Shown here: positions 1-64,000 of the stretch, piece after piece | How positions within the stretch are numbered: position 1 is the stretch's first letter | Layout of the letters: each line of letters begins with the position of its first letter | Assembly: GCF_022530855.2 (NCBI RefSeq) | Contig: NZ_CP099567.1 | Location: forward strand, 2,108,001 to 2,172,000 | Length of the DNA: 64,000 bases | Reading direction: 5' to 3' | Source: Candidatus Vondammii sp. HM_W22 | GTDB taxonomy: Bacteria > Pseudomonadota > Gammaproteobacteria > Chromatiales > Chromatiaceae | Made by a program: the position numbers and the translations under genes | Notes under the pieces: generated by a model | Told to the model about the DNA's origin: nothing | Database searches by the model: none | What the model saw: only the letters and a program-made list of their open reading frames with translations

Positions 1-193
1 GCCCTTTTATCTTAGCCGCCAATTCAGCCTTGATACCGTCTGCAGGGAAACCCAGTTCAACAGTGACCTTTACCTTGTCACCATCGATATCTATACCCTT
101 GATTGCTTTAGAACTTACCAGATCTTTTTCCATATGAGGCTCAATGTAACTTTTGATCGCCTCTTCAATCTGCTCTTTTGTCACTTCAGCCAT
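1..193 (-). CDS. apbC: Mrp/ApbC-family Fe-S carrier ATPase, N-terminal part (runs off window)
   Basis: Only the first ~64 residues are present, starting at ATG 193 with a good ribosome site (AGGAG) 6-7 bases upstream. They begin MAEVTKEQIEEAIKSYIEP and continue through KAIKGIDIDGDKVKVTVELG, which looks like the MIP18/DUF59-type domain at the N-terminus of Mrp/ApbC proteins. The P-loop ATPase domain would lie outside the window. Mrp/ApbC proteins bind and transfer [4Fe-4S] clusters in the cytoplasm. The assignment is supported by context: mrp and metG are divergent neighbours in many gammaproteobacteria, and metG starts 2.1 kb to the right. Here the usual short intergenic gap is filled with IS debris. 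The call rests on a short fragment. Confidence 0.75.
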   Translation of the reverse strand, partial: MAEVTKEQIEEAIKSYIEPHMEKDLVSSKAIKGIDIDGDKVKVTVELGFPADGIKAELAAKIKG

Positions 194-559
194 TCTTTGT
201 CTCCTGAACTCGGAGCCCAACTACAGCAGGCCCTGGGGAATTGGTCAATATTCGCGCGGATTCTACAACACTATTTCCGAGTATACCAGTCAGGTATTCA
301 GGCAAGGGCAACTATTCCGCCTGGTTTTCCGGGCCAACGCTTGGTCATTTTTCTGGCTTTTGTACTAATTTAATCTAGAGTTTCAGTGAGGATAAAATCC
401 GAAAACTGCATAAAAAGATTGGCATAGCAGCAGTTCACACATTGTCGCACCTCGCATAACTTAGCGCCTCTGAAAAGTTATGCAAGGCACGAGTTTCCTT
501 CAGAAGAGAAATAGAGCTTCTGGAGGCCGCTGTGAACGCAACAGGCATACGGTAATATC
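194..559. other. Non-coding stretch upstream of mrp
   Basis: I see no convincing gene. Short reading frames here lack ribosome sites and family resemblance. The mrp promoter should lie in the first ~150 bases. The rest is probably decayed intergenic or IS-flanking DNA. Confidence 0.5.
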
Positions 560-1084
560 CCCCGCGAACTGTTCCATTGAATAACATTGTTGTGCAAAGC
601 GCTACCCTCAAGATCTGCCGGCACTTTCATTGAGTTACTTATTGGCTCGATGCTTACCCCTACGGGTTTTATAACTGATGTCTATTTGATGCCGGATATG
701 CGAAGCCATTGGACCAGTTACTACAAATGGTTACAGAATGGCAGATGGTCATGGTCGGCCTTAGCACCGTAATTTGTTCGACTCATACTGAGAGTAGTGA
801 GGCCAACATGGTTCACTTTGCAATTGACGACACATTGACGCTTCGGGCTTCTAAAAAAGCACCCGGCAACAAGATTCATCGCCGACACGGGAACAAACCT
901 GATCTTGCACAAGATGTGCGAGGACCGTCAATGCGAAAAATTCGAGCCACCAAATTGGCTAGGAAGTGAATATGCAGCAAGCTATAAACTTAGCCACTTG
1001 TAATCAGCGGCAGAATGACCATAGAGGATTCGGAACTCGAGTGGCTGATAGCGACTTGAAGTGGCTCTGTCGCTCTGAACTCTA
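560..1084 (+). pseudogene. Degraded IS701-like DDE transposase (internal deletion) with its right end
   Basis: Frames on the plus strand resemble parts of one DDE transposase. SYYKWLQNGRWSWSAL lies near 715-765, then IDDTLTLRASKKAPG followed by HGNKP near 820-900 in another frame. The sequence then jumps to the C-terminal tail EPPNWLGSEYAA near 945-975, so most of the catalytic core is deleted. The motif with aspartates before LRASKKAPG is typical of an IS701-like group, but I assign the family from memory only. The final ~90 bases (993-1084) are a terminal repeat also found at 15763, 17699 (inverted) and 36406. Frameshifts and stops make it non-functional. Confidence 0.6.
993..1084 (+). repeat. 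~90-bp dispersed repeat R1, copy 1 (IS701-like right end)
   Basis: It starts at ACTTGTAATCAGCGGCAGAA and runs through GAGTGGCTGATAGCGACTTG to a TCGCTCTGAACTCT end. Near-identical copies are at 15763-15852, 17699-17767 (opposite strand, partial) and 36406-36495. Two of the four copies directly follow the same transposase C-terminus, so R1 is most simply the right end of that IS. Confidence 0.75.
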
Positions 1085-1210
1085 GGGAGCCTCTAATTAA
1101 TTCTGGATCGGATGGATAACGAGTAATAGCCAGCTATTGCCAAGATTTTCAACCCAGAGCCAAGGGGGGCAGCCGGCCGACACTGATTCATGAATTGATC
1201 TGAGGCTCCC
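1085..1210. mobile_element. Possible 126-bp MITE with IS5-type ends
   Basis: The segment begins GGGAGCCTCTAATTAATTC and ends GAATTGATCTGAGGCTCCC. These arms are imperfect inverted repeats matching at 16 of 19 positions. The outer bases GGGAGCCTCT equal the terminal inverted repeat of the IS5 element that is fragmented across this window (for example at 41538 and 62537). The interior has no coding potential and no resemblance to the IS5 interior. It abuts repeat R1 on the left and an inverted IS701-like fragment on the right. A non-autonomous element mobilised by the IS5 transposase is the inference. Confidence 0.5.
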
Positions 1211-1404
1211 TGGTTCAATAAAACAACGGCGCATAAACCAGCTATCTGCTAAAACTCTTACCTTTAACCACTGAAAATAAGCGGTAAACAGCCCGGACCA
1301 ACGTATTTTCCACTACCAATTTCCCTGTATTGTCTGCACTTCGGTATCAGGCGGGATAGTAGGGGTAATGCTATATTTTCTCACCACCCTCCCTCTTTCT
1401 TTAT
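1211..1404 (-). pseudogene. IS701-like transposase fragment (inverted)
   Basis: On the minus strand this ~190-bp segment closely matches 34340-34535. It encodes in broken frames the segment with VRVLADSWFMRRCFIEP. It is part of the same transposase family as 560-1084 but in the opposite orientation, and it is joined to an IS5 left end at 1405, the same junction as at about 34339. It is a remnant. Confidence 0.6.
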
Positions 1405-1990
1405 GGAACCTCTAAAAATCCGACAAAGGCCAGCAGTCTCGAGCAAATCTGGAGAGCCCTGTACCTTTACCCAGCCCTGACGCCCGATGCTACGCACTAG
1501 TCGATTGACCTGCAGGGCAAACACGTGCTCAACTCAAGCCCGAACTCTTGATCGTTTTCGGTTTGCCTCTTGCTCCCGTTCATTCTAGGGGCGTTTACGT
1601 GTCGACTTGCGATGAATCTGACTGCGGTAATGCGCACCCGGTAAAGCGGCTTCTCGTTTTACACTGTGGCAAGCAGAATCGGCCCAGACACTTCCATTAC
1701 TGTTGTTTTTATCCAGCCGTTCCTCAAAAACTTGGCTATCCCCGGCTTTGATCTGCCTATTTTCCTCTCGCGTATTACGTTGCTTGAGTACTGGAACGAT
1801 AGCGGCATCTACAATCTGTCCCTTGCGAACACTGAAGCCTGCTGCATCAATATGGATCAATAGCTTCTGAAAAGAGTTTATCGACAAGGCCCCATTCTTT
1901 CAGGCGCTCACGATGCACCCAAACCGTTTTTGGCATCGGGTACCTTATTCCTCCGAGCTCAGTCCAAGAAAATGACAAAAGCTATAGCGA
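1405..1990 (-). mobile_element. IS5-family element fragment 1 (left end, deleted transposase)
   Basis: It starts with the terminal repeat GGAACCTCTAAAAATCCGAC. The minus-strand frames carry pieces of an IS5-group transposase, including IDAAGFSVRKGQIVDAAIVP and NSNGSVWADSA. The stretch between the SQVFEE motif and the RQIKAGD region is missing, so the middle of the gene is deleted. Similarity ends at about 1990, before the transposase N-terminus. This is one of eight fragments of the same IS5 element in the window. Confidence 0.75.
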
Positions 1991-2334
1991 TATATCCAGG
2001 GGGTAACGCTTGAGATTTACAGATTGCCGAGCTCAGGAAGACAAAACGCCTGGTGTCCCCCTCCCAAACTGAAACGGTTGTTTCATTGTTGGCCCCGACT
2101 CTTGCCGTTTAAAACCGGCTAAACCCGATTTATCGTGCAACCTGAATACTTCGTGGTGAATGTTGGGTTTCTGTATGGACACCGTGTAACCAAAGACAAA
2201 AAACTACCTGGCGACTCCCATTTTCTGAATCAAGCGCCCATTCCAGGTAAGCACCAACTGTGTGATAATAGTCCGATTTACTAGGCCAATACAGGCCCAT
2301 ATTGACTCAACTGCACCCAGCCAAGATCCCAAAA
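1991..2334. other. Intergenic region upstream of metG
   Basis: I see no gene here. TGTGATAAT near 2259-2267 could be an extended -10 box for metG, but I see no good -35. No terminator is evident. Confidence 0.35.
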
Positions 2335-4371
2335 ATGAGCAAAACCCCACGAAAAATACTCGTCACCAGCGCCCTCCCCTATGCCAATGGTCCAATCCAT
2401 ATTGGCCATCTCGTGGAGTATATCCAAACGGACATCTGGGTACGTTTTCAGAAAATGCGGGGGGAGCACTGCATCTATGTCTGCGCCGATGATGCCCATG
2501 GCACGCCGATCATGCTGAAAGCGCGCCAGGAAGGAATCGAACCGGAGGCATTAATCGAATGTATCTCGGTAGAGCACAAGGCGGATTTTGCAGAATTCAA
2601 CGTGGCTTTCGACAACTATCACTCCACTCACTCGGAGGAGAATCGCCACTACGCATCCACCATTTATGAACGTAACCGGGATGCCGGACATATTGCCCGT
2701 CGCACCATCACTCAGGCCTATGATCCGGTAGAAAACATGTTCCTGCCTGACCGCTTCATCAAAGGCGTGTGTCCAAAGTGCGGCGCAGAAGATCAGTATG
2801 GCGACAACTGCGAGGTGTGCGGTGCCAGCTACTCTCCCAATGAGCTGAAAAAACCAGTATCCGCCATCTCCGGTGCCACCCCGGTCGATAAAGAGTCTGA
2901 GCACTATTTTTTCCGCCTCGATGATTTCGAAGAGATGCTGAAAAAGTGGACCAAAGGCGGCCATCTGCAGAACGAAGTATCAAACAAACTGGATGAGTGG
3001 TTCGCTGCCGGCCTAAGAGAGTGGGATATTTCCCGCGATGCCCCCTATTTTGGGTTTGAGATACCCGGCCACCCGGGAAAATATTTCTATGTCTGGCTGG
3101 ACGCTCCCATCGGCTATATGGCCAGTTTTCAGAACCTGTGCGACCGCACCGAAGGGCTCAACTTTGACGATTTTTGGGCCAAGGAGTCCGATGCCGAGCT
3201 CTATCATTTTATCGGCAAGGATATTATTTACTTCCATGCCCTGTTCTGGCCTGCGATGCTTGATGGTGCCGGTTTCCGGACGCCAACGGCGGTTTTCTCC
3301 CACGGTTTCCTGACCGTGGACGGGCAGAAGATGTCCAAATCACGAGGCACGTTTATCAAAGCGCGGACTTATCTGGACCATCTTAATCCAGAATATCTGC
3401 GCTACTACTTTGCCGCCAAACTGGGTTCCACCATTGAAGATATCGACCTCAATCTGGAAGATTTTTCGGCCCGGGTAAACTCAGATCTGGTGGGCAAGGT
3501 GGTGAATATCGCCAGCCGCTGTGCCGGATTCATCAAGAAACGTTTTTCCGGGCGACTCTCAGACAACCTTTCGGAACACTCCCTGTTCGATGAGTTCATC
3601 ACTGCGGGCGACTCGATTGCTGAGCACTATGAAAAGCGTGAATTCAGCCATGCCGTAAGAGAGATCATGGCCCTGGCCGACCGCGCCAATCAGTATATTG
3701 ATGAGAAAAAGCCCTGGATCATTGCCAAGGAGGAGGATAAACAGCAGGAGTTACATGACGTCTGCTCCATGGGCATCAATCTGTTCCGGCTGCTGATCGG
3801 TTATCTGCGCCCCATTCTGCCTGCCACGGCGGAGAAATCCGAAGCCTTCCTGCAAGTCGATCCGCTCACATGGGAGTGCCTTGGCGCCCCCCTCACCGCC
3901 CATGAGATTGCCAAGTTCAAGCCACTCATGACCCGGGTGGAGGCGAAACAGATCGATGCCATGGTAGACGGATCAAAACAGGACCTCACCCAGACACCGG
4001 GAGTTGCTGAGGTAAAAGGTCCTCTGGCAAATGATCCGATCAGTGATACGGTTGAATTCCCCGATTTCGCCAAGGTGGATCTGCGCATCGTGAAAATCGT
4101 CAAAGCCGCTCACGTCGAGGGGGCAGACAAACTGTTGCAGCTGACCCTGGATCTGGGGGGCGAAACACGTAACGTATTTGCCGGTATCAAATCGGCTTAC
4201 GCGCCGGAAGATCTCGAAGGCAAAATGACCGTCATGGTTGCCAACCTGGCAACCATGAAAATGCGCTTTGGCCTCTCTGAAGGCATGGTGCTGGCAGCAG
4301 GTCTCGGCGGCAAGGAGCTGTTCATCCTCAGCCCAGATTCCGGCGCTGAACCGGGCATGCGAGTAAAGTGA
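2335..4371 (+). CDS. metG: Methionyl-tRNA synthetase
   Basis: Charges tRNA-Met with methionine in the cytoplasm (class I aminoacyl-tRNA synthetase). From ATG 2335 the protein is 678 residues, close to the E. coli enzyme. The start [19 protein letters not shown] matches the family N-terminus; an in-frame ATG at 2302 would add 11 unlikely residues. The HIGH motif is HIGH in [11 protein letters not shown], the zinc knuckle has [19 protein letters not shown], and the KMSKS signature is in [11 protein letters not shown]. The last ~110 residues form the C-terminal tRNA-binding (EMAP/Arc1p-like) dimerisation domain, starting near [12 protein letters not shown]. It is intact and likely monocistronic. 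Confidence 0.98.
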
Positions 4372-4428
4372 CACAGAGATACAGAAGTCGCAGCGATTTA
4401 GAAATATCAATGCCCCGTACCAAAAGCC

Positions 4429-4473
4429 TGTCCGAGAATAGAGACCATAGCGAAGGAGATCCATTCTCGGACA
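4429..4473 (+). terminator. Hairpin downstream of metG
   Basis: TGTCCGAGAAT (4429-4439) pairs perfectly with ATTCTCGGACA (4463-4473), an 11-bp stem with a 23-base loop. No T-tract follows, so it is either a weak terminator for metG or another structured element before the rsx operon. Confidence 0.45.
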
Positions 4474-4521
4474 ACTGCCCAGGTAAATGGCGAGAAACTA
4501 TGCCCCTGCAAATCACCGGTT

Positions 4522-4539
4522 GTTAACGTTAACGTTAAC
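4522..4539. promoter_or_regulatory. (GTTAAC)3 palindrome upstream of rsxA
   Basis: Three tandem GTTAAC units form an 18-bp perfect palindrome 48 bases before rsxA. Such a site could be an operator for the Rnf operon, but I know of no specific regulator for it. Function is inferred from symmetry and position only. Confidence 0.35.
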
Positions 4540-4586
4540 CACTAACATTTTTACTTCGACAGAGTCAGGGACAAAAACCGATAACG

Positions 4587-5168
4587 ATGAAAGAGTACGC
4601 CATCATTCTCATCAGCACCGTGCTGGTCAACAACTTCGTTCTGGTGAAGTTTCTTGGCTTATGCCCGTTCATGGGAGTGTCAAAAAAGCTGGAGACGGCT
4701 GTCGGCATGGGCATGGCGACAACCTTCGTCCTCACACTCTCCTCCATCTGCAGCTATCTGGCGAATGAGTATCTGCTGGTCCCGTTAGGCCTGGAATATC
4801 TGCGCACCATCACATTCATCCTGGTCATCGCTGTACTGGTGCAGTTTACCGAAATGGTGATGCATAAAACCAGCCCGGTTCTCTATCAGGTGCTCGGTAT
4901 TTTCCTGCCCCTGATCACAACCAACTGCGCAGTACTTGGCGTTGCACTGCTCAACGTCCAGGAACAGCACAATTTTATCGAATCCGGGCTCTATGGTTTT
5001 GGGGCCGCCGCTGGCTTCTCGCTGGTGTTGGTACTGTTTGCGGCGGTGCGTGAACGGGTAGCCGTAGCCGATGTGCCCGCCCCTTTCCAGGGAAGCTCCA
5101 TCGCCCTGATCACTGCGGGCCTGATGTCCATTGCCTTTATGGGCTTCGCCGGATTGGTGTCGAACTAA
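4587..5168 (+). CDS. rsxA: Rnf electron transport complex subunit A
   Basis: RnfA/RsxA is one of the two homologous six-helix membrane subunits of the Rnf complex, which couples ferredoxin:NAD+ electron transfer to ion transport. Its 193 residues are almost entirely hydrophobic helices. The start [20 protein letters not shown] and [19 protein letters not shown] are typical of RnfA, and [12 protein letters not shown] carries the conserved cysteine near a membrane Fe-S site. It is the first gene of rsxABCDGE; rsxB starts 1 base after its stop. No frameshift is seen. Confidence 0.97.
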
Positions 5169-5169
5169 G

Positions 5170-5739
5170 ATGCTGACCGCCATTGCCACCCTTTCCCTGC
5201 TCGCCCTCGCTTTTGGCCTGTTGCTGGGTTATTCATCCATCCACTTCCGCGTGGAAGGCGATCCTATTGTCGATAAAGTGGATGCACTGCTGCCCCAGAC
5301 CCAGTGTGGCCAGTGCAGCTTCGCTGGCTGCCGCCCCTATGCCGAAGCCATTGCCAATGGCGAAGCCGAAATAAACCTCTGCCCCCCTGGCGGTGAGACC
5401 ACGATGATCGCCCTGGCCGATCTTCTGGGAAAAGATCCGATTCCGGTAGGTGGTGGTGAGACGGAAAAGAAGGTCAAAGCGATCGCCGTCATCCGGGAAC
5501 CGGAATGCATCGGCTGCACCCTCTGCATCCAAGCCTGCCCGGTGGACGCGATACTGGGTGCGGCCAAAAGCATGCACACCGTCATCAGTAGTGAATGCAC
5601 CGGCTGTGAGCTCTGCCTCCCACCCTGTCCTGTAGAATGCATCGACATGGTGCCAATCAAGGTGGATACCGGCAACTGGAAATGGCCCTTCCCCAATGCC
5701 ACGGGAAGCCTGCCGATAACCAACACGTCTGCAGGATAG
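5170..5739 (+). CDS. rsxB: Rnf electron transport complex subunit B (ferredoxin-like)
   Basis: RnfB receives electrons into the complex. From ATG 5170 the protein has 189 residues: an N-terminal membrane helix (~1-22), a cysteine cluster domain ([11 protein letters not shown], then NLCPPGG), and two [4Fe-4S] ferredoxin motifs, [16 protein letters not shown] and [16 protein letters not shown]. An upstream in-frame ATG at 5131 lies inside rsxA and is not needed. The tight spacing to rsxA (one base) and 12 bases to rsxC indicate translational coupling in one operon. Confidence 0.97.
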
Positions 5740-5751
5740 CCAAGGATAAAG

Positions 5752-7449
5752 ATGCAGTACGCCAGCAACCACCATCCAATCCACAAACTCCACCGTTTCC
5801 ACGGCGGCCTGCACCTACCGGACAATAAACGCCAATCCACTGGCCAGCCAGTGGCACAGGCGCATCTGCCAAAAAGGCTGATCCTGCCACTGCAACAACA
5901 TATCGGCGAGATAGCCGAGTCCCTTGTCGCCGTTGGCGATAGAGTGCTCAAAGGAGAGATGATCGCCAAGCCCCAAGGGTATATCAGCTCACCGGTCCAC
6001 GCCTCCAGCTCCGGTATCGTGGTAGCGATCGCTGAGCATGCTATTCCCCACCCCTCAGGCCTATCCGCTCCCTGTATCGTGATTGAAACCGATGGCAAGG
6101 ACGAGTGGTGCGAGCTTCCGGAACCGATTGTAGATATCACGTCGGCCGGCCATACCCTGCTGCGCGAGCGCATCCGCAGCGCCGGCATCGTTGGACTTGG
6201 CGGCGGCGCCTTTCCAACCAGTGTAAAGCTCAACCCCGGTCCGGATAACCCGATTAACACCTTGGTGATCAACGGCGCTGAATGCGAGCCTTTTATCACT
6301 TGTGATGACATGCTGATGCGGGCACAGGCCGATCGCATCATGGCCGGTATCGGCATACTTAGACATTTGACAGGGGCAGAGAAGTGCCTCATCGGTATCG
6401 AGGACAACAAGCCCGAAGCCATCACGGCGATGAGCGATGTCGTAGCCAGAGCGGCACTGGAATGGGCAGAGGTGGTCAGTATACCGACCCTCTACCCCAG
6501 TGGAGGTGAGAAACAGCTGATCAAAGTATTGCTGGGCACGGAAGTCCCCAGCGGTGGCATCCCAGCGCACATCGGTGTCGTTTGCCACAATGTCGGCACC
6601 GCAGCCACTGTGGCAGATGCCGTGCTGGAGGGAAAACCACTGATCTCCCGTTACCTCACCATCACCGGAGAGGGCGTCAACAGCCCATGTAATATGAAAG
6701 CGTTGATCGGCACCCCTGCTGTTGAACTGATCGACCAGGCGGGCGGCTATGCAGCAGCAGCAGCAAAACTGATCATGGGCGGACCGATGATGGGCTTCAC
6801 CCTCCATGAAGACCGGGTACCAATCACCAAAGCAACCAACTGTCTACTGGTCTCCAGCCTGTCGGAAAGCCCGGAAGCCAGCCCGGCGCTCGCCTGCATC
6901 CGCTGTGGCAAGTGTGCTGAAGTCTGCCCAGTGAACCTGCTGCCCCAGCAAATGTATTGGTATGCCCGGGCGAAAGACCTGGAAAAAGCCCAGGATTACA
7001 ATCTGTTCGACTGCATCGAATGCGGCTGCTGCTCCCATGTCTGCCCCTCGCACATTCCACTGGTGCAGTATTACCGTTATGCCAAAACCGAAAGCTGGGC
7101 TCAGGAGCGGGAGACTAAAAGTGCTGAGCACGCCCGGCTGCGTCACGAGGCCCGCGAAGCACGACTGGAACGTCTGAAAGCGGAGCGCAAAGCACGCCTG
7201 GGCAAGAAAAAAGAGGCTCTGGCAAAAAAATCCACCGCAAAAAAGGCGGATGGAGTCGACCCGAAAAAAGCGGCCATTGAAGCCGCGATGAAACGTGCGG
7301 CAGAAAAGAAGGCCAATCTTTCAGAAAATGGCATCAAGCCTGAAAATACCGAACAGCTGACCGAGGCCCAGCAGCGCGCTATTGCCGATGCGGATGCCCG
7401 CCGCACAACGGACAAAGAGACAACGATCCCGGACCAGCAAGGCAAATAA
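5752..7449 (+). CDS. rsxC: Rnf electron transport complex subunit C
   Basis: RnfC is the peripheral NADH/FMN and Fe-S subunit. The 565-residue protein has the RnfC N-terminal barrel (residues ~1-120), a Complex I 51-kDa-like NADH/FMN fold with GLGGGAFPTSVKL (~145-157), an SLBB region, and two [4Fe-4S] motifs CIRCGKCAEVCPVN and CIECGCCSHVCPSH (~380-430). The C-terminal ~110 residues are rich in Lys, Ala and Glu and low in complexity, as in many gammaproteobacterial RnfC proteins. The start ATG 5752 has an AAGGA ribosome site. rsxD follows after 3 bases. Confidence 0.97.
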   Translation: MQYASNHHPIHKLHRFHGGLHLPDNKRQSTGQPVAQAHLPKRLILPLQQHIGEIAESLVAVGDRVLKGEMIAKPQGYISSPVHASSSGIVVAIAEHAIPHPSGLSAPCIVIETDGKDEWCELPEPIVDITSAGHTLLRERIRSAGIVGLGGGAFPTSVKLNPGPDNPINTLVINGAECEPFITCDDMLMRAQADRIMAGIGILRHLTGAEKCLIGIEDNKPEAITAMSDVVARAALEWAEVVSIPTLYPSGGEKQLIKVLLGTEVPSGGIPAHIGVVCHNVGTAATVADAVLEGKPLISRYLTITGEGVNSPCNMKALIGTPAVELIDQAGGYAAAAAKLIMGGPMMGFTLHEDRVPITKATNCLLVSSLSESPEASPALACIRCGKCAEVCPVNLLPQQMYWYARAKDLEKAQDYNLFDCIECGCCSHVCPSHIPLVQYYRYAKTESWAQERETKSAEHARLRHEAREARLERLKAERKARLGKKKEALAKKSTAKKADGVDPKKAAIEAAMKRAAEKKANLSENGIKPENTEQLTEAQQRAIADADARRTTDKETTIPDQQGK

Positions 7450-7452
7450 CGG

Positions 7453-8496
7453 ATGCTATTTCCAACCATCACATCGCCACATACCGACCGGCCAAACAGC
7501 GTACGAATGACCATGTTGTGGGTAATCATCGCTCTGGTCCCGGGAACCGTTGCCATGTTCTGGTATTTCAGCTGGGGTATTCTGATCAACATGGCATTGG
7601 CCAGCATCACCGCCATTGGTTGTGAAGCCTTGGCAATGAAGCTGAGAGGCCGCAAGGCCCTACCTGTTATCGGTGACTTCAGCGCCCTGCTCACCGCCTT
7701 GCTGTTTGCTATTTCCATTCCACCGCTGCTGCCCTGGTGGATGACAGTGATCGGTATCGCTTTTGCCATTCTGATGGTTAAACAGATCTACGGCGGCCTT
7801 GGTTACAACCCCTTCAATCCCGCGATGGCAGGCTATGTCCTGCTACTGGTCTCCTATCCGGTGGAGATGACCTCCTGGTTACCACCAGCCATGCTCAATG
7901 AGCATCCACTGACACTGCTTCAAACCCTCTCAGTGATCTTTAGCGGCAGCCTGCCTGTCGGTCTTAGCTGGGATGCAGTAACCGCCGCAACCCCCCTTGA
8001 TGCCATGCGCACTCAGCTGGATCTGAATCAAACTATCAGCGAAATTCGCCAAAGCCCGTTATGGGATGATTTTGGTGGACTTGGCTGGGAGTGGGTAGGC
8101 AACTGGTACCTGCTCGGCGGCCTGTTCCTGATCTACAAACGGGTGATCAGCTGGCACATCCCGGTATCCATACTGGCTGCTCTGCTACTGATCTCCATGC
8201 TGTTCCATTTCCTGGACCAGGATCTCTACCCCTTCGGACTATTCCATATTTTCAGCGGAGGCACGCTGCTGGGAGCTTTCTTTATCGCCACCGATCCGGT
8301 CTCTGCCTGTACCACCAAGAAGGGGCAGTTGATCTTTGGCGCCAGCATAGGCTTTATCATCTACGCCATCCGCACCTGGGGCGGCTACCCTGATGCGGTT
8401 GCCTTTGCCGTACTATTGATGAACATGGCTGCACCCACTATCGACTACTACACCCAGCCAAAGGTGTTCGGTCAGCGCGAGGGGCGTGATGATTAA
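7453..8496 (+). CDS. rsxD: Rnf electron transport complex subunit D
   Basis: RnfD is an integral membrane subunit that carries covalently bound FMN and is related to NqrB. The 347-residue protein has about ten hydrophobic helices. TAATPLD (near residue 176) is the likely FMN attachment site, the threonine of the family's S/T-x-A-T motif. YGGLGYNPFNPAMAGY and IATDPVSACTTKKG are family signatures. The 3' end overlaps the start of rsxG by 8 bases. Confidence 0.96.
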   Translation: MLFPTITSPHTDRPNSVRMTMLWVIIALVPGTVAMFWYFSWGILINMALASITAIGCEALAMKLRGRKALPVIGDFSALLTALLFAISIPPLLPWWMTVIGIAFAILMVKQIYGGLGYNPFNPAMAGYVLLLVSYPVEMTSWLPPAMLNEHPLTLLQTLSVIFSGSLPVGLSWDAVTAATPLDAMRTQLDLNQTISEIRQSPLWDDFGGLGWEWVGNWYLLGGLFLIYKRVISWHIPVSILAALLLISMLFHFLDQDLYPFGLFHIFSGGTLLGAFFIATDPVSACTTKKGQLIFGASIGFIIYAIRTWGGYPDAVAFAVLLMNMAAPTIDYYTQPKVFGQREGRDD

Positions 8497-9157
8497 ACAC
8501 CCCATCACCATTGCCGGCATGCTCCTCGCTCTGTTTACCGCAGCAGGCACGGGACTGGTTGCCCTGACCCATCAACAGACGGCCGATCGCATTGCGGCCA
8601 ATGAGCGCGAGGCGCTGCTGCGCAGTCTTACCGCCCTGGTTCCCAGTGAAACCATCGATAACGACATCATTGGAGATACACTTTTCGTCAGCGACCTGGA
8701 GCGACTAGGCACCAAACAGACACAGGTCTACCTGGGCCGTAAACAGAGCAACCCGGTGGCGGCTGTCTTTACAACAGTTGTCCCCGGCGGCTATAGCGGC
8801 CCGATCAAACTGCTGGTAGCTGTACGCATCGACGGGACGCTGGGCGGCGTACGCGTCGTGGCCCACAAAGAGACCCCGGGACTGGGAGACAAGGTAGAAG
8901 AAGCAAGATCTGAATGGATCTACTCTTTTAACGGAAAATCTCTGATAAACCCTGACATTTCACGCTGGAAGGTAAAACGGGACGGCGGTGACTTCGAGCA
9001 ATTCACCGGCGCAACCATTACCCCAAGATCCATTGTCAAAGCAGTGAAAAATACCCTGCTATATTTCAAGGATCAGGGTAAATCACTGTTTAATAAAAAC
9101 ACCCTCCCAGATGGGCAAAAAAGCGCGGCTGAGAGCAAAACCCCCAAAGCGGGTTAA
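8489..9157 (+). CDS. rsxG: Rnf electron transport complex subunit G (FMN-binding)
   Basis: RnfG is anchored by one N-terminal helix (~5-27) and carries an FMN-binding domain with covalent flavin outside the cytoplasm. The motif [17 protein letters not shown] has the acceptor threonine in TGATIT. ATG 8489 is preferred over GTG 8486 because GAGGGG lies at usable spacing only from the ATG. It gives 222 residues. The C-terminal ~25 residues are polar and variable. It overlaps rsxD and precedes rsxE by 11 bases. Confidence 0.95.
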
Positions 9158-9168
9158 GAGGCAATCCA

Positions 9169-9867
9169 ATGGCAGAAACAGGCTATGGCAAACTGATCCG
9201 GGACGGACTCTGGAATAGCAATCAGGCAATGGTCGCCCTGCTGGGCCTCTGCCCACTGCTGGCGGTAACCAACACGGCCATTAACGGTCTGGGGCTTGGC
9301 ATCGCCACGACACTCGTCCTGACCTTATCCAACACCACAGTCTCATTAATCCGCAATCTGGTGCGTCCTGAGGTGAGACTGCCGGTGTTCGTCATCGTCA
9401 TCGCCTCCTTTGTCACCGCTGTTGAACTCAGCATGAATGCCTGGTTCTATGAACTCTACCAGATCCTGGGTATCTTCATCCCTCTCATCGTCACCAACTG
9501 CGCCATCATTGGAAGAGCCGAGGCATTTGCCTCGAAGAACAGTGTCGACAAGGCGATTGTCGATGGTCTTGCCATGGGTATAGGCTTTACACTGGCGCTG
9601 GTGGCCCTCGGCTCCCTGCGCGAAATTATCGGCATGGGAACACTCTTTTCCCAGGCAGACCTTATGTTTGGCGAGGCAGCCAAAGGGATCACTTTCAGCC
9701 TCGGTGAAAACTACAAAGGCATGCTACTGGCAATCCTGCCCCCCGGCGCATTTCTTGGATTGGGGCTGATGATTGCCCTGAAAAATATCATTGATAGTCG
9801 AACGGCAAAAAAACAGGAAGCGGCAGCTAGTAGCGAAGCAGCCGACCTAGAGGCCAGTACGGCCTGA
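9169..9867 (+). CDS. rsxE: Rnf electron transport complex subunit E
   Basis: RnfE is the second six-helix membrane subunit, homologous to RnfA and related to NqrD. The protein is 232 residues. [20 protein letters not shown] and [20 protein letters not shown] are strongly conserved signatures, including the Cys that faces the partner Cys of RnfA. The C-terminal tail is Ala/Glu-rich. It is the last rsx gene; nth follows after 101 bases, the common gammaproteobacterial order. Confidence 0.97.
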
Positions 9868-9968
9868 TTCGATACTGGAACAGTCATTTCTCCTATATAC
9901 CCTCACTCCACCCGGTGCCGCATGACGGTACATTGTACGGCTTCATAGATAGAGGGAACTAATACGAA

Positions 9969-10604
9969 ATGAACAAAGCGATACGTCAACAAATATTCAA
10001 GCGGCTGAGGGCTGATAATCCCAACCCGGAAACGGAACTCAACTATGCAACCCCCTTCGAACTGTTGATCGCGGTGGTGCTCTCGGCCCAGGCAACGGAC
10101 AAGGGTGTCAACAAGGCCACAACAAAGCTCTTCCCTGTAGCCAACACACCAGAGACTATTCTGGCACTGGGCGAATCCGGACTGAAGGAGTACATCAGGA
10201 CTATTGGCCTCTATAACAGCAAGGGTGCCAACATCATTAAAACATGCTCATTGCTCATCACTGAGCATGACAGTCAGGTTCCTGATGAGAGAAAGGCGCT
10301 GGAGGCGTTGCCCGGTGTTGGGCGAAAAACCGCCAATGTTATTCTCAACACAGCCTTTGGGCAGCCAACGATGGCAGTGGACACGCATATATTCAGAGTC
10401 AGTAACCGTACCCGGATCGCACCAGGAAAAAATGTAATCGAGGTAGAAGAAAAGCTCCTGCGCAACATCCCCGGTGAGTTTATGCTGAGCGCCCACCACT
10501 GGTTGATTCTCCACGGAAGATACACCTGTATTGCGCGCAAACCCCGCTGTGGTTCCTGTATCATTGAAGACCTGTGTGAATACCGGGACAAAGGTCTGGA
10601 TTGA
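9969..10604 (+). CDS. nth: Endonuclease III (DNA glycosylase/AP lyase)
   Basis: Removes oxidised pyrimidines and cleaves the abasic site in base excision repair. The 211-residue protein matches E. coli Nth in length. The helix-hairpin-helix LPGVGRKTANVILN contains the catalytic lysine, VDTHIFRVSNR the catalytic aspartate, and CIARKPRCGSCIIEDLC is the C-terminal [4Fe-4S] ligand set (C-x6-C-x2-C-x5-C). It follows rsxE, as in E. coli, where rsx and nth are co-transcribed. Intact. Confidence 0.97.
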   Translation: MNKAIRQQIFKRLRADNPNPETELNYATPFELLIAVVLSAQATDKGVNKATTKLFPVANTPETILALGESGLKEYIRTIGLYNSKGANIIKTCSLLITEHDSQVPDERKALEALPGVGRKTANVILNTAFGQPTMAVDTHIFRVSNRTRIAPGKNVIEVEEKLLRNIPGEFMLSAHHWLILHGRYTCIARKPRCGSCIIEDLCEYRDKGLD

Positions 10605-10611
10605 TAACACC

Positions 10612-11040
10612 ATGTTTGGCAACGACCGTGCAAAGATGCGCCAATTCTTTACCGATACCTGGCGTAAAACTCAGGAGAAACTCCCCCTTGATCCTCTGGA
10701 GCAGATTATCGCCACTATCATCAGCCAACACCCCGAGTACCATGCCATGCTGGAGGGGTCGGATGATCTTCTCGATCGGGATTTCATGCCGGTAGGCGGG
10801 GAAAAAAATCCATTTCTCCACATGGGGATGCATATCAGCATTCAAGAGCAGCTTGGCACCGAAAGGCCCTCAGGTATCAATACGCTCTACCGGCAACTGG
10901 TGATCAAGGTGGGTGATCCGCACCAGGCCGAACATCAACTCATGGAGTGCCTTGGCCGCATGCTATGGGAGGCACAGCGCTCCGGTCGGATGCCGGATGA
11001 ACAGGCATATCTCAAATGTGTTAAAGGTTTGGTTGCTTAG
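10612..11040 (+). CDS. DUF1841 family protein
   Basis: The 142-residue protein begins MFGNDRAKMRQFFTDTWRK, which matches the DUF1841 family of short gammaproteobacterial and betaproteobacterial cytoplasmic proteins of unknown function. A conserved H-P-E-Y (SQHPEYHAML) and GGEKNPFLHMGMHI are visible. It starts 7 bases after the nth stop, so it is probably in the same operon. There is no signal peptide or membrane segment. I do not assign a function. Confidence 0.85.
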   Translation: MFGNDRAKMRQFFTDTWRKTQEKLPLDPLEQIIATIISQHPEYHAMLEGSDDLLDRDFMPVGGEKNPFLHMGMHISIQEQLGTERPSGINTLYRQLVIKVGDPHQAEHQLMECLGRMLWEAQRSGRMPDEQAYLKCVKGLVA

Positions 11041-11259
11041 AAACAGGAGAGCAGAAGGCGCAACACCTAACATCTCTTCAGAGATAGCCGGATTAGCTAG
11101 ACGGTGTCATCATGAGTTTAAATTAAGTTGCATAAGATCCAACCTAACAACTAAAAACCAATAACACAATGACAACACCAACACACAAAAGACACGGCAT
11201 AGACGACAACACATGAGAACTACTATCACCATACCTTACAGGACAAAAAGGAATTCACG
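11041..11259. other. A-rich spacer without recognisable gene
   Basis: A- and C-rich DNA (around ACAACACCAACACACAAAAG near 11171) that encodes nothing I recognise. It separates the nth operon from an IS pile-up. Confidence 0.4.
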
Positions 11260-11837
11260 GTGGCATAGCTAAAGATAACCGTTTGTTTCTCATATGCGGT
11301 ATTCTGGATTCTATGCACAAGCGAGCCGTGGCGCAACTTACCACCTGATTAGGGTGATAGGGAGAACACCCATCGGCGTTTTTGTCGTTGGCGTGATAAA
11401 GGCATATGGGAGGATTTATTGCCCCAGATAATTGATGAGCCGAACTTTGAATGGATTATGATTGATGGCAGTCATATCAATATTCATCCACATGCAGCAG
11501 GTGCGGACAGGAGGCAATCAAGATATGAGCCGTACAAAAGGGGGCTTAACACCAAGATCCACTTGGCCGTGGATGCGTGTGGTGTGCCGATCAGATTCAT
11601 TGTTACTAAAGGTACCAGGGCTGATTGCACGCAGGCTAGCACACTGATTTTATGGGCTTAGAGGTGAATGTCTTTTGGCTGATATGGCCCACGATACACA
11701 GGGGATATTAGAGAAGGCAAAATCACAGGATATAAGTATTGTTATTCCACCAAAGAAGAATAGAAAAGAACAGCGAGAATATGACAAGCATCTGTACTAA
11801 ATTAGTACATTTGGTTGAGAATGCATTTCTACATCTC
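11260..11837 (+). pseudogene. IS5-family (IS427-group) transposase remnant
   Basis: Plus-strand frames spell a decayed transposase: HGGIAKDNRLF (~11260), then NTHRRFCRWRDKGIWEDLLP, then EWIMIDGSHINIHPHAAG with the first catalytic aspartate (~11450), TKIHLAVDACGVPIRFIVTK, and finally IPPKKNRKEQREYDKHLY (~11740). At least three frameshifts separate these pieces. The family call comes from the GxHxKxHPHAAG and NRKEQR signatures of the IS427 group. Non-functional. Confidence 0.7.
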
Positions 11838-11970
11838 CAATGAGACAGCCCTAAATTCTGTGTAACTGCCTATCATTAAACCCAAACAAGGGAGAGGATA
11901 GGCAGCTGATCGACAAGAAAGAGCTCCAAGCGATAGCCCAAGCAGCCACTAATAACATTAAAATTAAAGA
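11838..11970 (+). mobile_element. IS256-type left-end fragment
   Basis: CCTAAATTCTGTGTAACTGC and the following bases, through a start encoding IDKKELQAIAQAA, match the left end and first codons of the intact IS256 element at 43167. Similarity stops where the IS3 element begins at ~11971, so the IS256 copy was probably truncated by that insertion. Confidence 0.7.
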
Positions 11971-13144
11971 GGTAATACCCCGGGAAGTAGCTGACGCCAA
12001 AAGTAGAATTTTCTCGTAATATGAACGCAGGAGATTCTGCATGAAGACATCAAGATTCAAGGACAGCCAGATCATTGCTATTCTCAAGCAGGCTGAGACT
12101 GTCACACCAGTTTCCGATCTGTGCCGGGAGCATGGGCATGAGCAGTGCCACCTTCTACAAGTGGCGCGCCAAATACGGCGGCATGGACGCCTCTCTCATG
12201 AAGCGTATGAAGGAACTCGAGGATAAGAACCGGCGACTCAAGAAGATGTACGCTGAGACCAAATTAGAGGCGGAGATCGTCAAGGAGGCCCTGGCAAAAA
12301 AGTGGTAAGGCCATCTCGTCGCAAAGAGATGGCGTGTCGGTACGCCTGGCTTGTCGTGCATTTCTGTATCAGCGAGACCTGCTATCGCTATCAGGCCAAG
12401 CATTCGAGCGACAACGCACTGATTGCAGATTGGTTACTCCGATTGACGATGACCAATCGAACCTGGGGTTTAGGGTTGTGCTATTTGTACCTGCGCAATG
12501 TGAAGGGTTACCCCTACAATCATAAACGTGTATACCGCATATACAGGGAGTTTGAGCTGAACCTGCGGATCAAGCTCAAACGTCGATTGAAGCGCGACGT
12601 GCCGGATGCGCTAGCTGTACCTCGTCAAATTAACATCATGTGGTCGATGGATTTTATGCATGACAGCCTGGCCGATGGCCGTAGCTTCAGGACGTTCAAT
12701 GTCATCGACGACTACAATCGTGAGGGGCTGGGTATTGAGGTGGACTTCTCGTTACCGGCAGTGCGTGTCATTCGTGCACTGGAACAGATCATCGAATGGC
12801 GAGGCAAGCCAAATTCCATTCGCTGCGACAATGGCCCCGAACTAATCAGTGGTCAACTGATGGAGTGGGCAGAGAAACAGTGGATTAAGTTACACTATAT
12901 CCAGCCCGGCAACCCGCAACAGAACGCGTACGTGGAGCGTTTTAACAGAACAGTTCGACATGAATAGCTGAACCAGCATCTCTTTGAGTCGATCGAGTAT
13001 GCCCAGCACACCGCCACTCAATGGTTGTGGCGCTACAATACAGAGCGGCCAAACATGGCCATTGGAGGAATAACACCGTATCAGAAGTTGGCGCAAGCCG
13101 CATAAGCTCTACTTTTGTGCGCAGCTGAAAATGGGGGGATTACC
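11971..13144 (+). mobile_element. IS3-family element, degraded (orfA frameshift, orfB nonsense)
   Basis: The ends GGTAATACCCC (11971) and GGGGGGATTACC (13133-13144) are inverted repeats. orfA begins at ATG 12041 (MKTSRFKDSQIIAILKQAE) and is frameshifted near 12130, continuing as SSATFYKWRAKYGGMDA to [12 protein letters not shown] at ~12308. orfB runs from 12302 to 13105 and contains the DDE core ([28 protein letters not shown]). A TAG at 12965-12967 interrupts it 46 codons before the natural end (ITPYQKLAQAA), where a Trp codon is expected. Inactive without suppression. The right end abuts the IS5-like element at 13145. Confidence 0.8.
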
Positions 13145-15756
13145 GACCCTGAAATATTCATTCCAGGCACTTAATAATACTGTTGTTTCTGTTTTGCAAA
13201 CAGGAACAACAGTATGGACATGATATTTTTCAGCACAAAAAGAACCTCCCTCATCCATTTTCTGAAGTTGAAGGCAGCCGCCGCCATAAGCAAGTTAATC
13301 TGATCCCCGGCAAAGCCTTTAAGAAAGTTTGAAATGCCCCCATTCTATGGCCACTTGGCTTGTTAGGTTCTCCGCATTTCACGTAATCCAAAATACGCCA
13401 TCTCTGGCGTGACGTAGTGTTGTGAACTGTGGGGTCGCCGCTCATTATATCGGCAACGCCACTGTTCAATAACAACTCTGGCTTCGGTCAGGCTACCAAA
13501 TATCTCTGCATTTAAACACTCCTTAGCGGAAAATGCCGTTGAAGCTTTCATTGCTGCCATTTTGCCAGGGTTTTCCCGGTTCAATATTGGCTAGCTTAAT
13601 ATCATGCTTTTCCAGTTCCTCGCGCAGTACGAGGGCCAACAGCTCAGCTCCGTTGTCGCTGCGAATGGCTCGGGGAATTCCGTAGCGAATGATTAATTCA
13701 CGTAGCACCGCTTTCACGTGTTGACTCTGTAAGTATCGACCAGTTTTGATTGCCAGACAATAACCGGTTGCTTCGTCCTTGACCGTCAAGCACCGCAGAG
13801 GCTCTGCGTCATGATAGCGGTCATGTACGAAATCCCATGCCCACACATCATTCCGTCGTAGCGCCAATCCCTCCAGTTTTACCCCAGTGCGAATCTTCCG
13901 TCGAGGGCGATAAGGCGGCAAACACAGACCATTAAGCCGCCAGAGTCGATATACGCATTTGTTGTTTACCTGCCAACCTCTGAGCCGCAGATAGGCGCCT
14001 GCTAAACGATAGCCCCAACTGGGATCCTCCCGCACCACTACACGCAACGCGGCCGACAGATGCCGGTCACGACGTTCTCGTTTTGAACTATAATGAAGCC
14101 CCGATCGCGGTGTCGTACAAAACCAGCTTGCTCGCCTTTGGCTAAGGCCCCGTTCAATAGCAAACAATGCCATGGCGCGCTTCGCGCGGGGGCTCACCAC
14201 TTTTTTGCTTGTATCTCCTTCATGACCTCTACTTCCAGGTCACGTTCTGCTAGCAGCTTTTTGAGCCGCATGTTCTCATCCTTGACTCGCTTTAGCTCCC
14301 GCACATCTGAAACTTCCATCCCGGCATACTTGTTGCGCCAACGGTAGATCGACTGCTCCGATACGCCGTGTTTGCGTGCTGCCGCTACGGCCGTTGTTGC
14401 CTCTGCATCGCGCAGTACAGCCACGATCTGCTCATCTGAAAAATGTCCCTTCTTCATCCTGGTTCTCCTCAGGTAGAGGAAAACCTAACATACCACTGGT
14501 CTAGTGTTCGGGGGCAATCCAAGTTCCTTTTTAGCCTGTGGTCACTCTTTAAGTGACCACAGGCTCAATACCAGCTCGTCTTCTGAAACGTTTTCTGGCT
14601 AATGCCATGGCTTCTCCTGAGGTATTCTTCCTAGCAGGCTTTGTGGCGTTACTATCTGGGTGTCATTAACCTTTGATTTACCCCGATAACCTCGATCAGC
14701 AATACCCACTTTGGGTACTCGATTGATGAGACGTTTCACCTGTGCCAAGCACCAATCACAATGCCCGCGTCCCTTATGGTGGTGATTGATGCCTTGGTGC
14801 CAAACTCATAACGCTGCTGGGCCTTGCCTTTGCTCATACAGTAAACATGAGGTTCATGTAGGCTGTACAACTTGTTTTTATCAGCACGCTTCTGATTCAG
14901 CATGCGCTGGTACAGGGTGAACTTTTCTGCATAGAATTTCTGTTGTTCTCCGGTCATCTTACGCTGTATTTCACGTAGTAATCGGCCGCTGATGGTCTTT
15001 AATCGCTTGACGGCCTTACGTGCCTTTTTACGATTCCTCGGATGCGTGGCAAATCGGGTGGGGAGCTTGAGAATTTTTACTTCCTTCTCATGGCTTCGAC
15101 TGAGCACGATACCTTCTGCTCGGGCCATCTTGAGTAACTGCCCGTGTATCTTTCGGTACTGCTTTGCATCAGTTGGAAAGGTAATGTTTTTCTCTTGTAC
15201 GGTAGTGTCGATACACATTTTATCTTCGATCGCCTTTTCTTGATGTAAGGCGATAGAGGCAGCCAGGACCTTTTCAAAACCTTCGTTGTCAATACGCTTT
15301 CTGAAGTAAGTCAGGTCGGAGGGGTCACAAGGAAGTTGCCATTGGAATTCGATCTCACCCGTAAAACTCGGGTAGTAGGGATTTTGTATCCAGCGTTGAA
15401 TCAGAACCTCGTCACTGAGATCTTCCAGATGCTTGAGTATCGAGAGGCCCACCATTAGGCGGATGGGTTTTGAGGGCTTTCCAAGATGAGAATAAAGCGG
15501 GGCAAATTCAGCATCAAAATATGACCAGTCTATCTGTCTGGCCAGTAGCAAAAGTGGATGCTTGGGGTTCAGCTGATCCAGTAAGTTCTGGTGCAGGAAA
15601 CTTTGCTGGTTGGGATTGGCTGTCTTGGCTTTGCTCAATTATCCACCTCTGTTTCGTCCAGTTTTTCTCTGCTTTTATCCCTTTCACGGACGTTTATTTT
15701 ATAAAATTTAGACGCTTATTTTATATAAATCATTGCGTTATGAATATTTCAGGGTC
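13145..15756 (-). mobile_element. IS5-superfamily (IS1478-like) element copy A, interrupted by IS3
   Basis: The ends GACCCTGAAATATTCAT (13145) and ATGAATATTTCAGGGTC (ending 15756) are the same terminal repeats as copies B (20479-21950) and C (44644-46091). The transposase is on the minus strand, starting near 15638 (MSKAKTANPNQQSFLHQNLL). A 49-bp deletion relative to copy B breaks it near 14745, and an IS3 element is inserted at 13330-14521. The 14-bp hairpin shared by all copies is at 14533-14565. Inactive. I use IS1478-like as a tentative subgroup name. Confidence 0.8.
13330..14521 (-). mobile_element. IS3-family element (1192 bp) nested in IS5-like copy A, copy 1
   Basis: It starts TGAAATGCCCCC and ends GGGGGCAATCCA, with AGTT repeated on both sides (4-bp target duplication). 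orfA (14194-14457) encodes an 87-residue helix-turn-helix/leucine-zipper protein (MKKGHFSDEQIVAVLRDAE). orfB begins at 14200 and carries the DDE domain (VWAWDFVHDRY, IRSDNGAE, NGSNESFNGIFR). An extra A at ~13525 shifts its frame at GIFRKECLN, truncating it to 225 residues. The second copy (35059-36250) lacks that insertion but has its own lesion. The host IS reads through cleanly when this element is removed. Confidence 0.85.
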
Positions 15757-15762
15757 GACTAG

Positions 15763-15852
15763 CTACTTGTAATCAGCGGCAGAATGATCACAGAGGGTTC
15801 GGAATTCGAGTGGCTGATAGCGACTTGAAGTGGCTGGATCGCTCTAAACTCT
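15763..15852 (+). repeat. Dispersed repeat R1, copy 2 (left of gshA)
   Basis: CTACTTGTAATCAGCGGCAG through GCTGATAGCGACTTGAAGTG to CGCTCTAAACTCT matches the copies at 993 and 36406. It lies directly after the IS5-like element A end and ~225 bases before the gshA start. A copy in the opposite orientation lies just after gshA. Confidence 0.75.
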
Positions 15853-16026
15853 GGGCAATAAAAGAGGTGCCATTTAAAGACGGAGTCGAGGTAGATAAAT
15901 TAGACCAGATTGCCACTTGAGAAATGACTAATACACCGCTTTTGATAATAACTCCGGCCTGACTGTGCATCTCTTTTCGCCCGTTTCCCAATCGGCAATA
16001 AATCTAGTGTCTGAGGTTGTAACAGG

Positions 16027-16032
16027 TATAAT
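16027..16032 (+). promoter_or_regulatory. Perfect -10 box (TATAAT) upstream of gshA
   Basis: TATAAT lies 47 bases before the proposed TTG start of gshA. I do not find a good -35 at 16-18 bases upstream. If used, it places transcription start downstream of the first in-frame ATG at 15965, supporting the later start codon. Confidence 0.4.
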
Positions 16033-16078
16033 AGCGGCCGGAAAATCTCTGATTACACGCATATTTGGATGCCATGCT

Positions 16079-17653
16079 TTGTACCAATCGTTTGAAAATC
16101 GCATCAGGCGCCTGACCGCTGAGGCCTGGCTGGCCCTGAGTATGGGAGGTGGTATTGGGCTGGAAAAGGAGTCTCTGCGTGTTTCACATGATGGCAGCAT
16201 TGCACAGACCCCCCATCCTATGGCGCTGGGCTCGGCGCTGACCAACCCCTATATCACCACCGACTATTCTGAAGCCTTGGCAGAATTGATTACCCCTCCG
16301 TTGCAGGATGGTGGTGAGGCACTGGCATTTTTGCGGGACGTGCAAAAATTTGTCTACGATAATCTGGAGAATGAAATACTTTGGGCCACCAGTATGCCCT
16401 GCGTATTGGCGGGTGGAAAGAATATTCCCATTGCCCGTTATGGTAACTCCAATGCGGGCTTGATGAAAACGGTCTACCGCCGCGGCCTAGGGCGTCGTTA
16501 TGGCCGGGTGATGCAGGTGATTGCCGGTGTCCATTTCAACTTTTCACTGAATGAGGCCTTCTGGCCACTGTTTCAGGAGATGGAAGGAGGTAGAGGTTCT
16601 TTGCGCCAGTTTACCGATAGCAGCTATCTTGGAATGATTCGTAACCTGCAGCGTTTTGGCTGGTTGATTCCCTATCTGTTCGGTGCCTCGCCGGCAGTTT
16701 GCAAGTCGTTTCTCGGCGGCAGGTCGACATCCCTCGACTCCTTCGATGACACCACCTATTACGAACCCTATGCCACCTCTTTGCGGATGGGTGATATTGG
16801 CTATACCAACAGCAAAGAGAAGGGTGTCGGCATCAAGGCCAGCTATAACAGTCTCGATGCTTATATAGAGAGCCTTACCCATGCCATTGAGACACGCTGT
16901 CCGGTGTGGAAACACATAGGGGTTAAAGTAAATGGTCGCTATGAACAGCTCAATAACAACATCCTGCAAATTGAAAATGAATACTATAGTACGGTCAGGC
17001 CAAAGCAGGTGCAGGATGGCCTTGAGAAACCAACGCTGGCGCTGAAGCGTCGTGGGGTTCGCTATATTGAGCTCAGATCTTTGGATGTCAATGCCTTTGA
17101 TCCCTTGGGTGTGAGTGAACGCCAGCTCTTTTTTTTGCGGGCGTTCATGCTTTTCTGTCTGCTTCAGGAGAGTCCTCCAATCAATGTGCAGGAGCGGCGG
17201 GAGATCGATCAGAACATTGGTGGGGTGGCACACCGGGGCAGAGATCCTGCACTTTATCTGTTACGGCAGGGCCGTGAAATCCTGTTGCGTGACTGGGCTA
17301 GTGAGATTTGTCAGGCGCTACAGCCGGTGTGCGAATTACTGGATGAAAATAGTGCGAGACAACCTTATACACTGGCGCTGAGAGAGCAGATGGAGAGTGT
17401 CCGGGATCCGGATTGCACACCCTCTGCTAGAATGCTGGCTGAGATGCGTGCCCGGGGAGAGGGTTTTTTTCATTTTGCCTGGCGCATGTCACATCAGCAT
17501 CAGAAGTATTTCGAAAATTTTCAACTCTCCGATGAGCGACGAGCGATGTTTGCCGGGGAGACGGAAAAATCGCTACTCAGGCAGGCTGAGACAGAAGCGT
17601 CGGATGAGATCGATTTTGAACAGTTTCTGGCGAATTATTTTGCCCAGCAGTAG
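16079..17653 (+). CDS. gshA: Glutamate--cysteine ligase
   Basis: Catalyses ATP-dependent gamma-glutamylcysteine formation, the first step of glutathione synthesis. The family N-terminus is (M)YQSFENRLRQL; here LYQSFENRIRRL begins at TTG 16079 with GGAT about 8 bases upstream, so I prefer TTG over the in-frame ATG at 15965, which would add 38 unrelated residues. The protein is then 524 residues, normal for the gammaproteobacterial type. GGGIGLEKESLRVS, TDYSEALAELITPP and RYIELRSLDVNAFDP are conserved active-site segments. It has no operon partners and is bracketed by inverted copies of repeat R1. Confidence 0.95.
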   Translation: MYQSFENRIRRLTAEAWLALSMGGGIGLEKESLRVSHDGSIAQTPHPMALGSALTNPYITTDYSEALAELITPPLQDGGEALAFLRDVQKFVYDNLENEILWATSMPCVLAGGKNIPIARYGNSNAGLMKTVYRRGLGRRYGRVMQVIAGVHFNFSLNEAFWPLFQEMEGGRGSLRQFTDSSYLGMIRNLQRFGWLIPYLFGASPAVCKSFLGGRSTSLDSFDDTTYYEPYATSLRMGDIGYTNSKEKGVGIKASYNSLDAYIESLTHAIETRCPVWKHIGVKVNGRYEQLNNNILQIENEYYSTVRPKQVQDGLEKPTLALKRRGVRYIELRSLDVNAFDPLGVSERQLFFLRAFMLFCLLQESPPINVQERREIDQNIGGVAHRGRDPALYLLRQGREILLRDWASEICQALQPVCELLDENSARQPYTLALREQMESVRDPDCTPSARMLAEMRARGEGFFHFAWRMSHQHQKYFENFQLSDERRAMFAGETEKSLLRQAETEASDEIDFEQFLANYFAQQ

Positions 17654-17698
17654 GGTAGTCGTCCCCGAATTATCTATAATTCAGATGATAAGTATGAA

Positions 17699-17767
17699 CT
17701 AGAGTTTAGAGCGACACAGTCACTTCAAGTCGCTATCAGCCACTCGAGTTCCGATTATTCTGCCGCA
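17699..17767 (-). repeat. Dispersed repeat R1, copy 3 (inverted, right of gshA)
   Basis: Read on the minus strand it contains TCGGAACTCGAGTGGCTGAT and GCGACTTGAAGTG, ending CGCTCTAAACTCT, as in the other R1 copies. The first ~20 bases of R1 are diverged. It begins 46 bases after the gshA stop. Confidence 0.7.
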
Positions 17768-17865
17768 TCAAAACCTTGCAAACATGAAATCATAAAAACC
17801 GGATAATAGTGCTGATCTATTCCGTTTACAATTTTCTCAGATCTTAAACCTCTCGCACCCATTGG

Positions 17866-19290
17866 TGGAGACTGTTCAAAATTTTGTGTCAACGTAAAAG
17901 CACTCAATCCATATCATCACAGATCAAGTGCGCGATCAGAGCTATGGTCAAATCTGGTGTATAAGCCATCAAGCAGCTTCCTGTTCAACTCGGATCCCAT
18001 CTTTAAATTGCACACCTTCAATTACATCGGCGAGCAGTTGATAGCCTCTTAAGCGGTGCCATCTTTTTTGTGCAGTGTGCATCAACTTAAATGCCATGGC
18101 CAACGTCGTTAATCGACTACCGCAGTTCTTTGTTCTCGTGGTTCTAAGCCGCACTGTGGCAAACACCGATTCAATCGGGTTGCTGGTTCGTATATGCCCC
18201 CAATGTTCCGCAGGAAAATCATAAAAAGTCAGCATCTTGTCTCGGTCTTTTTGTAAGCAATGCATCGCTTTCGGGTACTTAACCTCATATTTTCGCAAGC
18301 ATAAATCAAAGGCTTTTTCGGCATGGGTTCGAGAGTCAGACATCCAAATATCATGCAGATTCTCTTTGACTTTAGGCTGTATCGCCCTAGGCACTTTGTT
18401 GAGCACATTGGCGGTCTTGTGCACCCAACAACGCTGGTGCTTCGTCGTTGGCCAATGCTTGGTAATGGCCTTCCAGAAGCCTAGTGCACCGTCACCAACG
18501 GCCACCTCTGGCGGCACCGTAAAACCTTGTTCTGTGAGCTGCTCTAACAACTCTAACCAGCTCGCTTCTGACTCACGGTAGCCATCCGTAAGCCCAATGA
18601 CTTCCTTACGACCTGTGCTGTCGGAACCCATGATCACCAGCAAGCAAAGCTTGTCGTCTTGCCTTACGTTGCAATAAACACCGTCGGCCCAAATGTACAC
18701 ATAGCGCCGCTTTTATAAATCGCGCTTACGCCACTGACCATATTCGCCTTCCCAAGTTTGCTTGAGGCGGCTTATGGTATTGGAGGACAAACCTTTGGCA
18801 TCAGCGCCAAGCAAACCTGCCAGTGCGTCCTTGAAGTCGCCTGTAGAGATGCCTTTCAAGTACAACCAGGGCAGCAGCTCTTCAATGGTCTTCGCTCGCT
18901 TCAAGTACGGTGGCACCAAACCGCTGTTGAACTTGATGCCTTGCCCGGTACGATCTCTTACTTTGGGAACCTTGACCCCAATATCACCAAGCCCTGTTTG
19001 GATCATACGTTCTGGCAGGTGCCCATTGCGCACAACACCTTGTAAGCCTGATTCTCTCAGCAACCCTTGGTATTGTGCTAACAGGGTGGCGACTTCCGCC
19101 TCTATGGCTTGGGCTAATAGTTGCTGGGATCCGGTATGTAAAAGCTCAGAAAGGACATCTCGCGCTGGCCTATTCAGCCCGACAATATTATCATTCTTCA
19201 TGTAGCGTACTCTTGTTGGTTGGTGATCGGCTAGGATCTTTTCCTTCCAACAGGATATGCTGCCTTAATTCCTCATACACCAGAAATGAC
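17866..19290 (-). mobile_element. IS256-family element with one nonsense codon
   Basis: The left end has GAGACTGTTCAAAATTTTGT, typical of IS256 ends. The transposase is on the minus strand from 19201 (MKNDNIVGLNRPARDVLSEL) to 17969, 410 residues if read through. Catalytic residues lie in VYIWADGVYC, VAVGDGALGFW and TSNPIESVFATVR. A single TAA at 18713-18715 (after WRKRDL, before KRRYVYIW) splits it; there is no frameshift. The right boundary is unclear: the end near 19260-19290 is diverged and abuts another IS256 fragment. Likely a recent pseudogene. Confidence 0.8.
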
Positions 19291-19315
19291 TATACCTCGC
19301 GCGATCAAGCCTACC

Positions 19316-19582
19316 CTAGAAGAAGATAGCCAGTTGAGACAAGGTCAGATTCCAGTTGCGAATGTGCATCGTCCATTTCTTACTGGCGTTCTGAATGCCA
19401 AGGTATAATAATTTGAGCAGGCTGTTGTCATTCGGAAAATCGCCCTTGGTTTTTGTCAGTTTCCGGAATTGTTGATGCACTGCTTCAATAGAATTAGTCG
19501 TATAAATAACTCGACGAGTGTCCTCGGGGTAACGAAAACAGACGGATAAGTTATCCCACTTCTTGCGCCATGATTGAATCAC
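19316..19582 (-). pseudogene. C-terminal fragment of another IS256-family transposase
   Basis: The minus-strand frame encodes KKWDNLSVCFRYPEDTRRVI, YTTNSIEAVHQQFRKLTKTK and NASKKWTMHIRNWNLTLSQL, the C-terminal end of an IS256 transposase with the last catalytic glutamate in SIEAV. It differs from both other IS256 types here. The N-terminal two thirds are absent; an IS30 element begins at ~19600. Confidence 0.75.
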
Positions 19583-19599
19583 GATGGGGTATTTATCGC

Positions 19600-20478
19600 C
19601 CTATGTAGATTCAATGGGTTGATGCAGCACATTATACTCAATGATCAATTTATGGGGATTATGTGATGGCAAGACTTGGCAGACCTGGACTCACAGATGA
19701 TCAAAAACAAGAACTATGGTCACGTTGGCGGAAGGGAGAATCACTTAGTGATATAGGCCGTGCCCTCGAAAAACAGCCTGCATCAATTTTTGGTGTGCTA
19801 AGACTATTTGGAGGGTATTGCCCTTCAGTTCGGAAACGAGCTCGAAATGCTCTCAGCCTGGAAGAACGTGAAGAAATATCCAGAGGGCTTTCCGTAGGCT
19901 TGTCTTTGCGTCAGATAGCAAGAGACCTTGATCGCTCACCCTCAACCATAAGCAGGGAAATTCAGCGCAATGGGGGAATGAACCGCTATCGTGCAAATAT
20001 TGCTGATAGTAAAGCTTGGGATCGTGCTCGTAGGCTAAAGCTGTGTAGACTTGCCCAGTGAGATAATCTTCGTAAAATCGTAGCAGATAAGCTTTCAAGA
20101 GTGGTCTCCTGAGCAGATATCTAGCTGGCTAAAGCGAAATTATCCAGAGAATGAGAGAAGTTACGTGTGTCACACGAAACCATCTACAAAAGCCTATTCA
20201 TTCAGTCTCGTTGCGTATTGAAAAAAGAGCTTCAAAGACATCTTAGAACGCAAAGAGTCTTTCGGCAGTCCAGGCATAGTAATATTAAAGGGCTACCCAG
20301 AAGTGGCATTATTGATGGTATTTTCATAATCGCCCACCTGAAATTGAAGACCGGGCCGTCCCTGGCCACTGGGAAGGCGATTTGATCTCAGGTTCTTCCA
20401 ATACTCATATAGCTACGTTAGTAGAGCGCCACTCGCGATTTACTATGCTCGTTAAAGTCGCAGGGAAAGACACTAATT
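19600..20478 (+). pseudogene. IS30-family transposase, broken and interrupted by IS5-like element
   Basis: ATG 19666 starts MARLGRPGLTDDQKQELWSR, with the helix-turn-helix SLRQIARDLDRSPSTISREI. A TGA at 20059-20061 and a frameshift near 20100 split the gene. It continues as VSHETIYKSLFIQSR and [20 protein letters not shown] (first catalytic Asp), then [20 protein letters not shown], where the IS5-like copy B begins at 20479. The left end near 19603 (ATGTAGATTCAATGGGTTGA) also occurs beside the IS30 fragment at 43010. Inactive. Confidence 0.8.
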
Positions 20479-20600
20479 CGTCGACCCTAAAATATTCATA
20501 ACACAATGATTTATATAAAATAAGCGTCTAAACTTGATAAAATAAACGTCCGTGAAAGGGGTAAAAGCAGAAAAAAATTGGACGAAACAGAGGTGGATAA

Positions 20601-21737
20601 TTGAGCAAACCCAAGACAGCCAATCCCAACCAGCAAAGTTTCCTGCACCAGAACTTACTGGATCAGCTGATCCCCAAGCATCCACTTTTGCTACTGGCCA
20701 GACAGATAGACTGGTCATATTTTGATGCTGAATTTGCCCCGCTTTATTCTCATCTTGGAAAGCCCTCAAAACCCATCCGCCTAATGGAGGGCCTCTCGAT
20801 ACTCAAGCATCTGGAAGACCTCAGTGACGAGGTTCTGATTCAACGCTGGATACAAAATCCCTACTACCAGAGTTTTACGGGTGAGATCGAATTCCAATGG
20901 CAACTTCCTTGTGACCCCTCCGACCTGACTTACTTCAGAAAGCGTATTGGCAACGAAGGTTTTGAAAAGGTCCTGGCTGCCTCTATCGCCTTACATCAAG
21001 AAAAGGCGATCGAAGATGAAATGTGTATCGACACTACCGTACAAGAGAAAAACATTACCTTTCCAACTGATGCAAAGCAGTACCGAAAGATACACGGGCA
21101 GTTACTCAAGATGGCCCGAGCAGAAGGTATCGTGCTCAGTCGAAGCCATGAGAAGGAAGTAAAAATTCTCAAGCTCCCCACCCGATTTGCCACACATCCG
21201 AGGAATCGTAAAAAGGCACGTAAGGCCGTCAAGCGATTAAAGACCATCAGCGGCCGATTACTGCGTGAAATACAGCGTAAGATGACCGCAGAACAACAGA
21301 AATTCTATGCAGAAAAGTTCGCCCTGTACCAGCGCATGCTGAATCAGAAGCGTGCTGATAAAAACAAGTTGTACAGCCTACATGAACCTCATGTTTACTG
21401 TATGAGCAAAGGCAAGGCCCAGCAGCGTTATGAGTTTGGCACCAAGGCATCAATCACCACCACAAGGGACGCGGGCATTGTGATTGGTGCCCTGGCTTTT
21501 GAGAAGAATGTATTTGATGGTCACACCGTACCTGAGGTCTTGGCACAGGTGAAACGTCTCATCAATCGAGTACCCAAAGTGGGTATTGCTGATCGAGGTT
21601 ATCGGGGCAAATCAAAGGTTAATGACACCCAGATAGTAACGCCAAGGCCTGCTAGGAAGAATACCTCAGGAGAAGCCATGGCATTAGCCAGAAAACGTTT
21701 CAGAAGACGAGCTGGCATTGAGCCTGTGGTCACTTAA
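20601..21737 (+). CDS. IS5-superfamily transposase (copy B)
   Basis: A TTG start (TTGAGCAAACCCAAG) with GAGGTGG upstream gives 378 residues. Residues ~20-100 form the N-terminal domain (HPLLLLARQIDWSYFDAEFA, PCDPSDLTYFRKRIG). DDE aspartates are in MCIDTTVQEKNITFP and KVGIADRGYRGKSK; the glutamate is in RRRAGIEPV. Related transposases continue after EPVIGHLKSDHR for ~75 residues. Here a stop falls right after IEPVVT and the remainder is open in the -1 frame. The stop lies in the loop of a perfect hairpin (21721-21753). Whether the 378-residue form or a frameshift fusion is active is unknown. Confidence 0.75.
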   Translation: MSKPKTANPNQQSFLHQNLLDQLIPKHPLLLLARQIDWSYFDAEFAPLYSHLGKPSKPIRLMEGLSILKHLEDLSDEVLIQRWIQNPYYQSFTGEIEFQWQLPCDPSDLTYFRKRIGNEGFEKVLAASIALHQEKAIEDEMCIDTTVQEKNITFPTDAKQYRKIHGQLLKMARAEGIVLSRSHEKEVKILKLPTRFATHPRNRKKARKAVKRLKTISGRLLREIQRKMTAEQQKFYAEKFALYQRMLNQKRADKNKLYSLHEPHVYCMSKGKAQQRYEFGTKASITTTRDAGIVIGALAFEKNVFDGHTVPEVLAQVKRLINRVPKVGIADRGYRGKSKVNDTQIVTPRPARKNTSGEAMALARKRFRRRAGIEPVVT

Positions 21738-21753
21738 AGAGTGACCACAGGCT
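21721..21753 (+). other. Perfect 14-bp hairpin with the transposase stop codon in its loop
   Basis: AGCCTGTGGTCACT and AGTGACCACAGGCT are exact inverted repeats separated by TAAAG; the stop TAA (21735-21737) begins the loop. The same structure is in copy A (14533-14565, minus) and copy C (45864-45896). The family alignment around it suggests a 4-base loss relative to an EPVIGH-coding ancestor. Confidence 0.8.
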
Positions 21754-21948
21754 AAAAAGGAACTTTCTTAAAGGCTTTGCCGGGGATCAGATTAACTTGC
21801 TTATGGCGGCGGCTACCTTCAACTTCAGAAAATGGATGAGGGAGGTTCTTTTTGTGCTGAAAAATATCATGTCCATACTGTTGTTCCTGTTTGCAAAACA
21901 GAAACAACAGTATTATTAAGTGCCTGGAATGAATATTTCAGGGTCGAC

Positions 21949-23437
21949 TACTTACTTAAACTTTTCTGGGTAGCCATTTTTCCGAATATTCTCTCGCGTA
22001 ATAGCCCTGGGTTTGGTAAGTAGCGGGAATGGCTTGGGTCTTCGTTTTATAGCTCGCGGCTCCATACGTCCCGGTTGTTTTCCAACCTGCTGCTGTGCAA
22101 TGAGGATAAAAAGGCCGTCAATTTTGTCAATGTCGTAACGACCGCTTTTTTGCCACACAATCCATAGCTGCAAAGTATGCTTGAAGCTAGGTTGTCGAGG
22201 AATGATGTCAGCCAGTAATGCCGCCTGAGCCAGGCGTAAACGGATCAAGTTGTAAGCCAAAAGATAGACCCACAGCTCTTTTTTCGCCATTTCCGGTGTG
22301 CAACAACTTAATGTTTCCATTCCCAGAGTGGTCTTGATATTGCGTATATCTAACTCTACCTGCCAACGGTTCCGATAGAGTGCCTTCAGGGCGGCTTTGC
22401 TCGTACTTTTTGAGCAAAGTAGTGTTGTCACCAGGATCTTACCGCCAGCACGCAACTCCCGCACTTTCAATCTATCGGGGGTTTGATCATACTCTGCCTG
22501 ACTCATCCAGGCAGGTTTGACTTTTGGCTTGTCTATTTCGATAAGATGATCTCGCGGGCCCAGACGCTCTCCTTGGCGAAAATCCGTGCTGCCCCGCCGT
22601 GAACCATATTGCTCGAAAACGCCATCCACTCCTTTGGCCTGAAGAGCACACAACAGAAAATAGGTGGCATAAAAAGCATCCCCCAGAAGGAGATCACCAG
22701 CGTCCAAGGTACTAAGCATGGCTCTAAGCAATGACTGCTCATCGCTTCCTTTTCCGCGACAAGGTCCCAATGCTGCATCAAGTACAGCACCGCTGGCGAG
22801 GCAGACGATACCAACCACCCGGCAAAGAGGGAAACCCAATCCGGGTTGTTGGCTACGGGGTTGAGGATAGACAGTCTGGTTCTCTTCTGTATCGGGCAAC
22901 GTAACGATAGCGCCATCCACCAGTCTGACCGGTCGTCCCCGCCAGTGCCAGGAATCCGGGGTGTGCTCAGTCATCATACGCCTCGTGTAACGGGCTAGCG
23001 TAGAGACCATGTCCAATGGCAGCCGTTTCCGTGCGCGACAGTATGCTCCCGTATGCGTACTACAGATTGGCAGCTCACCCATCAATCGTTTGACTGCAGC
23101 AGCATCAACTATGTTCTGGCAAGAACGATCAGCACTCATTGCTTGAGCCAGAAACATCGACAGCGTCTCTGTTGGCGGAAACAGCCTTTCCCGATGTTCC
23201 GGTAGCAACGATTCGACTTGATTGAGAAACTCTGGGCCGGTTAGCAGACTAAAGAAAGCATAGGAATCACTGGCTGTAGTGTAGGTTGTGATACCTTTTT
23301 GTTGATGTATGCAGGCGCGTTGATCAGGATGCATTAAGGCTGCTTCCCTGCTTGATGGTTTGGCAATTAGCATCTTATCATCTGAACCAGCCTTTTTTTA
23401 TTCGTTATATCAGTAGATTATTGCTTAAGTAAGTAGC
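21949..23437 (-). mobile_element. IS4-family element, apparently complete
   Basis: CTACTTACTTAA at 21949 and TTAAGTAAGTAG ending at 23437 are terminal inverted repeats. The element abuts the right end of IS5-like copy B. It contains a single long transposase gene, described separately. No target duplication can be read with confidence. Confidence 0.75.
21952..23373 (-). CDS. IS4-family transposase
   Basis: A 473-residue DDE transposase starting at 23373 (alternative ATG at 23334, MHPDQRACIHQQKG). The catalytic aspartates are in VRLVDGAIVTLPDTEEN and LLLGDAFYATYF. YRNRWQVELDIRNIK fits the IS4 signature Y-(2)-R-(3)-E-(6)-K. The C-terminal region is basic. The frame is uninterrupted, unlike most transposases in this window, so it may still be active. 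Its stop lies only a few bases inside the terminal repeat. Confidence 0.9.
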   Translation of the reverse strand: MLIAKPSSREAALMHPDQRACIHQQKGITTYTTASDSYAFFSLLTGPEFLNQVESLLPEHRERLFPPTETLSMFLAQAMSADRSCQNIVDAAAVKRLMGELPICSTHTGAYCRARKRLPLDMVSTLARYTRRMMTEHTPDSWHWRGRPVRLVDGAIVTLPDTEENQTVYPQPRSQQPGLGFPLCRVVGIVCLASGAVLDAALGPCRGKGSDEQSLLRAMLSTLDAGDLLLGDAFYATYFLLCALQAKGVDGVFEQYGSRRGSTDFRQGERLGPRDHLIEIDKPKVKPAWMSQAEYDQTPDRLKVRELRAGGKILVTTLLCSKSTSKAALKALYRNRWQVELDIRNIKTTLGMETLSCCTPEMAKKELWVYLLAYNLIRLRLAQAALLADIIPRQPSFKHTLQLWIVWQKSGRYDIDKIDGLFILIAQQQVGKQPGRMEPRAIKRRPKPFPLLTKPRAITRENIRKNGYPEKFK

Positions 23438-23609
23438 ATTCCCCATTAATCGACTTTGTTTGTACCTACTTAAATCTGCTCTTTCTCACTTTGCTATCCT
23501 AAAATAATTTATCTAGAACAGCCCCTTTTTTTGTTGGTTAACCTACCAGGACCCAAACCCAGGAGCAATAAATTATGAGTCTCAGTTAGCAGTAACTGGA
23601 GCAATGAAA

Positions 23610-23667
23610 AACTGACCCTCATTCGGAGGGGAGGGTTACCATGCGCTCAATAGTGCGAGGGTCAGTT
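23610..23667 (-). terminator. Terminator of the cys operon
   Basis: AACTGACCCTC (23610-23620) pairs with GAGGGTCAGTT (23657-23667), an 11-bp perfect stem with a ~36-base loop. On the minus strand the second arm runs into GTTTTTCATT, a short T-tract. It lies 13 bases after the last gene of the cys operon. Confidence 0.65.
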
Positions 23668-23680
23668 GATAAACGATAAG

Positions 23681-23950
23681 TTATTCCAAGCTGGCACCAC
23701 GACCTAATGAAATGCGATTCCAAGCCCGTTCGTGCAGATAGTAGAGAACCATTTTAGTTAGCACCTCAGTTGAACTTATGGCCATGGCCACTACCACATC
23801 CTGGGTAAAGAACCAGGAGAGCAGCATGGTGTCCAATGATCCCGTTACCCGCCAGGAAAGTGCCTTAGCCCAGCTGCGAATAGGCCTATCCTTCAGGACC
23901 TGAGGGGCCGGTTGATTCTCTTTTCGTAGTGCCAATGAATCAATAAACAA
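23681..23950 (-). CDS. DUF2061 membrane protein
   Basis: An 89-residue protein starting at TTG 23950 with a strong GGAGGT ribosome site 7 bases upstream. RSWAKALSWRVTGSLDTMLL and SWFFTQDVVVAMAISSTEVL contain the two predicted membrane segments and match the DUF2061 family; YYLHERAWNRISLGR is its conserved C-terminal part. DUF2061 genes are often found beside cysC and other sulfate assimilation genes, as here. The function is unknown; a role in sulfur uptake or assimilation is inferred from context only. It is the last gene of the operon. Confidence 0.85.
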   Translation of the reverse strand: MFIDSLALRKENQPAPQVLKDRPIRSWAKALSWRVTGSLDTMLLSWFFTQDVVVAMAISSTEVLTKMVLYYLHERAWNRISLGRGASLE

Positions 23951-23980
23951 GGTGATACCTCCACTGCTAATTTATAGATC

Positions 23981-24607
23981 TCAGGCGCTCACCGCCAGAG
24001 GTTGATAGCCTGCCTTCAATACGCCGGATTGATCCAGGTATGCCAACAGCTGATTGACCGCTTCTGTCACACTGAGGCGATTGGCATCGATCCTCACTTC
24101 CGGTGACTCTGGTTTTTCATAGGGGCTATCTATACCGGTGAACTGTTTGATTTCACCACGCTCTGCCCTGGCGTAAAATCCTTTTGGGTCACGCTGTTTG
24201 CAGACATCCAGCGGAGCATCCACAAACACTTCTACAAACTGCCCCTCGGGCAGAATCTCACGCGCTATGCGGCGATCGGCACGAAATGGTGAGATAAACG
24301 CAGTCAGGGTGATAAGGCCGGCATCCGCAGCCAGCTTTGCCACTTCACTCACACGGCGAATATTCTCTTTACGATCCTGATCACTGAAACCAAGATCACT
24401 GCACAGACCGTGTCGCACGTTGTCACCATCCAGCAAATAGGTGTGATACCCCTGATGGGATAGAATCTGTTCCAGGGCACCCGCAATAGTGGATTTACCC
24501 GAGGCACTGAGTCCGGTGAACCAGATCACCAGTGGTTTCTGCGATTTTTGGCTGGCCCGGGTCTGTTGATCCACCGGGTGAGAATGCCAAATAATATTGT
24601 TGCTCAT
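23981..24607 (-). CDS. cysC: Adenylylsulfate (APS) kinase
   Basis: Phosphorylates adenosine 5'-phosphosulfate to PAPS, the substrate of CysH. From ATG 24607 ([20 protein letters not shown]) it has 208 residues; an upstream ATG (24616) sits directly on the GGAG ribosome site and is unlikely. The P-loop is GLSASGKST, the substrate loop [18 protein letters not shown], and [10 protein letters not shown] and [20 protein letters not shown] are family signatures. It lies 61 bases after cysH. No ATP sulfurylase (cysND) is in the window. Confidence 0.96.
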
Positions 24608-24668
24608 ATGCTTCATACTCCAATTGCTTTCAAATCAAGTTGCCGGCCTCTGCCTCGACGACCGCCTG

Positions 24669-25391
24669 TTATTCATGCAGTCCGCATTCACGTTTCAGAC
24701 CAAAGAAGCGGGTCTCCTCTTCCAGCATCCCTGGTGTCAGCGGACAACTGGTGTGCCTGTCACCCACTGAGACATAGCCTTGCTCCCAGAGCGGGTGATA
24801 CGGGAGGCTGTGGTGACTCAGATAGTGGTGTACATCCCGCTTACTCCAGTCGATGATCGGATGCAGCTTGAAGCGTCCATCATGGAGTCGCAGAACAGGC
24901 AGTCCCGCCCGGCTCTCTGACTGCTCTCGACGCAGTCCGGCAAACCAAGTACCCACTTCAAGATCGCGTAGGGCACGTTGCATCGGCTCCACTTTGTTAA
25001 TCTGGTTGTATCGTTCAATCCCCTCTCGACCCTGCTCCCATAACTTGCCGAGGAGAGCCTCTTGCCATGAGGCCGAACGCTGCGCCCGATAGACCATCAG
25101 ATTCAGCTGCAAACGATCAGTCAACTCATCGATAAACTGATAGGTTTCACTGAACAGGTAACCGGTATCGATCAACATCACTGGAATCTCCGGTGCAGCT
25201 TGCGTTACCAGATGCAGCATTACCGCCCCCTGGATTCCAAAGCTTGACGATAAGAGATGGCTGCCCGGCAGATGTTGCAGTGCCCACTGCACACGCTCTT
25301 CTGCCGTCTCCTTTTCCATCTGTTGATTAACAGTCAAAAGCGCCTGCTGTTCGCCAGCCAGCAGTGCTTCTATCAACTCCCGCTCATCCAT
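24669..25391 (-). CDS. cysH: Phosphoadenylylsulfate (PAPS) reductase
   Basis: Reduces PAPS to sulfite with thioredoxin. The 240-residue length and the C-terminal ECGLHE (catalytic Cys) are typical. The paired cysteines that bind the [4Fe-4S] cluster in APS reductases are absent (residues around [14 protein letters not shown]), so this is the PAPS type, consistent with cysC next to it. [15 protein letters not shown] and [11 protein letters not shown] are the nucleotide-binding signatures. The start overlaps the cysI stop by 8 bases. Confidence 0.96.
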
Positions 25392-27072
25392 TCGTCACCT
25401 CTACCCTTATCGTGTTCTTATCAACCTCAACCAAACCGCTGCGAACGGTAAAGTCACCAAACCCCTCGCCCGCTTCCCGTTCCTGGTTATAACGACTGAA
25501 CAACTGATCCAACTCAGTCAATAGCTCGCTCTCCGTCAGATTTTCACGGTAGAGACGATTCAGTCTCAGCCCTTTGCCATCACCACCAAGCAACAAGTTG
25601 TAGCGTCCCGGGCCTTTACCAACTAGTCCCACCTCTGCCACAAATGGGCGGGCACAACCGTTGGGGCAGCCGGTCATACGTATCACGATGCCGCTGTCGC
25701 TAAGCCCATGGTGTGCGGCCAACTGTTCAATACTTTCGATAAATTCAGGAAAGTAACGCTCTGCCTCTGCCATGGCTTGGGGGCAAGTCGGTAATGCGAC
25801 ACAGGCAATACTCTTCAACCGGGTTAACGAACGGTTTTCTGGCAACAGATTGTGCTCCCGGGCCAATCGCTCGATCCGCCCTTTCTCACTCGCCGGAATA
25901 GCGGCGACAATAAGGTTTTGATTTGGGGTAATCCGGAAATCACCCTGATGAATCTCAGCGATTTGGCGCAACCCGGTCATCAATTGGGAGCCTGGCGCAT
26001 CGGCCACCCGGCCATTTTCCAGATAGAGCGTCAGATGCCAGTTTCCATCCGTCCCTTCTACCCAGCCATAGCGGTCACCCTGGTCGATAAAGGTGACCGG
26101 ATGTAATGGCTGAAAGCGAATACCGGATCGCAGCTCCACCTCTTCCTGGAAGCGGCTCAAGCCGATACGTTCAATGGTGTATTTGAGCCGTGCATGACGA
26201 CGGCTGACCCGATTACCGAAATCACGCTGGAGACTGACCACCGCTTCCGTAACCGCCAACATCTGGTCCGGGGCGACAAAACCGAGTTCATCGGCCAAAC
26301 GGGGAAAGGTGGTACTGTCACCATGGGTGGTCCCCATACCGCCGCCTGCCAGCACATTGAAACCGATCAGCTTCTCCTGCTCGGCCACCGCAACAAATCC
26401 CAAGTCGTTGGTGTAGACGTCGACATCGTTGTGTGGCGGTACTGCCACCGCGATTTTGAACTTGCGTGGCAGATAGGTCTCACCATACAGCGGCTCGGAA
26501 TCTTCACCCTCAACCCGTTCACCATCGAGCCAGATCTCATGATAGGCACGGGTATTCGGAAGTAGATCTTCGCTGATCCGTTCTGTCCACCGGTAGACCT
26601 CGGCATGCAGCGCGGATGCCACCGGATTGGGGTTGCACATCACATTTCGATTTACATCGCCGCAGCCGCCAAGCGAGTCGATCATCACCCGATTGATCTT
26701 TTGAATCAGCGGCTTGATATTGTGTTTGAGTATGCCGTGATACTGAAACGTCTGCCGGGTAGTGAGACGGATAGAGCCGCTACTCAACTCCCGTCCCACA
26801 CTATCGATTGCCAGCCACTGTCGGGGCGTGCAGACGCCTCCCGGTAACCGGGCTCTGAGCATAAAGCTATACTGGGGCTCCAGATACTGTTGCTGACGCT
26901 GCTGACGCAGATCACGATCATCCTGTTGATAGAAACCGTGGAACTTACTGATCTGAGCATCAGATGGACTCAAAGCTCCGGTCAGCTCATCGCTCAGGCT
27001 CTGTTCAAGGGTTCCGCGCAGATAGTTGCTGCCGGCCTTGATCAGCTCATTTTCATTGGCTTCAACTTCCAT
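25384..27072 (-). CDS. cysI: Sulfite reductase [NADPH] hemoprotein beta subunit
   Basis: Siroheme/[4Fe-4S] subunit that reduces sulfite to sulfide with six electrons from CysJ. The 562-residue protein has two ferredoxin-like repeats and the cluster-ligand motifs in [17 protein letters not shown] and [26 protein letters not shown] and [15 protein letters not shown] are siroheme and substrate signatures. Its ATG overlaps the cysJ stop (ATGA), so the two subunits are translationally coupled. Intact. Confidence 0.98.
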
Positions 27073-28853
27073 CAGTAGACATCCCGTTGATAGCGCCCTT
27101 GCGAACGCAGGTTATCGATATAGGCTGCCGCCGCCTCTTCATTGAGAGCGCCGTAGCCATGAACAATTTGAGTAACGGCCTGAGACACCGCCTCATCCAT
27201 TGCTTTGCCGCCACAGACATAGAGCTGACCACCCTCTTCCAGCCAACGATAAAGCTCTTCACCAAACTCAACAATGCGGTCCTGAACATAGGCACTGTGA
27301 TGGTCATCCCGAGAGAACGCCGGGGTCACCCGCGCCAACACGCCGCTGCCGTGATAGCTCTGCCAATCCAGTTGGTAGAGGAAGTCACGCTGGAAGTGGC
27401 GGTTACCGAAGATTAGCCAGTTCCGCCCTTGGTCTCCTTGGGCCTGGCGCTGCTGCAGAAAGCCCCGATAGGGAGCGATGCCTGTCCCGGCCCCGATCAT
27501 AATGATCGGGGTATCGCCGTTGTCAGGCAGTCGAAAACTGCTGTTCTCGGCCACATAGATATCCAGCAGGTCACCTTCAGCCAGACGCTCAGAGAGAAAA
27601 CCGGACGCCCCACCCAGATGGTCCCGGCCATGGGAATGAAAACGCAGGGTGGAGACTGTCAGGTGTATCTCATCTTCATACTCGGCCTGACTGGAGGCGA
27701 TGGAGTAGAGACGCGGCTGTAACGGCCGCAACAACCCAGCCAGGGAAGCCGCATCCAGAGCAGCAGGATATGAGTTCAACAGATCGATCAATTGTCGACC
27801 GTGGGTAAATGTCCGCAGCGCTTTTGGGTCTTCCAACAACGCCTGCAACCTTTCATCGCCAGTCACCCCGGCCCACCCGGTAACTACCTTGGGGTGGAGC
27901 TGGGTCAACTCCAGCCTAGTCAACAGTGCAGCGCTCAGAGAGAGCGTCTCACCATTCACCTCAACCGGGGTTTCAGCATCCAAGGCGGTGGTAGTGAGTA
28001 TCTCATCCACCAGTGCCGGATCGTTCTTGAACCAGACGCCAAGTGCATCTCCCGGTGAATACCTGACAACGTCTGGATCGATCTCCAGAACGACATGACG
28101 AACCTCGGCCACTGCATCCTGGGTGGTAATCCTTCGATTCTCCAACAACGTCGATTGATAGGGGTCATTGCGACCATAACGTAGAAATGCTTGTCCATGG
28201 GACAGAGACAGGAGCTGTGCCTCTCTGGCGGGAGCATGCTGCTCAACCAGATCCAATGCATTGGAAACCCACTGTGCTAACTCTGCCTGAAAATCCACAT
28301 CGGCATCCAGTCGTGACAACAGGCGATGGCCTCCCAACGCTTCCAGCCGTTGGTCAAAATCCTGAGCCGCCTTGCAGAAGTGCTCGTAACTGGAGTCTCC
28401 CAGGCCGAACACCCCAAAACTCAACCCTTCCAGTTTCGGCGCTCTGCAACCAAACAGGTATCGGTGCAGCTCATTGGCGCTCTCCGGGGGTTCTCCTTCA
28501 CCCTGGGTGCTGATAACCAGTAACAGCAGCTTCTCTTTAGTCAGGTCCCTGGGTTTGAAGTCCGATACCGACAGAACCCGGACAGCGATCCTACGGACAG
28601 AAGCCGAATCAGCCAGGGTCTCGGCCACTGAACGGGCATTGCCGGTCTGGGATGCATAGAGAACTGTCAACTGCTGAGGCTCTGGTGATCTCTCCACCCT
28701 TTGGTCACGACCCATACCTGCCAGATAGCCACTGGCCCAACTCAACTGATGGGATGAGAGGCCGCGAACGGCCTGTGACAACCGCTGAAGCTGAAAGCCA
28801 CTTAAAGAAGTACCCTCCTGTTCTGAAATCTGTTCAACGCTAGTTGATTGCAT
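27072..28853 (-). CDS. cysJ: Sulfite reductase [NADPH] flavoprotein alpha subunit
   Basis: Transfers electrons from NADPH through FAD and FMN to CysI. Domains in the 593-residue protein: flavodoxin-like FMN domain (~62-200, with TVLYASQTGNARSVAETL), FAD-binding domain (~230-440, RLYSIASSQ), and NADPH-binding domain (~450-593, MIGAGTGIAPYRGF, and C-terminal YQRDVY). It is the first gene of the operon cysJ-cysI-cysH-cysC-DUF2061 and is divergent from a CysB-type regulator, which suggests direct activation from the shared intergenic region. Confidence 0.97.
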   Translation of the reverse strand: MQSTSVEQISEQEGTSLSGFQLQRLSQAVRGLSSHQLSWASGYLAGMGRDQRVERSPEPQQLTVLYASQTGNARSVAETLADSASVRRIAVRVLSVSDFKPRDLTKEKLLLLVISTQGEGEPPESANELHRYLFGCRAPKLEGLSFGVFGLGDSSYEHFCKAAQDFDQRLEALGGHRLLSRLDADVDFQAELAQWVSNALDLVEQHAPAREAQLLSLSHGQAFLRYGRNDPYQSTLLENRRITTQDAVAEVRHVVLEIDPDVVRYSPGDALGVWFKNDPALVDEILTTTALDAETPVEVNGETLSLSAALLTRLELTQLHPKVVTGWAGVTGDERLQALLEDPKALRTFTHGRQLIDLLNSYPAALDAASLAGLLRPLQPRLYSIASSQAEYEDEIHLTVSTLRFHSHGRDHLGGASGFLSERLAEGDLLDIYVAENSSFRLPDNGDTPIIMIGAGTGIAPYRGFLQQRQAQGDQGRNWLIFGNRHFQRDFLYQLDWQSYHGSGVLARVTPAFSRDDHHSAYVQDRIVEFGEELYRWLEEGGQLYVCGGKAMDEAVSQAVTQIVHGYGALNEEAAAAYIDNLRSQGRYQRDVY

Positions 28854-28972
28854 GAAGCTACCCTAAAAATATGAAATATGACCGCTTCCGGCCAAATCGT
28901 GGGTAGCAATATAGTTGCATGGCATATATCATGTAAAATGATATATTTTGATTATATATCATTATTCTTAAT
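28854..28972. promoter_or_regulatory. Divergent cysJ / LysR-regulator promoter with three ATATATCAT half-sites
   Basis: ATATATCAT (28924-28932) and ATGATATAT (28938-28946) form a 9-bp perfect inverted repeat with a 5-base spacer; a third half-site ATATATCAT lies at 28954-28962. The region is AT-rich and is the only intergenic space between the divergent genes. LysR-type regulators bind such dyads, so this is a likely operator for the adjacent CysB-like protein. No clear Shine-Dalgarno precedes the regulator's ATG. Confidence 0.6.
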
Positions 28973-29908
28973 ATGGAACTGAGACAACTACGCTCTCTGA
29001 TCGCCCTCGCCGAGTCTGGATTCAACGTAACCCAGACCGCCAAACGGCTGCACCTGGTGCAGTCGACCGTCTCCCAGCACCTCTCCCGGCTGGAGAACGA
29101 GCTGGGAACAGAGATATTCAAACGCCAGGGAAAACGACTGCTGGAGTTAACCACCTCCGGCGAGAAAATTCTCCACTACGCCCGCAAGACACTGGCAGAG
29201 AGTGACAACATTCTTGCGGTTGGACGTGATCATGTGGATGAGAGTAGTGGTACCCTGCGGATCGGGACCACCCACACCCAGGCACGTTATGTGCTGCCTG
29301 CGATAATCCGAGAATTCCGCAACAACTATCCCTTGGTGAATCTGCAAATTCATCAGGGCACACCCCAGCAACTGGTGGAGATGACCGCCCGCGACCAAGT
29401 GGATCTATCTATCTGTACCGAAGAGTTGGCGGAGACTGCCACCCTAGAGGCGATCCATTGCTACCGTTGGAACCGGAGTCTGATCGCGCCAGCCGGACAC
29501 CCGATTTTCAGCCGCCACCTGCTACAGTTGGAGACTCTGTGCGAGTATCCGCTGATAACCTATGTGTTTGGCTTTACCGGCGGCAATCACTTCAGAACAA
29601 GTTTCTCCCGCCTTGGCCTAAAGCCACAGGTGGTCTTGAGTGCCGCCGATACCGATGTTATCAAGACCTATGTCAGAGAGGGATTTGGAGTGGGTATTAT
29701 TGCCAGCCTCGCCTACTCGGGAGACACCGATAATGATCTTCAGATTCACGACTTGAGCAACCTGTTTCCCTGGGAGGTCACCCGAATCGCTTATAATCGA
29801 GATAAGTATCTGCGGCACTACGAAGAGCACTTCATCGAACTGCTGCAGACAATGGTGGCAGACAATGGGGTGATTGTGGAACGGAATACCGAAGAGACGA
29901 GCAAGTGA
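28973..29908 (+). CDS. cysB: CysB/Cbl-type LysR transcriptional regulator
   Basis: A 311-residue LysR regulator. The N-terminal winged helix-turn-helix covers ~1-60 (GFNVTQTAKRLHLVQSTVSQ). The rest is a substrate-binding-like effector domain. GTTHTQARYVLPAIIREFR, IYTSLHQGTP-like IHQGTPQQLVEM, and GVGIIASLAY match the CysB/Cbl subgroup, which senses O-acetylserine, N-acetylserine or APS and activates cysteine biosynthesis. Divergent placement next to cysJ supports this. CysB and Cbl cannot be separated with confidence by eye. Confidence 0.88.
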   Translation: MELRQLRSLIALAESGFNVTQTAKRLHLVQSTVSQHLSRLENELGTEIFKRQGKRLLELTTSGEKILHYARKTLAESDNILAVGRDHVDESSGTLRIGTTHTQARYVLPAIIREFRNNYPLVNLQIHQGTPQQLVEMTARDQVDLSICTEELAETATLEAIHCYRWNRSLIAPAGHPIFSRHLLQLETLCEYPLITYVFGFTGGNHFRTSFSRLGLKPQVVLSAADTDVIKTYVREGFGVGIIASLAYSGDTDNDLQIHDLSNLFPWEVTRIAYNRDKYLRHYEEHFIELLQTMVADNGVIVERNTEETSK

Positions 29909-30080
29909 CGGCAGCTATTTGTTAGCCAAGCTTGCTTTGCCAAGTGCGTCTTCGCTCTCGTGATGCGTTCTGGGACATCCTAGTCCCCAAAACCCACACG
30001 ATCTCCGACAGCCTGTTATTGCCCCGGTCGGCCATTTGGTGAACGCATTCCATATTTTACACTATTAAGAAATTAGGGGT
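29909..30080. other. Intergenic DNA after the LysR gene
   Basis: No gene seen. AGCCAAGCTTGCTTTGCCAA near 29924 is weakly palindromic. The rest is unremarkable. Confidence 0.4.
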
Positions 30081-30194
30081 CTGAAAAATTGAAGTTTTTC
30101 ACTTCACTTGCCATCCGATCCCCGATACTTGTAAAAACAACCTGCTTTATTCCCGGATTTGATCTCACATTTTAGCTATTCCGAGTTTTTCAGC
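30081..30194 (-). repeat. Dispersed repeat R2, copy 1
   Basis: CTGAAAAATTGAAGTTTTTC onward to CTATTCCGAGTTTTTCAGC matches, on the opposite strand, 51394-51506 with scattered differences. It contains the small palindrome TGAAAAATTGAAGTTTTTCA. No coding potential. It lies beside IS debris in both places and may be an IS end or a MITE. Confidence 0.6.
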
Positions 30195-30790
30195 TGAGCT
30201 GGGGATATTTGTCGTCCCATCGGTTAGAGAAATTATCAAGTTCCAGTAGCACTTCATCTTCACAATCCAGGTAAATAATGGGATAGACCGCATCCAGTAG
30301 CCTAGATAGCCATTCAATCACTTGTTCAATAACACATCAGTCACTTTGGGAATCAAGGTGGCGGAGACATCAGCACCGTACATTTCTTTAATGGTCGTGA
30401 CGATTTCTCGTGTTGTCATGCCCTGGACATACAAGAAAATAATCTTGTCGTCCATGGAAGTAAATCGACGCTGGTGTTTTTTAACGAGCTTGGGCTCGAA
30501 ACTCCCAGCTCTGTCGCGTGGTGTATCGAGCTCGAACTGGCCAGCTTCCGTTCGGTTAGTCTACTGGCATAGCCGTTGCGGTTATTGGCAGCTGCGGACT
30601 GCTCGTGCCTTTCAAAGCCAAGATGATCATCTAACTCAGCGTTCAGTGCCGCTTCGACCGTGATCTTGGTCAGCATTTGCCAAAACTCGTTGAGATCTTC
30701 TTCAGTTTTGATGTTTTTAGCGGCCGCTTGGGCTATCGCTTGGAGCTCTTTCTTGTCGATCATCTGCCTATCCTCTCCCTTGTTTGGGTT
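30195..30790 (-). pseudogene. IS256-family transposase fragment with internal deletion
   Basis: On the minus strand it starts at ATG 30763 (MIDKKELQAIAQAAAKNIKT), nearly identical to the intact element at 43231. It is frameshifted near 30560, continues through FEPKLVKKHQRRFTSMDDK, and jumps from the IVYLDC segment directly to LDNFSNRWDDKYP, so the central DDE domain is deleted. The terminal sequence ACAGTTACACAGAATTTAGG near 30800 is the IS left end. Confidence 0.75.
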
Positions 30791-30848
30791 TAATGATAGA
30801 CAGTTACACAGAATTTAGGTCTGTCTCTATCTATACGGAAGCGTCTCT

Positions 30849-31892
30849 TCACTTCCTCTTAATATCGACAGGCACCAGATCATCAGCGCCTTCCTGCGAG
30901 TAGTAGTCATACTTGCCTTGAAGACGAGAAGTGAATTGCCAGGCTTCATTGAAGCTCAATCCACTTTTTTTCGGGAATATCAGTTTGATATAAAGTCCCT
31001 CTTTTCTGAACTCCAGCAGCTTATCCAATTGATTTTCCAGGACTGCCTGACTCACCGTACTATAGCCGGGTTTATCGGTAGTCTGGTATTCGATAATCAG
31101 GCGTCCCACGGATTTCGTATAGCGCACTTCCACAAGGTAATGTCCCTCCAGAGAGCGGGCGGGTCTAATCAGCTTGGTATACTTGAGTTTCAGCTCATCG
31201 AACTCACCCTGGAGGGTATTTATCTGACGCCCAAATCTTCGCTCGGTTGTCTTCAGCTCCAAAAGCTCGAGAGACTGCAGCCCATAGGTTGCCTGCAGGT
31301 TGGTCAGTTGTTGCTGAACGGATTCATGCTCTTGTTCCAGGCTCGCCAGATTCACCTGCACTGCGGCAAGCTGCTGCTGGGTGAAGTCCAGATTCTGCTG
31401 CAGGGTTTCAAGATTCTGTTGTTGGGAATTGATGGTGGTGGCCACCCCCTTCAATCGCTGTCCAAGAGTGTAGTTTTCGGCGACCAGCTGGTTCTGGCGC
31501 AGGATGAGTGCCTTTTTGGTTGCCTCAAGAGTGGCAATGACCTCGGTTTGCATGCCGATGGTTGATATCTGGCTCTTGCTCTGTTCATCCATCTGCATCA
31601 AACGGATGCGCAGCGTGGAGAGTTCGTTTTCAGTCGCGATCAGTTTGATGGCCAGATTCTCTTTTTGCTCTCCAGTGGTTCTGGCCAGCTCTTGAGCCGT
31701 TCGTTCCGCTTCCATCGTGGCGCGAAGCTGGTTTACCAGCTCAATGTTACGCATTAGCAGAACCACGAAACTGACCATGAATATCATCACAATGACCGTC
31801 ATGATATCGGTGAAAGAGGGCCAGAAGCTCTCCTGGTTCATCCCTTCCTGCCGGTTGAGGCGAAGGTCTATAAAGCCGCCATCAGGACTCAT
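30849..31892 (-). CDS. Membrane-anchored coiled-coil protein, MotB/ZorB-like partner
   Basis: A 347-residue protein with a short N-terminal tail, one membrane segment at ~28-48 (DIMTVIVMIFMVSFVVLLMR; the aspartate before it is placed like the proton-carrying Asp of MotB/ExbD/ZorB), a long Gln/Leu-rich coiled coil (~50-235) and a ~100-residue C-terminal domain (EGHYLVEVRYTKSVGRLIIE and on) that I do not recognise and that is not a clear OmpA/peptidoglycan-binding domain. Its ATG overlaps the stop of the upstream gene (ATGA), so the two are made as a pair. Function unknown; a proton-driven stator-like complex is inferred. Confidence 0.7.
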   Translation of the reverse strand: MSPDGGFIDLRLNRQEGMNQESFWPSFTDIMTVIVMIFMVSFVVLLMRNIELVNQLRATMEAERTAQELARTTGEQKENLAIKLIATENELSTLRIRLMQMDEQSKSQISTIGMQTEVIATLEATKKALILRQNQLVAENYTLGQRLKGVATTINSQQQNLETLQQNLDFTQQQLAAVQVNLASLEQEHESVQQQLTNLQATYGLQSLELLELKTTERRFGRQINTLQGEFDELKLKYTKLIRPARSLEGHYLVEVRYTKSVGRLIIEYQTTDKPGYSTVSQAVLENQLDKLLEFRKEGLYIKLIFPKKSGLSFNEAWQFTSRLQGKYDYYSQEGADDLVPVDIKRK

Positions 31893-32767
31893 GACTCTTC
31901 AGTCAGCCGGAAGCCGTGTTTCAGTAGCCGTTTGATATCTTCCATCTCCCCAACAAGAATAGGGGCGATTCTGCTGTCATATACTTTCATCAGTGACGAT
32001 GCCATGCATGTCTCGAAGTCATCGAAGAACGATTGGGACTCGCGCATCTCTTCGGCAAGCTCTTTGATCGACTGCTGAGAGTTTTCCATGCGGCTGATCA
32101 GGCTCTGCAGGGAACGGATCATGCCTGTTAACTCAAACAGTATGCTCTCGGTCTGGATCTGGAAACGGGGTATCAGATGGGTGGCTGTTATCTGCTCGAT
32201 GGCACTAACCAGATTGGTCTGTACATCGGTGAGTTTCATGTAGAAATAACCAAAGTAGAGATAGCAGATAATGGCGGTGATAGTTGTCGAGAGGGCAGTG
32301 GACATACCGTGAACCACCAGACCCATCCCATCGACATTGATGCTGGTTGCCAGCAGGTCAGAGGCACCGGTCAATGCAATGGATAGGGACACGATTGTGC
32401 CGAATACACCGGTCAGAATCAGGATGTTGTTGATGAATTTCGGCAGGCTGTTGTTTATGCTTTCAGATGCAACCAGGGTGGTGGCAAGTGCGCCATGGTT
32501 GATCGGTGTATTGGATTTATGCAGTGTTTCAAGGATCTTGTAGCGATGCACAATGATCCTGTCTGCCGGAACATCCCGTATCGCTTCCAGATTGCTGTCC
32601 AGGTTCTGCATAAAGTGCCGGATAGCGCTCTCTTCCTGGCTGTATTGGATCAGGCTGATAAGTATACGCAGAAGACCCAGCAAGAACAGGCCCACAATGG
32701 TGCCGTTGATAATCAGTCCGGTCCGGGTCAATTGATGGCGGAAATAGACCTCACTGATGAACTCCAT
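31889..32767 (-). CDS. MotA/TolQ/ExbB-type proton channel family protein
   Basis: From ATG 32767 (MEFISEVYFRHQLTRTGLII) the protein is 292 residues; an ATG at 32827 would add 20 Cys-rich residues and looks less likely. Membrane segments lie at ~17-40 (INGTIVGLFLLGLLRILISL), ~113-135 (NILILTGVFGTIVSLSIALT) and ~145-172 (LVVHGMSTALSTTITAIICY). The last two match the MotA/TolQ/ExbB pattern (G-x-x-G-T-V-x-x, then small-residue helix with T-T). The C-terminal ~120 residues are coiled-coil. The partner gene follows with ATGA coupling. No nuclease or helicase of a Zorya system is nearby. Confidence 0.75.
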   Translation of the reverse strand: MEFISEVYFRHQLTRTGLIINGTIVGLFLLGLLRILISLIQYSQEESAIRHFMQNLDSNLEAIRDVPADRIIVHRYKILETLHKSNTPINHGALATTLVASESINNSLPKFINNILILTGVFGTIVSLSIALTGASDLLATSINVDGMGLVVHGMSTALSTTITAIICYLYFGYFYMKLTDVQTNLVSAIEQITATHLIPRFQIQTESILFELTGMIRSLQSLISRMENSQQSIKELAEEMRESQSFFDDFETCMASSLMKVYDSRIAPILVGEMEDIKRLLKHGFRLTEES

Positions 32768-32827
32768 TTTCCAGAACAGTACACCGGCTCCAAATCGCTG
32801 CAAACAGAAACATGCACAAGATGACAT

Positions 32828-33061
32828 TGCGGCTGAAGTGGTGACGTAGCAGTAGGCTTTCCAAGGATATTCCCCGAATGAAAAATTAGAGTCTTGGGTA
32901 GTTTACCACAAACCCAATCGTGGATTTAGAATGGACGGTGTAAGTTTTCAATCATAAGTCCGTGCTCTCTCAAAAATAGTTGCATGGTGTTGTTGAGAAC
33001 TGGCCTGTGTTATCGATAAGTTAGTGGGCTGCTATCTGATTCGTTGATTTTATGGGGGTAT
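32828..33061. other. Intergenic region between the proton-channel pair and the glycerate kinase pseudogene
   Basis: No gene seen. It should contain divergent promoters; I do not see clear boxes. Confidence 0.4.
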
Positions 33062-33741
33062 ATGCACGATATCAAAAAGGCCCGGGCGGATCTGTTGGAG
33101 ATCTATCATGCCGGTTTAAAAGATGTAGTCGGCAGAGAGGCTGTCTTCAGGCATCTGGACGACCGGCAGTCTGATCTTTCACTGATCGCCCTGGGCAAAG
33201 CGGCTCAGGCGATGGACAGAGGGAGCGTTGGACAGATTGGGTGAGCGGATTGTCGATGGATTGGTTATCTCCAAGGTGGGACGCTGGGTGTTGACCTGCT
33301 CCAAAAGCGAGGTCTGAAGATGGTGGAGAGCAGTCATCCGATTCCGGATAAAACAAGCCTTCTGGCTAGTCAGCGACTTTTGGTCGCCGGCAGTGATGCC
33401 GATATTGCATTGGCCGATTTGAATTTGCCTGAGTGGTTGCAGCTGTTAGTAGCTGATGGCGAGGAACAGACTCTGCCCGATAACAGTAACGTAACAGTCA
33501 GTATCATTGCCTGTCTGCGTGATGCACGGAAGGCCGCCGCTGCGAAAGCGCGCGAACTGAGTTACGGCGTGAAAGTGAGTCATGCCCATATCAGTGCAGA
33601 TGCCGTCAATGCCGGTCGGCGGCTGGCTCTTGCAATTAACAGATTCTACCCCCGATGTATTTGCTTGGGGGCCAATTGTCTGTTTGCCGTATGCGCCGGG
33701 GCGTGGTGGCCGCAATCAGCACTTAGCGCTATCGGCTGCAA
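33062..33741 (+). pseudogene. Glycerate 2-kinase (MOFRL/DUF4147 family), decayed and truncated
   Basis: ATG 33062 opens MHDIKKARADLLEIYHAGLK, with SLIALGKAAQAM. A frameshift near 33220 moves to ALDRLGERIVDGLVISK, and another near 33290 to MVESSHPIPDKTSLLASQRL, the substrate region. Later TVSIIACLRDARKAAAAKAREL and finally PYAPGRGGRNQHLALSAA, the conserved GRGGRNQ motif of the MOFRL domain. Several segments are missing between them, and an IS5 fragment replaces the 3' end at ~33742. The intact enzyme phosphorylates glycerate. Clearly non-functional. Confidence 0.8.
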
Positions 33742-34339
33742 CCTTCTGGCGGCGTTTGTTATCGCCCCATGCCTCAGGGCTGTCCCCGGCTTTGATCTGC
33801 CTATTTTCCTCTCGCGTATTTACGTTGCCTGGGTATTGGAACGATAGCGGCATCTGCAATCTGCCCCTTGCGAGCACTGAAGCCTGCTGCATCAATCTGG
33901 ATCAATAGTTCTGAAACGAGTTTACCGACAAGGCCCTGTTCTTTCAGGCGCTCACGATACACCCACATCGTTTTAGCACCGGGCACCTTATCCTCCGGGC
34001 TCAGCCCAAGAAATAGCGATCCGGTATTTGGAACTCTGTTTTGATCACCGGACAAATTGAACAAATGCTATAGGACCAACACCTTGAACATCAGCACCGC
34101 ATTGTAAGGTGGACGCCTACCTTTACTGGGATCACTATTTTCATAAACTGGATCCAACAATACCCGAAAAGCCTCCCAGTCTACGGTCCTTTCCAGCTTT
34201 GGCAGCGAGTCTCCCAGTTGCTCTAAGGAGTTCAAGTCGGTCTTGATGATCAAAAAAACTTGGCTGCATGGCTTTCGCCAATAGTTGGTTAAGTTGGCTA
34301 CTGCTACCACTGGTTATAGAATGTTTTCAGAGGCTCTCT
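33742..34339 (-). mobile_element. IS5-family element fragment 2 (transposase N-terminal half)
   Basis: Minus-strand frames carry LERTVDWEAFRVLLDPVYEN, RPPYNAVLMFKVLVL, GLSPEDKVPGAKTMWVYRER and IDAAGFSARKGQIADAAIVP, the N-terminal half of the IS5-group transposase, with frameshifts. The upstream end GAGGCTCTCT lies at 34339. The downstream half is missing and the junction with the glycerate kinase pseudogene is at ~33742. Confidence 0.75.
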
Positions 34340-35058
34340 ATAGAGGGAAGGTGGTGAGGCAATAGCATTCCCCTACTGTCCCGCCTGATACCGAGTGCAG
34401 ACAATACAGGAAACTTGGTAACGACACATACGTTGGTCCGGGCTATTTACCGATTATTCCAGGGGTTAAAGGTAAGAGTTCTGGTGGGTAGCTGGTTTAT
34501 GCGCCGTTGTTTTATTGAACCAATAAAACAGCACCAGTTTGATGTTATCGGGCAAATTTGTAGAGATACTCGTCTATATAAAGAACCGCCAAAGAGAAAA
34601 TGAGGCCAGCATGGGCGACCCCGTAAGCATGGTGAAAAATATACACCCAAGCGAATTGCTCATTTTGAACGGATGGAGGCAAGTCTGCGGTTGTACGGGC
34701 GATCACAAGATGTGTTATCGAGTAAGACAGCCCGGACAAGGTTTTTGCCCGGGCGATTGGTAATGGCTGTTTGGTGTGAGTTTAAAAGTGTCAATGGTCG
34801 TTGAAAACAGACTTGCTTGCTGATAAGTACAGACCTGAGTCTCACCCCAGAAGAGATCATCAAGATCTATGGAGAACCCTGGTCAATTGAATCGATGTTT
34901 AATCAACTGAAGCTTTCTTGAGGATATGAAGGAAGCGTGGCAGCAGACAGGGCAAACCCTACATCGCTGGGTTCATTTAACGATGGGGAGTATGGCCTAG
35001 TGCAGTTGCTGGGGTTGTTGAACGACAATTGTGTTCAGCAATTGTGCCGTCATTCACC
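34340..35058 (+). pseudogene. IS701-like transposase, C-terminal half (part 1, interrupted by IS3)
   Basis: Plus-strand frames include VRAIYRLFQGLKVRVLVGSW, FMRRCFIEPIKQHQFDVIGQ, YTPKRIAHFERMEASLRLYG, then in other frames EEIIKIYGEPWSIESMFNQL-like and MKEAWQQTGQTLHRWVH. This is the C-terminal half of the transposase whose N-terminal bits lie at 560-1084. It is cut at 35058 by an IS3 element and resumes at 36251. Confidence 0.65.
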
Positions 35059-36250
35059 TGAAATGCCCCCATTCTATGGCCACTTGGCGTGTTAGGTTCT
35101 CCGCATTTCACGTAATCCAAAATACGCCATCTCTGGCGTGACGTAGTGTTGTGAACTGTGGGGTCGCCGCTCATTATATCGGCAACGCCACTGTTCAATA
35201 ACAACTCTAGCTTCGGTCAGGCTACCAAATATCTCTGCATTTAAACACTCCTTGCGGAAAATGCCGTTGAAGCTTTCATTGCTGCCATTTTGCCAGGGTT
35301 TTCCCGGTTCAATATTGGCTAGCTTAATATCATCCTTTTCCAGTTCCTCGCGCAGTACGAAGGCCAACAGCTCAGCTCCGTTGTCGCTGCGAATGGCTCG
35401 GGGAATTCCGTAGCGAATGATTAATTCACGTAGCACCGCTTTCACGTGTTGACTCTGTAGGTATCGACCAGTTTTGATTGCCAGACAATAACCGGTTGCT
35501 TCGTCCTTGACCGTCAAGCACCGCAGAGGCTCTGCGTCATGATAGCGGTCATGTACGAAATCCCATGCCCACACATCATTCCGTCGTAGCGCCAATCCCT
35601 CCAGTTTTACCCCAGTGCGAATCTTCCGTCGAGGGCGATAAGGCGGCAAACACAGGCCATTAAGCCGCCAGAGTCGATATACGCGTTTGTTGTTTACCTG
35701 CTAACCTCTGAGCCGCAGATAGGCGCCTGCTAAACGATAGCCCCAACTGGGATCCTCCCGCACCACTACACGCAACGCGGCCGACAGATGCCGGTCACGA
35801 CGTTCTCGTTTTGAACTATAGTGAAGCCCCGATCGCGGTGCCGTACAAAGCCAGCTTGCTCGCCTTTGGCTAAGGCCCCGTTCAATAGCAAACAATGCCA
35901 TGGCGCGCTTCGCGCGGGGGCTCACCACTTTTTTGCTTGTATCTCCTTCATGACCTCTACTTCCAGGTCACGTTCTGCTAGCAGCTTTTTGAGCCGCATG
36001 TTCTCATCCTTGACTCGCTTTAGCTCCCGCACATCTGAAACTTCCATCCCGGCATACTTGTTGCGCCAACGGTAGATCGACTGCTTCGATACGCCGTGTT
36101 TGCGTGCTGCCGCTACGACCGTTGTTGCCTCTGCATCGCGCAGTACAGCCACGATCTGCTCATCTGAAAAATGTCCCTTCTTCATCCTGGTTCTCCTCAG
36201 GTAGAGGAAAACCTAACATACCACTGGTCTAGTGTTCGGGGGGCAATCCA
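35059..36250 (-). mobile_element. IS3-family element (1192 bp), copy 2, nested in the IS701-like remnant
   Basis: Nearly identical to 13330-14521 and of the same length. orfA is at 35922-36185 (87 residues). orfB begins at 35928 but has a TAG at 35701-35703 replacing the Trp codon in RLRGWQVNN. It continues in frame to 35092 without the frameshift found in copy 1, ending VTPEMAYFGLREMRRT. ACC flanks both sides, a 3- to 4-bp target duplication. Removing it rejoins the host transposase sequence. Confidence 0.85.
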
Positions 36251-36495
36251 TACCCTGGCGGCGGGATGATCCAATAACAGCAGGAAAAATTCGTAAGGAG
36301 CTCCTGATTTTCGCCATGTTGCTGTAAAGGAGTGCTGGGGCCGTGAATGCAAAAAGTCGAGCCGCCAAATTGGCTGGGAAGTGAATATGCAGCGAGATAT
36401 GAGCTTAGCTACTTGTAATCAGCGGCAGAAGATTATAGAGGGTTCGGAACTCGAGTGGCTGACAGCGACTTGAAGTGGCAGGGTCGCTCTACATT
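36251..36495 (+). pseudogene. IS701-like transposase tail (part 2) and repeat R1 copy 4
   Basis: The reading resumes after the IS3 insertion with PWRRDDPITAGKIRKELLI, then VEPPNWLGSEYAARYEL, the same C-terminus as at 945-975. Repeat R1 (36406-36495) follows directly, as at 993, showing that R1 is the right end of this IS. Confidence 0.65.
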
Positions 36496-36668
36496 CCAGT
36501 TCATACAAACATTATATCAATATGTAAATGTCCGCCTGGTTAATATTTAGTTGGCTGGCTATTTGCCGCGTGTTAAGTTTCTCTCAGGCACTCTCAATAA
36601 TCCAGTGTGGATGTTTGCCTGAATTTGTTGAGGACTATCTTTCCGACCATGCAAATAACGCAGAGACC

Positions 36669-37535
36669 ATGCCAGACAAATTTCACTCCATAGGCCTGAT
36701 CGGCAAACAGGGCACCCCCAATCCCCGGGAGTCATTGGTTAGCCTAATCCGTTTTCTCCAGGAGCGTGGACATAATATTTTGCTTGAACAAGGCGCTGCA
36801 GAGAGGCTACAGGATCATAACTTGCCTGTTGCCACTCTCGAAGAGATCGGCAGATGGTGCCAACTTGCCATTGTCGTAGGCGGCGATGGCACACTGCTGC
36901 ATGCCGCACGCTCTTTAGCCGATGACAATGTGCCAGTTCTTGGTATCAATCTGGGGCGATTGGGCTTTCTGGCAGATATCTCCCCGGATGAGATGATCAA
37001 TACCCTCGAACAGATCTTTTCCGGACACTACCAGAAAGAGTGCCGTTTTCTCCTCAGCACTGAGATCAATGGCCAGCATCACACGGCATTAAACGATGTC
37101 GTCATCCACAAATGGAATATTGCACGGATGATCGAGTTTGAAACCTATGTCGATAGCAGTTTTGTCGATGCACAACGCTCAGATGGCCTGATCATCTCCA
37201 CACCAACCGGCTCTTCGGCCTACGCCCTGTCCGGCGGAGGCCCTTTGATACACCCGAATCTGAATGCCACACTGCTGGTGCCCATCTGTCCGCACACCCT
37301 CAGTAACCGGCCTATTGTCATCAGTGGAGAGAGCCAGATCGAAATTCAGATAAGCTGCCACACCGAAATCGAGCATATTCGCATCACTTGCGATGGGCAG
37401 ACCAGCCTGCCACTGGAGAGTAAGCGAATTTTAATTCGTAAGCATGAGCGCCCAGTTTGCCTGATTCACCCTGAAAACCACGATCACTTCAATATCCTCC
37501 GGGCCAAACTTGGCTGGGGTGAGCACCCAATCTGA
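36669..37535 (+). CDS. nadK: NAD kinase
   Basis: Phosphorylates NAD to NADP. The start ATG 36669 (MPDKFHSIGLIGKQGTPNPR) gives 288 residues, as in other gammaproteobacteria; an open frame to 36528 upstream has no similarity. GGDGTLLHAAR is the catalytic GGDGT motif, LGINLGRLGFLADI and SDGLIISTPTGSSAYALSGG are conserved substrate-binding segments. nadK-recN adjacency is common in gammaproteobacteria. The coding end nearly touches the recN start. Confidence 0.97.
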   Translation: MPDKFHSIGLIGKQGTPNPRESLVSLIRFLQERGHNILLEQGAAERLQDHNLPVATLEEIGRWCQLAIVVGGDGTLLHAARSLADDNVPVLGINLGRLGFLADISPDEMINTLEQIFSGHYQKECRFLLSTEINGQHHTALNDVVIHKWNIARMIEFETYVDSSFVDAQRSDGLIISTPTGSSAYALSGGGPLIHPNLNATLLVPICPHTLSNRPIVISGESQIEIQISCHTEIEHIRITCDGQTSLPLESKRILIRKHERPVCLIHPENHDHFNILRAKLGWGEHPI

Positions 37536-37539
37536 ATCC

Positions 37540-39205
37540 ATGCTTCAACATCTTCATATAAAAAATCTGGCCATAGTGACTGCTCTGGAGGTTGAATTCC
37601 AGCCGGGAATGACCACTCTGACCGGCGAGACAGGCGCGGGTAAATCAATTCTCATCGATGCCCTCGGTCTGGTGCTTGGAGACAGAGCGGATAACGGAAT
37701 GATCCGCAGCGGCCGTGACCAGGCAGAGATAACCGCCGTTTTCACCCTGAACCAACTCCCTCGCGTAACAGAGTGGCTCCAGACCCATGCGCTCGACAAC
37801 GGTGACCAATGCATCTTGCGCCGTGTGCTTACCCGAAACAGCAGCTCCCGGGCTTTTATCAACGGTAGCCCGGTGCCGGTTAAATCACTGCACGAACTGG
37901 GTGACCAACTGGTGGATATTCATAGTCAGCACGCCCATCAGTCACTGTTGCGGCGGGATCATCAGCGGCAGCTTCTGGATGAATTTGCAGGCAACATAAA
38001 GCACTGTCACAAAACCGCCCTCCTGTTTGGCCAATGGAAGCAGTCAGAGGAGGCCGTTGAGTCTCTCCAAGAGGCCTCCCGGGACAGGACAGAACGCATT
38101 GAACTCCTGCAGTATCAAATCAACGAGCTGAAAGTGCTTCAACTGGGTACCTATGAGCTCCAGACACTGGATGAAGAGCATCATCGCCTGAGTAATGCAG
38201 GCCAACTGATGGAGAGTTGCAATCTCATTCTGGCCACACTGGATGATGACGATACTGCAGTCACTCACAAACTGAATCTGGCCAGTAGAGAACTCAACAC
38301 GCTGCTCTCTGTCGACCCTGATCTGAGAGAGTGCAGAGAGATGCTTGAAACCGCCTCAATTCAGATTCAGGAGACGGTATCCAACCTGCGTGAATATGGT
38401 GGTAATCTTCAACTGGATCCCGCCAAGTTGAATCAACTCGATCATCGGTTGAGCGAAATTCAGGATCTCTCCCGTAAATACCGCTGCCGCCCTGAAGAGC
38501 TGCTGGAGCAGTTGGATGGATTGGAGAGAGAGCTTGAACAGCTGAAAAATGCCGACATTCACCTCTCTGAACTGGAACTACAGGCAGCGCAACTGCAAAG
38601 CGAATACCTGAAAAATGCCGGATCACTGGATAAAAACCGTAAAAAAGCGGCCGACAAGCTGGGCAGGCAGGTAACAACCGGCATCCGATCTCTGGACATG
38701 GCAGAGGGGGTAGTCGAAATTAAAGTGGAGACCCTGGCAAAAGAGAAAGCATCGAGAACCGGCCTCAACCAGATAGATTTCCTGGTAAGCACCAACCCGG
38801 GGCAGTCTCCACAGCCACTGAACAAAGTGGCATCCGGCGGTGAACTCTCCCGCATCAGCCTGGCGATTCAGGTCGCCACGATCAACTGCGACACCGACAC
38901 CGATATTTGACGAGGTCGATGTCGGTATTGGTGGTGGTATGGCTGAAATAGTGGGGCGTCTGCTACGGCAACTGGGAAAATCGCGGCAACTGCTTTGCGT
39001 TACTCACCTGCCTCAGGTGGCATCACTGGGACACCAGCATTACCAGATACGCAAAGAGTCTGATGCGAGCAGCACCAATTCAATCATCGTTCAACTCGAC
39101 GAACAGAACAGAGTACACGAGATAGCCCGCATGCTCGGGGGGCTAGAGATAACCGATCAGACCATCGCGCATGCAAAAGAGATGATCAACCTGCCTGTCA
39201 ATTGA
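37540..39205 (+). pseudogene. recN: DNA repair protein RecN, frameshifted near Walker B
   Basis: RecN is an SMC-like ATPase used in double-strand break repair. From ATG 37540 (MLQHLHIKNLAIVTALEVEF) the Walker A TGETGAGKSILIDAL, the coiled-coil arms and SGGELSRISLAIQVAT are intact. At ~38885 the frame is lost: frame 1 stops at 38910, while FDEVDVGIGGGMAEIVGRLL (Walker B), CVTHLPQVASLGHQH and the proper C-terminus run on in the next frame to 39205. The joined length (~553 residues) equals normal RecN, so a single small indel is the only lesion. It could be a pseudogene, a sequencing error, or, less likely, a programmed shift; no slippery heptamer is seen. Confidence 0.9.
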
Positions 39206-39692
39206 CCACAAGGGTTGTATCTGGCACAAGGCAGTAACCATCCCCCGGCAAAGCCGGATCCTTAAAGTCTGTGAGCCGCTCAAAGCAGCATTAACGGTGA
39301 GTGGGTTCAACTCCAATGTGCACTGCCTAGGTGACTAAAAAAGAGATGATTTGAATGCCTGATAAAGTGAGGTTGCAAAATCTTACCTGATTACCCATAA
39401 ACCTCAGCCATCCTTCAGATGGTTTGCTTCGTCTCATCCAGAAACTGCTCCTTGCGGGTCTTTTTTCAGTATTTTTCAAACATCCTCGACTCCTAAGCTT
39501 TGCTGTGTTTTCCTGGAACCGGTGACCTATTGATCAATGGTATACGATATGCTTTAACTAACTAATCGGAAATGCCTTAGGACTTTGGATGATTTTCAAT
39601 CTCCTGGTTACCATGGCCCAATGCGTGAATTGATACAGGTCGGTGTGCATTCCTACTATGAACATGAGAACGTGAGGTAACACCAGTCATTA
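39206..39692. other. Intergenic region between recN and tsaB
   Basis: No intact gene. On the minus strand KKTRKEQFLDETKQ (~39420-39465) resembles the first residues of IS5-type transposases, and TTACCTGATTACCCA near 39385 resembles the IS1595 end at ~40481, so this is probably IS debris. Confidence 0.4.
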
Positions 39693-40385
39693 TCAAATTG
39701 GCGGAACAGCAGGTTTCGCTGCAACTTTATCCCGCAGATAGAGGGGCAGCGCCTGCTCAGCGCTAACCGTCTGGCCGACCGCAAAATCGGCAGCGCCAAG
39801 AACCGCTACATCATGAGCACTGCAGAGCAGATCAGGATTGATCGAAGCCAGTGAGCCACCCAACAATAGACAGAGTTGCTCACCATAGCTCTTCCAGCCT
39901 GATCCCACGGCATGCCAATCACCACCTTCTGGCAGTGTCACAGCTTTGGGCAGGGATACTTCATCGGCAACTACCTGCCGCACGACCCCGGTATCGGAAA
40001 CCTCATATATTCCCCAATAAACCTCCTTCATCCCAGCGTCAAAAGCGGGTAGCAGGCGGCATTTCCCCTGCTCTCTGAAACAGCGCTGGGCCAGAGTAGC
40101 CAAGGTAGAAACCGGCATGACCGGCAAATCGGCGGCGAACGCGGCTCCCTGTATTACCCCCGTCGCAATACGAACCCCGGTAAAGGAACCGGGGCCTTGT
40201 CCAAATGCCATAGCATCGAGGCCGGAAAGAGTCACCTCCGCCTCCGCCAGTAACTCATTCATCATCGGAAGTATCAGCTCACTATGACCACGCGGTTGCA
40301 CCCGGAAGCGCTCGGTCACAGCCCCATCAATCAGCAGTGCTACCGAACAGGCCTCACTAGCAGTTTCAATAGCAAGTAATTTCAT
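39693..40385 (-). CDS. tsaB: tRNA N6-threonylcarbamoyladenosine biosynthesis protein TsaB
   Basis: TsaB partners with TsaD and TsaE to make t6A at position 37 of ANN-decoding tRNAs. The 230-residue protein begins MKLLAIETASEACSVALLID, an ASKHA-fold start, with GHSELILPMMNELL and AFGQGPGSFTGVRIATGVIQ typical of TsaB. AFDAGMKEVYWGIYE is also conserved. It has no partner genes here and is flanked by IS debris, but the frame is intact. Confidence 0.96.
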   Translation of the reverse strand: MKLLAIETASEACSVALLIDGAVTERFRVQPRGHSELILPMMNELLAEAEVTLSGLDAMAFGQGPGSFTGVRIATGVIQGAAFAADLPVMPVSTLATLAQRCFREQGKCRLLPAFDAGMKEVYWGIYEVSDTGVVRQVVADEVSLPKAVTLPEGGDWHAVGSGWKSYGEQLCLLLGGSLASINPDLLCSAHDVAVLGAADFAVGQTVSAEQALPLYLRDKVAAKPAVPPI

Positions 40386-40479
40386 AAAACGGATTGTATC
40401 CTCAGCAACCGCACAACAACACCATGCAAATGATGATTAGAAAAAATGCGGAGTTCAGTGCAGAAATTCAAGAAAATTA

Positions 40480-41500
40480 CCTGATTACCTACCAAGCTCA
40501 GCTATTGAGCCAGTGGTCATAATAGAAGCCACTGAACACAGAGGGTTTCTATCATGCCGAAAAATACAGTGTAGTTTCAAAAGGGTCCTAGTTTACACGA
40601 ATTTATTGAAAAATATGGTTCTGAAGAGCAATGCCAACAAGCATTGTACCAACTGCGTTGGCCTACCGGATATATATGTCCTGAGTGTGGCAACACAACA
40701 GGTTGTGAACTCAAAAGCCGTAAGATATATCAGTACCACAAATGCCGCCACCAAAGCTCCCTGACTGCTGGCACCATCTTTCACGGCACCAAGCTGCCGT
40801 TGAAGAAGTGGTTTCTGGCCATCTATTTGTTGGCTCAGCGTAAAAAGAGTACTTCTGCCTTGCAACTGTCCCCTGAAATTGGTGTGAACTACAATACAGC
40901 CTGGAAGCTCAAGCACAAACTGATGCAGGTGATGATGGAACGTCAGAGTCAAAAAAACTGGCTGGTCGCATCGAGATGGATGATGCCTGTATTGGTGGTG
41001 AGAAACCGGGAAAGCGTGGGCAGGGTCTCGTAATAAAATCCCTTTCGTGGCAGCTGTTGAGACGACGCAGGACGGCAGGCCAATGAAGATCAACTGCGTC
41101 GGCTCCGCGGTTTTCAGAGTGCTGAGATCGCTCGATATGCCAGATCCAGTCTGTGTGCTGGCAGCACAGTTTTTTCTGATGGGCTCTACTGCTTCAGAGC
41201 AGTTACAGATGCTGGATGTGATCATATGCCTATCGTCACTGGCGGTGGGCGAAAGTATGCCCAGCTCTCCACCTTTAAATGGCTGAATACCATGCCTGGT
41301 AATATCAAGAATGCTTTGCAGGGAACCTTTCATGCTATTCGTAAAAAACACGTACCTCGTTATCTCGCCGAGTTTGAATATCGCTTTAATCGCCGGTTTA
41401 ATCTTCCGGCTATGATTGAACGATTGCTCTGCGTCGCGTTACGTACACCGATGCCTTATGGATATCAGGTAAAATTATGAACAAAATATATCCCTTTCCC
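40480..41500 (+). pseudogene. IS1595-family (ISXO2-like) transposase remnant
   Basis: Pieces on the plus strand: FIEKYGSEEQCQQALYQLRW, a zinc ribbon YICPECGNTTGCELKSRK, TAGTIFHGTKLPLKKWFLAI, MQVMMERQSQ, then in shifted frames KINCVGSAVFRVL, the THHKIVTG-like region near 41220 and HVPRYLAEFEYRFNRRFNLP to the end at ~41480. Frameshifts occur at ~40620, ~40960 and ~41200. The left end (ACCTGATTACC, ~40481) is repeated at the 3' end of the prophage protease gene near 56000. Confidence 0.75.
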
Positions 41501-41537
41501 ACCCTATTTGGCTACCCTTTTCCTAGGGGCGCATTAA

Positions 41538-42358
41538 GGGAGCCTCTAAAAACCCGATAAAGACCAATAGTCTCTAGCAAATCCGGAGAGCCCGGTATCT
41601 TCACGCTCATTTTGCTGGCAACATCCATACCCATACCTCGCTTCATCCGGCCAGCCACACCAACCGACGCATGTTGTACACCAAATTCATCATACCCATC
41701 TTCACGCTAGCCCTAATTTTCCCGATGCTGCGCACCAGTCGATTGGCCTGCTGGGCAAACACGTGCTCAACTCGAGCCCGAACTCTTGATCATTTTCGGT
41801 TTACCTCTTGCTCCCGTTCATTCAAAGGGCGTTTGCGTGTCGACTTGCGATGAATCTGACTGCGGTAATACGCACCCCCGGTAAAGCGGCTTCCCGTTCT
41901 ACACTGCGGTAAGCAGAGTCGGCCCAGACACTGCCATTACTGTTATTCTCATCCAGCAGTTCTTCGAAGACCTGACTATCGTGAACTTTAGCTGATGTGA
42001 TGGCGTGCTTGCGAATGACCTTGTGCTTCCGGTCTATGCTGATATGGTTTTTGTACCCATAGTGGGTTTTGCCATGCTTCATGGTCCAGCGGGCTTCAAC
42101 ATCCTTCTGGCGGCGTTTGTTATCACCCCATGCCTCATATCCCCGGCTTTGATTTGCCTATTTTCCTCTCGTCTATTACGTTGCCTGGGTACTGGAACGA
42201 TAGCGGCATCTACAATCTGTCCCTTGCGAACACTGAAGCCTGCTGCATCAACAACAACAAGGCCCCGTTCTTTCAAGTGTTCACGATACACCCAAACCCT
42301 TTTGGCATCTTCTGGCATCGGGTACCTTACCCTCCGGACTCAGCCCAAGAAAACAACA
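41538..42358 (-). mobile_element. IS5-family element fragment 3
   Basis: The left end GGGAGCCTCTAAAAACCCGA is intact. Minus-strand frames carry HGKTHYGYKNHISIDRKHKV, SAKVHDSQVFEELLDENNSN, GSVWADSAYRSVEREAALPG (C-terminal half, good) and IDAAGFSVRKGQIVDAAIVP, with an in-frame deletion and frameshift between. The N-terminal ~110 residues are absent. Confidence 0.75.
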
Positions 42359-42403
42359 AAAACGGCTCTTCCCCTAATTGAGTGGGCAGATTAGCGCACC
42401 CTT

Positions 42404-43000
42404 ATGAGAGATAAAGATCTATACGCCCAGATCCTGAGTATCAAGAGCCCTTGGCAGGTTAGCAGTGTGGAGTTGGCTCTGTCAGAGGAAGAGGTAACGG
42501 TACAGGTTGAGCAGGAGGCAGGTGCCAAGCAGTGTTGTTCAACCTGTGGGCAGATATCCCACAGGGCTATGACTCACGCAAGCGCCGCTAGCGGCACCTG
42601 GATACCCACCAATACAAAACTATTCTGGTAGCAGATGTGCCCAGGGTGAAGTGTGAAGAACATGAGTCGGCAGTCTCCCGATTGATGGGGCTGAGTTGGA
42701 ATGCCATTGATGGAATTATGCAGCGAGCGGTTAAGCAAGGACTGGCACGTAGAACAGAGATCAGCCCAACACGTATAGGTGTTGATGAGACGGCCTTCAA
42801 GAAAAGAGTTTGCCATGTCACTCTGGCACTATGCCAGCAAGACATCGGCAAGAAAAGGCTGGGAGCGGTGGTTGTCATGAGCAGTGCGCAGTGGCCTGGA
42901 GCCAATCAAGAAAGTGGCTGGAACAATCAAGAATCATCTGTGGAGAATATTGAACGCTGTTGTTTTGGAAGACCGCTAAGCGTTCTTCGAACTCAATCAT
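42404..43000 (+). pseudogene. ISL3-family transposase remnant
   Basis: ATG 42404 starts MRDKDLYAQILSIKSPWQVS, with the N-terminal zinc finger CCSTCGQ and then CPGYDSRKRRWRHLDTHQYK in another frame. After VPRVKCEEHESAVSRL a deletion joins to GLSWNAIDGIMQRAVKQGLA and RIGVDETAFKKR (first catalytic Asp). The rest is missing. The 3' end runs into an inverted C-terminal scrap of IS256 (42957-43005). Confidence 0.7.
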
Positions 43001-43009
43001 AAATCTATT

Positions 43010-43166
43010 CAATGTAGATTCAAGGGGTCGATGCAATACCGTCATTTGGTTTATCTGCAGGAATGGCGAAGTCCAATGTTTTTCTCGGTCGTTGATTGAG
43101 TTTTTTCGCCACGCGATCTAATTGTGCCTGAGAGTAAATCGATAAGTCTGTTTTCTTCGGAAAATA
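43010..43166 (-). pseudogene. IS30-family transposase C-terminal fragment
   Basis: On the minus strand YSQAQLDRVAKKLNQRPRKT followed by LDFAIPADK is the characteristic C-terminus of IS30 transposases. It ends at the IS30 terminal sequence near 43010 (ATGTAGATTCAAGGGGTCGA), as at 19603. It lies against the left end of the intact IS256, in opposite orientation to the IS30 fragment on the other side (44476). Confidence 0.7.
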
Positions 43167-44475
43167 GAGACTATCCTGAATTCTGTGTAATTGCCTATCA
43201 TTAAGCCAAAACAAGGGTGAGGACAGGCAGATGATCGACAAGAAAGAGCTCCAGGCGATAGCCCAGGCGGCCGCTAATCACATCAAAACTGAAGAAGATC
43301 ACAGCGAGTTTCGGCCAATGCAGCCCAGAATCACGGTCGAGGCAGCACTCAATGCTGAACTGGCTGATCATCTTGGCTTTGCCAAGCATCAACAATCCGA
43401 AGCGAGTAATAGCCGCAACGGCACGACCAGCAAGACCTTGCAAACGGAAGATGGCCAGTTTGAACTGGATACCCCGCGAGATAGAGCGGGCAGCTTTGAA
43501 CCTCAGCTAGTTAAGAAGCACCAGCGTCGATTTACCTCAATGGATGACAAGATCCTCTTCTTGTATGCCCAAGGTATGATAACCCGCGAAATCGTCACGA
43601 CATTCAAGGAGATGTATGGGGCCGATGTCTCTGCCACACTCATATCCAAAGTCACTGATGCAGTTATCGAACAGGTTGTTGAATGGCAATCTCGCCCCCT
43701 GGATGCGATTTATCCTATTGTTTATCTGGACTGCATTGTCGTTAAAATCAGGCAAGACAAGAAAGTGATCAACAAAGCGATTTACCTCACTCTGGGCGTT
43801 AACCTGGAAGGCCACAAGGAATTATTAGGGATGTGGTTATCGGAGAATGAGGGGGCTAAATTCTGGCTGAACGTGTTGACAGAGCTTCAAAACCGCGGTG
43901 TGAAGGATGTTTTGATTGCCTGTGTCGATGGCTTAAAAGGCTTTCCTGATGCCATCAACATGGCCTTTCCGGATACCCAGATCCAGCTCTGTATCGTGCA
44001 TATGATACGGAACTCGATGAAGTACGTGCCTTGGAAAGACTACAAGCCTGTCACGGCTGATTTGAAAAAGATTTACCAGTCCATCACCGAGGAAGAAGCC
44101 TTATTGGCGCTGGATAAATTCTCTGACCGATGGGACAACAAGTACCCCCGGATCAGCCGCTCCTGGCGTGCCCATTGGGAGAACCTGGACATGCTGTTCA
44201 ACTACCCGGAGGACATACGAAAGGTGATCTACACGACCAACGCCATTGAGTCGCTGAACAGCGTCATTCGCAAAGCGATCAAAAAGCGGAAGTTGTTTCC
44301 AACCGATGACTCGGCAAAGAAGGTAATCTATCTGGCAATCCAGGCCGCATCGAAAAAGTGGACAATGCCGATCCGTCATTGGAAACCAGCACTGAATAGA
44401 TTTATGATTGAGTTCGAAGAACGCTTAGCGGAATATATTTAACCTGGGCAGTTACACAGAAAACTTTACAGGCTC
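43167..44475 (+). mobile_element. Complete IS256-family element (1309 bp)
   Basis: The ends GAGACTATCCTGAATTCTGT (left) and ACAGAAAACTTTACAGGCTC (right) are imperfect inverted repeats with the core TTCTGTGTAAYTGCC. It holds one intact transposase. Fragments of the same IS are at 11838, 30195 and 42957. No target duplication is visible because the flanks are IS30 pieces in opposite orientations. Confidence 0.85.
43231..44442 (+). CDS. IS256-family transposase, intact
   Basis: A 403-residue transposase with a ribosome site before ATG 43231. The N-terminal DNA-binding region is ~1-150. DDE residues: IVYLDCIVVKIRQD, LIACVDGLKGFPDAI, and TTNAIESLNSVIRK. QLCIVHMIRNS between the second D and the E is also conserved. 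The C-terminus ends ALNRFMIEFEERLAEYI. This is one of the very few uninterrupted transposases in the window and could be the source of the other IS256 fragments here. Confidence 0.95.
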   Translation: MIDKKELQAIAQAAANHIKTEEDHSEFRPMQPRITVEAALNAELADHLGFAKHQQSEASNSRNGTTSKTLQTEDGQFELDTPRDRAGSFEPQLVKKHQRRFTSMDDKILFLYAQGMITREIVTTFKEMYGADVSATLISKVTDAVIEQVVEWQSRPLDAIYPIVYLDCIVVKIRQDKKVINKAIYLTLGVNLEGHKELLGMWLSENEGAKFWLNVLTELQNRGVKDVLIACVDGLKGFPDAINMAFPDTQIQLCIVHMIRNSMKYVPWKDYKPVTADLKKIYQSITEEEALLALDKFSDRWDNKYPRISRSWRAHWENLDMLFNYPEDIRKVIYTTNAIESLNSVIRKAIKKRKLFPTDDSAKKVIYLAIQAASKKWTMPIRHWKPALNRFMIEFEERLAEYI

Positions 44476-44643
44476 GGTATTTCCATAGCAGATCGCTCAC
44501 CTGAAATTGAAGACCGGGCCGTCCCTGGCCACTGGGAAGGCGATTTGATCTCAGGTTCTTCCAATACTCATATAGCTACGTTAGTAGAGCGTCACTCGCG
44601 ATTTACTATGCTCGTTAAAGTCGCAGGGAAAGACACTAATTCG
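44476..44643 (+). pseudogene. IS30 transposase central fragment
   Basis: Starts right after the IS256 end with GGTATTTCCATAGCAGATCG and encodes [20 protein letters not shown], then [20 protein letters not shown]. It matches 20316-20478 almost base for base and ends at the same base, where an IS5-like element begins. Confidence 0.8.
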
Positions 44644-46091
44644 TCGACCCTGAAATATTCATAACGCAATGATTTATATAAAATAAGCGTCCGGTAAAGC
44701 AGTAAAAGCAGAGAAAAATTGGACGAAACAGAGGTGGATAATTGAGCAAATCCAAGACAGACAATCCCAACCAGCAAAGTTTCCTGCACCAGAACTTACT
44801 GGATCAGCTGAACCCCAAGCATCCACTTTTACTATTGGCCAGACAGATAGACTGGTTATATTTTGATGCTGAATTTGCCCCGCTTTATTCTCATCTTGGA
44901 AAGCCCTCAAAACCCATCTGCCTAATGGTGGGTCTCTCGATACTCAAGCATCTGGAAGACCTCAGTGACGAGGTTCTGATTCAACGCTGGATACAAAATC
45001 CCTACTACCCGAGTTTTACGGGTGAGATCGAATTCCAATGGCAACTTCCTTGTGACCCCTCCGACCTGACTTACTTCGGAAAGCGTATTGGCAACGAAGG
45101 TTTTGAAAAGGTCCTGGCTGCCTCTATCGCCTTACATCAAGAAAAGGCGATCGAAGATGAAATGTGTATCGACACTACCGTACAAGAGAAAAACATTACC
45201 TTTCCAACTGATGCAAAGCAGTACCGAAAGATACACGGGCAGTTACTCAAGATGGCCCGAGCAGAAGGTATCGTGCTCAGTCGAAGCCATGAGAAGGAAG
45301 TAAAAATTCTCAAGCTCCCCACCCGATTTGCCACACATCCGAGGAATCGTAAAAAGGCACGTAAGGCCGTCAAGCGATTAAAGACCATCAGCGGCCGATT
45401 ACTGCGTGAAATACAGCGTAAGATGACCGGAGAACAACAGAAATTCTATGCAGAAAAGTTCGCCCTGTACCAGCGCATGCTGAATCAGAAGCGTGCTGAT
45501 AAAAATTAAGTTGTACAGCCTACATGAACCTCATATTTACTGTATGAGCAAAGGCAAGGCCCAGCAGCGTTATGAGTTTGGCACCAAGGCATCAATCACC
45601 ACCACAAGGGACGCGGGCATTGTGATTGGTGCCCTGGCTTTTGAGAAGAATGTATTTGATGGTCACACCGTACCTGAGGTCTTGGCACAGGTGAAACGTC
45701 TCATCAATCGAGTACCCAAAGTGGGTATTGCTGATCGAGGTTATCGGAGCAAATCTAAAGGTTAATGACACCCAGATAGTAACGCCAAAGCCTGCCAGGA
45801 AGAATACCTCAGGAGAAGCCATGGCATTAGCCAGAAAACGTTTCAGAAGACGAGCTGGCATTGAGCCTGTGGTCACTTAAAGAGTGACCACAGGCTAAAA
45901 AGGAACTTTCTTAAAGGCTTTGCCGGGGATCAGATTAACTTGCTTATGGCGGCGGCTGCCTTCAACTTCAGAAAATGGATGAGGGAGGTTCTTTTTGTGC
46001 TGAAAAATATCATGTCCATACTGTTGTTCCTGTTTGCAAAACAGAAACAACAGTATTATTAAGTGCCTGGAATGAATATTTCAGGGTCGAC
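44644..46091 (+). mobile_element. IS5-superfamily (IS1478-like) element copy C, two frameshifts
   Basis: Same ends as copies A and B. The transposase starts at TTG 44742. A one-base gain at ~45507 (AAAAATTAAG in place of AAAAACAAG) creates a stop at 45507-45509; translation would resume in another frame to 45765, where a second one-base gain (AAATCTAAAGG) breaks it again. The shared hairpin is at 45864-45896. Inserted in IS30 exactly like copy B on the left; on the right it abuts an IS5 fragment. Confidence 0.85.
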
Positions 46092-46092
46092 T

Positions 46093-46527
46093 AGCTAGGT
46101 CTTTGGGGAACTGCTGGATGAGAACAACAATAATGGCAGTATCTGGGCCGATTCTGCTTGCCGCAGTGTAGAACGGGAAACCGCTTTACCGAGTGCGCAT
46201 TACCGCCGTCAGATTCATCGAGTCGACGCGCAAACGCCCTTGGAATGAACGGGAGCAATAGGCAAACCGAAAACGATCAAGAGTTCGGGCTCGAGTTGAG
46301 CACGTGTTTGCCCAGCAGGCCAATCGACTGGTGCGTAGCATCGGGCAAGTCAGGCTGACGTGAAGATTGATATGATGAATTTGGTGTGCAACACGCGCGA
46401 TCAGTGTGGCTAGCCGGATGAAGCGAGGTATGGATATGGATGCTGCCAGAAAAATGAGCGTGAAGATACCGGGCTCTCCGGTATTTGCTAAGGACTATTG
46501 GCCTTGGTCGGTTTTTTAGAGGTTCCT
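46093..46527 (+). mobile_element. IS5-family element fragment 4 (C-terminal part and end)
   Basis: Plus-strand fragment from GCTAGGTCTTTGGGGAACTG, encoding NNNGSIWADSACRSVERE-like, to the terminal repeat GGTTTTTTAGAGGTTCC at 46527. It shares with fragment 6 (48335-49500) a small deletion just before AGGTCTTTG. It forms an inverted pair with fragment 5 around lexA. Confidence 0.7.
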
Positions 46528-46539
46528 TTATGCATCTTT

Positions 46540-46940
46540 AATCACATTCAGGCGATGGAAGGAGTTGCACAGCCACCGGCGAATACTATTCACGATACTC
46601 ACCGAGCTTTATGTCAATGCACTCGATCATGGTGTGCTCAACCTCGATCCACCGATGAAAAGATCAGCGGAAGGTTTTACCCGGTATTTCACTGAGTGCG
46701 AGCATCGCCTTGGCAAATTATCCACGGGTTTCGTCAATATTTACAATAAGGATACAAAATACAGCTTCGGGTGGTAAAATGACTATCCAGGTGGAAGACA
46801 GTGATAAAGGGTTCGACTTTCGAAATCTATTTGACAGATATTAACCGATCTGACACCGAGCTATCGGGCCGGGGAATACTGCTTGCCAGGGAGCTGTGTA
46901 AATCAGTCCACTATGAATTTGCTTGGAAATAAAGTGGTGG
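46540..46940 (+). pseudogene. C-terminal HATPase (RsbW/SpoIIAB-like) fragment
   Basis: Frames spell ILTELYVNALDHGVLNLD (the N-box of GHKL ATPases, E-x-x-x-N), FTRYFTECEHRLGKLSTGFV, then after a frameshift IQVEDSDKGFDFRNLF (G1-like box D-x-G-x-G) and LSGRGILLARELCKSVHYEF (G2-like box). A stop interrupts after FDRY. This looks like the kinase domain found at the C-terminus of SpoIIE-type response regulator/phosphatase proteins. The upstream part was replaced by an IS5 fragment. Non-functional. Confidence 0.7.
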
Positions 46941-47061
46941 AGACTTAATCGCCTGGACAGGAAAATAACCCGTTGAGTAGTGAAACTGAATCCGCTCAGT
47001 GGTCGGATATTTCCCATCCGTTCTCTATTTTGCTACAGTAGAATACCAAGGAGGACTCACT

Positions 47062-47670
47062 ATGACAACATCACTGACTCGCCGCCAGCGGGAGATCTTC
47101 GAATATCTCCAGACACACCTCAAAGAATTTCCTCACCCGCCCACCCTGGACGAACTTTGTACCGCCCTGGGGCTAAGTTCAAAAGGTTCTCTTCATAAGC
47201 AAGTCCAGGCACTGATCGAAGCCGGGCTGGTTGCGCCGATGAATAATCGCAGAAGAGGCATTCGGCTGACCGAGCAGTTGCCCGGAGAGGATCAGGGCTT
47301 GCCTTTTCTCGGTTATATCGCTGCCGGACAGCCGATTGAGGCAGTTGAACAGCATGAACCGGTGCAAGTGCCTGAATTTCTCTACACTGATGAACCTTGT
47401 TACGTACTCCAGGTCAAGGGGGACTCCATGATCGACGAAGGCATCCTGGATGGTGACCACATCGTTATTGAGCAGAGAAATCAAGCCCGGAATGGAGAGA
47501 TCGTAGTGGCATTGATTGATGGTAGTGATGCGACGCTGAAGCGGATTGAACAAAAACCAAGCCATGTCATTCTGCATCCCGCCAACATGGCCATGGAACC
47601 AATGGAGTTCTCACCGGAGCAGGTGCAAATTCAAGGCGTACTGGTTGGCCAAATGAGAAGCTACTGCTAG
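47062..47670 (+). CDS. lexA: LexA repressor
   Basis: SOS regulon repressor with RecA-stimulated self-cleavage. ATG 47062 follows AAGGAGG at ideal spacing; an in-frame ATG at 46999 is upstream of it and unlikely. The 202-residue protein has a winged helix at ~1-65 (LTRRQREIFEYLQTHLKEFP, TLDELCTALGLSSKGSLHKQ), the Ala-Gly cleavage site in GYIAAGQPIEA, the catalytic serine in GDSMIDEGI and lysine in DATLKRIEQ. No clear CTGT-N8-ACAG box is seen in the 60 bases upstream, so autoregulation is not evident. Confidence 0.97.
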   Translation: MTTSLTRRQREIFEYLQTHLKEFPHPPTLDELCTALGLSSKGSLHKQVQALIEAGLVAPMNNRRRGIRLTEQLPGEDQGLPFLGYIAAGQPIEAVEQHEPVQVPEFLYTDEPCYVLQVKGDSMIDEGILDGDHIVIEQRNQARNGEIVVALIDGSDATLKRIEQKPSHVILHPANMAMEPMEFSPEQVQIQGVLVGQMRSYC

Positions 47671-47699
47671 TACGTACATTTGTGTGGAATAAACCTATA

Positions 47700-48210
47700 G
47701 GGAACCTCTAAAAAACCGACAAAGGCCAATAGTCTCTAACAAATCAGGAAAGTCCGGTATCTTCACACTCATTTTTCTGGCAACATCCATATTCATACCT
47801 CGCTTCATCCGGCTAGCCACACCAATCGACGCGTGTTGCACACCAAATTCATCATACCCATCTTCACGTCAGCCTGACTTGCCCGATGCTACGCACCAGT
47901 CGATTGGCCTGCTGGGCAAACACGTGCTCAACTCGAGCCCGAACTCTTGATCGTTTTCGGTTTGCCTCTTGCTCCCGTTCAACACTGCGATAAGCAGAAT
48001 CGGCCCAGACACTGCCATTACTGTTGTTCTCATCCAGCCGTTCCTCGAAGACTTGGCTATCGTGAACTTCTGCTGATGTGATGGCGTACTTGTGAATGAC
48101 CTTGTGCTTTCGGTCTATGCCGATGGTTTTTTTGTACCCGTAGTGTTTTTTTCCACGCTTCATGATCCAACAGGCTTCAACATCCTTCTGGCATTTGTTA
48201 TCACTCCATT
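47700..48210 (-). mobile_element. IS5-family element fragment 5
   Basis: Left end GGGAACCTCTAAAAAACCGA. Minus-strand frame encodes MKRGKKHYGYKKTIGIDRKH, KYAITSAEVHDSQVFEERLD and SVWADSAYRSVEREQEANRK, lacking the segment between VERE and the QEANRKR tail. It ends near TTATCACTCCATTG at ~48210. Confidence 0.75.
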
Positions 48211-48334
48211 GTTAAACAGCATCCAAAAATGCCCCCTAAGCGCCATTATTTGCACCGAAAATTAACCCAGGTGTAACTCTGACCTGCTGAAGAGCCAGCA
48301 GGGGATAAAAGGAGTGATAGACGTGGCATTATTA
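48211..48334. other. Spacer between two IS5 fragments
   Basis: No gene. It includes the short dyad around GACCTGCTGAAGAGCCAGCAGG. Nothing else recognisable. Confidence 0.35.
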
Positions 48335-49500
48335 GGGAGTCTCTAAAAAAACCTCGCAAATCAACGATAATAGTAACCAACTCAACCAACCATTGGTAAA
48401 AGCCCACGCAGCCAAGTTTTTTTGATCATCAAAACCGACTTGAACTTCTTGAGCAACTGGGAGACTTGCTGCCAAAGCTGGAAAGGACCGTAGACTGGGA
48501 GGTTTTCGGGTATTGTTGGGCCCCGTTTATAAAAACAGTGACCCCAGTAAAGGTGGGCGTCCACCTTACGATGCGGTACTGATGTTCAAGGTATTGATCC
48601 TACAGTATTTATCCAACCTGGACGACTCTCAAACAGAGTTCCAAATTCAGGATCGCTATAGCTTTTGTCGTTCTCCTGGGCTGAGCCCGGGGAGGGTAAG
48701 GTACCCGATGCTAAAATAGTTTGGGTATATCGTGAGCGCCTGAAAGAACGGGGCCTTGTTGATAAACTCTTTTCAGAGCTGTTGATCCAGATTGATGCAG
48801 CAGGCTTCAGTGTTCGCAAGGGGCAGATTGTAGATGCCGCTATCGTTCCAGTACCCAGGCAACGTAATACACGAGAGGAAAATAGGCAGATCAAAGCCGG
48901 GGATAGCCCTGAGACATGGAGTGATAACAAACGCCGCCAGAAGAATGTTGAAGCCTACTGGACCATGAAGCATGGCAAAACCCACTATGGGTACAAAAAC
49001 CGCATCAGCATAGACCGGATGCACAAGATCATTCGCAAGTACGCCATCACATCAGCTGAAGCTAGGTCTTTGAGGAACTGCTGGATGAGAACAACAATAA
49101 TAGCAGTGTCTGGGCCGATTCTGCTTACCGCAGTGTAGAACGGGAAGCCGCTTTACCGGGTGTGCGTATTACCGCAGTCAGATTCATCGCAAGTCGATAC
49201 GCAAACGCCCTTTGAATGAACGGGAGCAAGAGGTAAACCGAAAATGATCAAGAGTTCGGGCTCGAGTTGAGCACGTGTTTGCCCAGCAGGCCAATCGACT
49301 GGTGCGCAGCATCGGAAAAATTAGGGCTGGCGTGAAGATGGGTATGATGAATTTGGTGTACAACATGCGTCGATTGGTGTGGCTAGCCGGATGAAGCGAG
49401 GTATGGATATGGATGCTGCCAGAAAAATGAGTGTGAAGATACCGGGCTCTCCGGATTTGCTAGAGACTACTGCTCTTTGTCGGGTTTTTAGAGATTCCCT
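48335..49500 (+). mobile_element. IS5-family element fragment 6, near full length (1166 bp), broken transposase
   Basis: Both ends present: GGGAGTCTCTAAAAAAACCT and GGGTTTTTAGAGATTCCCT. The transposase is on the plus strand: LERTVDWEVFG near 48480, RPPYDAVLMFKVLILQYLSN, SFCRSPGLSPG, then after a frameshift KVPDAKIVWVYRERLKERGL, IDAAGFSVRKGQIVDAAIVP, MKHGKTHYGYKNRISIDRMH, and after another shift WADSAYRSVEREAALPGVRI. At least four frameshifts or small deletions. It shows the intact organisation of this IS. Confidence 0.8.
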
Positions 49501-49504
49501 TAAG

Positions 49505-50580
49505 TGTAATGAGGAGGCGGCGACACTGCGATAAGATCACTATTCGGCAGATAGCTAAGAGAACCGGACTTTCCCGTAATACCGTCCGTAAATGTCTGGC
49601 CAGTGGCGTTGTCGAGCTGAAGTACTCAAGGCCCACTGGCCTTCAGGGTGCCCGGCGGTGTGCTGGAGCGTGGTATCTACGACGCTATGAAGACCGCTGT
49701 TGATAAGGTCCATCGCGGTAAGAGGCGTGTGCTCAATACCCGCTTCGAGGTCATGGCCAGCCACTTCATGTTTGAGTCCGACGTTTGTAACTCAGTCGCA
49801 GGCTGGGAGAAGGGCTGGATAGAAAAAAATGTTCGAGACTCCCGCTATCGCCTCTGGCATCAGGCGTCGGCATTTGCGGATATTGATGTGCCAGAACATC
49901 TGGCTAGTGCTATAAGACCTTATGGCAAGAGATCTGCCATCCTGAGTACAAAGACAGCACAATTGCTTGGCAGGACGAAGTGGTTCGCCTGATGTCGATT
50001 CCTGCGCCCTTTGACGGATATATAGAACACAGTAAGCGGGTCTTATCCACCTCCCTGATTATCTTTGATAACAGTCGTTACAGTGTACCCGCTTCTTTTA
50101 CCAATCGCCCCACCAGCTTACATATTCATGCCCATAAATTGGTGATGATTGCAGAGGAGAAGGTGATTGCAGAACATCAGCGTATGTTCACACGAGATCA
50201 CAGCCAAAAGGGCAAACAATCTATGGCTAGCATCACTACCCGTCGGTACTGCAGCGTAAGCCCGGTGCGTTGCGCAATGGGGCACCCTTCCAGGAATTGC
50301 CAGAGAGCTTCCGCAAACTACAAAAATAACGGCTCAAGCATTCCGGTGACAACCAGGATATGGTCAATGTACTGGCACTAGTGCTGCAACATGATGAACG
50401 CAAGGTAGAACAAGGCCATTACCACTGCACTGACCAGTGGCAGCCCTTCTAAACAGCACATTATTAGCTGCCTGGATAAGCCAAGACCGGCGTTGCTCAA
50501 GCCGCGTCCTGAACTCACGCTGGTAAAGAAACCCAAAGCCGACACAGGCCGTTATGATCACTTACGGGGGAAATGCCATG
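49505..50580 (+). pseudogene. IS21-family transposase IstA remnant
   Basis: Frames: TIRQIAKRTGLSRNTVRKCL (helix-turn-helix) near 49530; ERGIYDAMKTAVDKVHRGKR, ASHFMFESDVCNSVAGWEKG, WHQASAFADIDVPEHLA; then in another frame RLMSIPAPFDGYIEHSKRVL, STSLIIFDNSRYSVPASFTN and RMFTRDHSQKGK. The catalytic region before GGVLERGIYDAM is missing, and there are several shifts. IstB remains follow. Confidence 0.75.
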
Positions 50581-51341
50581 TCCGTTGATGCCACGATAGC
50601 AACCATGAAGTTACTAAAATCACAGTATGGCGCAAAGCATTGCAGAGCTGTCTGAGCAAGCTTCATCTGCTTACAGCAAAGCAGAACCCATACTGCAGCA
50701 ATGACTCAAAGCCGAAGTCGCTGAATGAGAAGTGCGTTCTATTCAATATCAAATGAAGCTGGCACGCTTCCCAGCTCATTGTGAGCTGGCAGGCTTTGAT
50801 TTTATCCAAAGTCAGGTAAACGAAGAACTGATTACTGCACTGCATCACTGCAAATTTATGGAAGAGGCCCAGAGCATCGTTTTGTGGGCCCTGGTACCGA
50901 TAAAACCCTCCTGGCGACTATAATCACGGTGCAGGCCTTCAGCACCATCATAAACCTATTCGCTTTTTATCGACTATTGAGCTGGTTAAACTGCTGGAGC
51001 AGGAGAAACAATCCGGTAAGCAGGGGCCAATGGCTAACAGGTTGATGCATGCGGATCTCGTGATCCTTGGTGAACCGGGTTATCTTCCCCAAGCAGGTGG
51101 TGCTTTGTTATTCCATCTTCTCAGCAAGCTGTATGGACGCACCCACGTCACTATTACCACCAATGTCAGCTTCATTGAATGGTCGAATCTCTTTGGTGAT
51201 GAAAAGATGACTGCACTGCTTGATCTACTGACCCATCACTGCCATATCATCGAAACCCGCAATGACAGTTACCGATTCAAAAACTCAACCCGCAACACGG
51301 AGAGAGAGAAACCAAACGAAAACCCAAGAAATGAGCCATAA
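50578..51341 (+). pseudogene. IS21-family helper ATPase IstB remnant
   Basis: Starts MSVDATIATMKLLKSQYGAK, with stops after ~26 residues. Later pieces are MKLARFPAHCELAGFDFIQS, a Walker A-like [13 protein letters not shown] (expected GxGKTHLA), [20 protein letters not shown] (Walker B region), [20 protein letters not shown] and [20 protein letters not shown] to 51341. Several frameshifts. Non-functional. Confidence 0.75.
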
Positions 51342-51393
51342 TCCGGCTTGATTAGGTGGGGTACTTTTGGATGCAACTTAATAGCAAGTTGTG

Positions 51394-51506
51394 GCTGAAA
51401 GCCCCGGAATAGCCAAAACTGAGGTCAAATCTAGGAATAACGCAGGTTGTTTTTACAAATATTCAAGATTGGATGGCAAGTGAAGTGAAAAACTTCAATT
51501 TTTCAG
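51394..51506 (+). repeat. Dispersed repeat R2, copy 2
   Basis: GCTGAAAGCCCCGGAATAGC through GGCAAGTGAAGTGAAAAACT to CAATTTTTCAG is the reverse complement of 30081-30194 with scattered changes. Non-coding. Confidence 0.6.
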
Positions 51507-51524
51507 GCCATCCTAGCGTATTCG

Positions 51525-51797
51525 GTGATTGTTAAGGCTATAATCTCACTTCAGGCGTCTGGAGTTTTTAGCGGGAATGATTTGGTCAAGTATATGGGGC
51601 AGGGTGAGCGAGCCGATGGAAAGAAGGAGTGGGTGCGTCTCAGCGCCAGCTCACTCGAGGCCGATATTGCCTATTTTGATGCCCGTTTGGCGCTGCTAGA
51701 TGGTCAGACTACCAGTTTCTATAAGAGAGCGGAAGCGCATGCTTATCGGGAACTGGGAAAGATAATGACCGATATTCTTGCTAAATTACGCGGCTAA
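51525..51797 (+). CDS. Small hypothetical protein
   Basis: A GTG-started frame of 90 residues, GNDLVKYMGQGERADGKKEW, ASSLEADIAYFDARLALLDG, AHAYRELGKIMTDILAKLRG. It is polar, probably helical, without signal peptide or membrane segment. There is no clear ribosome site, and repeat R2 lies just upstream, so this may be the 3' part of a truncated gene. I do not recognise the family. Confidence 0.4.
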   Translation: MIVKAIISLQASGVFSGNDLVKYMGQGERADGKKEWVRLSASSLEADIAYFDARLALLDGQTTSFYKRAEAHAYRELGKIMTDILAKLRG

Positions 51798-51962
51798 TCC
51801 GGAAATCCTGTCTCCCAGGGAATAGGGGTTACCGAGGAAATGGATGATGAATTCTCCTGAATCTATCAAAATCACCTTGAGTCTAAAGTCACTAAACACA
51901 GGATTGAGATTGAGCTGACTGGGGAGAGTGGAAGAAATAGATCTTTTATTAGGGCGTGTTAA

Positions 51963-52657
51963 GGGAACCTCTAAAAAACCGACCAAGGCCAACAGTCTCT
52001 AGCAAATCGGGAGAGCCCGGTATCTTCACGCTCATTTTTCTAGCAACATCAATATCCATACCTCGCTTCGTCCGGTCAGCCACACCAATCTTCTACCGGA
52101 CCTGGCGTGCCCGATGCTACGTACCAATCAATTGGCCTGCTGGGCAAGCACGTGCTCAGATCGAGCTCTTGATCGTTTTCGGTTTGCCTCTTGCTCCCGT
52201 TCATTCAAGGGGCGTTTACGTGTCGACTTGCGATGAATGTGACTGCAGTGATGCGCACCCGGTACAGCGACTTCCCGTTCTACTGCGGTAAACAGAATCG
52301 GCCCAGACACTTCGATTACTGTTGTTCTCATCCAGCAGTTCCTCGAAGACTTGGCTATCGTGAACTTCTGCTGGTGTGATGGCGGGCTTGCGAATGACCT
52401 TGTATTTCCGGTCTATGCTGATGTGGTTTTTATACCCATAGTGGGTTTTGCCATGCTTCATGGTCCAGTGGGCTTCAATATCCTTCTGGGGGCGTTTGTT
52501 ATCACTCCATGCCTCAGGGCTGTCCCCGGCTTTGATCTGCCTATTTTCTTCTCGTGCATTACGTTGCTTGGTACTGGAACGATAGCGGCATCTACAACCT
52601 GTCCCTTGCGAGCACTGAAGCCTGCTGCACTAATCTGGATCAACAGCTCTGAAGAGA
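51963..52657 (-). mobile_element. IS5-family element fragment 7
   Basis: Left end GGGAACCTCTAAAAAACCGA. Minus-strand frames carry MKHGKTHYGYKNHISIDRKY, ITPAEVHDSQVFEELLDENN and IQISAAGFSARKGQVVDAAI. It lacks the N-terminal part, is frameshifted, and has the same general structure as fragment 3. Its right edge abuts a short C-terminal scrap of an unknown gene. Confidence 0.75.
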
Positions 52658-52803
52658 CTGCCCTGCGTGACGCGAGCGGGAAATTTGAACGGTGATTTCG
52701 TGTGATGGAGTCTGCAATACGTACTAAAGGAGGCCGCCTGGCCGGTACTATCCTGACTGAGATGGATGTAATCCGGGATCAAATCAAGCAGAAGGAAAAA
52801 TAG
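52658..52803 (+). pseudogene. C-terminal scrap of an unidentified gene
   Basis: Encodes ESAIRTKGGRLAGTILTEMD then VIRDQIKQKEK and a stop at ~52803, just before the Nudix gene. The rest was lost at the IS5 junction. Not identified. Confidence 0.35.
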
Positions 52804-52806
52804 TCC

Positions 52807-53658
52807 ATGGGATTTATCGACCACGTTCATGCCTGCAACTGTCATGATCCGGCCAGCTTTACCCCGTTTCGGATAGATGGGAAAACAGTGGGTCTGATAC
52901 GGCCGTTTTTTACCGAAGTGCTGCAACGCTGGCCTGATGTGTTTGCGGTCACGGATACCGCGGTAGCACTTATGGTAGATTCCAATGATATTGAAGCGTG
53001 CAGTTCAGCTGTTGCCGAGGTTCTTCGGCAGTTGGTTGATGACGGGGTACTCAGCCATCTGCATGGTGAACAGTATGCCGCCACGGAGGGGAACTGGGAT
53101 CAGGCGCTGTTATTTCTCGACCGTGCCGCAGCACCCTATTTTGGTACCCGTGCCTACGGCCAGAACCTGAATGGTTTTGTGCGGGATGAGGATGGGATGA
53201 AGCTTTGGGTTGCCCGCCACTCAGTGGACCAGATTCATTATCCGGGGCACCTGGATAAACCTAGTTGCTGGTGGCCTGCCTTACGGTATCCCGTTGGCTG
53301 AGAATCTGACCAAGGATGTTGGGAAGAGGCGGCGATACCTGCTGAGATAGCTTCTTTGGCTGTGCCGGGAGGCGCTATCGGCTACCATGTGGATACAGCA
53401 AAAGGGTTCAAACCGGATACCCTTTTCTGTTATGACTTGGAATTGCCGAAAGATTTTCAACCACGTTGTACCGATGGTGAAGTGGAAAGCTTTTATCTAT
53501 GGCCGGTTGAGCAGGTTATGGGGAGCGGCGAGGAGTTCATGTTGAATTGTAATTTGGTGATTATTGATTTTCTTATTCGCCACATTTTTTTGGGGCCAGA
53601 GGATGACGATTACCTGAGGCTGCTCAGCAGCTTGCATCCTCCGCTTTCTGTATTCTAG
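52807..53658 (+). pseudogene. Nudix hydrolase with DUF4743 domain, frameshifted
   Basis: Starts at ATG 52807 after AAGGA (MGFIDHVHACNCHDPASFTP). RPFFTEVLQRWPDVFAV belongs to the DUF4743 N-terminal domain. The Nudix domain follows with GQNLNGFVRDEDGMKLWVAR and SVDQIHYPGHLD. At ~53262 the frame shifts (expected DNLVAGGLPYG), and again near 53320 within the Nudix box region. The C-terminus resumes as ASLAVPGGAIGYHVDTAKGF, LFCYDLELPKDF and ends at 53658. The family includes TPK-like Nudix enzymes that hydrolyse damaged thiamine diphosphates. Probably inactive. Confidence 0.8.
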
Positions 53659-53754
53659 TCGTGCCATGCTAGACTGAATCCATTTCGGCTGAAACAAAAT
53701 AAGTCCTGAATGGTCCAATCGGACTAACGATACATGGAAGGTTTTAACTTACCT

Positions 53755-55839
53755 ATGAATGCCAAAAGACTACTGCTATCATTTTTCATTCTCAGTTTCC
53801 TGGTTGCGGACGCTTGGTCCAGTGTCCGAGAGGTGCCACTTGATGAGCTTGAGTCTACCCGTGAGCAGCGGCAATCAACCCTGATTATACTCAGGGTAAT
53901 CGAAAAATATCATTATAAAAAACACCATCTGGATGATGCCATGTCTGGCGCCATCCTCGACCGTTATCTTGAAGCCCTGGATCCGAATAAATTTTTTTTC
54001 AGCAAAAAAGATATACAATCATTTGAAGTGTATAGGAATTATTTGGATGATGCGCTGAAGAGCGCCCGGCTCGATCCGGCATTTAAAATCTTTAAAGTTT
54101 TTCGTCAACGGGTGGATGAGCGTATTGCCCATGCCCTGAAACTGCTGGATCAGGAGTTCGATTTCAGCGCCGATGAAACCTACCGTTTTGATCGTAGTGA
54201 GATGGAGTGGGTAGTTGATGCTGCGGCCCTTGAGGAGATCTGGAGAAAAAAGACTAAGAGTGAGGTGTTGAGCCTTCGTCTGAAGGATAAACCGGAAGAT
54301 GAGATCAAAAAGACCCTGAAAGAGCGTTATCTGGGTCTCCAGAGACGCACTAGGCAGTTGGGTAGTAACGACGTTTATCAAAGCTTCATCAACGCCTACA
54401 CCTTGAGCCTTGAGCCACATACCGCTTTTATGTCGCCGAGGGTGGCTGAGAATTTTGATATCAGTATGCGCCTCTCTCTTGAGGGCATAGGGGCGGTGTT
54501 ACGTAATGAGAGTGAATACACGGTCGTCCAGCGGACGGTGGCAGGAGGACCTGCAGCTCTGGGTGGTGAGGTTCATGCAGGTGACAAGATTCTGGGTGTT
54601 GGACAGGATAGAGATGGCGAAATCGTAGATGTGATCGGCTGGCGTCTTCAGGATGTGGTTGACCTGATCCGTGGCTCCAAAGGCTCCATCGTGCGGTTGA
54701 GACTGCTGCCAGAGAAAGAGGGTAGTGGCGGCCGCTCCTCAGTAACCACGCTGGTTCGAAATAAAATCAAACTGGAAGATCAGGCGGCAAAGAAGAGCAT
54801 TGTTGAGGGACTCAATGGTATGGGACCGGTGCGGATCGGGGTGATTGATCTTCCTGCTTTTTATCGCGATTTCCGCGGTATGTCAGAGGGCGAAAAGGAT
54901 TTCCGCAGTACCACACGTGACGTTCGAAAGTTGACCGGTGAGCTGATGGATGAAGGCATCGATGGCCTGATTCTCGATTTGCGCCAGAATGGCGGTGGAT
55001 CACTGGTTGAAGCCACCGAATTAACCGGTCTTTTCATCCCATCTGGCCCGGTGGTTCAAGTCAAAAATGCCAACGGTGAGCTGGATGTTGAACAGGATCC
55101 TGATCCTGCTCTGGTCTATGGCGGGCCTCTCGCTGTGCTGGTGGATCGTAACAGCGCCTCGGCCTCGGAAATTTTTGCCGGAGCGATTCAGGATTATAGA
55201 CGGGGCATCATTATCGGAGAGCCTACCTTTGGTAAGGGAACCGTGCAGACATTGGTGGATCTGGATCGGTTTGTCCGAAAAGGAGGCGATAAACTGGGTC
55301 GTCTTCGTCTCACGATGGCGCAGTTTTTTCGGGTCAAGGGCGGTAGTACCCAGTTCCGTGGGGTCGTGCCTGATATCCTCTATCCTTCGGTCGACAGCTC
55401 AAAAAAGCATGGAGAGAGGGGATTGGAGAATGCTTTGCCCTGGGCACAGATCAAACCGACGGCATTTGAGATACAAGGGCTGGGTTCGTTGCAGAAATAT
55501 CGCGGTCAGCATCAGAAACGTATCGAAAACGATCCAGGCTTCCGCTATCTGAAAGATCAGGCCCTCCTGCTGAACGAGGTGCGTGAGCGTACTACGGTCT
55601 CTCTTGTGTCGAAAACACGCAAGACGGAGTGGAAAGTCCGTGAAGAGCGCCGAAAAGCTCAGAGAAACCGTTTCCTTGTCGCTATTGGCAAGAAACCTCT
55701 CTCTGATGAAGATGAGGATAAGCGATCGGATAGTGATCAGAAGGATGATCCGGTTGCAAAAATTGCGCTGAATGAGGCGGCTCGCATACTCTCTGACTAT
55801 ATTGGAGACAAGATCCGTTCAGCCATGGTGCAGCAGTAA
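53755..55839 (+). CDS. prc: Tail-specific (C-terminal processing) protease Prc
   Basis: Periplasmic S41 peptidase acting on C-termini of envelope proteins. ATG 53755 gives a signal peptide MNAKRLLLSFFILSFLVADA with a predicted cut after WS; ATG 53734 would precede it by seven residues. The 694-residue protein has an N-terminal helical domain, a PDZ domain (~235-325), the catalytic core with SASASEIFAGA (serine about residue 470) and PTFGKGTVQ (lysine ~494), and the C-terminal DUF3340 region. Length and order match E. coli Prc. Intact and apparently monocistronic. Confidence 0.96.
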   Translation: MNAKRLLLSFFILSFLVADAWSSVREVPLDELESTREQRQSTLIILRVIEKYHYKKHHLDDAMSGAILDRYLEALDPNKFFFSKKDIQSFEVYRNYLDDALKSARLDPAFKIFKVFRQRVDERIAHALKLLDQEFDFSADETYRFDRSEMEWVVDAAALEEIWRKKTKSEVLSLRLKDKPEDEIKKTLKERYLGLQRRTRQLGSNDVYQSFINAYTLSLEPHTAFMSPRVAENFDISMRLSLEGIGAVLRNESEYTVVQRTVAGGPAALGGEVHAGDKILGVGQDRDGEIVDVIGWRLQDVVDLIRGSKGSIVRLRLLPEKEGSGGRSSVTTLVRNKIKLEDQAAKKSIVEGLNGMGPVRIGVIDLPAFYRDFRGMSEGEKDFRSTTRDVRKLTGELMDEGIDGLILDLRQNGGGSLVEATELTGLFIPSGPVVQVKNANGELDVEQDPDPALVYGGPLAVLVDRNSASASEIFAGAIQDYRRGIIIGEPTFGKGTVQTLVDLDRFVRKGGDKLGRLRLTMAQFFRVKGGSTQFRGVVPDILYPSVDSSKKHGERGLENALPWAQIKPTAFEIQGLGSLQKYRGQHQKRIENDPGFRYLKDQALLLNEVRERTTVSLVSKTRKTEWKVREERRKAQRNRFLVAIGKKPLSDEDEDKRSDSDQKDDPVAKIALNEAARILSDYIGDKIRSAMVQQ

Positions 55840-55874
55840 ATTAGGCTACCTGGCAGAGAGTGATGGTTGCTTTT

Positions 55875-56005
55875 CTCGCCTGCTGTAAATTCGTGCAAAC
55901 TAAGACCTTTTTGAAACTGCACGGTATTTTTCGGTATGATAGAAAACCCTCTGTATTCAGTGGCTTCTATTATGCAATGACCACTGGCTCAATAGCTGAG
56001 CCTGA
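55875..56005 (-). mobile_element. IS1595 end fragment at the prophage boundary
   Basis: On the minus strand, CTGATTACCCATCAGGCTCA, GCTATTGAGCCAGTGGTCAT, AGAAGCCACTGAATACAGAG and the first transposase codons (PKNTVQFQKGLSLHEF) match the left end of the IS1595 remnant at 40480-40605. It is cut off by unrelated DNA at ~55890. It overlaps the last ~12 codons of the prophage protease gene. Confidence 0.7.
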
Positions 56006-57310
56006 TGGGTAATCAGGATTACTTTTCTCCAGGACAGTTACCGGGTTAGCAACCGCCGGACCCTCACCCTCACCCTCAGAGCCAATACCAGGCTGATCAA
56101 TGTTCGCCATGGCCTCATCCAATTTTCCGCTTCCATGAATCTGGGCCGGCATCCCAGCCAGCATGCCGAGCACGTCATTCACGCTCATGTCGGTTTTTGT
56201 CGCCAGGCTAACCGCCGAGGCAGTGCGCCCCTTCGCTGCCTCGCTCGACATAATTGTTGCAAACCGCGTACGCTCCTCAGCACGGGCAGCCGCCACAGCC
56301 TGAGACAGATCCTCGGCGGTGATGGTGGGTTTAGAATCAGTTGCGGTAACCTCAGGGGTATCAATCGCCGCTTGCTGTTCAGTTTTTTCTACCGGTGTAT
56401 CCGGCGTTTTTTCCTCGATCATGCCTTTGTCCTCAGATGTTGTAAAAATACGCGCCGAATTGGCGGTGGTTGAAAATTCTTTGTTCAATCGGGCTATCAT
56501 GTGGTCCGGTGTCTCGGTGCGATCAGCCAGCCCTGCTGCTACTGCCTCCAGCCCCATGAATGACCGAGCCTCGGTATCGCGCACCTGCTCCTCTGAAATA
56601 TTGCGGTATTGGGCTACCGATGTGACGAACATACCGTAAATAGTGTCGATTTCTTTCTGTAGATCCTCACGTACATCATCAGGCAGTGCAGCGTATGGAT
56701 GGCCATCGATTTTGTGATCACCCGCGTAAATATGGGTAACCGAAAGACCGGCTTTTTCTAGCTTTTTAGACATATCCACATGGCGTAGGACAACGCCGAT
56801 AGATCCCGCGTAACCCATGCGCGTGATCGATATACTGTTGGCAGCCGCACCCAACCACATAGCCGCCGAATGCATGTGGCATGAGGCGATTGCATGCACC
56901 GGTTTAATGTTGGTGGCTATCTCGCGAATTTGATCAGCCAGCTCTGGAACCGGCGATGCCTCACCGCCAGGACTGTCGAAATTCATCACAATACACTCAA
57001 CCTGGCTGTCATTTTTTGCCCCGGTCAGCATCCGGGAAATCTCTTGATAACCCAGAACCCAGGAGGAGTCAGCAGCCATTCCACCCCGATGCGCCATTAC
57101 CCCAAAAATGTCGAGCACACCAATTTTTCCAATGACGCGATACCCAGGATCTTTTCTCCCTCCCGTGTCAGTCGTGAACATTCCCGGCATAGGTTTACTG
57201 GTATGTACGCCTAGCCGATCCTGGAGCCCATAAACAATGGCATCCAGTTTGCCGGGGTGAACCAATAGCGGCGTATTGAAAATACGCGATGCGATGTGTG
57301 TCAGATTCAT
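55970..57310 (-). CDS. Prophage head maturation protease, S49/SppA-like (lambda gpC family)
   Basis: From ATG 57310 (MNLTHIASRIFNTPLLVHPG) the protein is ~446 residues. The peptidase domain is at ~60-280: FDSPGGEASPVPELADQI, ASCHMHSAAMWLGAAANSIS (catalytic serine region) and GYAGSIGVVLRHVDMSKKLE (Lys region typical of S49). The C-terminal part (~300-430) is acidic and Ala-rich, as in scaffold/protease fusions. The last ~12 codons (SGSAIEPVVIA) lie in an IS1595 end, so the natural C-terminus has been replaced. It follows the portal gene, the lambda order. Confidence 0.85.
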   Translation of the reverse strand: MNLTHIASRIFNTPLLVHPGKLDAIVYGLQDRLGVHTSKPMPGMFTTDTGGRKDPGYRVIGKIGVLDIFGVMAHRGGMAADSSWVLGYQEISRMLTGAKNDSQVECIVMNFDSPGGEASPVPELADQIREIATNIKPVHAIASCHMHSAAMWLGAAANSISITRMGYAGSIGVVLRHVDMSKKLEKAGLSVTHIYAGDHKIDGHPYAALPDDVREDLQKEIDTIYGMFVTSVAQYRNISEEQVRDTEARSFMGLEAVAAGLADRTETPDHMIARLNKEFSTTANSARIFTTSEDKGMIEEKTPDTPVEKTEQQAAIDTPEVTATDSKPTITAEDLSQAVAAARAEERTRFATIMSSEAAKGRTASAVSLATKTDMSVNDVLGMLAGMPAQIHGSGKLDEAMANIDQPGIGSEGEGEGPAVANPVTVLEKSNPDYPSGSAIEPVVIA

Positions 57311-57368
57311 TTCTTTATCCAATAAAAAGGGCACCTGAGGTGCCCTGTTGGTTGGGTGATTTCTGCTG

Positions 57369-58955
57369 TTATTCCTGCAATGGTTGTTCCGGTGTCTGGT
57401 AGCCGCGTACGTCAGCGCGATTTAGTCCCAGCTCAGACATGCGTTTTTTCTCGCGGGAGATCTGTTCCAAATTCTCCTCCCAGTCCTTACCACGGGCAGC
57501 ACAGGCATCCTCTAGCGTCAACGTCCCCATGTCCATTTCCAGATCATCTGATTTATTCTCTTTCAGCGGGTCGATCTGCCCTTTAGCTGGGCCGATCCAA
57601 CGCGATCTGCAATAGGCTGCTTTTGCCTCATAAAAATCCGGGCCGCCGGGCGGGAGTGGCACGTCGCCCTTATCAATCGCCTCTTCGAGCCATAGTTCAT
57701 AAATACTCGATGCAAATCGGCCACCGATCAATTGACGGCGACCATTAAAAAATTTCCACACCTCTTGCAGTCCTGCGCGAGCACCGCTGTAGTTTGTTTC
57801 GGAGTAATCCCGCGCGAGCTGCTCATACGTCAAATTCCACCCGGCAGCCTGATTCCTCAAAAAACTTTTTTCAAACTCCGCGAAATTTGGGCCTGGATGA
57901 TTGACCGACGACATATTCAACCGCTCGCCGGGATACAGATGCGGCACCTTTACCCCGTCCATCTTGACCGTTTTGGCACTATGAAAATCACCCATGGCGT
58001 CAATAAGGCCATCGGCAACTTTAATTGCATCATCGTTGCCCATAACCTCAGCCGCCTGGGCATAATTGAATTCAGTCTCGATGGTTGCGGCGAACATTGA
58101 ATTGACCGTGGCCGCCTCCATGCTGATATCCTGGAATTTCCCCAGCTTGAAACTGTTGGCGATAATTGTTGCCAGTCCTGTTTTGCCACGCGTCTGCCCA
58201 GCACGTTCCTGCTCAAAAATATGAATAACTTGCGTGCGCCCCCAGGGAGTTTCTCGTGGAACACGTTTCCAGGTCTGTGTCTCCGCACCGGCAAATCGAC
58301 TGTCACTTTGCATCGCGGAACGTATGTGGTAGCCCCGGGCAGCGCCCATCCGATCCAGGTCTACACCGGCACGTAAACGGTTGCTGTCAAACCTGCCTAC
58401 AGGATTGCTCAGTCGTGCAGGCTCAACCATCTGGATTGCGGTTGAATAACGATTTCCGCGACCAGGCAACCATTCGGCAGTACCCAGGATGTCTCCCGCC
58501 ATTAAAAACTGGCGATATCCCAGTCCCAACATTGAGGCCATCGTTAATCGGCGTGCCGCATCAATGTAGCACCCCGGGTCTTCTGACCACAGCCGGAATT
58601 TCGGTTCAACATAGCGGCGGGACCACTCAGCAGCCCATTCGGCATCCTGACCGAGCGCACGATAATCAGGTTTTGCAGATAGCCGAAGACCTGCACCAAT
58701 AATATTATCCAGATGGATCTGGATTCCACCAGAGGCCATCGGATAATTCCGCGCCAAATCATAGGAGCGGGCGACCAACGTTTTCATGTCCGGCAGCAGG
58801 TCTGCATCAGCAGAACGCAACTGTGGCGACCACGACATCATTTCACGTTCATGCCGGGCACCACGATGTGCATTCCCCATCACCATTGGACGGCCACTGG
58901 CATCCAGCAGCCGAACATCACCATTTTTGTTATCGGTCGTTACTGGAATTTCCAT
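57369..58955 (-). CDS. Phage portal protein, lambda family
   Basis: 528 residues forming the DNA entry ring of the procapsid (lambda gpB type). LRSADADLLPDMKTLVARSY, DLARNYPMASGGIQIHLDNI, AGDILGTAEWLPGRGNRYST and NHPGPNFAEFEKSFLRNQAA, followed by LARDYSETNYSGARAGLQEV, are typical portal motifs. It sits between gpW and the S49 protease as in lambda. The frame is intact. The start is the ATG at 58955, preceded by gpW after 3 bases. Confidence 0.93.
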   Translation of the reverse strand: MEIPVTTDNKNGDVRLLDASGRPMVMGNAHRGARHEREMMSWSPQLRSADADLLPDMKTLVARSYDLARNYPMASGGIQIHLDNIIGAGLRLSAKPDYRALGQDAEWAAEWSRRYVEPKFRLWSEDPGCYIDAARRLTMASMLGLGYRQFLMAGDILGTAEWLPGRGNRYSTAIQMVEPARLSNPVGRFDSNRLRAGVDLDRMGAARGYHIRSAMQSDSRFAGAETQTWKRVPRETPWGRTQVIHIFEQERAGQTRGKTGLATIIANSFKLGKFQDISMEAATVNSMFAATIETEFNYAQAAEVMGNDDAIKVADGLIDAMGDFHSAKTVKMDGVKVPHLYPGERLNMSSVNHPGPNFAEFEKSFLRNQAAGWNLTYEQLARDYSETNYSGARAGLQEVWKFFNGRRQLIGGRFASSIYELWLEEAIDKGDVPLPPGGPDFYEAKAAYCRSRWIGPAKGQIDPLKENKSDDLEMDMGTLTLEDACAARGKDWEENLEQISREKKRMSELGLNRADVRGYQTPEQPLQE

Positions 58956-58958
58956 TGA

Positions 58959-59177
58959 TTAGCCCCTAAACATAATCGCGCCGCGACGGCCAGAACCGGT
59001 GCTACTCTCATCACATTCAACACCCAACCTGCTGATATAGGCGCTCAGTTTGTCGATATCTGCCGGGGTGTAGGTAGTCAGTCTCCCGTTGTAACTCACA
59101 TTGACTATGCTCTCGCCCATCTGCAGGTTATGCAGTGCTGTTTTTGCCTCAGCCAACCGTGTTGTACAATCCATCAT
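58959..59177 (-). CDS. Phage head-to-tail joining protein, gpW-like
   Basis: 72 residues. RLAEAKTALHNLQMGESIVN, VSYNGRLTTYTPADIDKLSA and the end RRGAIMFRG match the gpW family (lambda W), which completes the DNA-filled head before tail joining. Position between the large terminase and the portal gene is the lambda order. Confidence 0.88.
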   Translation of the reverse strand: MMDCTTRLAEAKTALHNLQMGESIVNVSYNGRLTTYTPADIDKLSAYISRLGVECDESSTGSGRRGAIMFRG

Positions 59178-59180
59178 AAA

Positions 59181-61163
59181 TTACCCGTTCAATTTGTTGG
59201 CCAGTGCCCCACGATCACGTTTTTTGCGAGGCGCATTCTTTGGCGACTGGTGCCCTGTAAAAAGATCAGACTGCATTAAATCGTGTTCCAAATTATCCCA
59301 TTTTTCAGGTGTCATTAGGTGAACGCGCAACGCCCTTGCTGCGTGTAAACCGTACACCTCACAGTCTAAAACCTCGTTGCGGCGGCCGCTCTTTTTCTGC
59401 CACACCCGACGGCCTCGGATACTCCGATGCGGCGCTTTCACCTCGGAGGTTATCTGCTTGAAATAATCATTTCTCACATCAGCAAAATAATGAAATCGTC
59501 CGCCGCCGGATGCCTCTAGATTCAGTTGGCCGGCCAGCCAGTCCTTGGCTTTATTTGTCCCGACCATATAAATTTTGACGCCGTGACGATCCGCTTTCGT
59601 TTGCCGATTAGGGTTTCGGTGGTCAATCGATTTCGCCCGAGGCGTACTGAATATCTCTGGATCCTGCTGCATGCTGGACCCCTTCACCGCCATGATTAAT
59701 ACACTACTGCGCCTTTTCTGCCGGGTCCGAACCCAATGATAAACAGCGTCATTCGTTTGCCCATCCGACGAGTCAATCGACACGGCCGAGACAAACATCT
59801 GTTGCCCGTTGCTATGCGGAATTACTGAAAAAATAACCTCATCCAGTGCGTTCCACACAGCATCGTTTTTATCGACCGCCGTGTTGTCAACCCTCAATTC
59901 GCGCCAGGTCAGCAGCCAACTCTCCTCCCCCCGACCCCACGCCCGAATAATCAGCGCCAGACGATCATGCTGAACATCTATACTGGCGGTGATCAGCAGA
60001 CCGCCATCGGGAACAACCATCTCCGGATAGTTTTGTGCTGCATCGCGCAGAACCGATTCGTCGGCCTGCTCATCTTTATACTCATATGGCCGACCGAGTT
60101 TACTGTTCTGAAATACGATGCGGGCCGACTCATCACCATTTGCCGCATCATGCTCAGCCTCCAGATAATCACGCACCACATCAGCAAGCTGGGTGCCAGG
60201 CATGCAGACGTAGAGTTCATTCAGCTCTTTAAAACCCACCACATTGCCAGACGTTTCCACTGTTGGAACCCAACCACACCAGGGATCACCCGCTTCATCA
60301 GCGGCACGGCAGGTATTCAAAACATTCTGCTGGCGGTTCCAGTCATCCCACACCGATCCACAGTGCGGGCAGACATACACGGCTGAATCAGGATCAGCAC
60401 GTCGGAAAACAGGATGATCTGCCCCGCCTTCTTTTTCCAACCATTTGACGTGTTCAAAATCCAGTACATGCACATCGCCACAGTCATGACAGGCAATCGG
60501 TAATACCCGTTGATCGGAGATGTTGATATTCTCCTCAATACGGGACAACCCTTTGACCGCCGGCGTTCCACCCAATATCATTTTGCTGCGCCGAAATCGT
60601 TTCAGCCGCTCTTTTGCCAACCGGATTGCATCGCCCTGATCCTTTACGTTGTCACTCGTATCGTCCGGCTCTTCAACAATCACCAGCGGGCACGGCGTAG
60701 ATTTCACACTGCTGGCGGAGTTTGACCCAACCAATTTGAGAAAACCGCCTACAAATTTCTTATGCATGGCGCGATTTCCCGCTTTGCGGCTGGTGCTGAC
60801 ATCCATCACAGCCGAAATAGCGGGCGTCGCCTTCACCGATGGCGTCAGCTTCTCGTCCTCAAATTCCCGTCCGGCACCCTCTTTTGGGAACATCATCAGG
60901 ATAGCTGACGGCATGCAGGTGATCCGTTTCCCGAGAAACGCAATCAGTCCGAACGTCCACCCAATCTGAGCCGCTTTTTGCAAAACCACCACACGAACTT
61001 CAGGATCATCCAGAGCATGGAAAACTCCCCAGAGATAGGGTACGTAGTCCGGGTTATAGCAACCTGGCAGGTCTGCTCCCTCCTCCGGTAATCTGAAATA
61101 TTTTTTTGCCCACTGCCGGGTTGGAATGTCAGGCGGCGGTATCCATCTCTCCGTCACCCTCAT
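59181..61163 (-). CDS. Phage terminase large subunit, GpA family
   Basis: DNA-packaging ATPase and nuclease. ATG 61163 (MRVTERWIPPPDIPTRQWAK) gives 660 residues, close to lambda gpA; an earlier start at 61229 would overlap the small terminase more deeply. VLQKAAQIGWTFGLIAFLGK carries the Walker A-like site, LVIVEEPDDTSDNVKDQGD the Walker B region, then a zinc-binding pair CHDCGDVHV and CPHCGSVWDDWNR. The nuclease domain follows with ASIDVQHDRLALIIRAWGRG. The small subunit gene overlaps its start. Confidence 0.95.
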   Translation of the reverse strand: MRVTERWIPPPDIPTRQWAKKYFRLPEEGADLPGCYNPDYVPYLWGVFHALDDPEVRVVVLQKAAQIGWTFGLIAFLGKRITCMPSAILMMFPKEGAGREFEDEKLTPSVKATPAISAVMDVSTSRKAGNRAMHKKFVGGFLKLVGSNSASSVKSTPCPLVIVEEPDDTSDNVKDQGDAIRLAKERLKRFRRSKMILGGTPAVKGLSRIEENINISDQRVLPIACHDCGDVHVLDFEHVKWLEKEGGADHPVFRRADPDSAVYVCPHCGSVWDDWNRQQNVLNTCRAADEAGDPWCGWVPTVETSGNVVGFKELNELYVCMPGTQLADVVRDYLEAEHDAANGDESARIVFQNSKLGRPYEYKDEQADESVLRDAAQNYPEMVVPDGGLLITASIDVQHDRLALIIRAWGRGEESWLLTWRELRVDNTAVDKNDAVWNALDEVIFSVIPHSNGQQMFVSAVSIDSSDGQTNDAVYHWVRTRQKRRSSVLIMAVKGSSMQQDPEIFSTPRAKSIDHRNPNRQTKADRHGVKIYMVGTNKAKDWLAGQLNLEASGGGRFHYFADVRNDYFKQITSEVKAPHRSIRGRRVWQKKSGRRNEVLDCEVYGLHAARALRVHLMTPEKWDNLEHDLMQSDLFTGHQSPKNAPRKKRDRGALANKLNG

Positions 61164-61641
61164 CAGCACTCTGTGCAGCGAATGTTGGGTAAGCAGCAAT
61201 AGATTCGAAGGCAGCGGATGTATGTTCATCGATTAATTCCGGGTCCACAGTAATACCGTGTTTAGTCTCTATCCCGGCAATGATCCTCTCCAGTGCATGC
61301 ATAAATTCAGAACGGGCGGATATTGCCCAACTACTCAAGATGGGCTCGATCTCCTGAACCGGAATAAGGTTTTTCACATCCCGATGAAACTGCAATTCTT
61401 TATTATCCGCATCAATCTCAGCCAGCCGCGTCCTAGCCCTGGCAAGAGCTTCCTGTTCATTTCCTCCCCTACCGGAGGCCTCTTTTCGCAAATGCTCGAT
61501 ATAAGCCAGTAGACAGATAATGTATGAACCGTTTTTTGGAATCGTTCCCTTACCCTGATGCTGACTCACGGCCTGCTGGGTTATGCCAACCAGGCGACCG
61601 AATCCGGTCTGGGTAGCAGGCTTGTCGAGACAATCAAACAT
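61129..61641 (-). CDS. Phage terminase small subunit, Nu1-like
   Basis: 170 residues with an N-terminal winged-helix DNA-binding segment (GFGRLVGITQQAVSQHQGKG), a coiled middle (ARARTRLAEIDADNKELQFH), and DVKNLIPVQEIEPILSSWAI, the typical Nu1/terminase small subunit region for contact with GpA. It overlaps the large terminase start by 35 bases. Confidence 0.88.
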   Translation of the reverse strand: MFDCLDKPATQTGFGRLVGITQQAVSQHQGKGTIPKNGSYIICLLAYIEHLRKEASGRGGNEQEALARARTRLAEIDADNKELQFHRDVKNLIPVQEIEPILSSWAISARSEFMHALERIIAGIETKHGITVDPELIDEHTSAAFESIAAYPTFAAQSADEGDGEMDTAA

Positions 61642-61750
61642 CAGTGATCACCAGTGAGAGAATAACAACAACCCCCCATAGAGCTGTTCATCTGCGCAAA
61701 ACCTGCGCCGTTGTGACTCGTATATTCCGGCATCCCTGGGAAGGACCCAT

Positions 61751-61987
61751 TTACTTTTTCTTTCCATACCGCCTTTCAAGCGCAGCCTCGAATAGGTTGA
61801 TCGCTCTGGCCCCCATGTGCCCTGATATAGCAATCAACACAGCGGAGAACAGCGCATCAATATTTGATATCTCACACATCCAGAATGTGATTACGCCAGC
61901 GAACGAGGAGGTGACCAGTTCTCCACCGAGTTCCATAATCGAAAATCGTCTTGATCTCTCTTCTCTGGCCTTACTGATATAGTTCAC
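61751..61987 (-). CDS. Phage holin, LydA-like, probably N-terminally truncated
   Basis: 78 residues from a GTG at 61987. LGGELVTSSFAGVITFWMCE and ALFSAVLIAISGHMGARAIN match the two C-terminal membrane segments and the conserved SGHMG of LydA-type holins. These proteins normally have an additional ~30-residue membrane segment upstream. The IS5 fragment begins at ~61995, so the true start was probably lost. Upstream of the terminase pair, as in several lambda-like lysis-packaging orders. No endolysin is present. Confidence 0.7.
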   Translation of the reverse strand: MNYISKAREERSRRFSIMELGGELVTSSFAGVITFWMCEISNIDALFSAVLIAISGHMGARAINLFEAALERRYGKKK

Positions 61988-61994
61988 CAGCCCT

Positions 61995-62537
61995 CCCCTC
62001 GCGTATTGCGTTGCCTGGGTACTGGAGCGATAGCGGCATCTACAATCTGTCCCTTGCGAGCACTGAAGCCTGCTGCATCAATCCGGATCAACAGTTCTGA
62101 AAAGAGTTTATCAACAAGGCCCCGTTCTCTCAGACGCTTACGATATACCCAAACCGTTTTAGCATCGGGTACCTTACCCTCCGGGCTCAGCCCAAGAAAA
62201 CGACAAAAGCTATAGCGAGCCCGTATTTGGAACTCTGTTTGATCATCGTTCAGATTGAATAAATGCTGCAGAACCAACACTTTGAACATCAGTATCGCAT
62301 CGTAAGGTGGACGCCACCTTTACTGGGATCACTATTTTTATAAACTGAGCCCAACAATACCCCAAAAGCCTTCTAGTCTACGGTCCTTTCCAGCTTTGGC
62401 AGCGAGTCTCTCAACGGCTCAAGGACGTCAAATCAATCTTGATGATCAAAAAACTCGGTTGCATGGTTTTTATCAACGGTTGGTTGAATTGGTTACTAAC
62501 TTGATCGCTGATTTGGCAGGTTTTTTAGAGGCTCCCT
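61995..62537 (-). mobile_element. IS5-family element fragment 8 (transposase N-terminal half)
   Basis: Minus-strand frames from the upstream end (TTTTTTAGAGGCTCCCT, 62537) carry RPPYDAILMFKVLVLQHLF-like, LNDDQTEFQIRARYSFCRFL, GLSPEGKVPDAKTVWVYRKR and IDAAGFSARKGQIVDAAIAP to ~61995. The C-terminal half is absent; it separates the prophage from sucA. Confidence 0.8.
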
Positions 62538-62683
62538 AAACCCTAATAAACCTTTACATTGCGTAAATACTCAACAATGCCATGCAGGTATTTGCACACT
62601 TTGAGAGAACCTATTGTATTCTCAGTGCTCCCTACCCTCATTCACACCGTTTTTCATACAGACCTCAGTGGAAAAATAGAATG

Positions 62684-62794
62684 TTTTCGGACGATTATAA
62701 TATTTGCGAAAAAAACCCTTTAACAATTCAAACCTTATGCTACCATCCATTTTAATTGCTCTCAAAAACAGAAAATAGGTCAATCGTCCGAAAA
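62684..62794. promoter_or_regulatory. 13-bp perfect inverted repeat spanning the sucA leader
   Basis: TTTTCGGACGATT (62684-62696) and AATCGTCCGAAAA (62782-62794) are exact inverted repeats; the right arm ends on the A of the sucA start codon, the left arm overlaps a TATAAT box (62696-62701). It could be a pair of operator sites, a long-range hairpin, or the ends of a ~111-bp MITE inserted just before sucA. Confidence 0.55.
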
Positions 62795-64000
62795 TGAGCG
62801 CACCATTGGAATTATTACGTACCACATCTGCACTCTCTGGCGGCAATGCAGCCTTCATTGAAGGTCTCTATGAGCGTTTCTTACAAGACCCTAATAGCGT
62901 CGATGAAGCCTGGAGGGCACACTTTGAGAACATACTGAAAGATTCAGCAAACGAGGCTCCTGATATTGCTCACGGACCCATCAGATCCAACTTTGCCCGT
63001 CTGGCCAGAGAGAAGCACCCCACTACTCGGATCAGCGCTGAAAGGATGTCCCCCGGAGCAGCTGAAAAGCAGGCAGTGGTATTACGCTTGATCAATGCTT
63101 GGCGAGTACGCGGACACCAGAATGCGACCCTTGACCCTCTGCAACTAAGAGAACGCGAGCAGGTACCTGATCTCGATCCCGGATTCCACCGCCTGAGTGA
63201 AACGGACATGGATACGGTATTCAACACCGGCTCGCTCTATGCGCCAGATCGCATGCCCCTGAGAGAGATCATCAAACTCGTCAAGGAGGTTTATGGCGAA
63301 AATGTCGGTTCCGAGTATATGCATATTACGGACACCCGGCAGAAGCGCTGGATTCAAAAGCGTGTGGAAGGCTACAGAACCAAAGCCGACCTGAATAAAG
63401 ACGAAAAACTCTGGCTTCTGACACTTCTGACGGCATCTGAAGGCCTAGATAAATACCTACATACCCGCTACGTCGGCCAGAAACGCTTCTCACTGGAAGG
63501 GGCTGAGTCACTGATCCCAATGCTGGATGAATTAATCCAGCGAGGCGGCGGCAGCGGGATCAGAGAAGTGGTCATCGGCATGGCACACCGCGGCCGCCTC
63601 AACGTCTTAACCAATATACTCGGCAAACCCCCGGCGGATCTGTTCGATGAGTTCGAAGGTAGAAAAACGCCGGAACACCATAAAAGCTCAGGTGATGTCA
63701 AATATCATCTTGGTTTTTCCACTGACATCGAAACGCCTGGCAACTTCACCCATGTAGTTCTGGGCTTCAACCCGTCCCACCTGGAGATCATCAGCCCGGT
63801 GGTTGAAGGCTCGGTACGAGCACGCCAACAGCGTCGCGGTGATCACACCGGCGATGAGGTTATACCAATTCTCATCCACGGCGATTCTGCGTTCGCCGGC
63901 CAAGGTGTCGTCATGGAGACACTTCAGATGTCCCAGGCACGGGGATACGCCACCGGCGGCAGTATACATATCGTCGTCAACAATCAGATCGGATTTACCA
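62794..64000 (+). CDS. sucA: 2-oxoglutarate dehydrogenase E1 component, N-terminal part (runs off window)
   Basis: Thiamine-dependent E1 of the TCA-cycle 2-oxoglutarate dehydrogenase complex. ATG 62794; the first 402 residues are present. NAAFIEGLYERFLQDPNSVD is the E1 N-terminal E2-binding motif, RVRGHQNATLDPL and IGMAHRGRLNVLTNILGKPP are conserved, then HLGFSTDIETPG, GFNPSHLEIISPVVEGSVRA and the ThDP-region GDSAFAGQGVV and NNQIGFT. The frame is clean. sucB presumably follows outside the window. Confidence 0.97.
   Translation, partial: MSAPLELLRTTSALSGGNAAFIEGLYERFLQDPNSVDEAWRAHFENILKDSANEAPDIAHGPIRSNFARLAREKHPTTRISAERMSPGAAEKQAVVLRLINAWRVRGHQNATLDPLQLREREQVPDLDPGFHRLSETDMDTVFNTGSLYAPDRMPLREIIKLVKEVYGENVGSEYMHITDTRQKRWIQKRVEGYRTKADLNKDEKLWLLTLLTASEGLDKYLHTRYVGQKRFSLEGAESLIPMLDELIQRGGGSGIREVVIGMAHRGRLNVLTNILGKPPADLFDEFEGRKTPEHHKSSGDVKYHLGFSTDIETPGNFTHVVLGFNPSHLEIISPVVEGSVRARQQRRGDHTGDEVIPILIHGDSAFAGQGVVMETLQMSQARGYATGGSIHIVVNNQIGFT

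What the first reader, a model, noticed from the sequence alone, without database searches (positions are those of the whole stretch)
30849..32767. Orphan MotA/ExbB-like plus coiled-coil MotB/ZorB-like membrane pair
The two overlapping genes code for a MotA/TolQ/ExbB-type channel protein and a single-pass protein with a possible proton-binding Asp, a long coiled coil and an unrecognised C-terminal domain. Zorya anti-phage systems pair such proteins with cytoplasmic effectors, but no nuclease or helicase gene is next to them, and the C-terminal domain is not an obvious OmpA domain. They are intact in a region otherwise full of dead genes, which suggests they are useful. This is the best candidate for an undescribed stator-like or defence-related module in the window.
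Basis: partly seen in the sequence, partly recalled or inferred. Interest (0 to 1): 0.65.

Follow-up and report, generated by a model that had tools for sequence, protein, structure and literature searches.

The report
Heptad-locked ion-motor gene pair
Two side-by-side genes encode an uncharacterised membrane motor of the ExbBD/TolQR/MotAB kind, whose second protein carries a very long helical rod that changes length almost only in steps that keep its coiled-coil phase; it is an inherited chromosomal gene pair rather than a phage-defence system, and in this genome the first gene appears to be damaged.

Summary
The pair is real. B (30849-31892, -) has one TM helix with an invariant Asp, a coiled coil of about 195 residues and a C-terminal head. 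A (31889-32767 as given, -) has an ExbB/TolQ fold. Together they are an uncharacterised two-gene subfamily of the ion-driven 5:2 stator superfamily, found in about 15% of sampled Gammaproteobacteria-class genomes and in two families of other classes. It is not Zorya: no ZorC/D/E nearby, no long ZorA tail, no OmpA domain; neighbours are housekeeping genes, and phage and plasmid collections hold none. The nearest sequence relatives are the partners of PRK09039-type coiled-coil/OmpA stators; B's head is modelled as TolR/ExbD-like instead.

New observation: rod length is heptad-quantised. In 106 of 108 proteins the span from the membrane Asp motif to the head is 7n or 7n+3 residues; control distances in the same proteins are not quantised. 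This points to a continuous, register-locked dimeric shaft, about 29 nm here, close to the width of the periplasm.

Correction: the window's A gene is not intact. Its native 5' end (TTG 32864) is in another frame; a one-base shift lies inside the first TM helix (32786-32801). B is intact.

The parts
30849..31892 (-). Gene B, 347 aa: MotB/ExbD-type protein with one TM helix, long coiled coil and C-terminal head; intact
31889..32767 (-).
32768..32864 (-). Native 5' end of gene A (TTG start at 32864, start of TM1), readable only in another frame than the rest of the gene
32786..32801 (-). Stretch in which the reading frame of A changes by one base, inside the first TM helix
31889..31892 (-). ATGA overlap of the stop of A and the start of B
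31806..31808 (-). Codon of Asp29 of B, invariant in the family (FWPSFTDIM), at the N-terminal end of the TM helix
31170..31751 (-). Coiled-coil rod of B (residues 48-241); span from the FWPSFTD motif to the head motif is 220 = 7n+3
30900..31169 (-). C-terminal head of B (residues 242-331), TolR/ExbD-like in the model
33044..33847 (+). Remnant of the divergent glycerate-kinase-like (DUF4147/MOFRL) gene that flanks the pair in relatives; broken here. Not part of the module, marks the ancestral position

Best explanation
A and B form an inner-membrane ion-driven motor of the 5:2 type: five A around two B. Ion flow past the B Asp turns the A ring relative to the B dimer. The B dimer leaves the membrane as one continuous parallel coiled coil that works as a register-locked shaft or stay, about 29 nm long here (195 residues x 0.1485 nm), and ends in a TolR/ExbD-like head near the peptidoglycan or outer membrane. 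The pair is a vertically inherited envelope module, not a defence system. Shown here: pair conservation, predicted ExbB-like fold of A, invariant Asp and pore Thr, heptad-quantised rod, no conserved third gene. Inferred: 5:2 stoichiometry, ion use, rotation, periplasmic side of the rod, what the head binds. In this genome the A gene has lost the reading frame of its first TM helix, so the module is probably decaying here, unless the shift is a sequencing error or a downstream start rescues it.
For: Fold of A: ExbB Z 13.4, TolQ 13.2, ZorA 11.4, MotA about 10. Pore Thr of both inner helices invariant; Asp29 of B invariant. A and B adjacent in almost every locus. Rod span 7n or 7n+3 in 87 of 89 proteins, 0 of 200,000 simulations as extreme; 21 of 21 in families fetched afterwards; pooled 106 of 108 with three unquantised controls; hydropathy period 3.5. 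Head best matched by TolR (Z 7.2, rmsd 2.9 over 85) and ExbD (6.5). Housekeeping context and no mobile copies.
Against: The head match is below the level that excludes a common arrangement, and profile comparison with ExbD/TolR is not significant (E 0.069). A few lineages have rods of 388-848 residues, far too long for a straight shaft across a periplasm. Stoichiometry and topology were not modelled. Frame damage in the window shows that this organism may not need it.
Confidence: 0.6

Rival explanations
1. A Zorya-like or other anti-phage module: the motor senses envelope disturbance by phage and signals through A's cytoplasmic tail to an effector encoded elsewhere.
For: Single-sequence search of the PDB gives a ZorA (8vvi_F) as the best hit for A (E 2.3e-5); the N-terminus of B scores weakly with ZorB models (E 4e-5); ZorA is second by profile comparison (E 3.8e-6).
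Against: No ZorC/D/E or other conserved effector, no OmpA domain in B, short A tail, housekeeping neighbours, conserved chromosomal position in relatives, no phage or plasmid copies.
Confidence: 0.08
2. A force generator for outer-membrane work in the manner of TolQR or ExbBD that acts with an unlinked third protein, the counterpart of TolA or TonB; the rod of B only positions the head, it does not carry torque.
For: A's best fold matches are ExbB and TolQ and B's head resembles TolR/ExbD. TolA and TonB need not be next to the motor genes (general knowledge).
Against: No TolA/TonB-like gene is linked. The own genome already holds complete TolQR and ExbBD pairs. TolR and ExbD have no such rod, and the heptad lock suggests that the rod transmits phase, which mere spacing would not need.
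Confidence: 0.22
3. In this genome the pair is a dead or dying pseudogene operon without function, whatever its relatives do.
For: A's TM1 is out of frame; the glycerate-kinase neighbour is broken and a Mutator-family transposase fragment lies 85 bases past B; a further ExbBD-type copy in the same genome is also broken.
Against: B and the other 292 codons of A are open and show coding-type substitution; a one-base shift can be a sequencing error; ATG codons at 32827 and 32767 could start translation.
Confidence: 0.5

Closest known systems
PRK09039-type stators (NCBIfam NF006543 'peptidoglycan-binding protein' with its MotA/ExbB-like partner; function untested as far as I found)
   Same: A subunits align over 209 columns, E 3.4e-11; B has the same plan of TM Asp in a WPxFxD motif, then a coiled coil (E 2e-6 to NF006543; sequences); rod lengths also quantised
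   Different: B ends in an OmpA-type domain there, in a TolR/ExbD-like head here; TM motif FWPSFTDIM instead of I/VWPGFVDAL; A ends in GFRL here
ExbBD and TolQR
   Same: Fold of A (Z 13), pore Thr, TM Asp, probable fold of B's head
   Different: PF01618 below cut-off, no PF02472 hit; profile E only 7e-4; a coiled-coil rod between TM and head; no linked TonB, TolA or Pal
Zorya ZorAB
   Same: Fold of A (Z 11.4), weak similarity of A and of B's N-terminus
   Different: The long extension sits in B here, in ZorA's cytoplasmic tail there; no OmpA domain; no ZorC/D/E; not a defence context
Flagellar MotAB/PomAB
   Same: Fold with four TM helices (Z 9-10), TM Asp
   Different: No profile match (E 0.51), no OmpA domain

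Membership tests
5:2 ion-driven stator superfamily | A subunit with the ExbB/TolQ/MotA fold | tested here: met
   model of an intact relative: ExbB Z 13.4, rmsd 3.7 over 205 residues
5:2 ion-driven stator superfamily | Acidic residue in the single TM helix of B and Thr in the pore helices of A | tested here: met
   Asp29 of B invariant; GVFGTI and ALSTT Thr invariant or nearly so in A
5:2 ion-driven stator superfamily | A5B2 stoichiometry, ion flow and rotation | not testable with these tools
   complexes could not be folded
ExbBD/TolQR | PF01618 and PF02472 above curated cut-off | tested here: not met
   PF01618 18.5 of 22.9 bits; PF02472 not among the hits of P0001 nor among families shared by many B proteins
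ExbBD/TolQR | TolR/ExbD periplasmic fold in B | tested here: inconclusive
   Z 7.2 and 6.5; profile E 0.069
Zorya | Linked ZorC and ZorD, or ZorE | tested here: not met
   no conserved third gene; PADLOC scan of 131 neighbours finds no Zor protein
Zorya | OmpA-type peptidoglycan-binding domain in ZorB | tested here: not met
   no PF00691 among the hits of P0001 at E <= 1, nor among the families shared by the most of 34 B proteins
Zorya | Long cytoplasmic ZorA tail | tested here: not met
   147-193 residues from the first pore motif to the conserved end of A; the best ZorA-model hit of the class has an open frame of 781 aa
PRK09039 (NF006543) | Above the curated cut-off, with a C-terminal OmpA domain | tested here: not met
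   27.9 of 305 bits, and only N-terminus plus coil align
MotAB | MotA sequence family and OmpA-domain MotB | tested here: not met

The most novel reading that the evidence does not exclude
A distinct class of two-component rotary motor in which a phase-locked coiled-coil drive shaft, long enough to cross the periplasm, carries rotation or torque from the inner-membrane A ring to a TolR-like head at the outer membrane, with no third gene in the operon.
Probability: 0.3. Interest if true: 0.75.

Novelty: new variant of a known kind. Interest (0 to 1): 0.5.

Why it matters
Ion-driven 5:2 motors underlie motility, nutrient uptake, envelope stability and phage defence, yet many non-flagellar members are uncharacterised. 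This family carries a built-in, testable signature: its rod changes length almost only by whole heptads or the 11-residue equivalent, which suggests that the membrane Asp pair and the distal head must keep a fixed rotational phase. Whether torque or phase travels along the B shaft can then be asked directly by inserting 7, 4 or 3 residues. The comparison also suggests that the distal head is interchangeable in this branch of the superfamily (OmpA-type in the sister family, TolR-like here).

Tried and rejected
Zorya membership: rejected on three defining features. A conserved third component: looked for in up to 10 kb on each side of about 90 loci and not found; only the Sedimenticola/Thiodiazotropha-type relatives share neighbours (glycerate-kinase-like DUF4147/MOFRL, Slp lipoproteins, TsaB-like), by common descent. 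Mobile origin: no phage or plasmid match. PDB search with the B profile returns myosin, tropomyosin and other coiled coils, which is composition, not kinship. Foldseek alone gave nothing significant for B. Profile-profile comparison of the head with ExbD/TolR was not significant. No OmpA-fold chain is among the 50 structural matches listed for B, which proves nothing. Literature searches found no paper on this pair; the library is open-access only. A tree of A subunits was not attempted because the families are too divergent; profile comparisons were used instead.

Full report
Observation. Pfam sees A only below threshold (PF01618, 18.5 bits against 22.9) and nothing meaningful in B beyond coiled-coil noise. 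Among family members, 29 of 32 A proteins give the same family at E <= 0.1.

The pair is a real, conserved family. Of 34 sampled genomes of the window's own taxonomic family, the window's included, 16 carry a clear ortholog of A (E <= 2.1e-78). In the class, 60 of 369 genomes match at E <= 1e-5, 55 of them at E <= 1e-68, with a wide gap between these and the distant relatives. A phylum-wide sample adds two families of other classes at E 1e-122 to 1e-81. A scan of named genomes gives 48 loci, among them Sedimenticola, Thiodiazotropha, tubeworm and Solemya symbionts, Methylococcales and Arenicellales. A and B are adjacent in almost every locus.

The window's A gene is damaged. Relatives begin with (L)ESIQLRR.FSRNILIRM followed by TM1. 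In the window this stretch exists as LESLLLRHHFSRNVILCMFLFAAI, but in another frame than the rest, and the change of frame falls within TM1, at 32786-32801, with the native TTG start at 32864. Restart at ATG 32827 or 32767, or a sequencing error, cannot be excluded. B is intact. Codon-position differences from a same-genus relative (third position 0.52-0.55, second 0.16-0.19) show coding-type constraint on both genes.

Fold of A. An AlphaFold2 model of the intact Sedimenticola relative (pLDDT 82.7) matches ExbB (Z 13.4, rmsd 3.7, 205 residues), TolQ (13.2), ZorA (11.4) and MotA/PomA (about 9-10). The Thr residues of the two pore helices are conserved. By profile-profile comparison the nearest family is the A partner of PRK09039-type stators (E 3.4e-11 over 209 columns), then ZorA (3.8e-6 over 60), then ExbB/TolQ (7e-4 over 76); MotA gives nothing. 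These alignments are small, so the order is indicative.

Anatomy of B. Asp29 in FWPSFTDIM is invariant. The model is one helix from 26 to 241, then a beta-beta-beta-alpha-beta-alpha head (pLDDT about 75-84). The best structural matches of the head are TolR (5by4, Z 7.2, rmsd 2.9, 85 residues) and ExbD (8p9r, Z 6.5; 8pek, 5.9); unrelated beta-alpha folds follow from 5.8 down. The sequence profile comparison aligns the same helix-strand-helix elements but is not significant (E 0.069). I call the head TolR/ExbD-like in fold with moderate confidence, not a proven homolog. The sister family has an OmpA-type domain in this place (sequences).

Heptad-locked rod. The number of residues between the TM motif and the head motif is 7n+3 in 77 and 7n in 10 of 89 distinct proteins, with 24 distinct lengths from 182 to 848; no modulus from 3 to 12 other than 7 shows such a pattern, and 0 of 200,000 simulations were as extreme. 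The two classes differ by 4, which is what an 11-residue (hendecad) step gives. Loci fetched afterwards from the two families of other classes all obey the rule (21 of 21). Pooled, 106 of 108 obey it, while three control distances (head to stop, inside the head, A tail) spread over the residue classes. Hydropathy peaks at a period of 3.5 in 85 of 89 proteins, 3.48-3.52 in all, and one phase counted from the membrane motif fits the 7n+3 class. The few sister-family B proteins measured follow their own rule (six are 7n+5, one is 7n+2). The simplest reading is a continuous parallel dimeric coiled coil whose register ties the membrane Asp pair to the distal head. That the flagellar MotB TM dimer itself behaves as a coiled coil with a defined register is published (PMC10659934). 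The window protein's rod after the membrane, about 195 residues, would be about 29 nm long; the E. coli inner-to-outer membrane distance was measured at 30-32 nm in one study (PMC8824477). Rods of 388-848 residues in a few lineages do not fit a straight perpendicular shaft and remain unexplained.

Context. In the window's relatives the pair sits next to a divergent glycerate-kinase-like gene and, in many loci, Slp lipoproteins and a TsaB-like gene. Elsewhere the neighbours change completely and are mostly housekeeping genes such as HisB, ferrochelatase, YidC and MnmE/MnmG. No third gene is conserved. Of 131 flanking proteins a handful match PADLOC models, none of them Zorya. No phage or plasmid record carries A. 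This argues for an inherited envelope function and against defence.

Mechanism and status. Most likely A and B make a 5:2 ion-driven motor whose B dimer carries a rigid rod to a distal head at the cell wall or outer membrane. Pair conservation, predicted fold, Asp, rod periodicity and context are shown; stoichiometry, ion flow, rotation, side of the rod and target are inferred. A 2025 survey groups non-flagellar relatives as heterogeneous 'generic ion transporters' and leaves many appendages unexplained (PMC12505986). Zorya biology is taken from PMC11890865. I found no description of this pair in the searched literature. I rate it a new variant of a known kind.

Noticed in passing
G000:C1:947638-948167 (L168): A further ExbBD-type copy in the same genome is broken: ExbB matches in short separate frames and the ExbD frame changes half-way. 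More decay besides the window.
   Followed up: partly
window 33044-33847 (+): Remnants of the glycerate-kinase-like gene (DUF4147/MOFRL in relatives) that flanks the pair in many relatives, now in short separate frames.
   Followed up: partly
window 30416-30763 (-): Fragment of a Mutator-family (IS256-type) transposase about 85 bases past the stop of B.
   Followed up: partly
L204, L205, L207, L209, L210, L236, L237: B proteins of the OmpA-headed sister family (PRK09039 type) also show quantised rods: 222, 278 and 285 residues are all 7n+5, one at 226 is 7n+2.
   Followed up: partly
L019:561-1379 (-): Next to a distant A-like gene lies a MotB-like protein whose C-terminal part looks by eye like a von Willebrand A domain (HLVVDASGSM); Pfam reports only a weak MotB_plug hit. 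Perhaps another exchangeable head.
   Followed up: partly
L065, L066, L068, L102, L103: B proteins with rods of 490-848 residues, far longer than a periplasm is wide.
   Followed up: no
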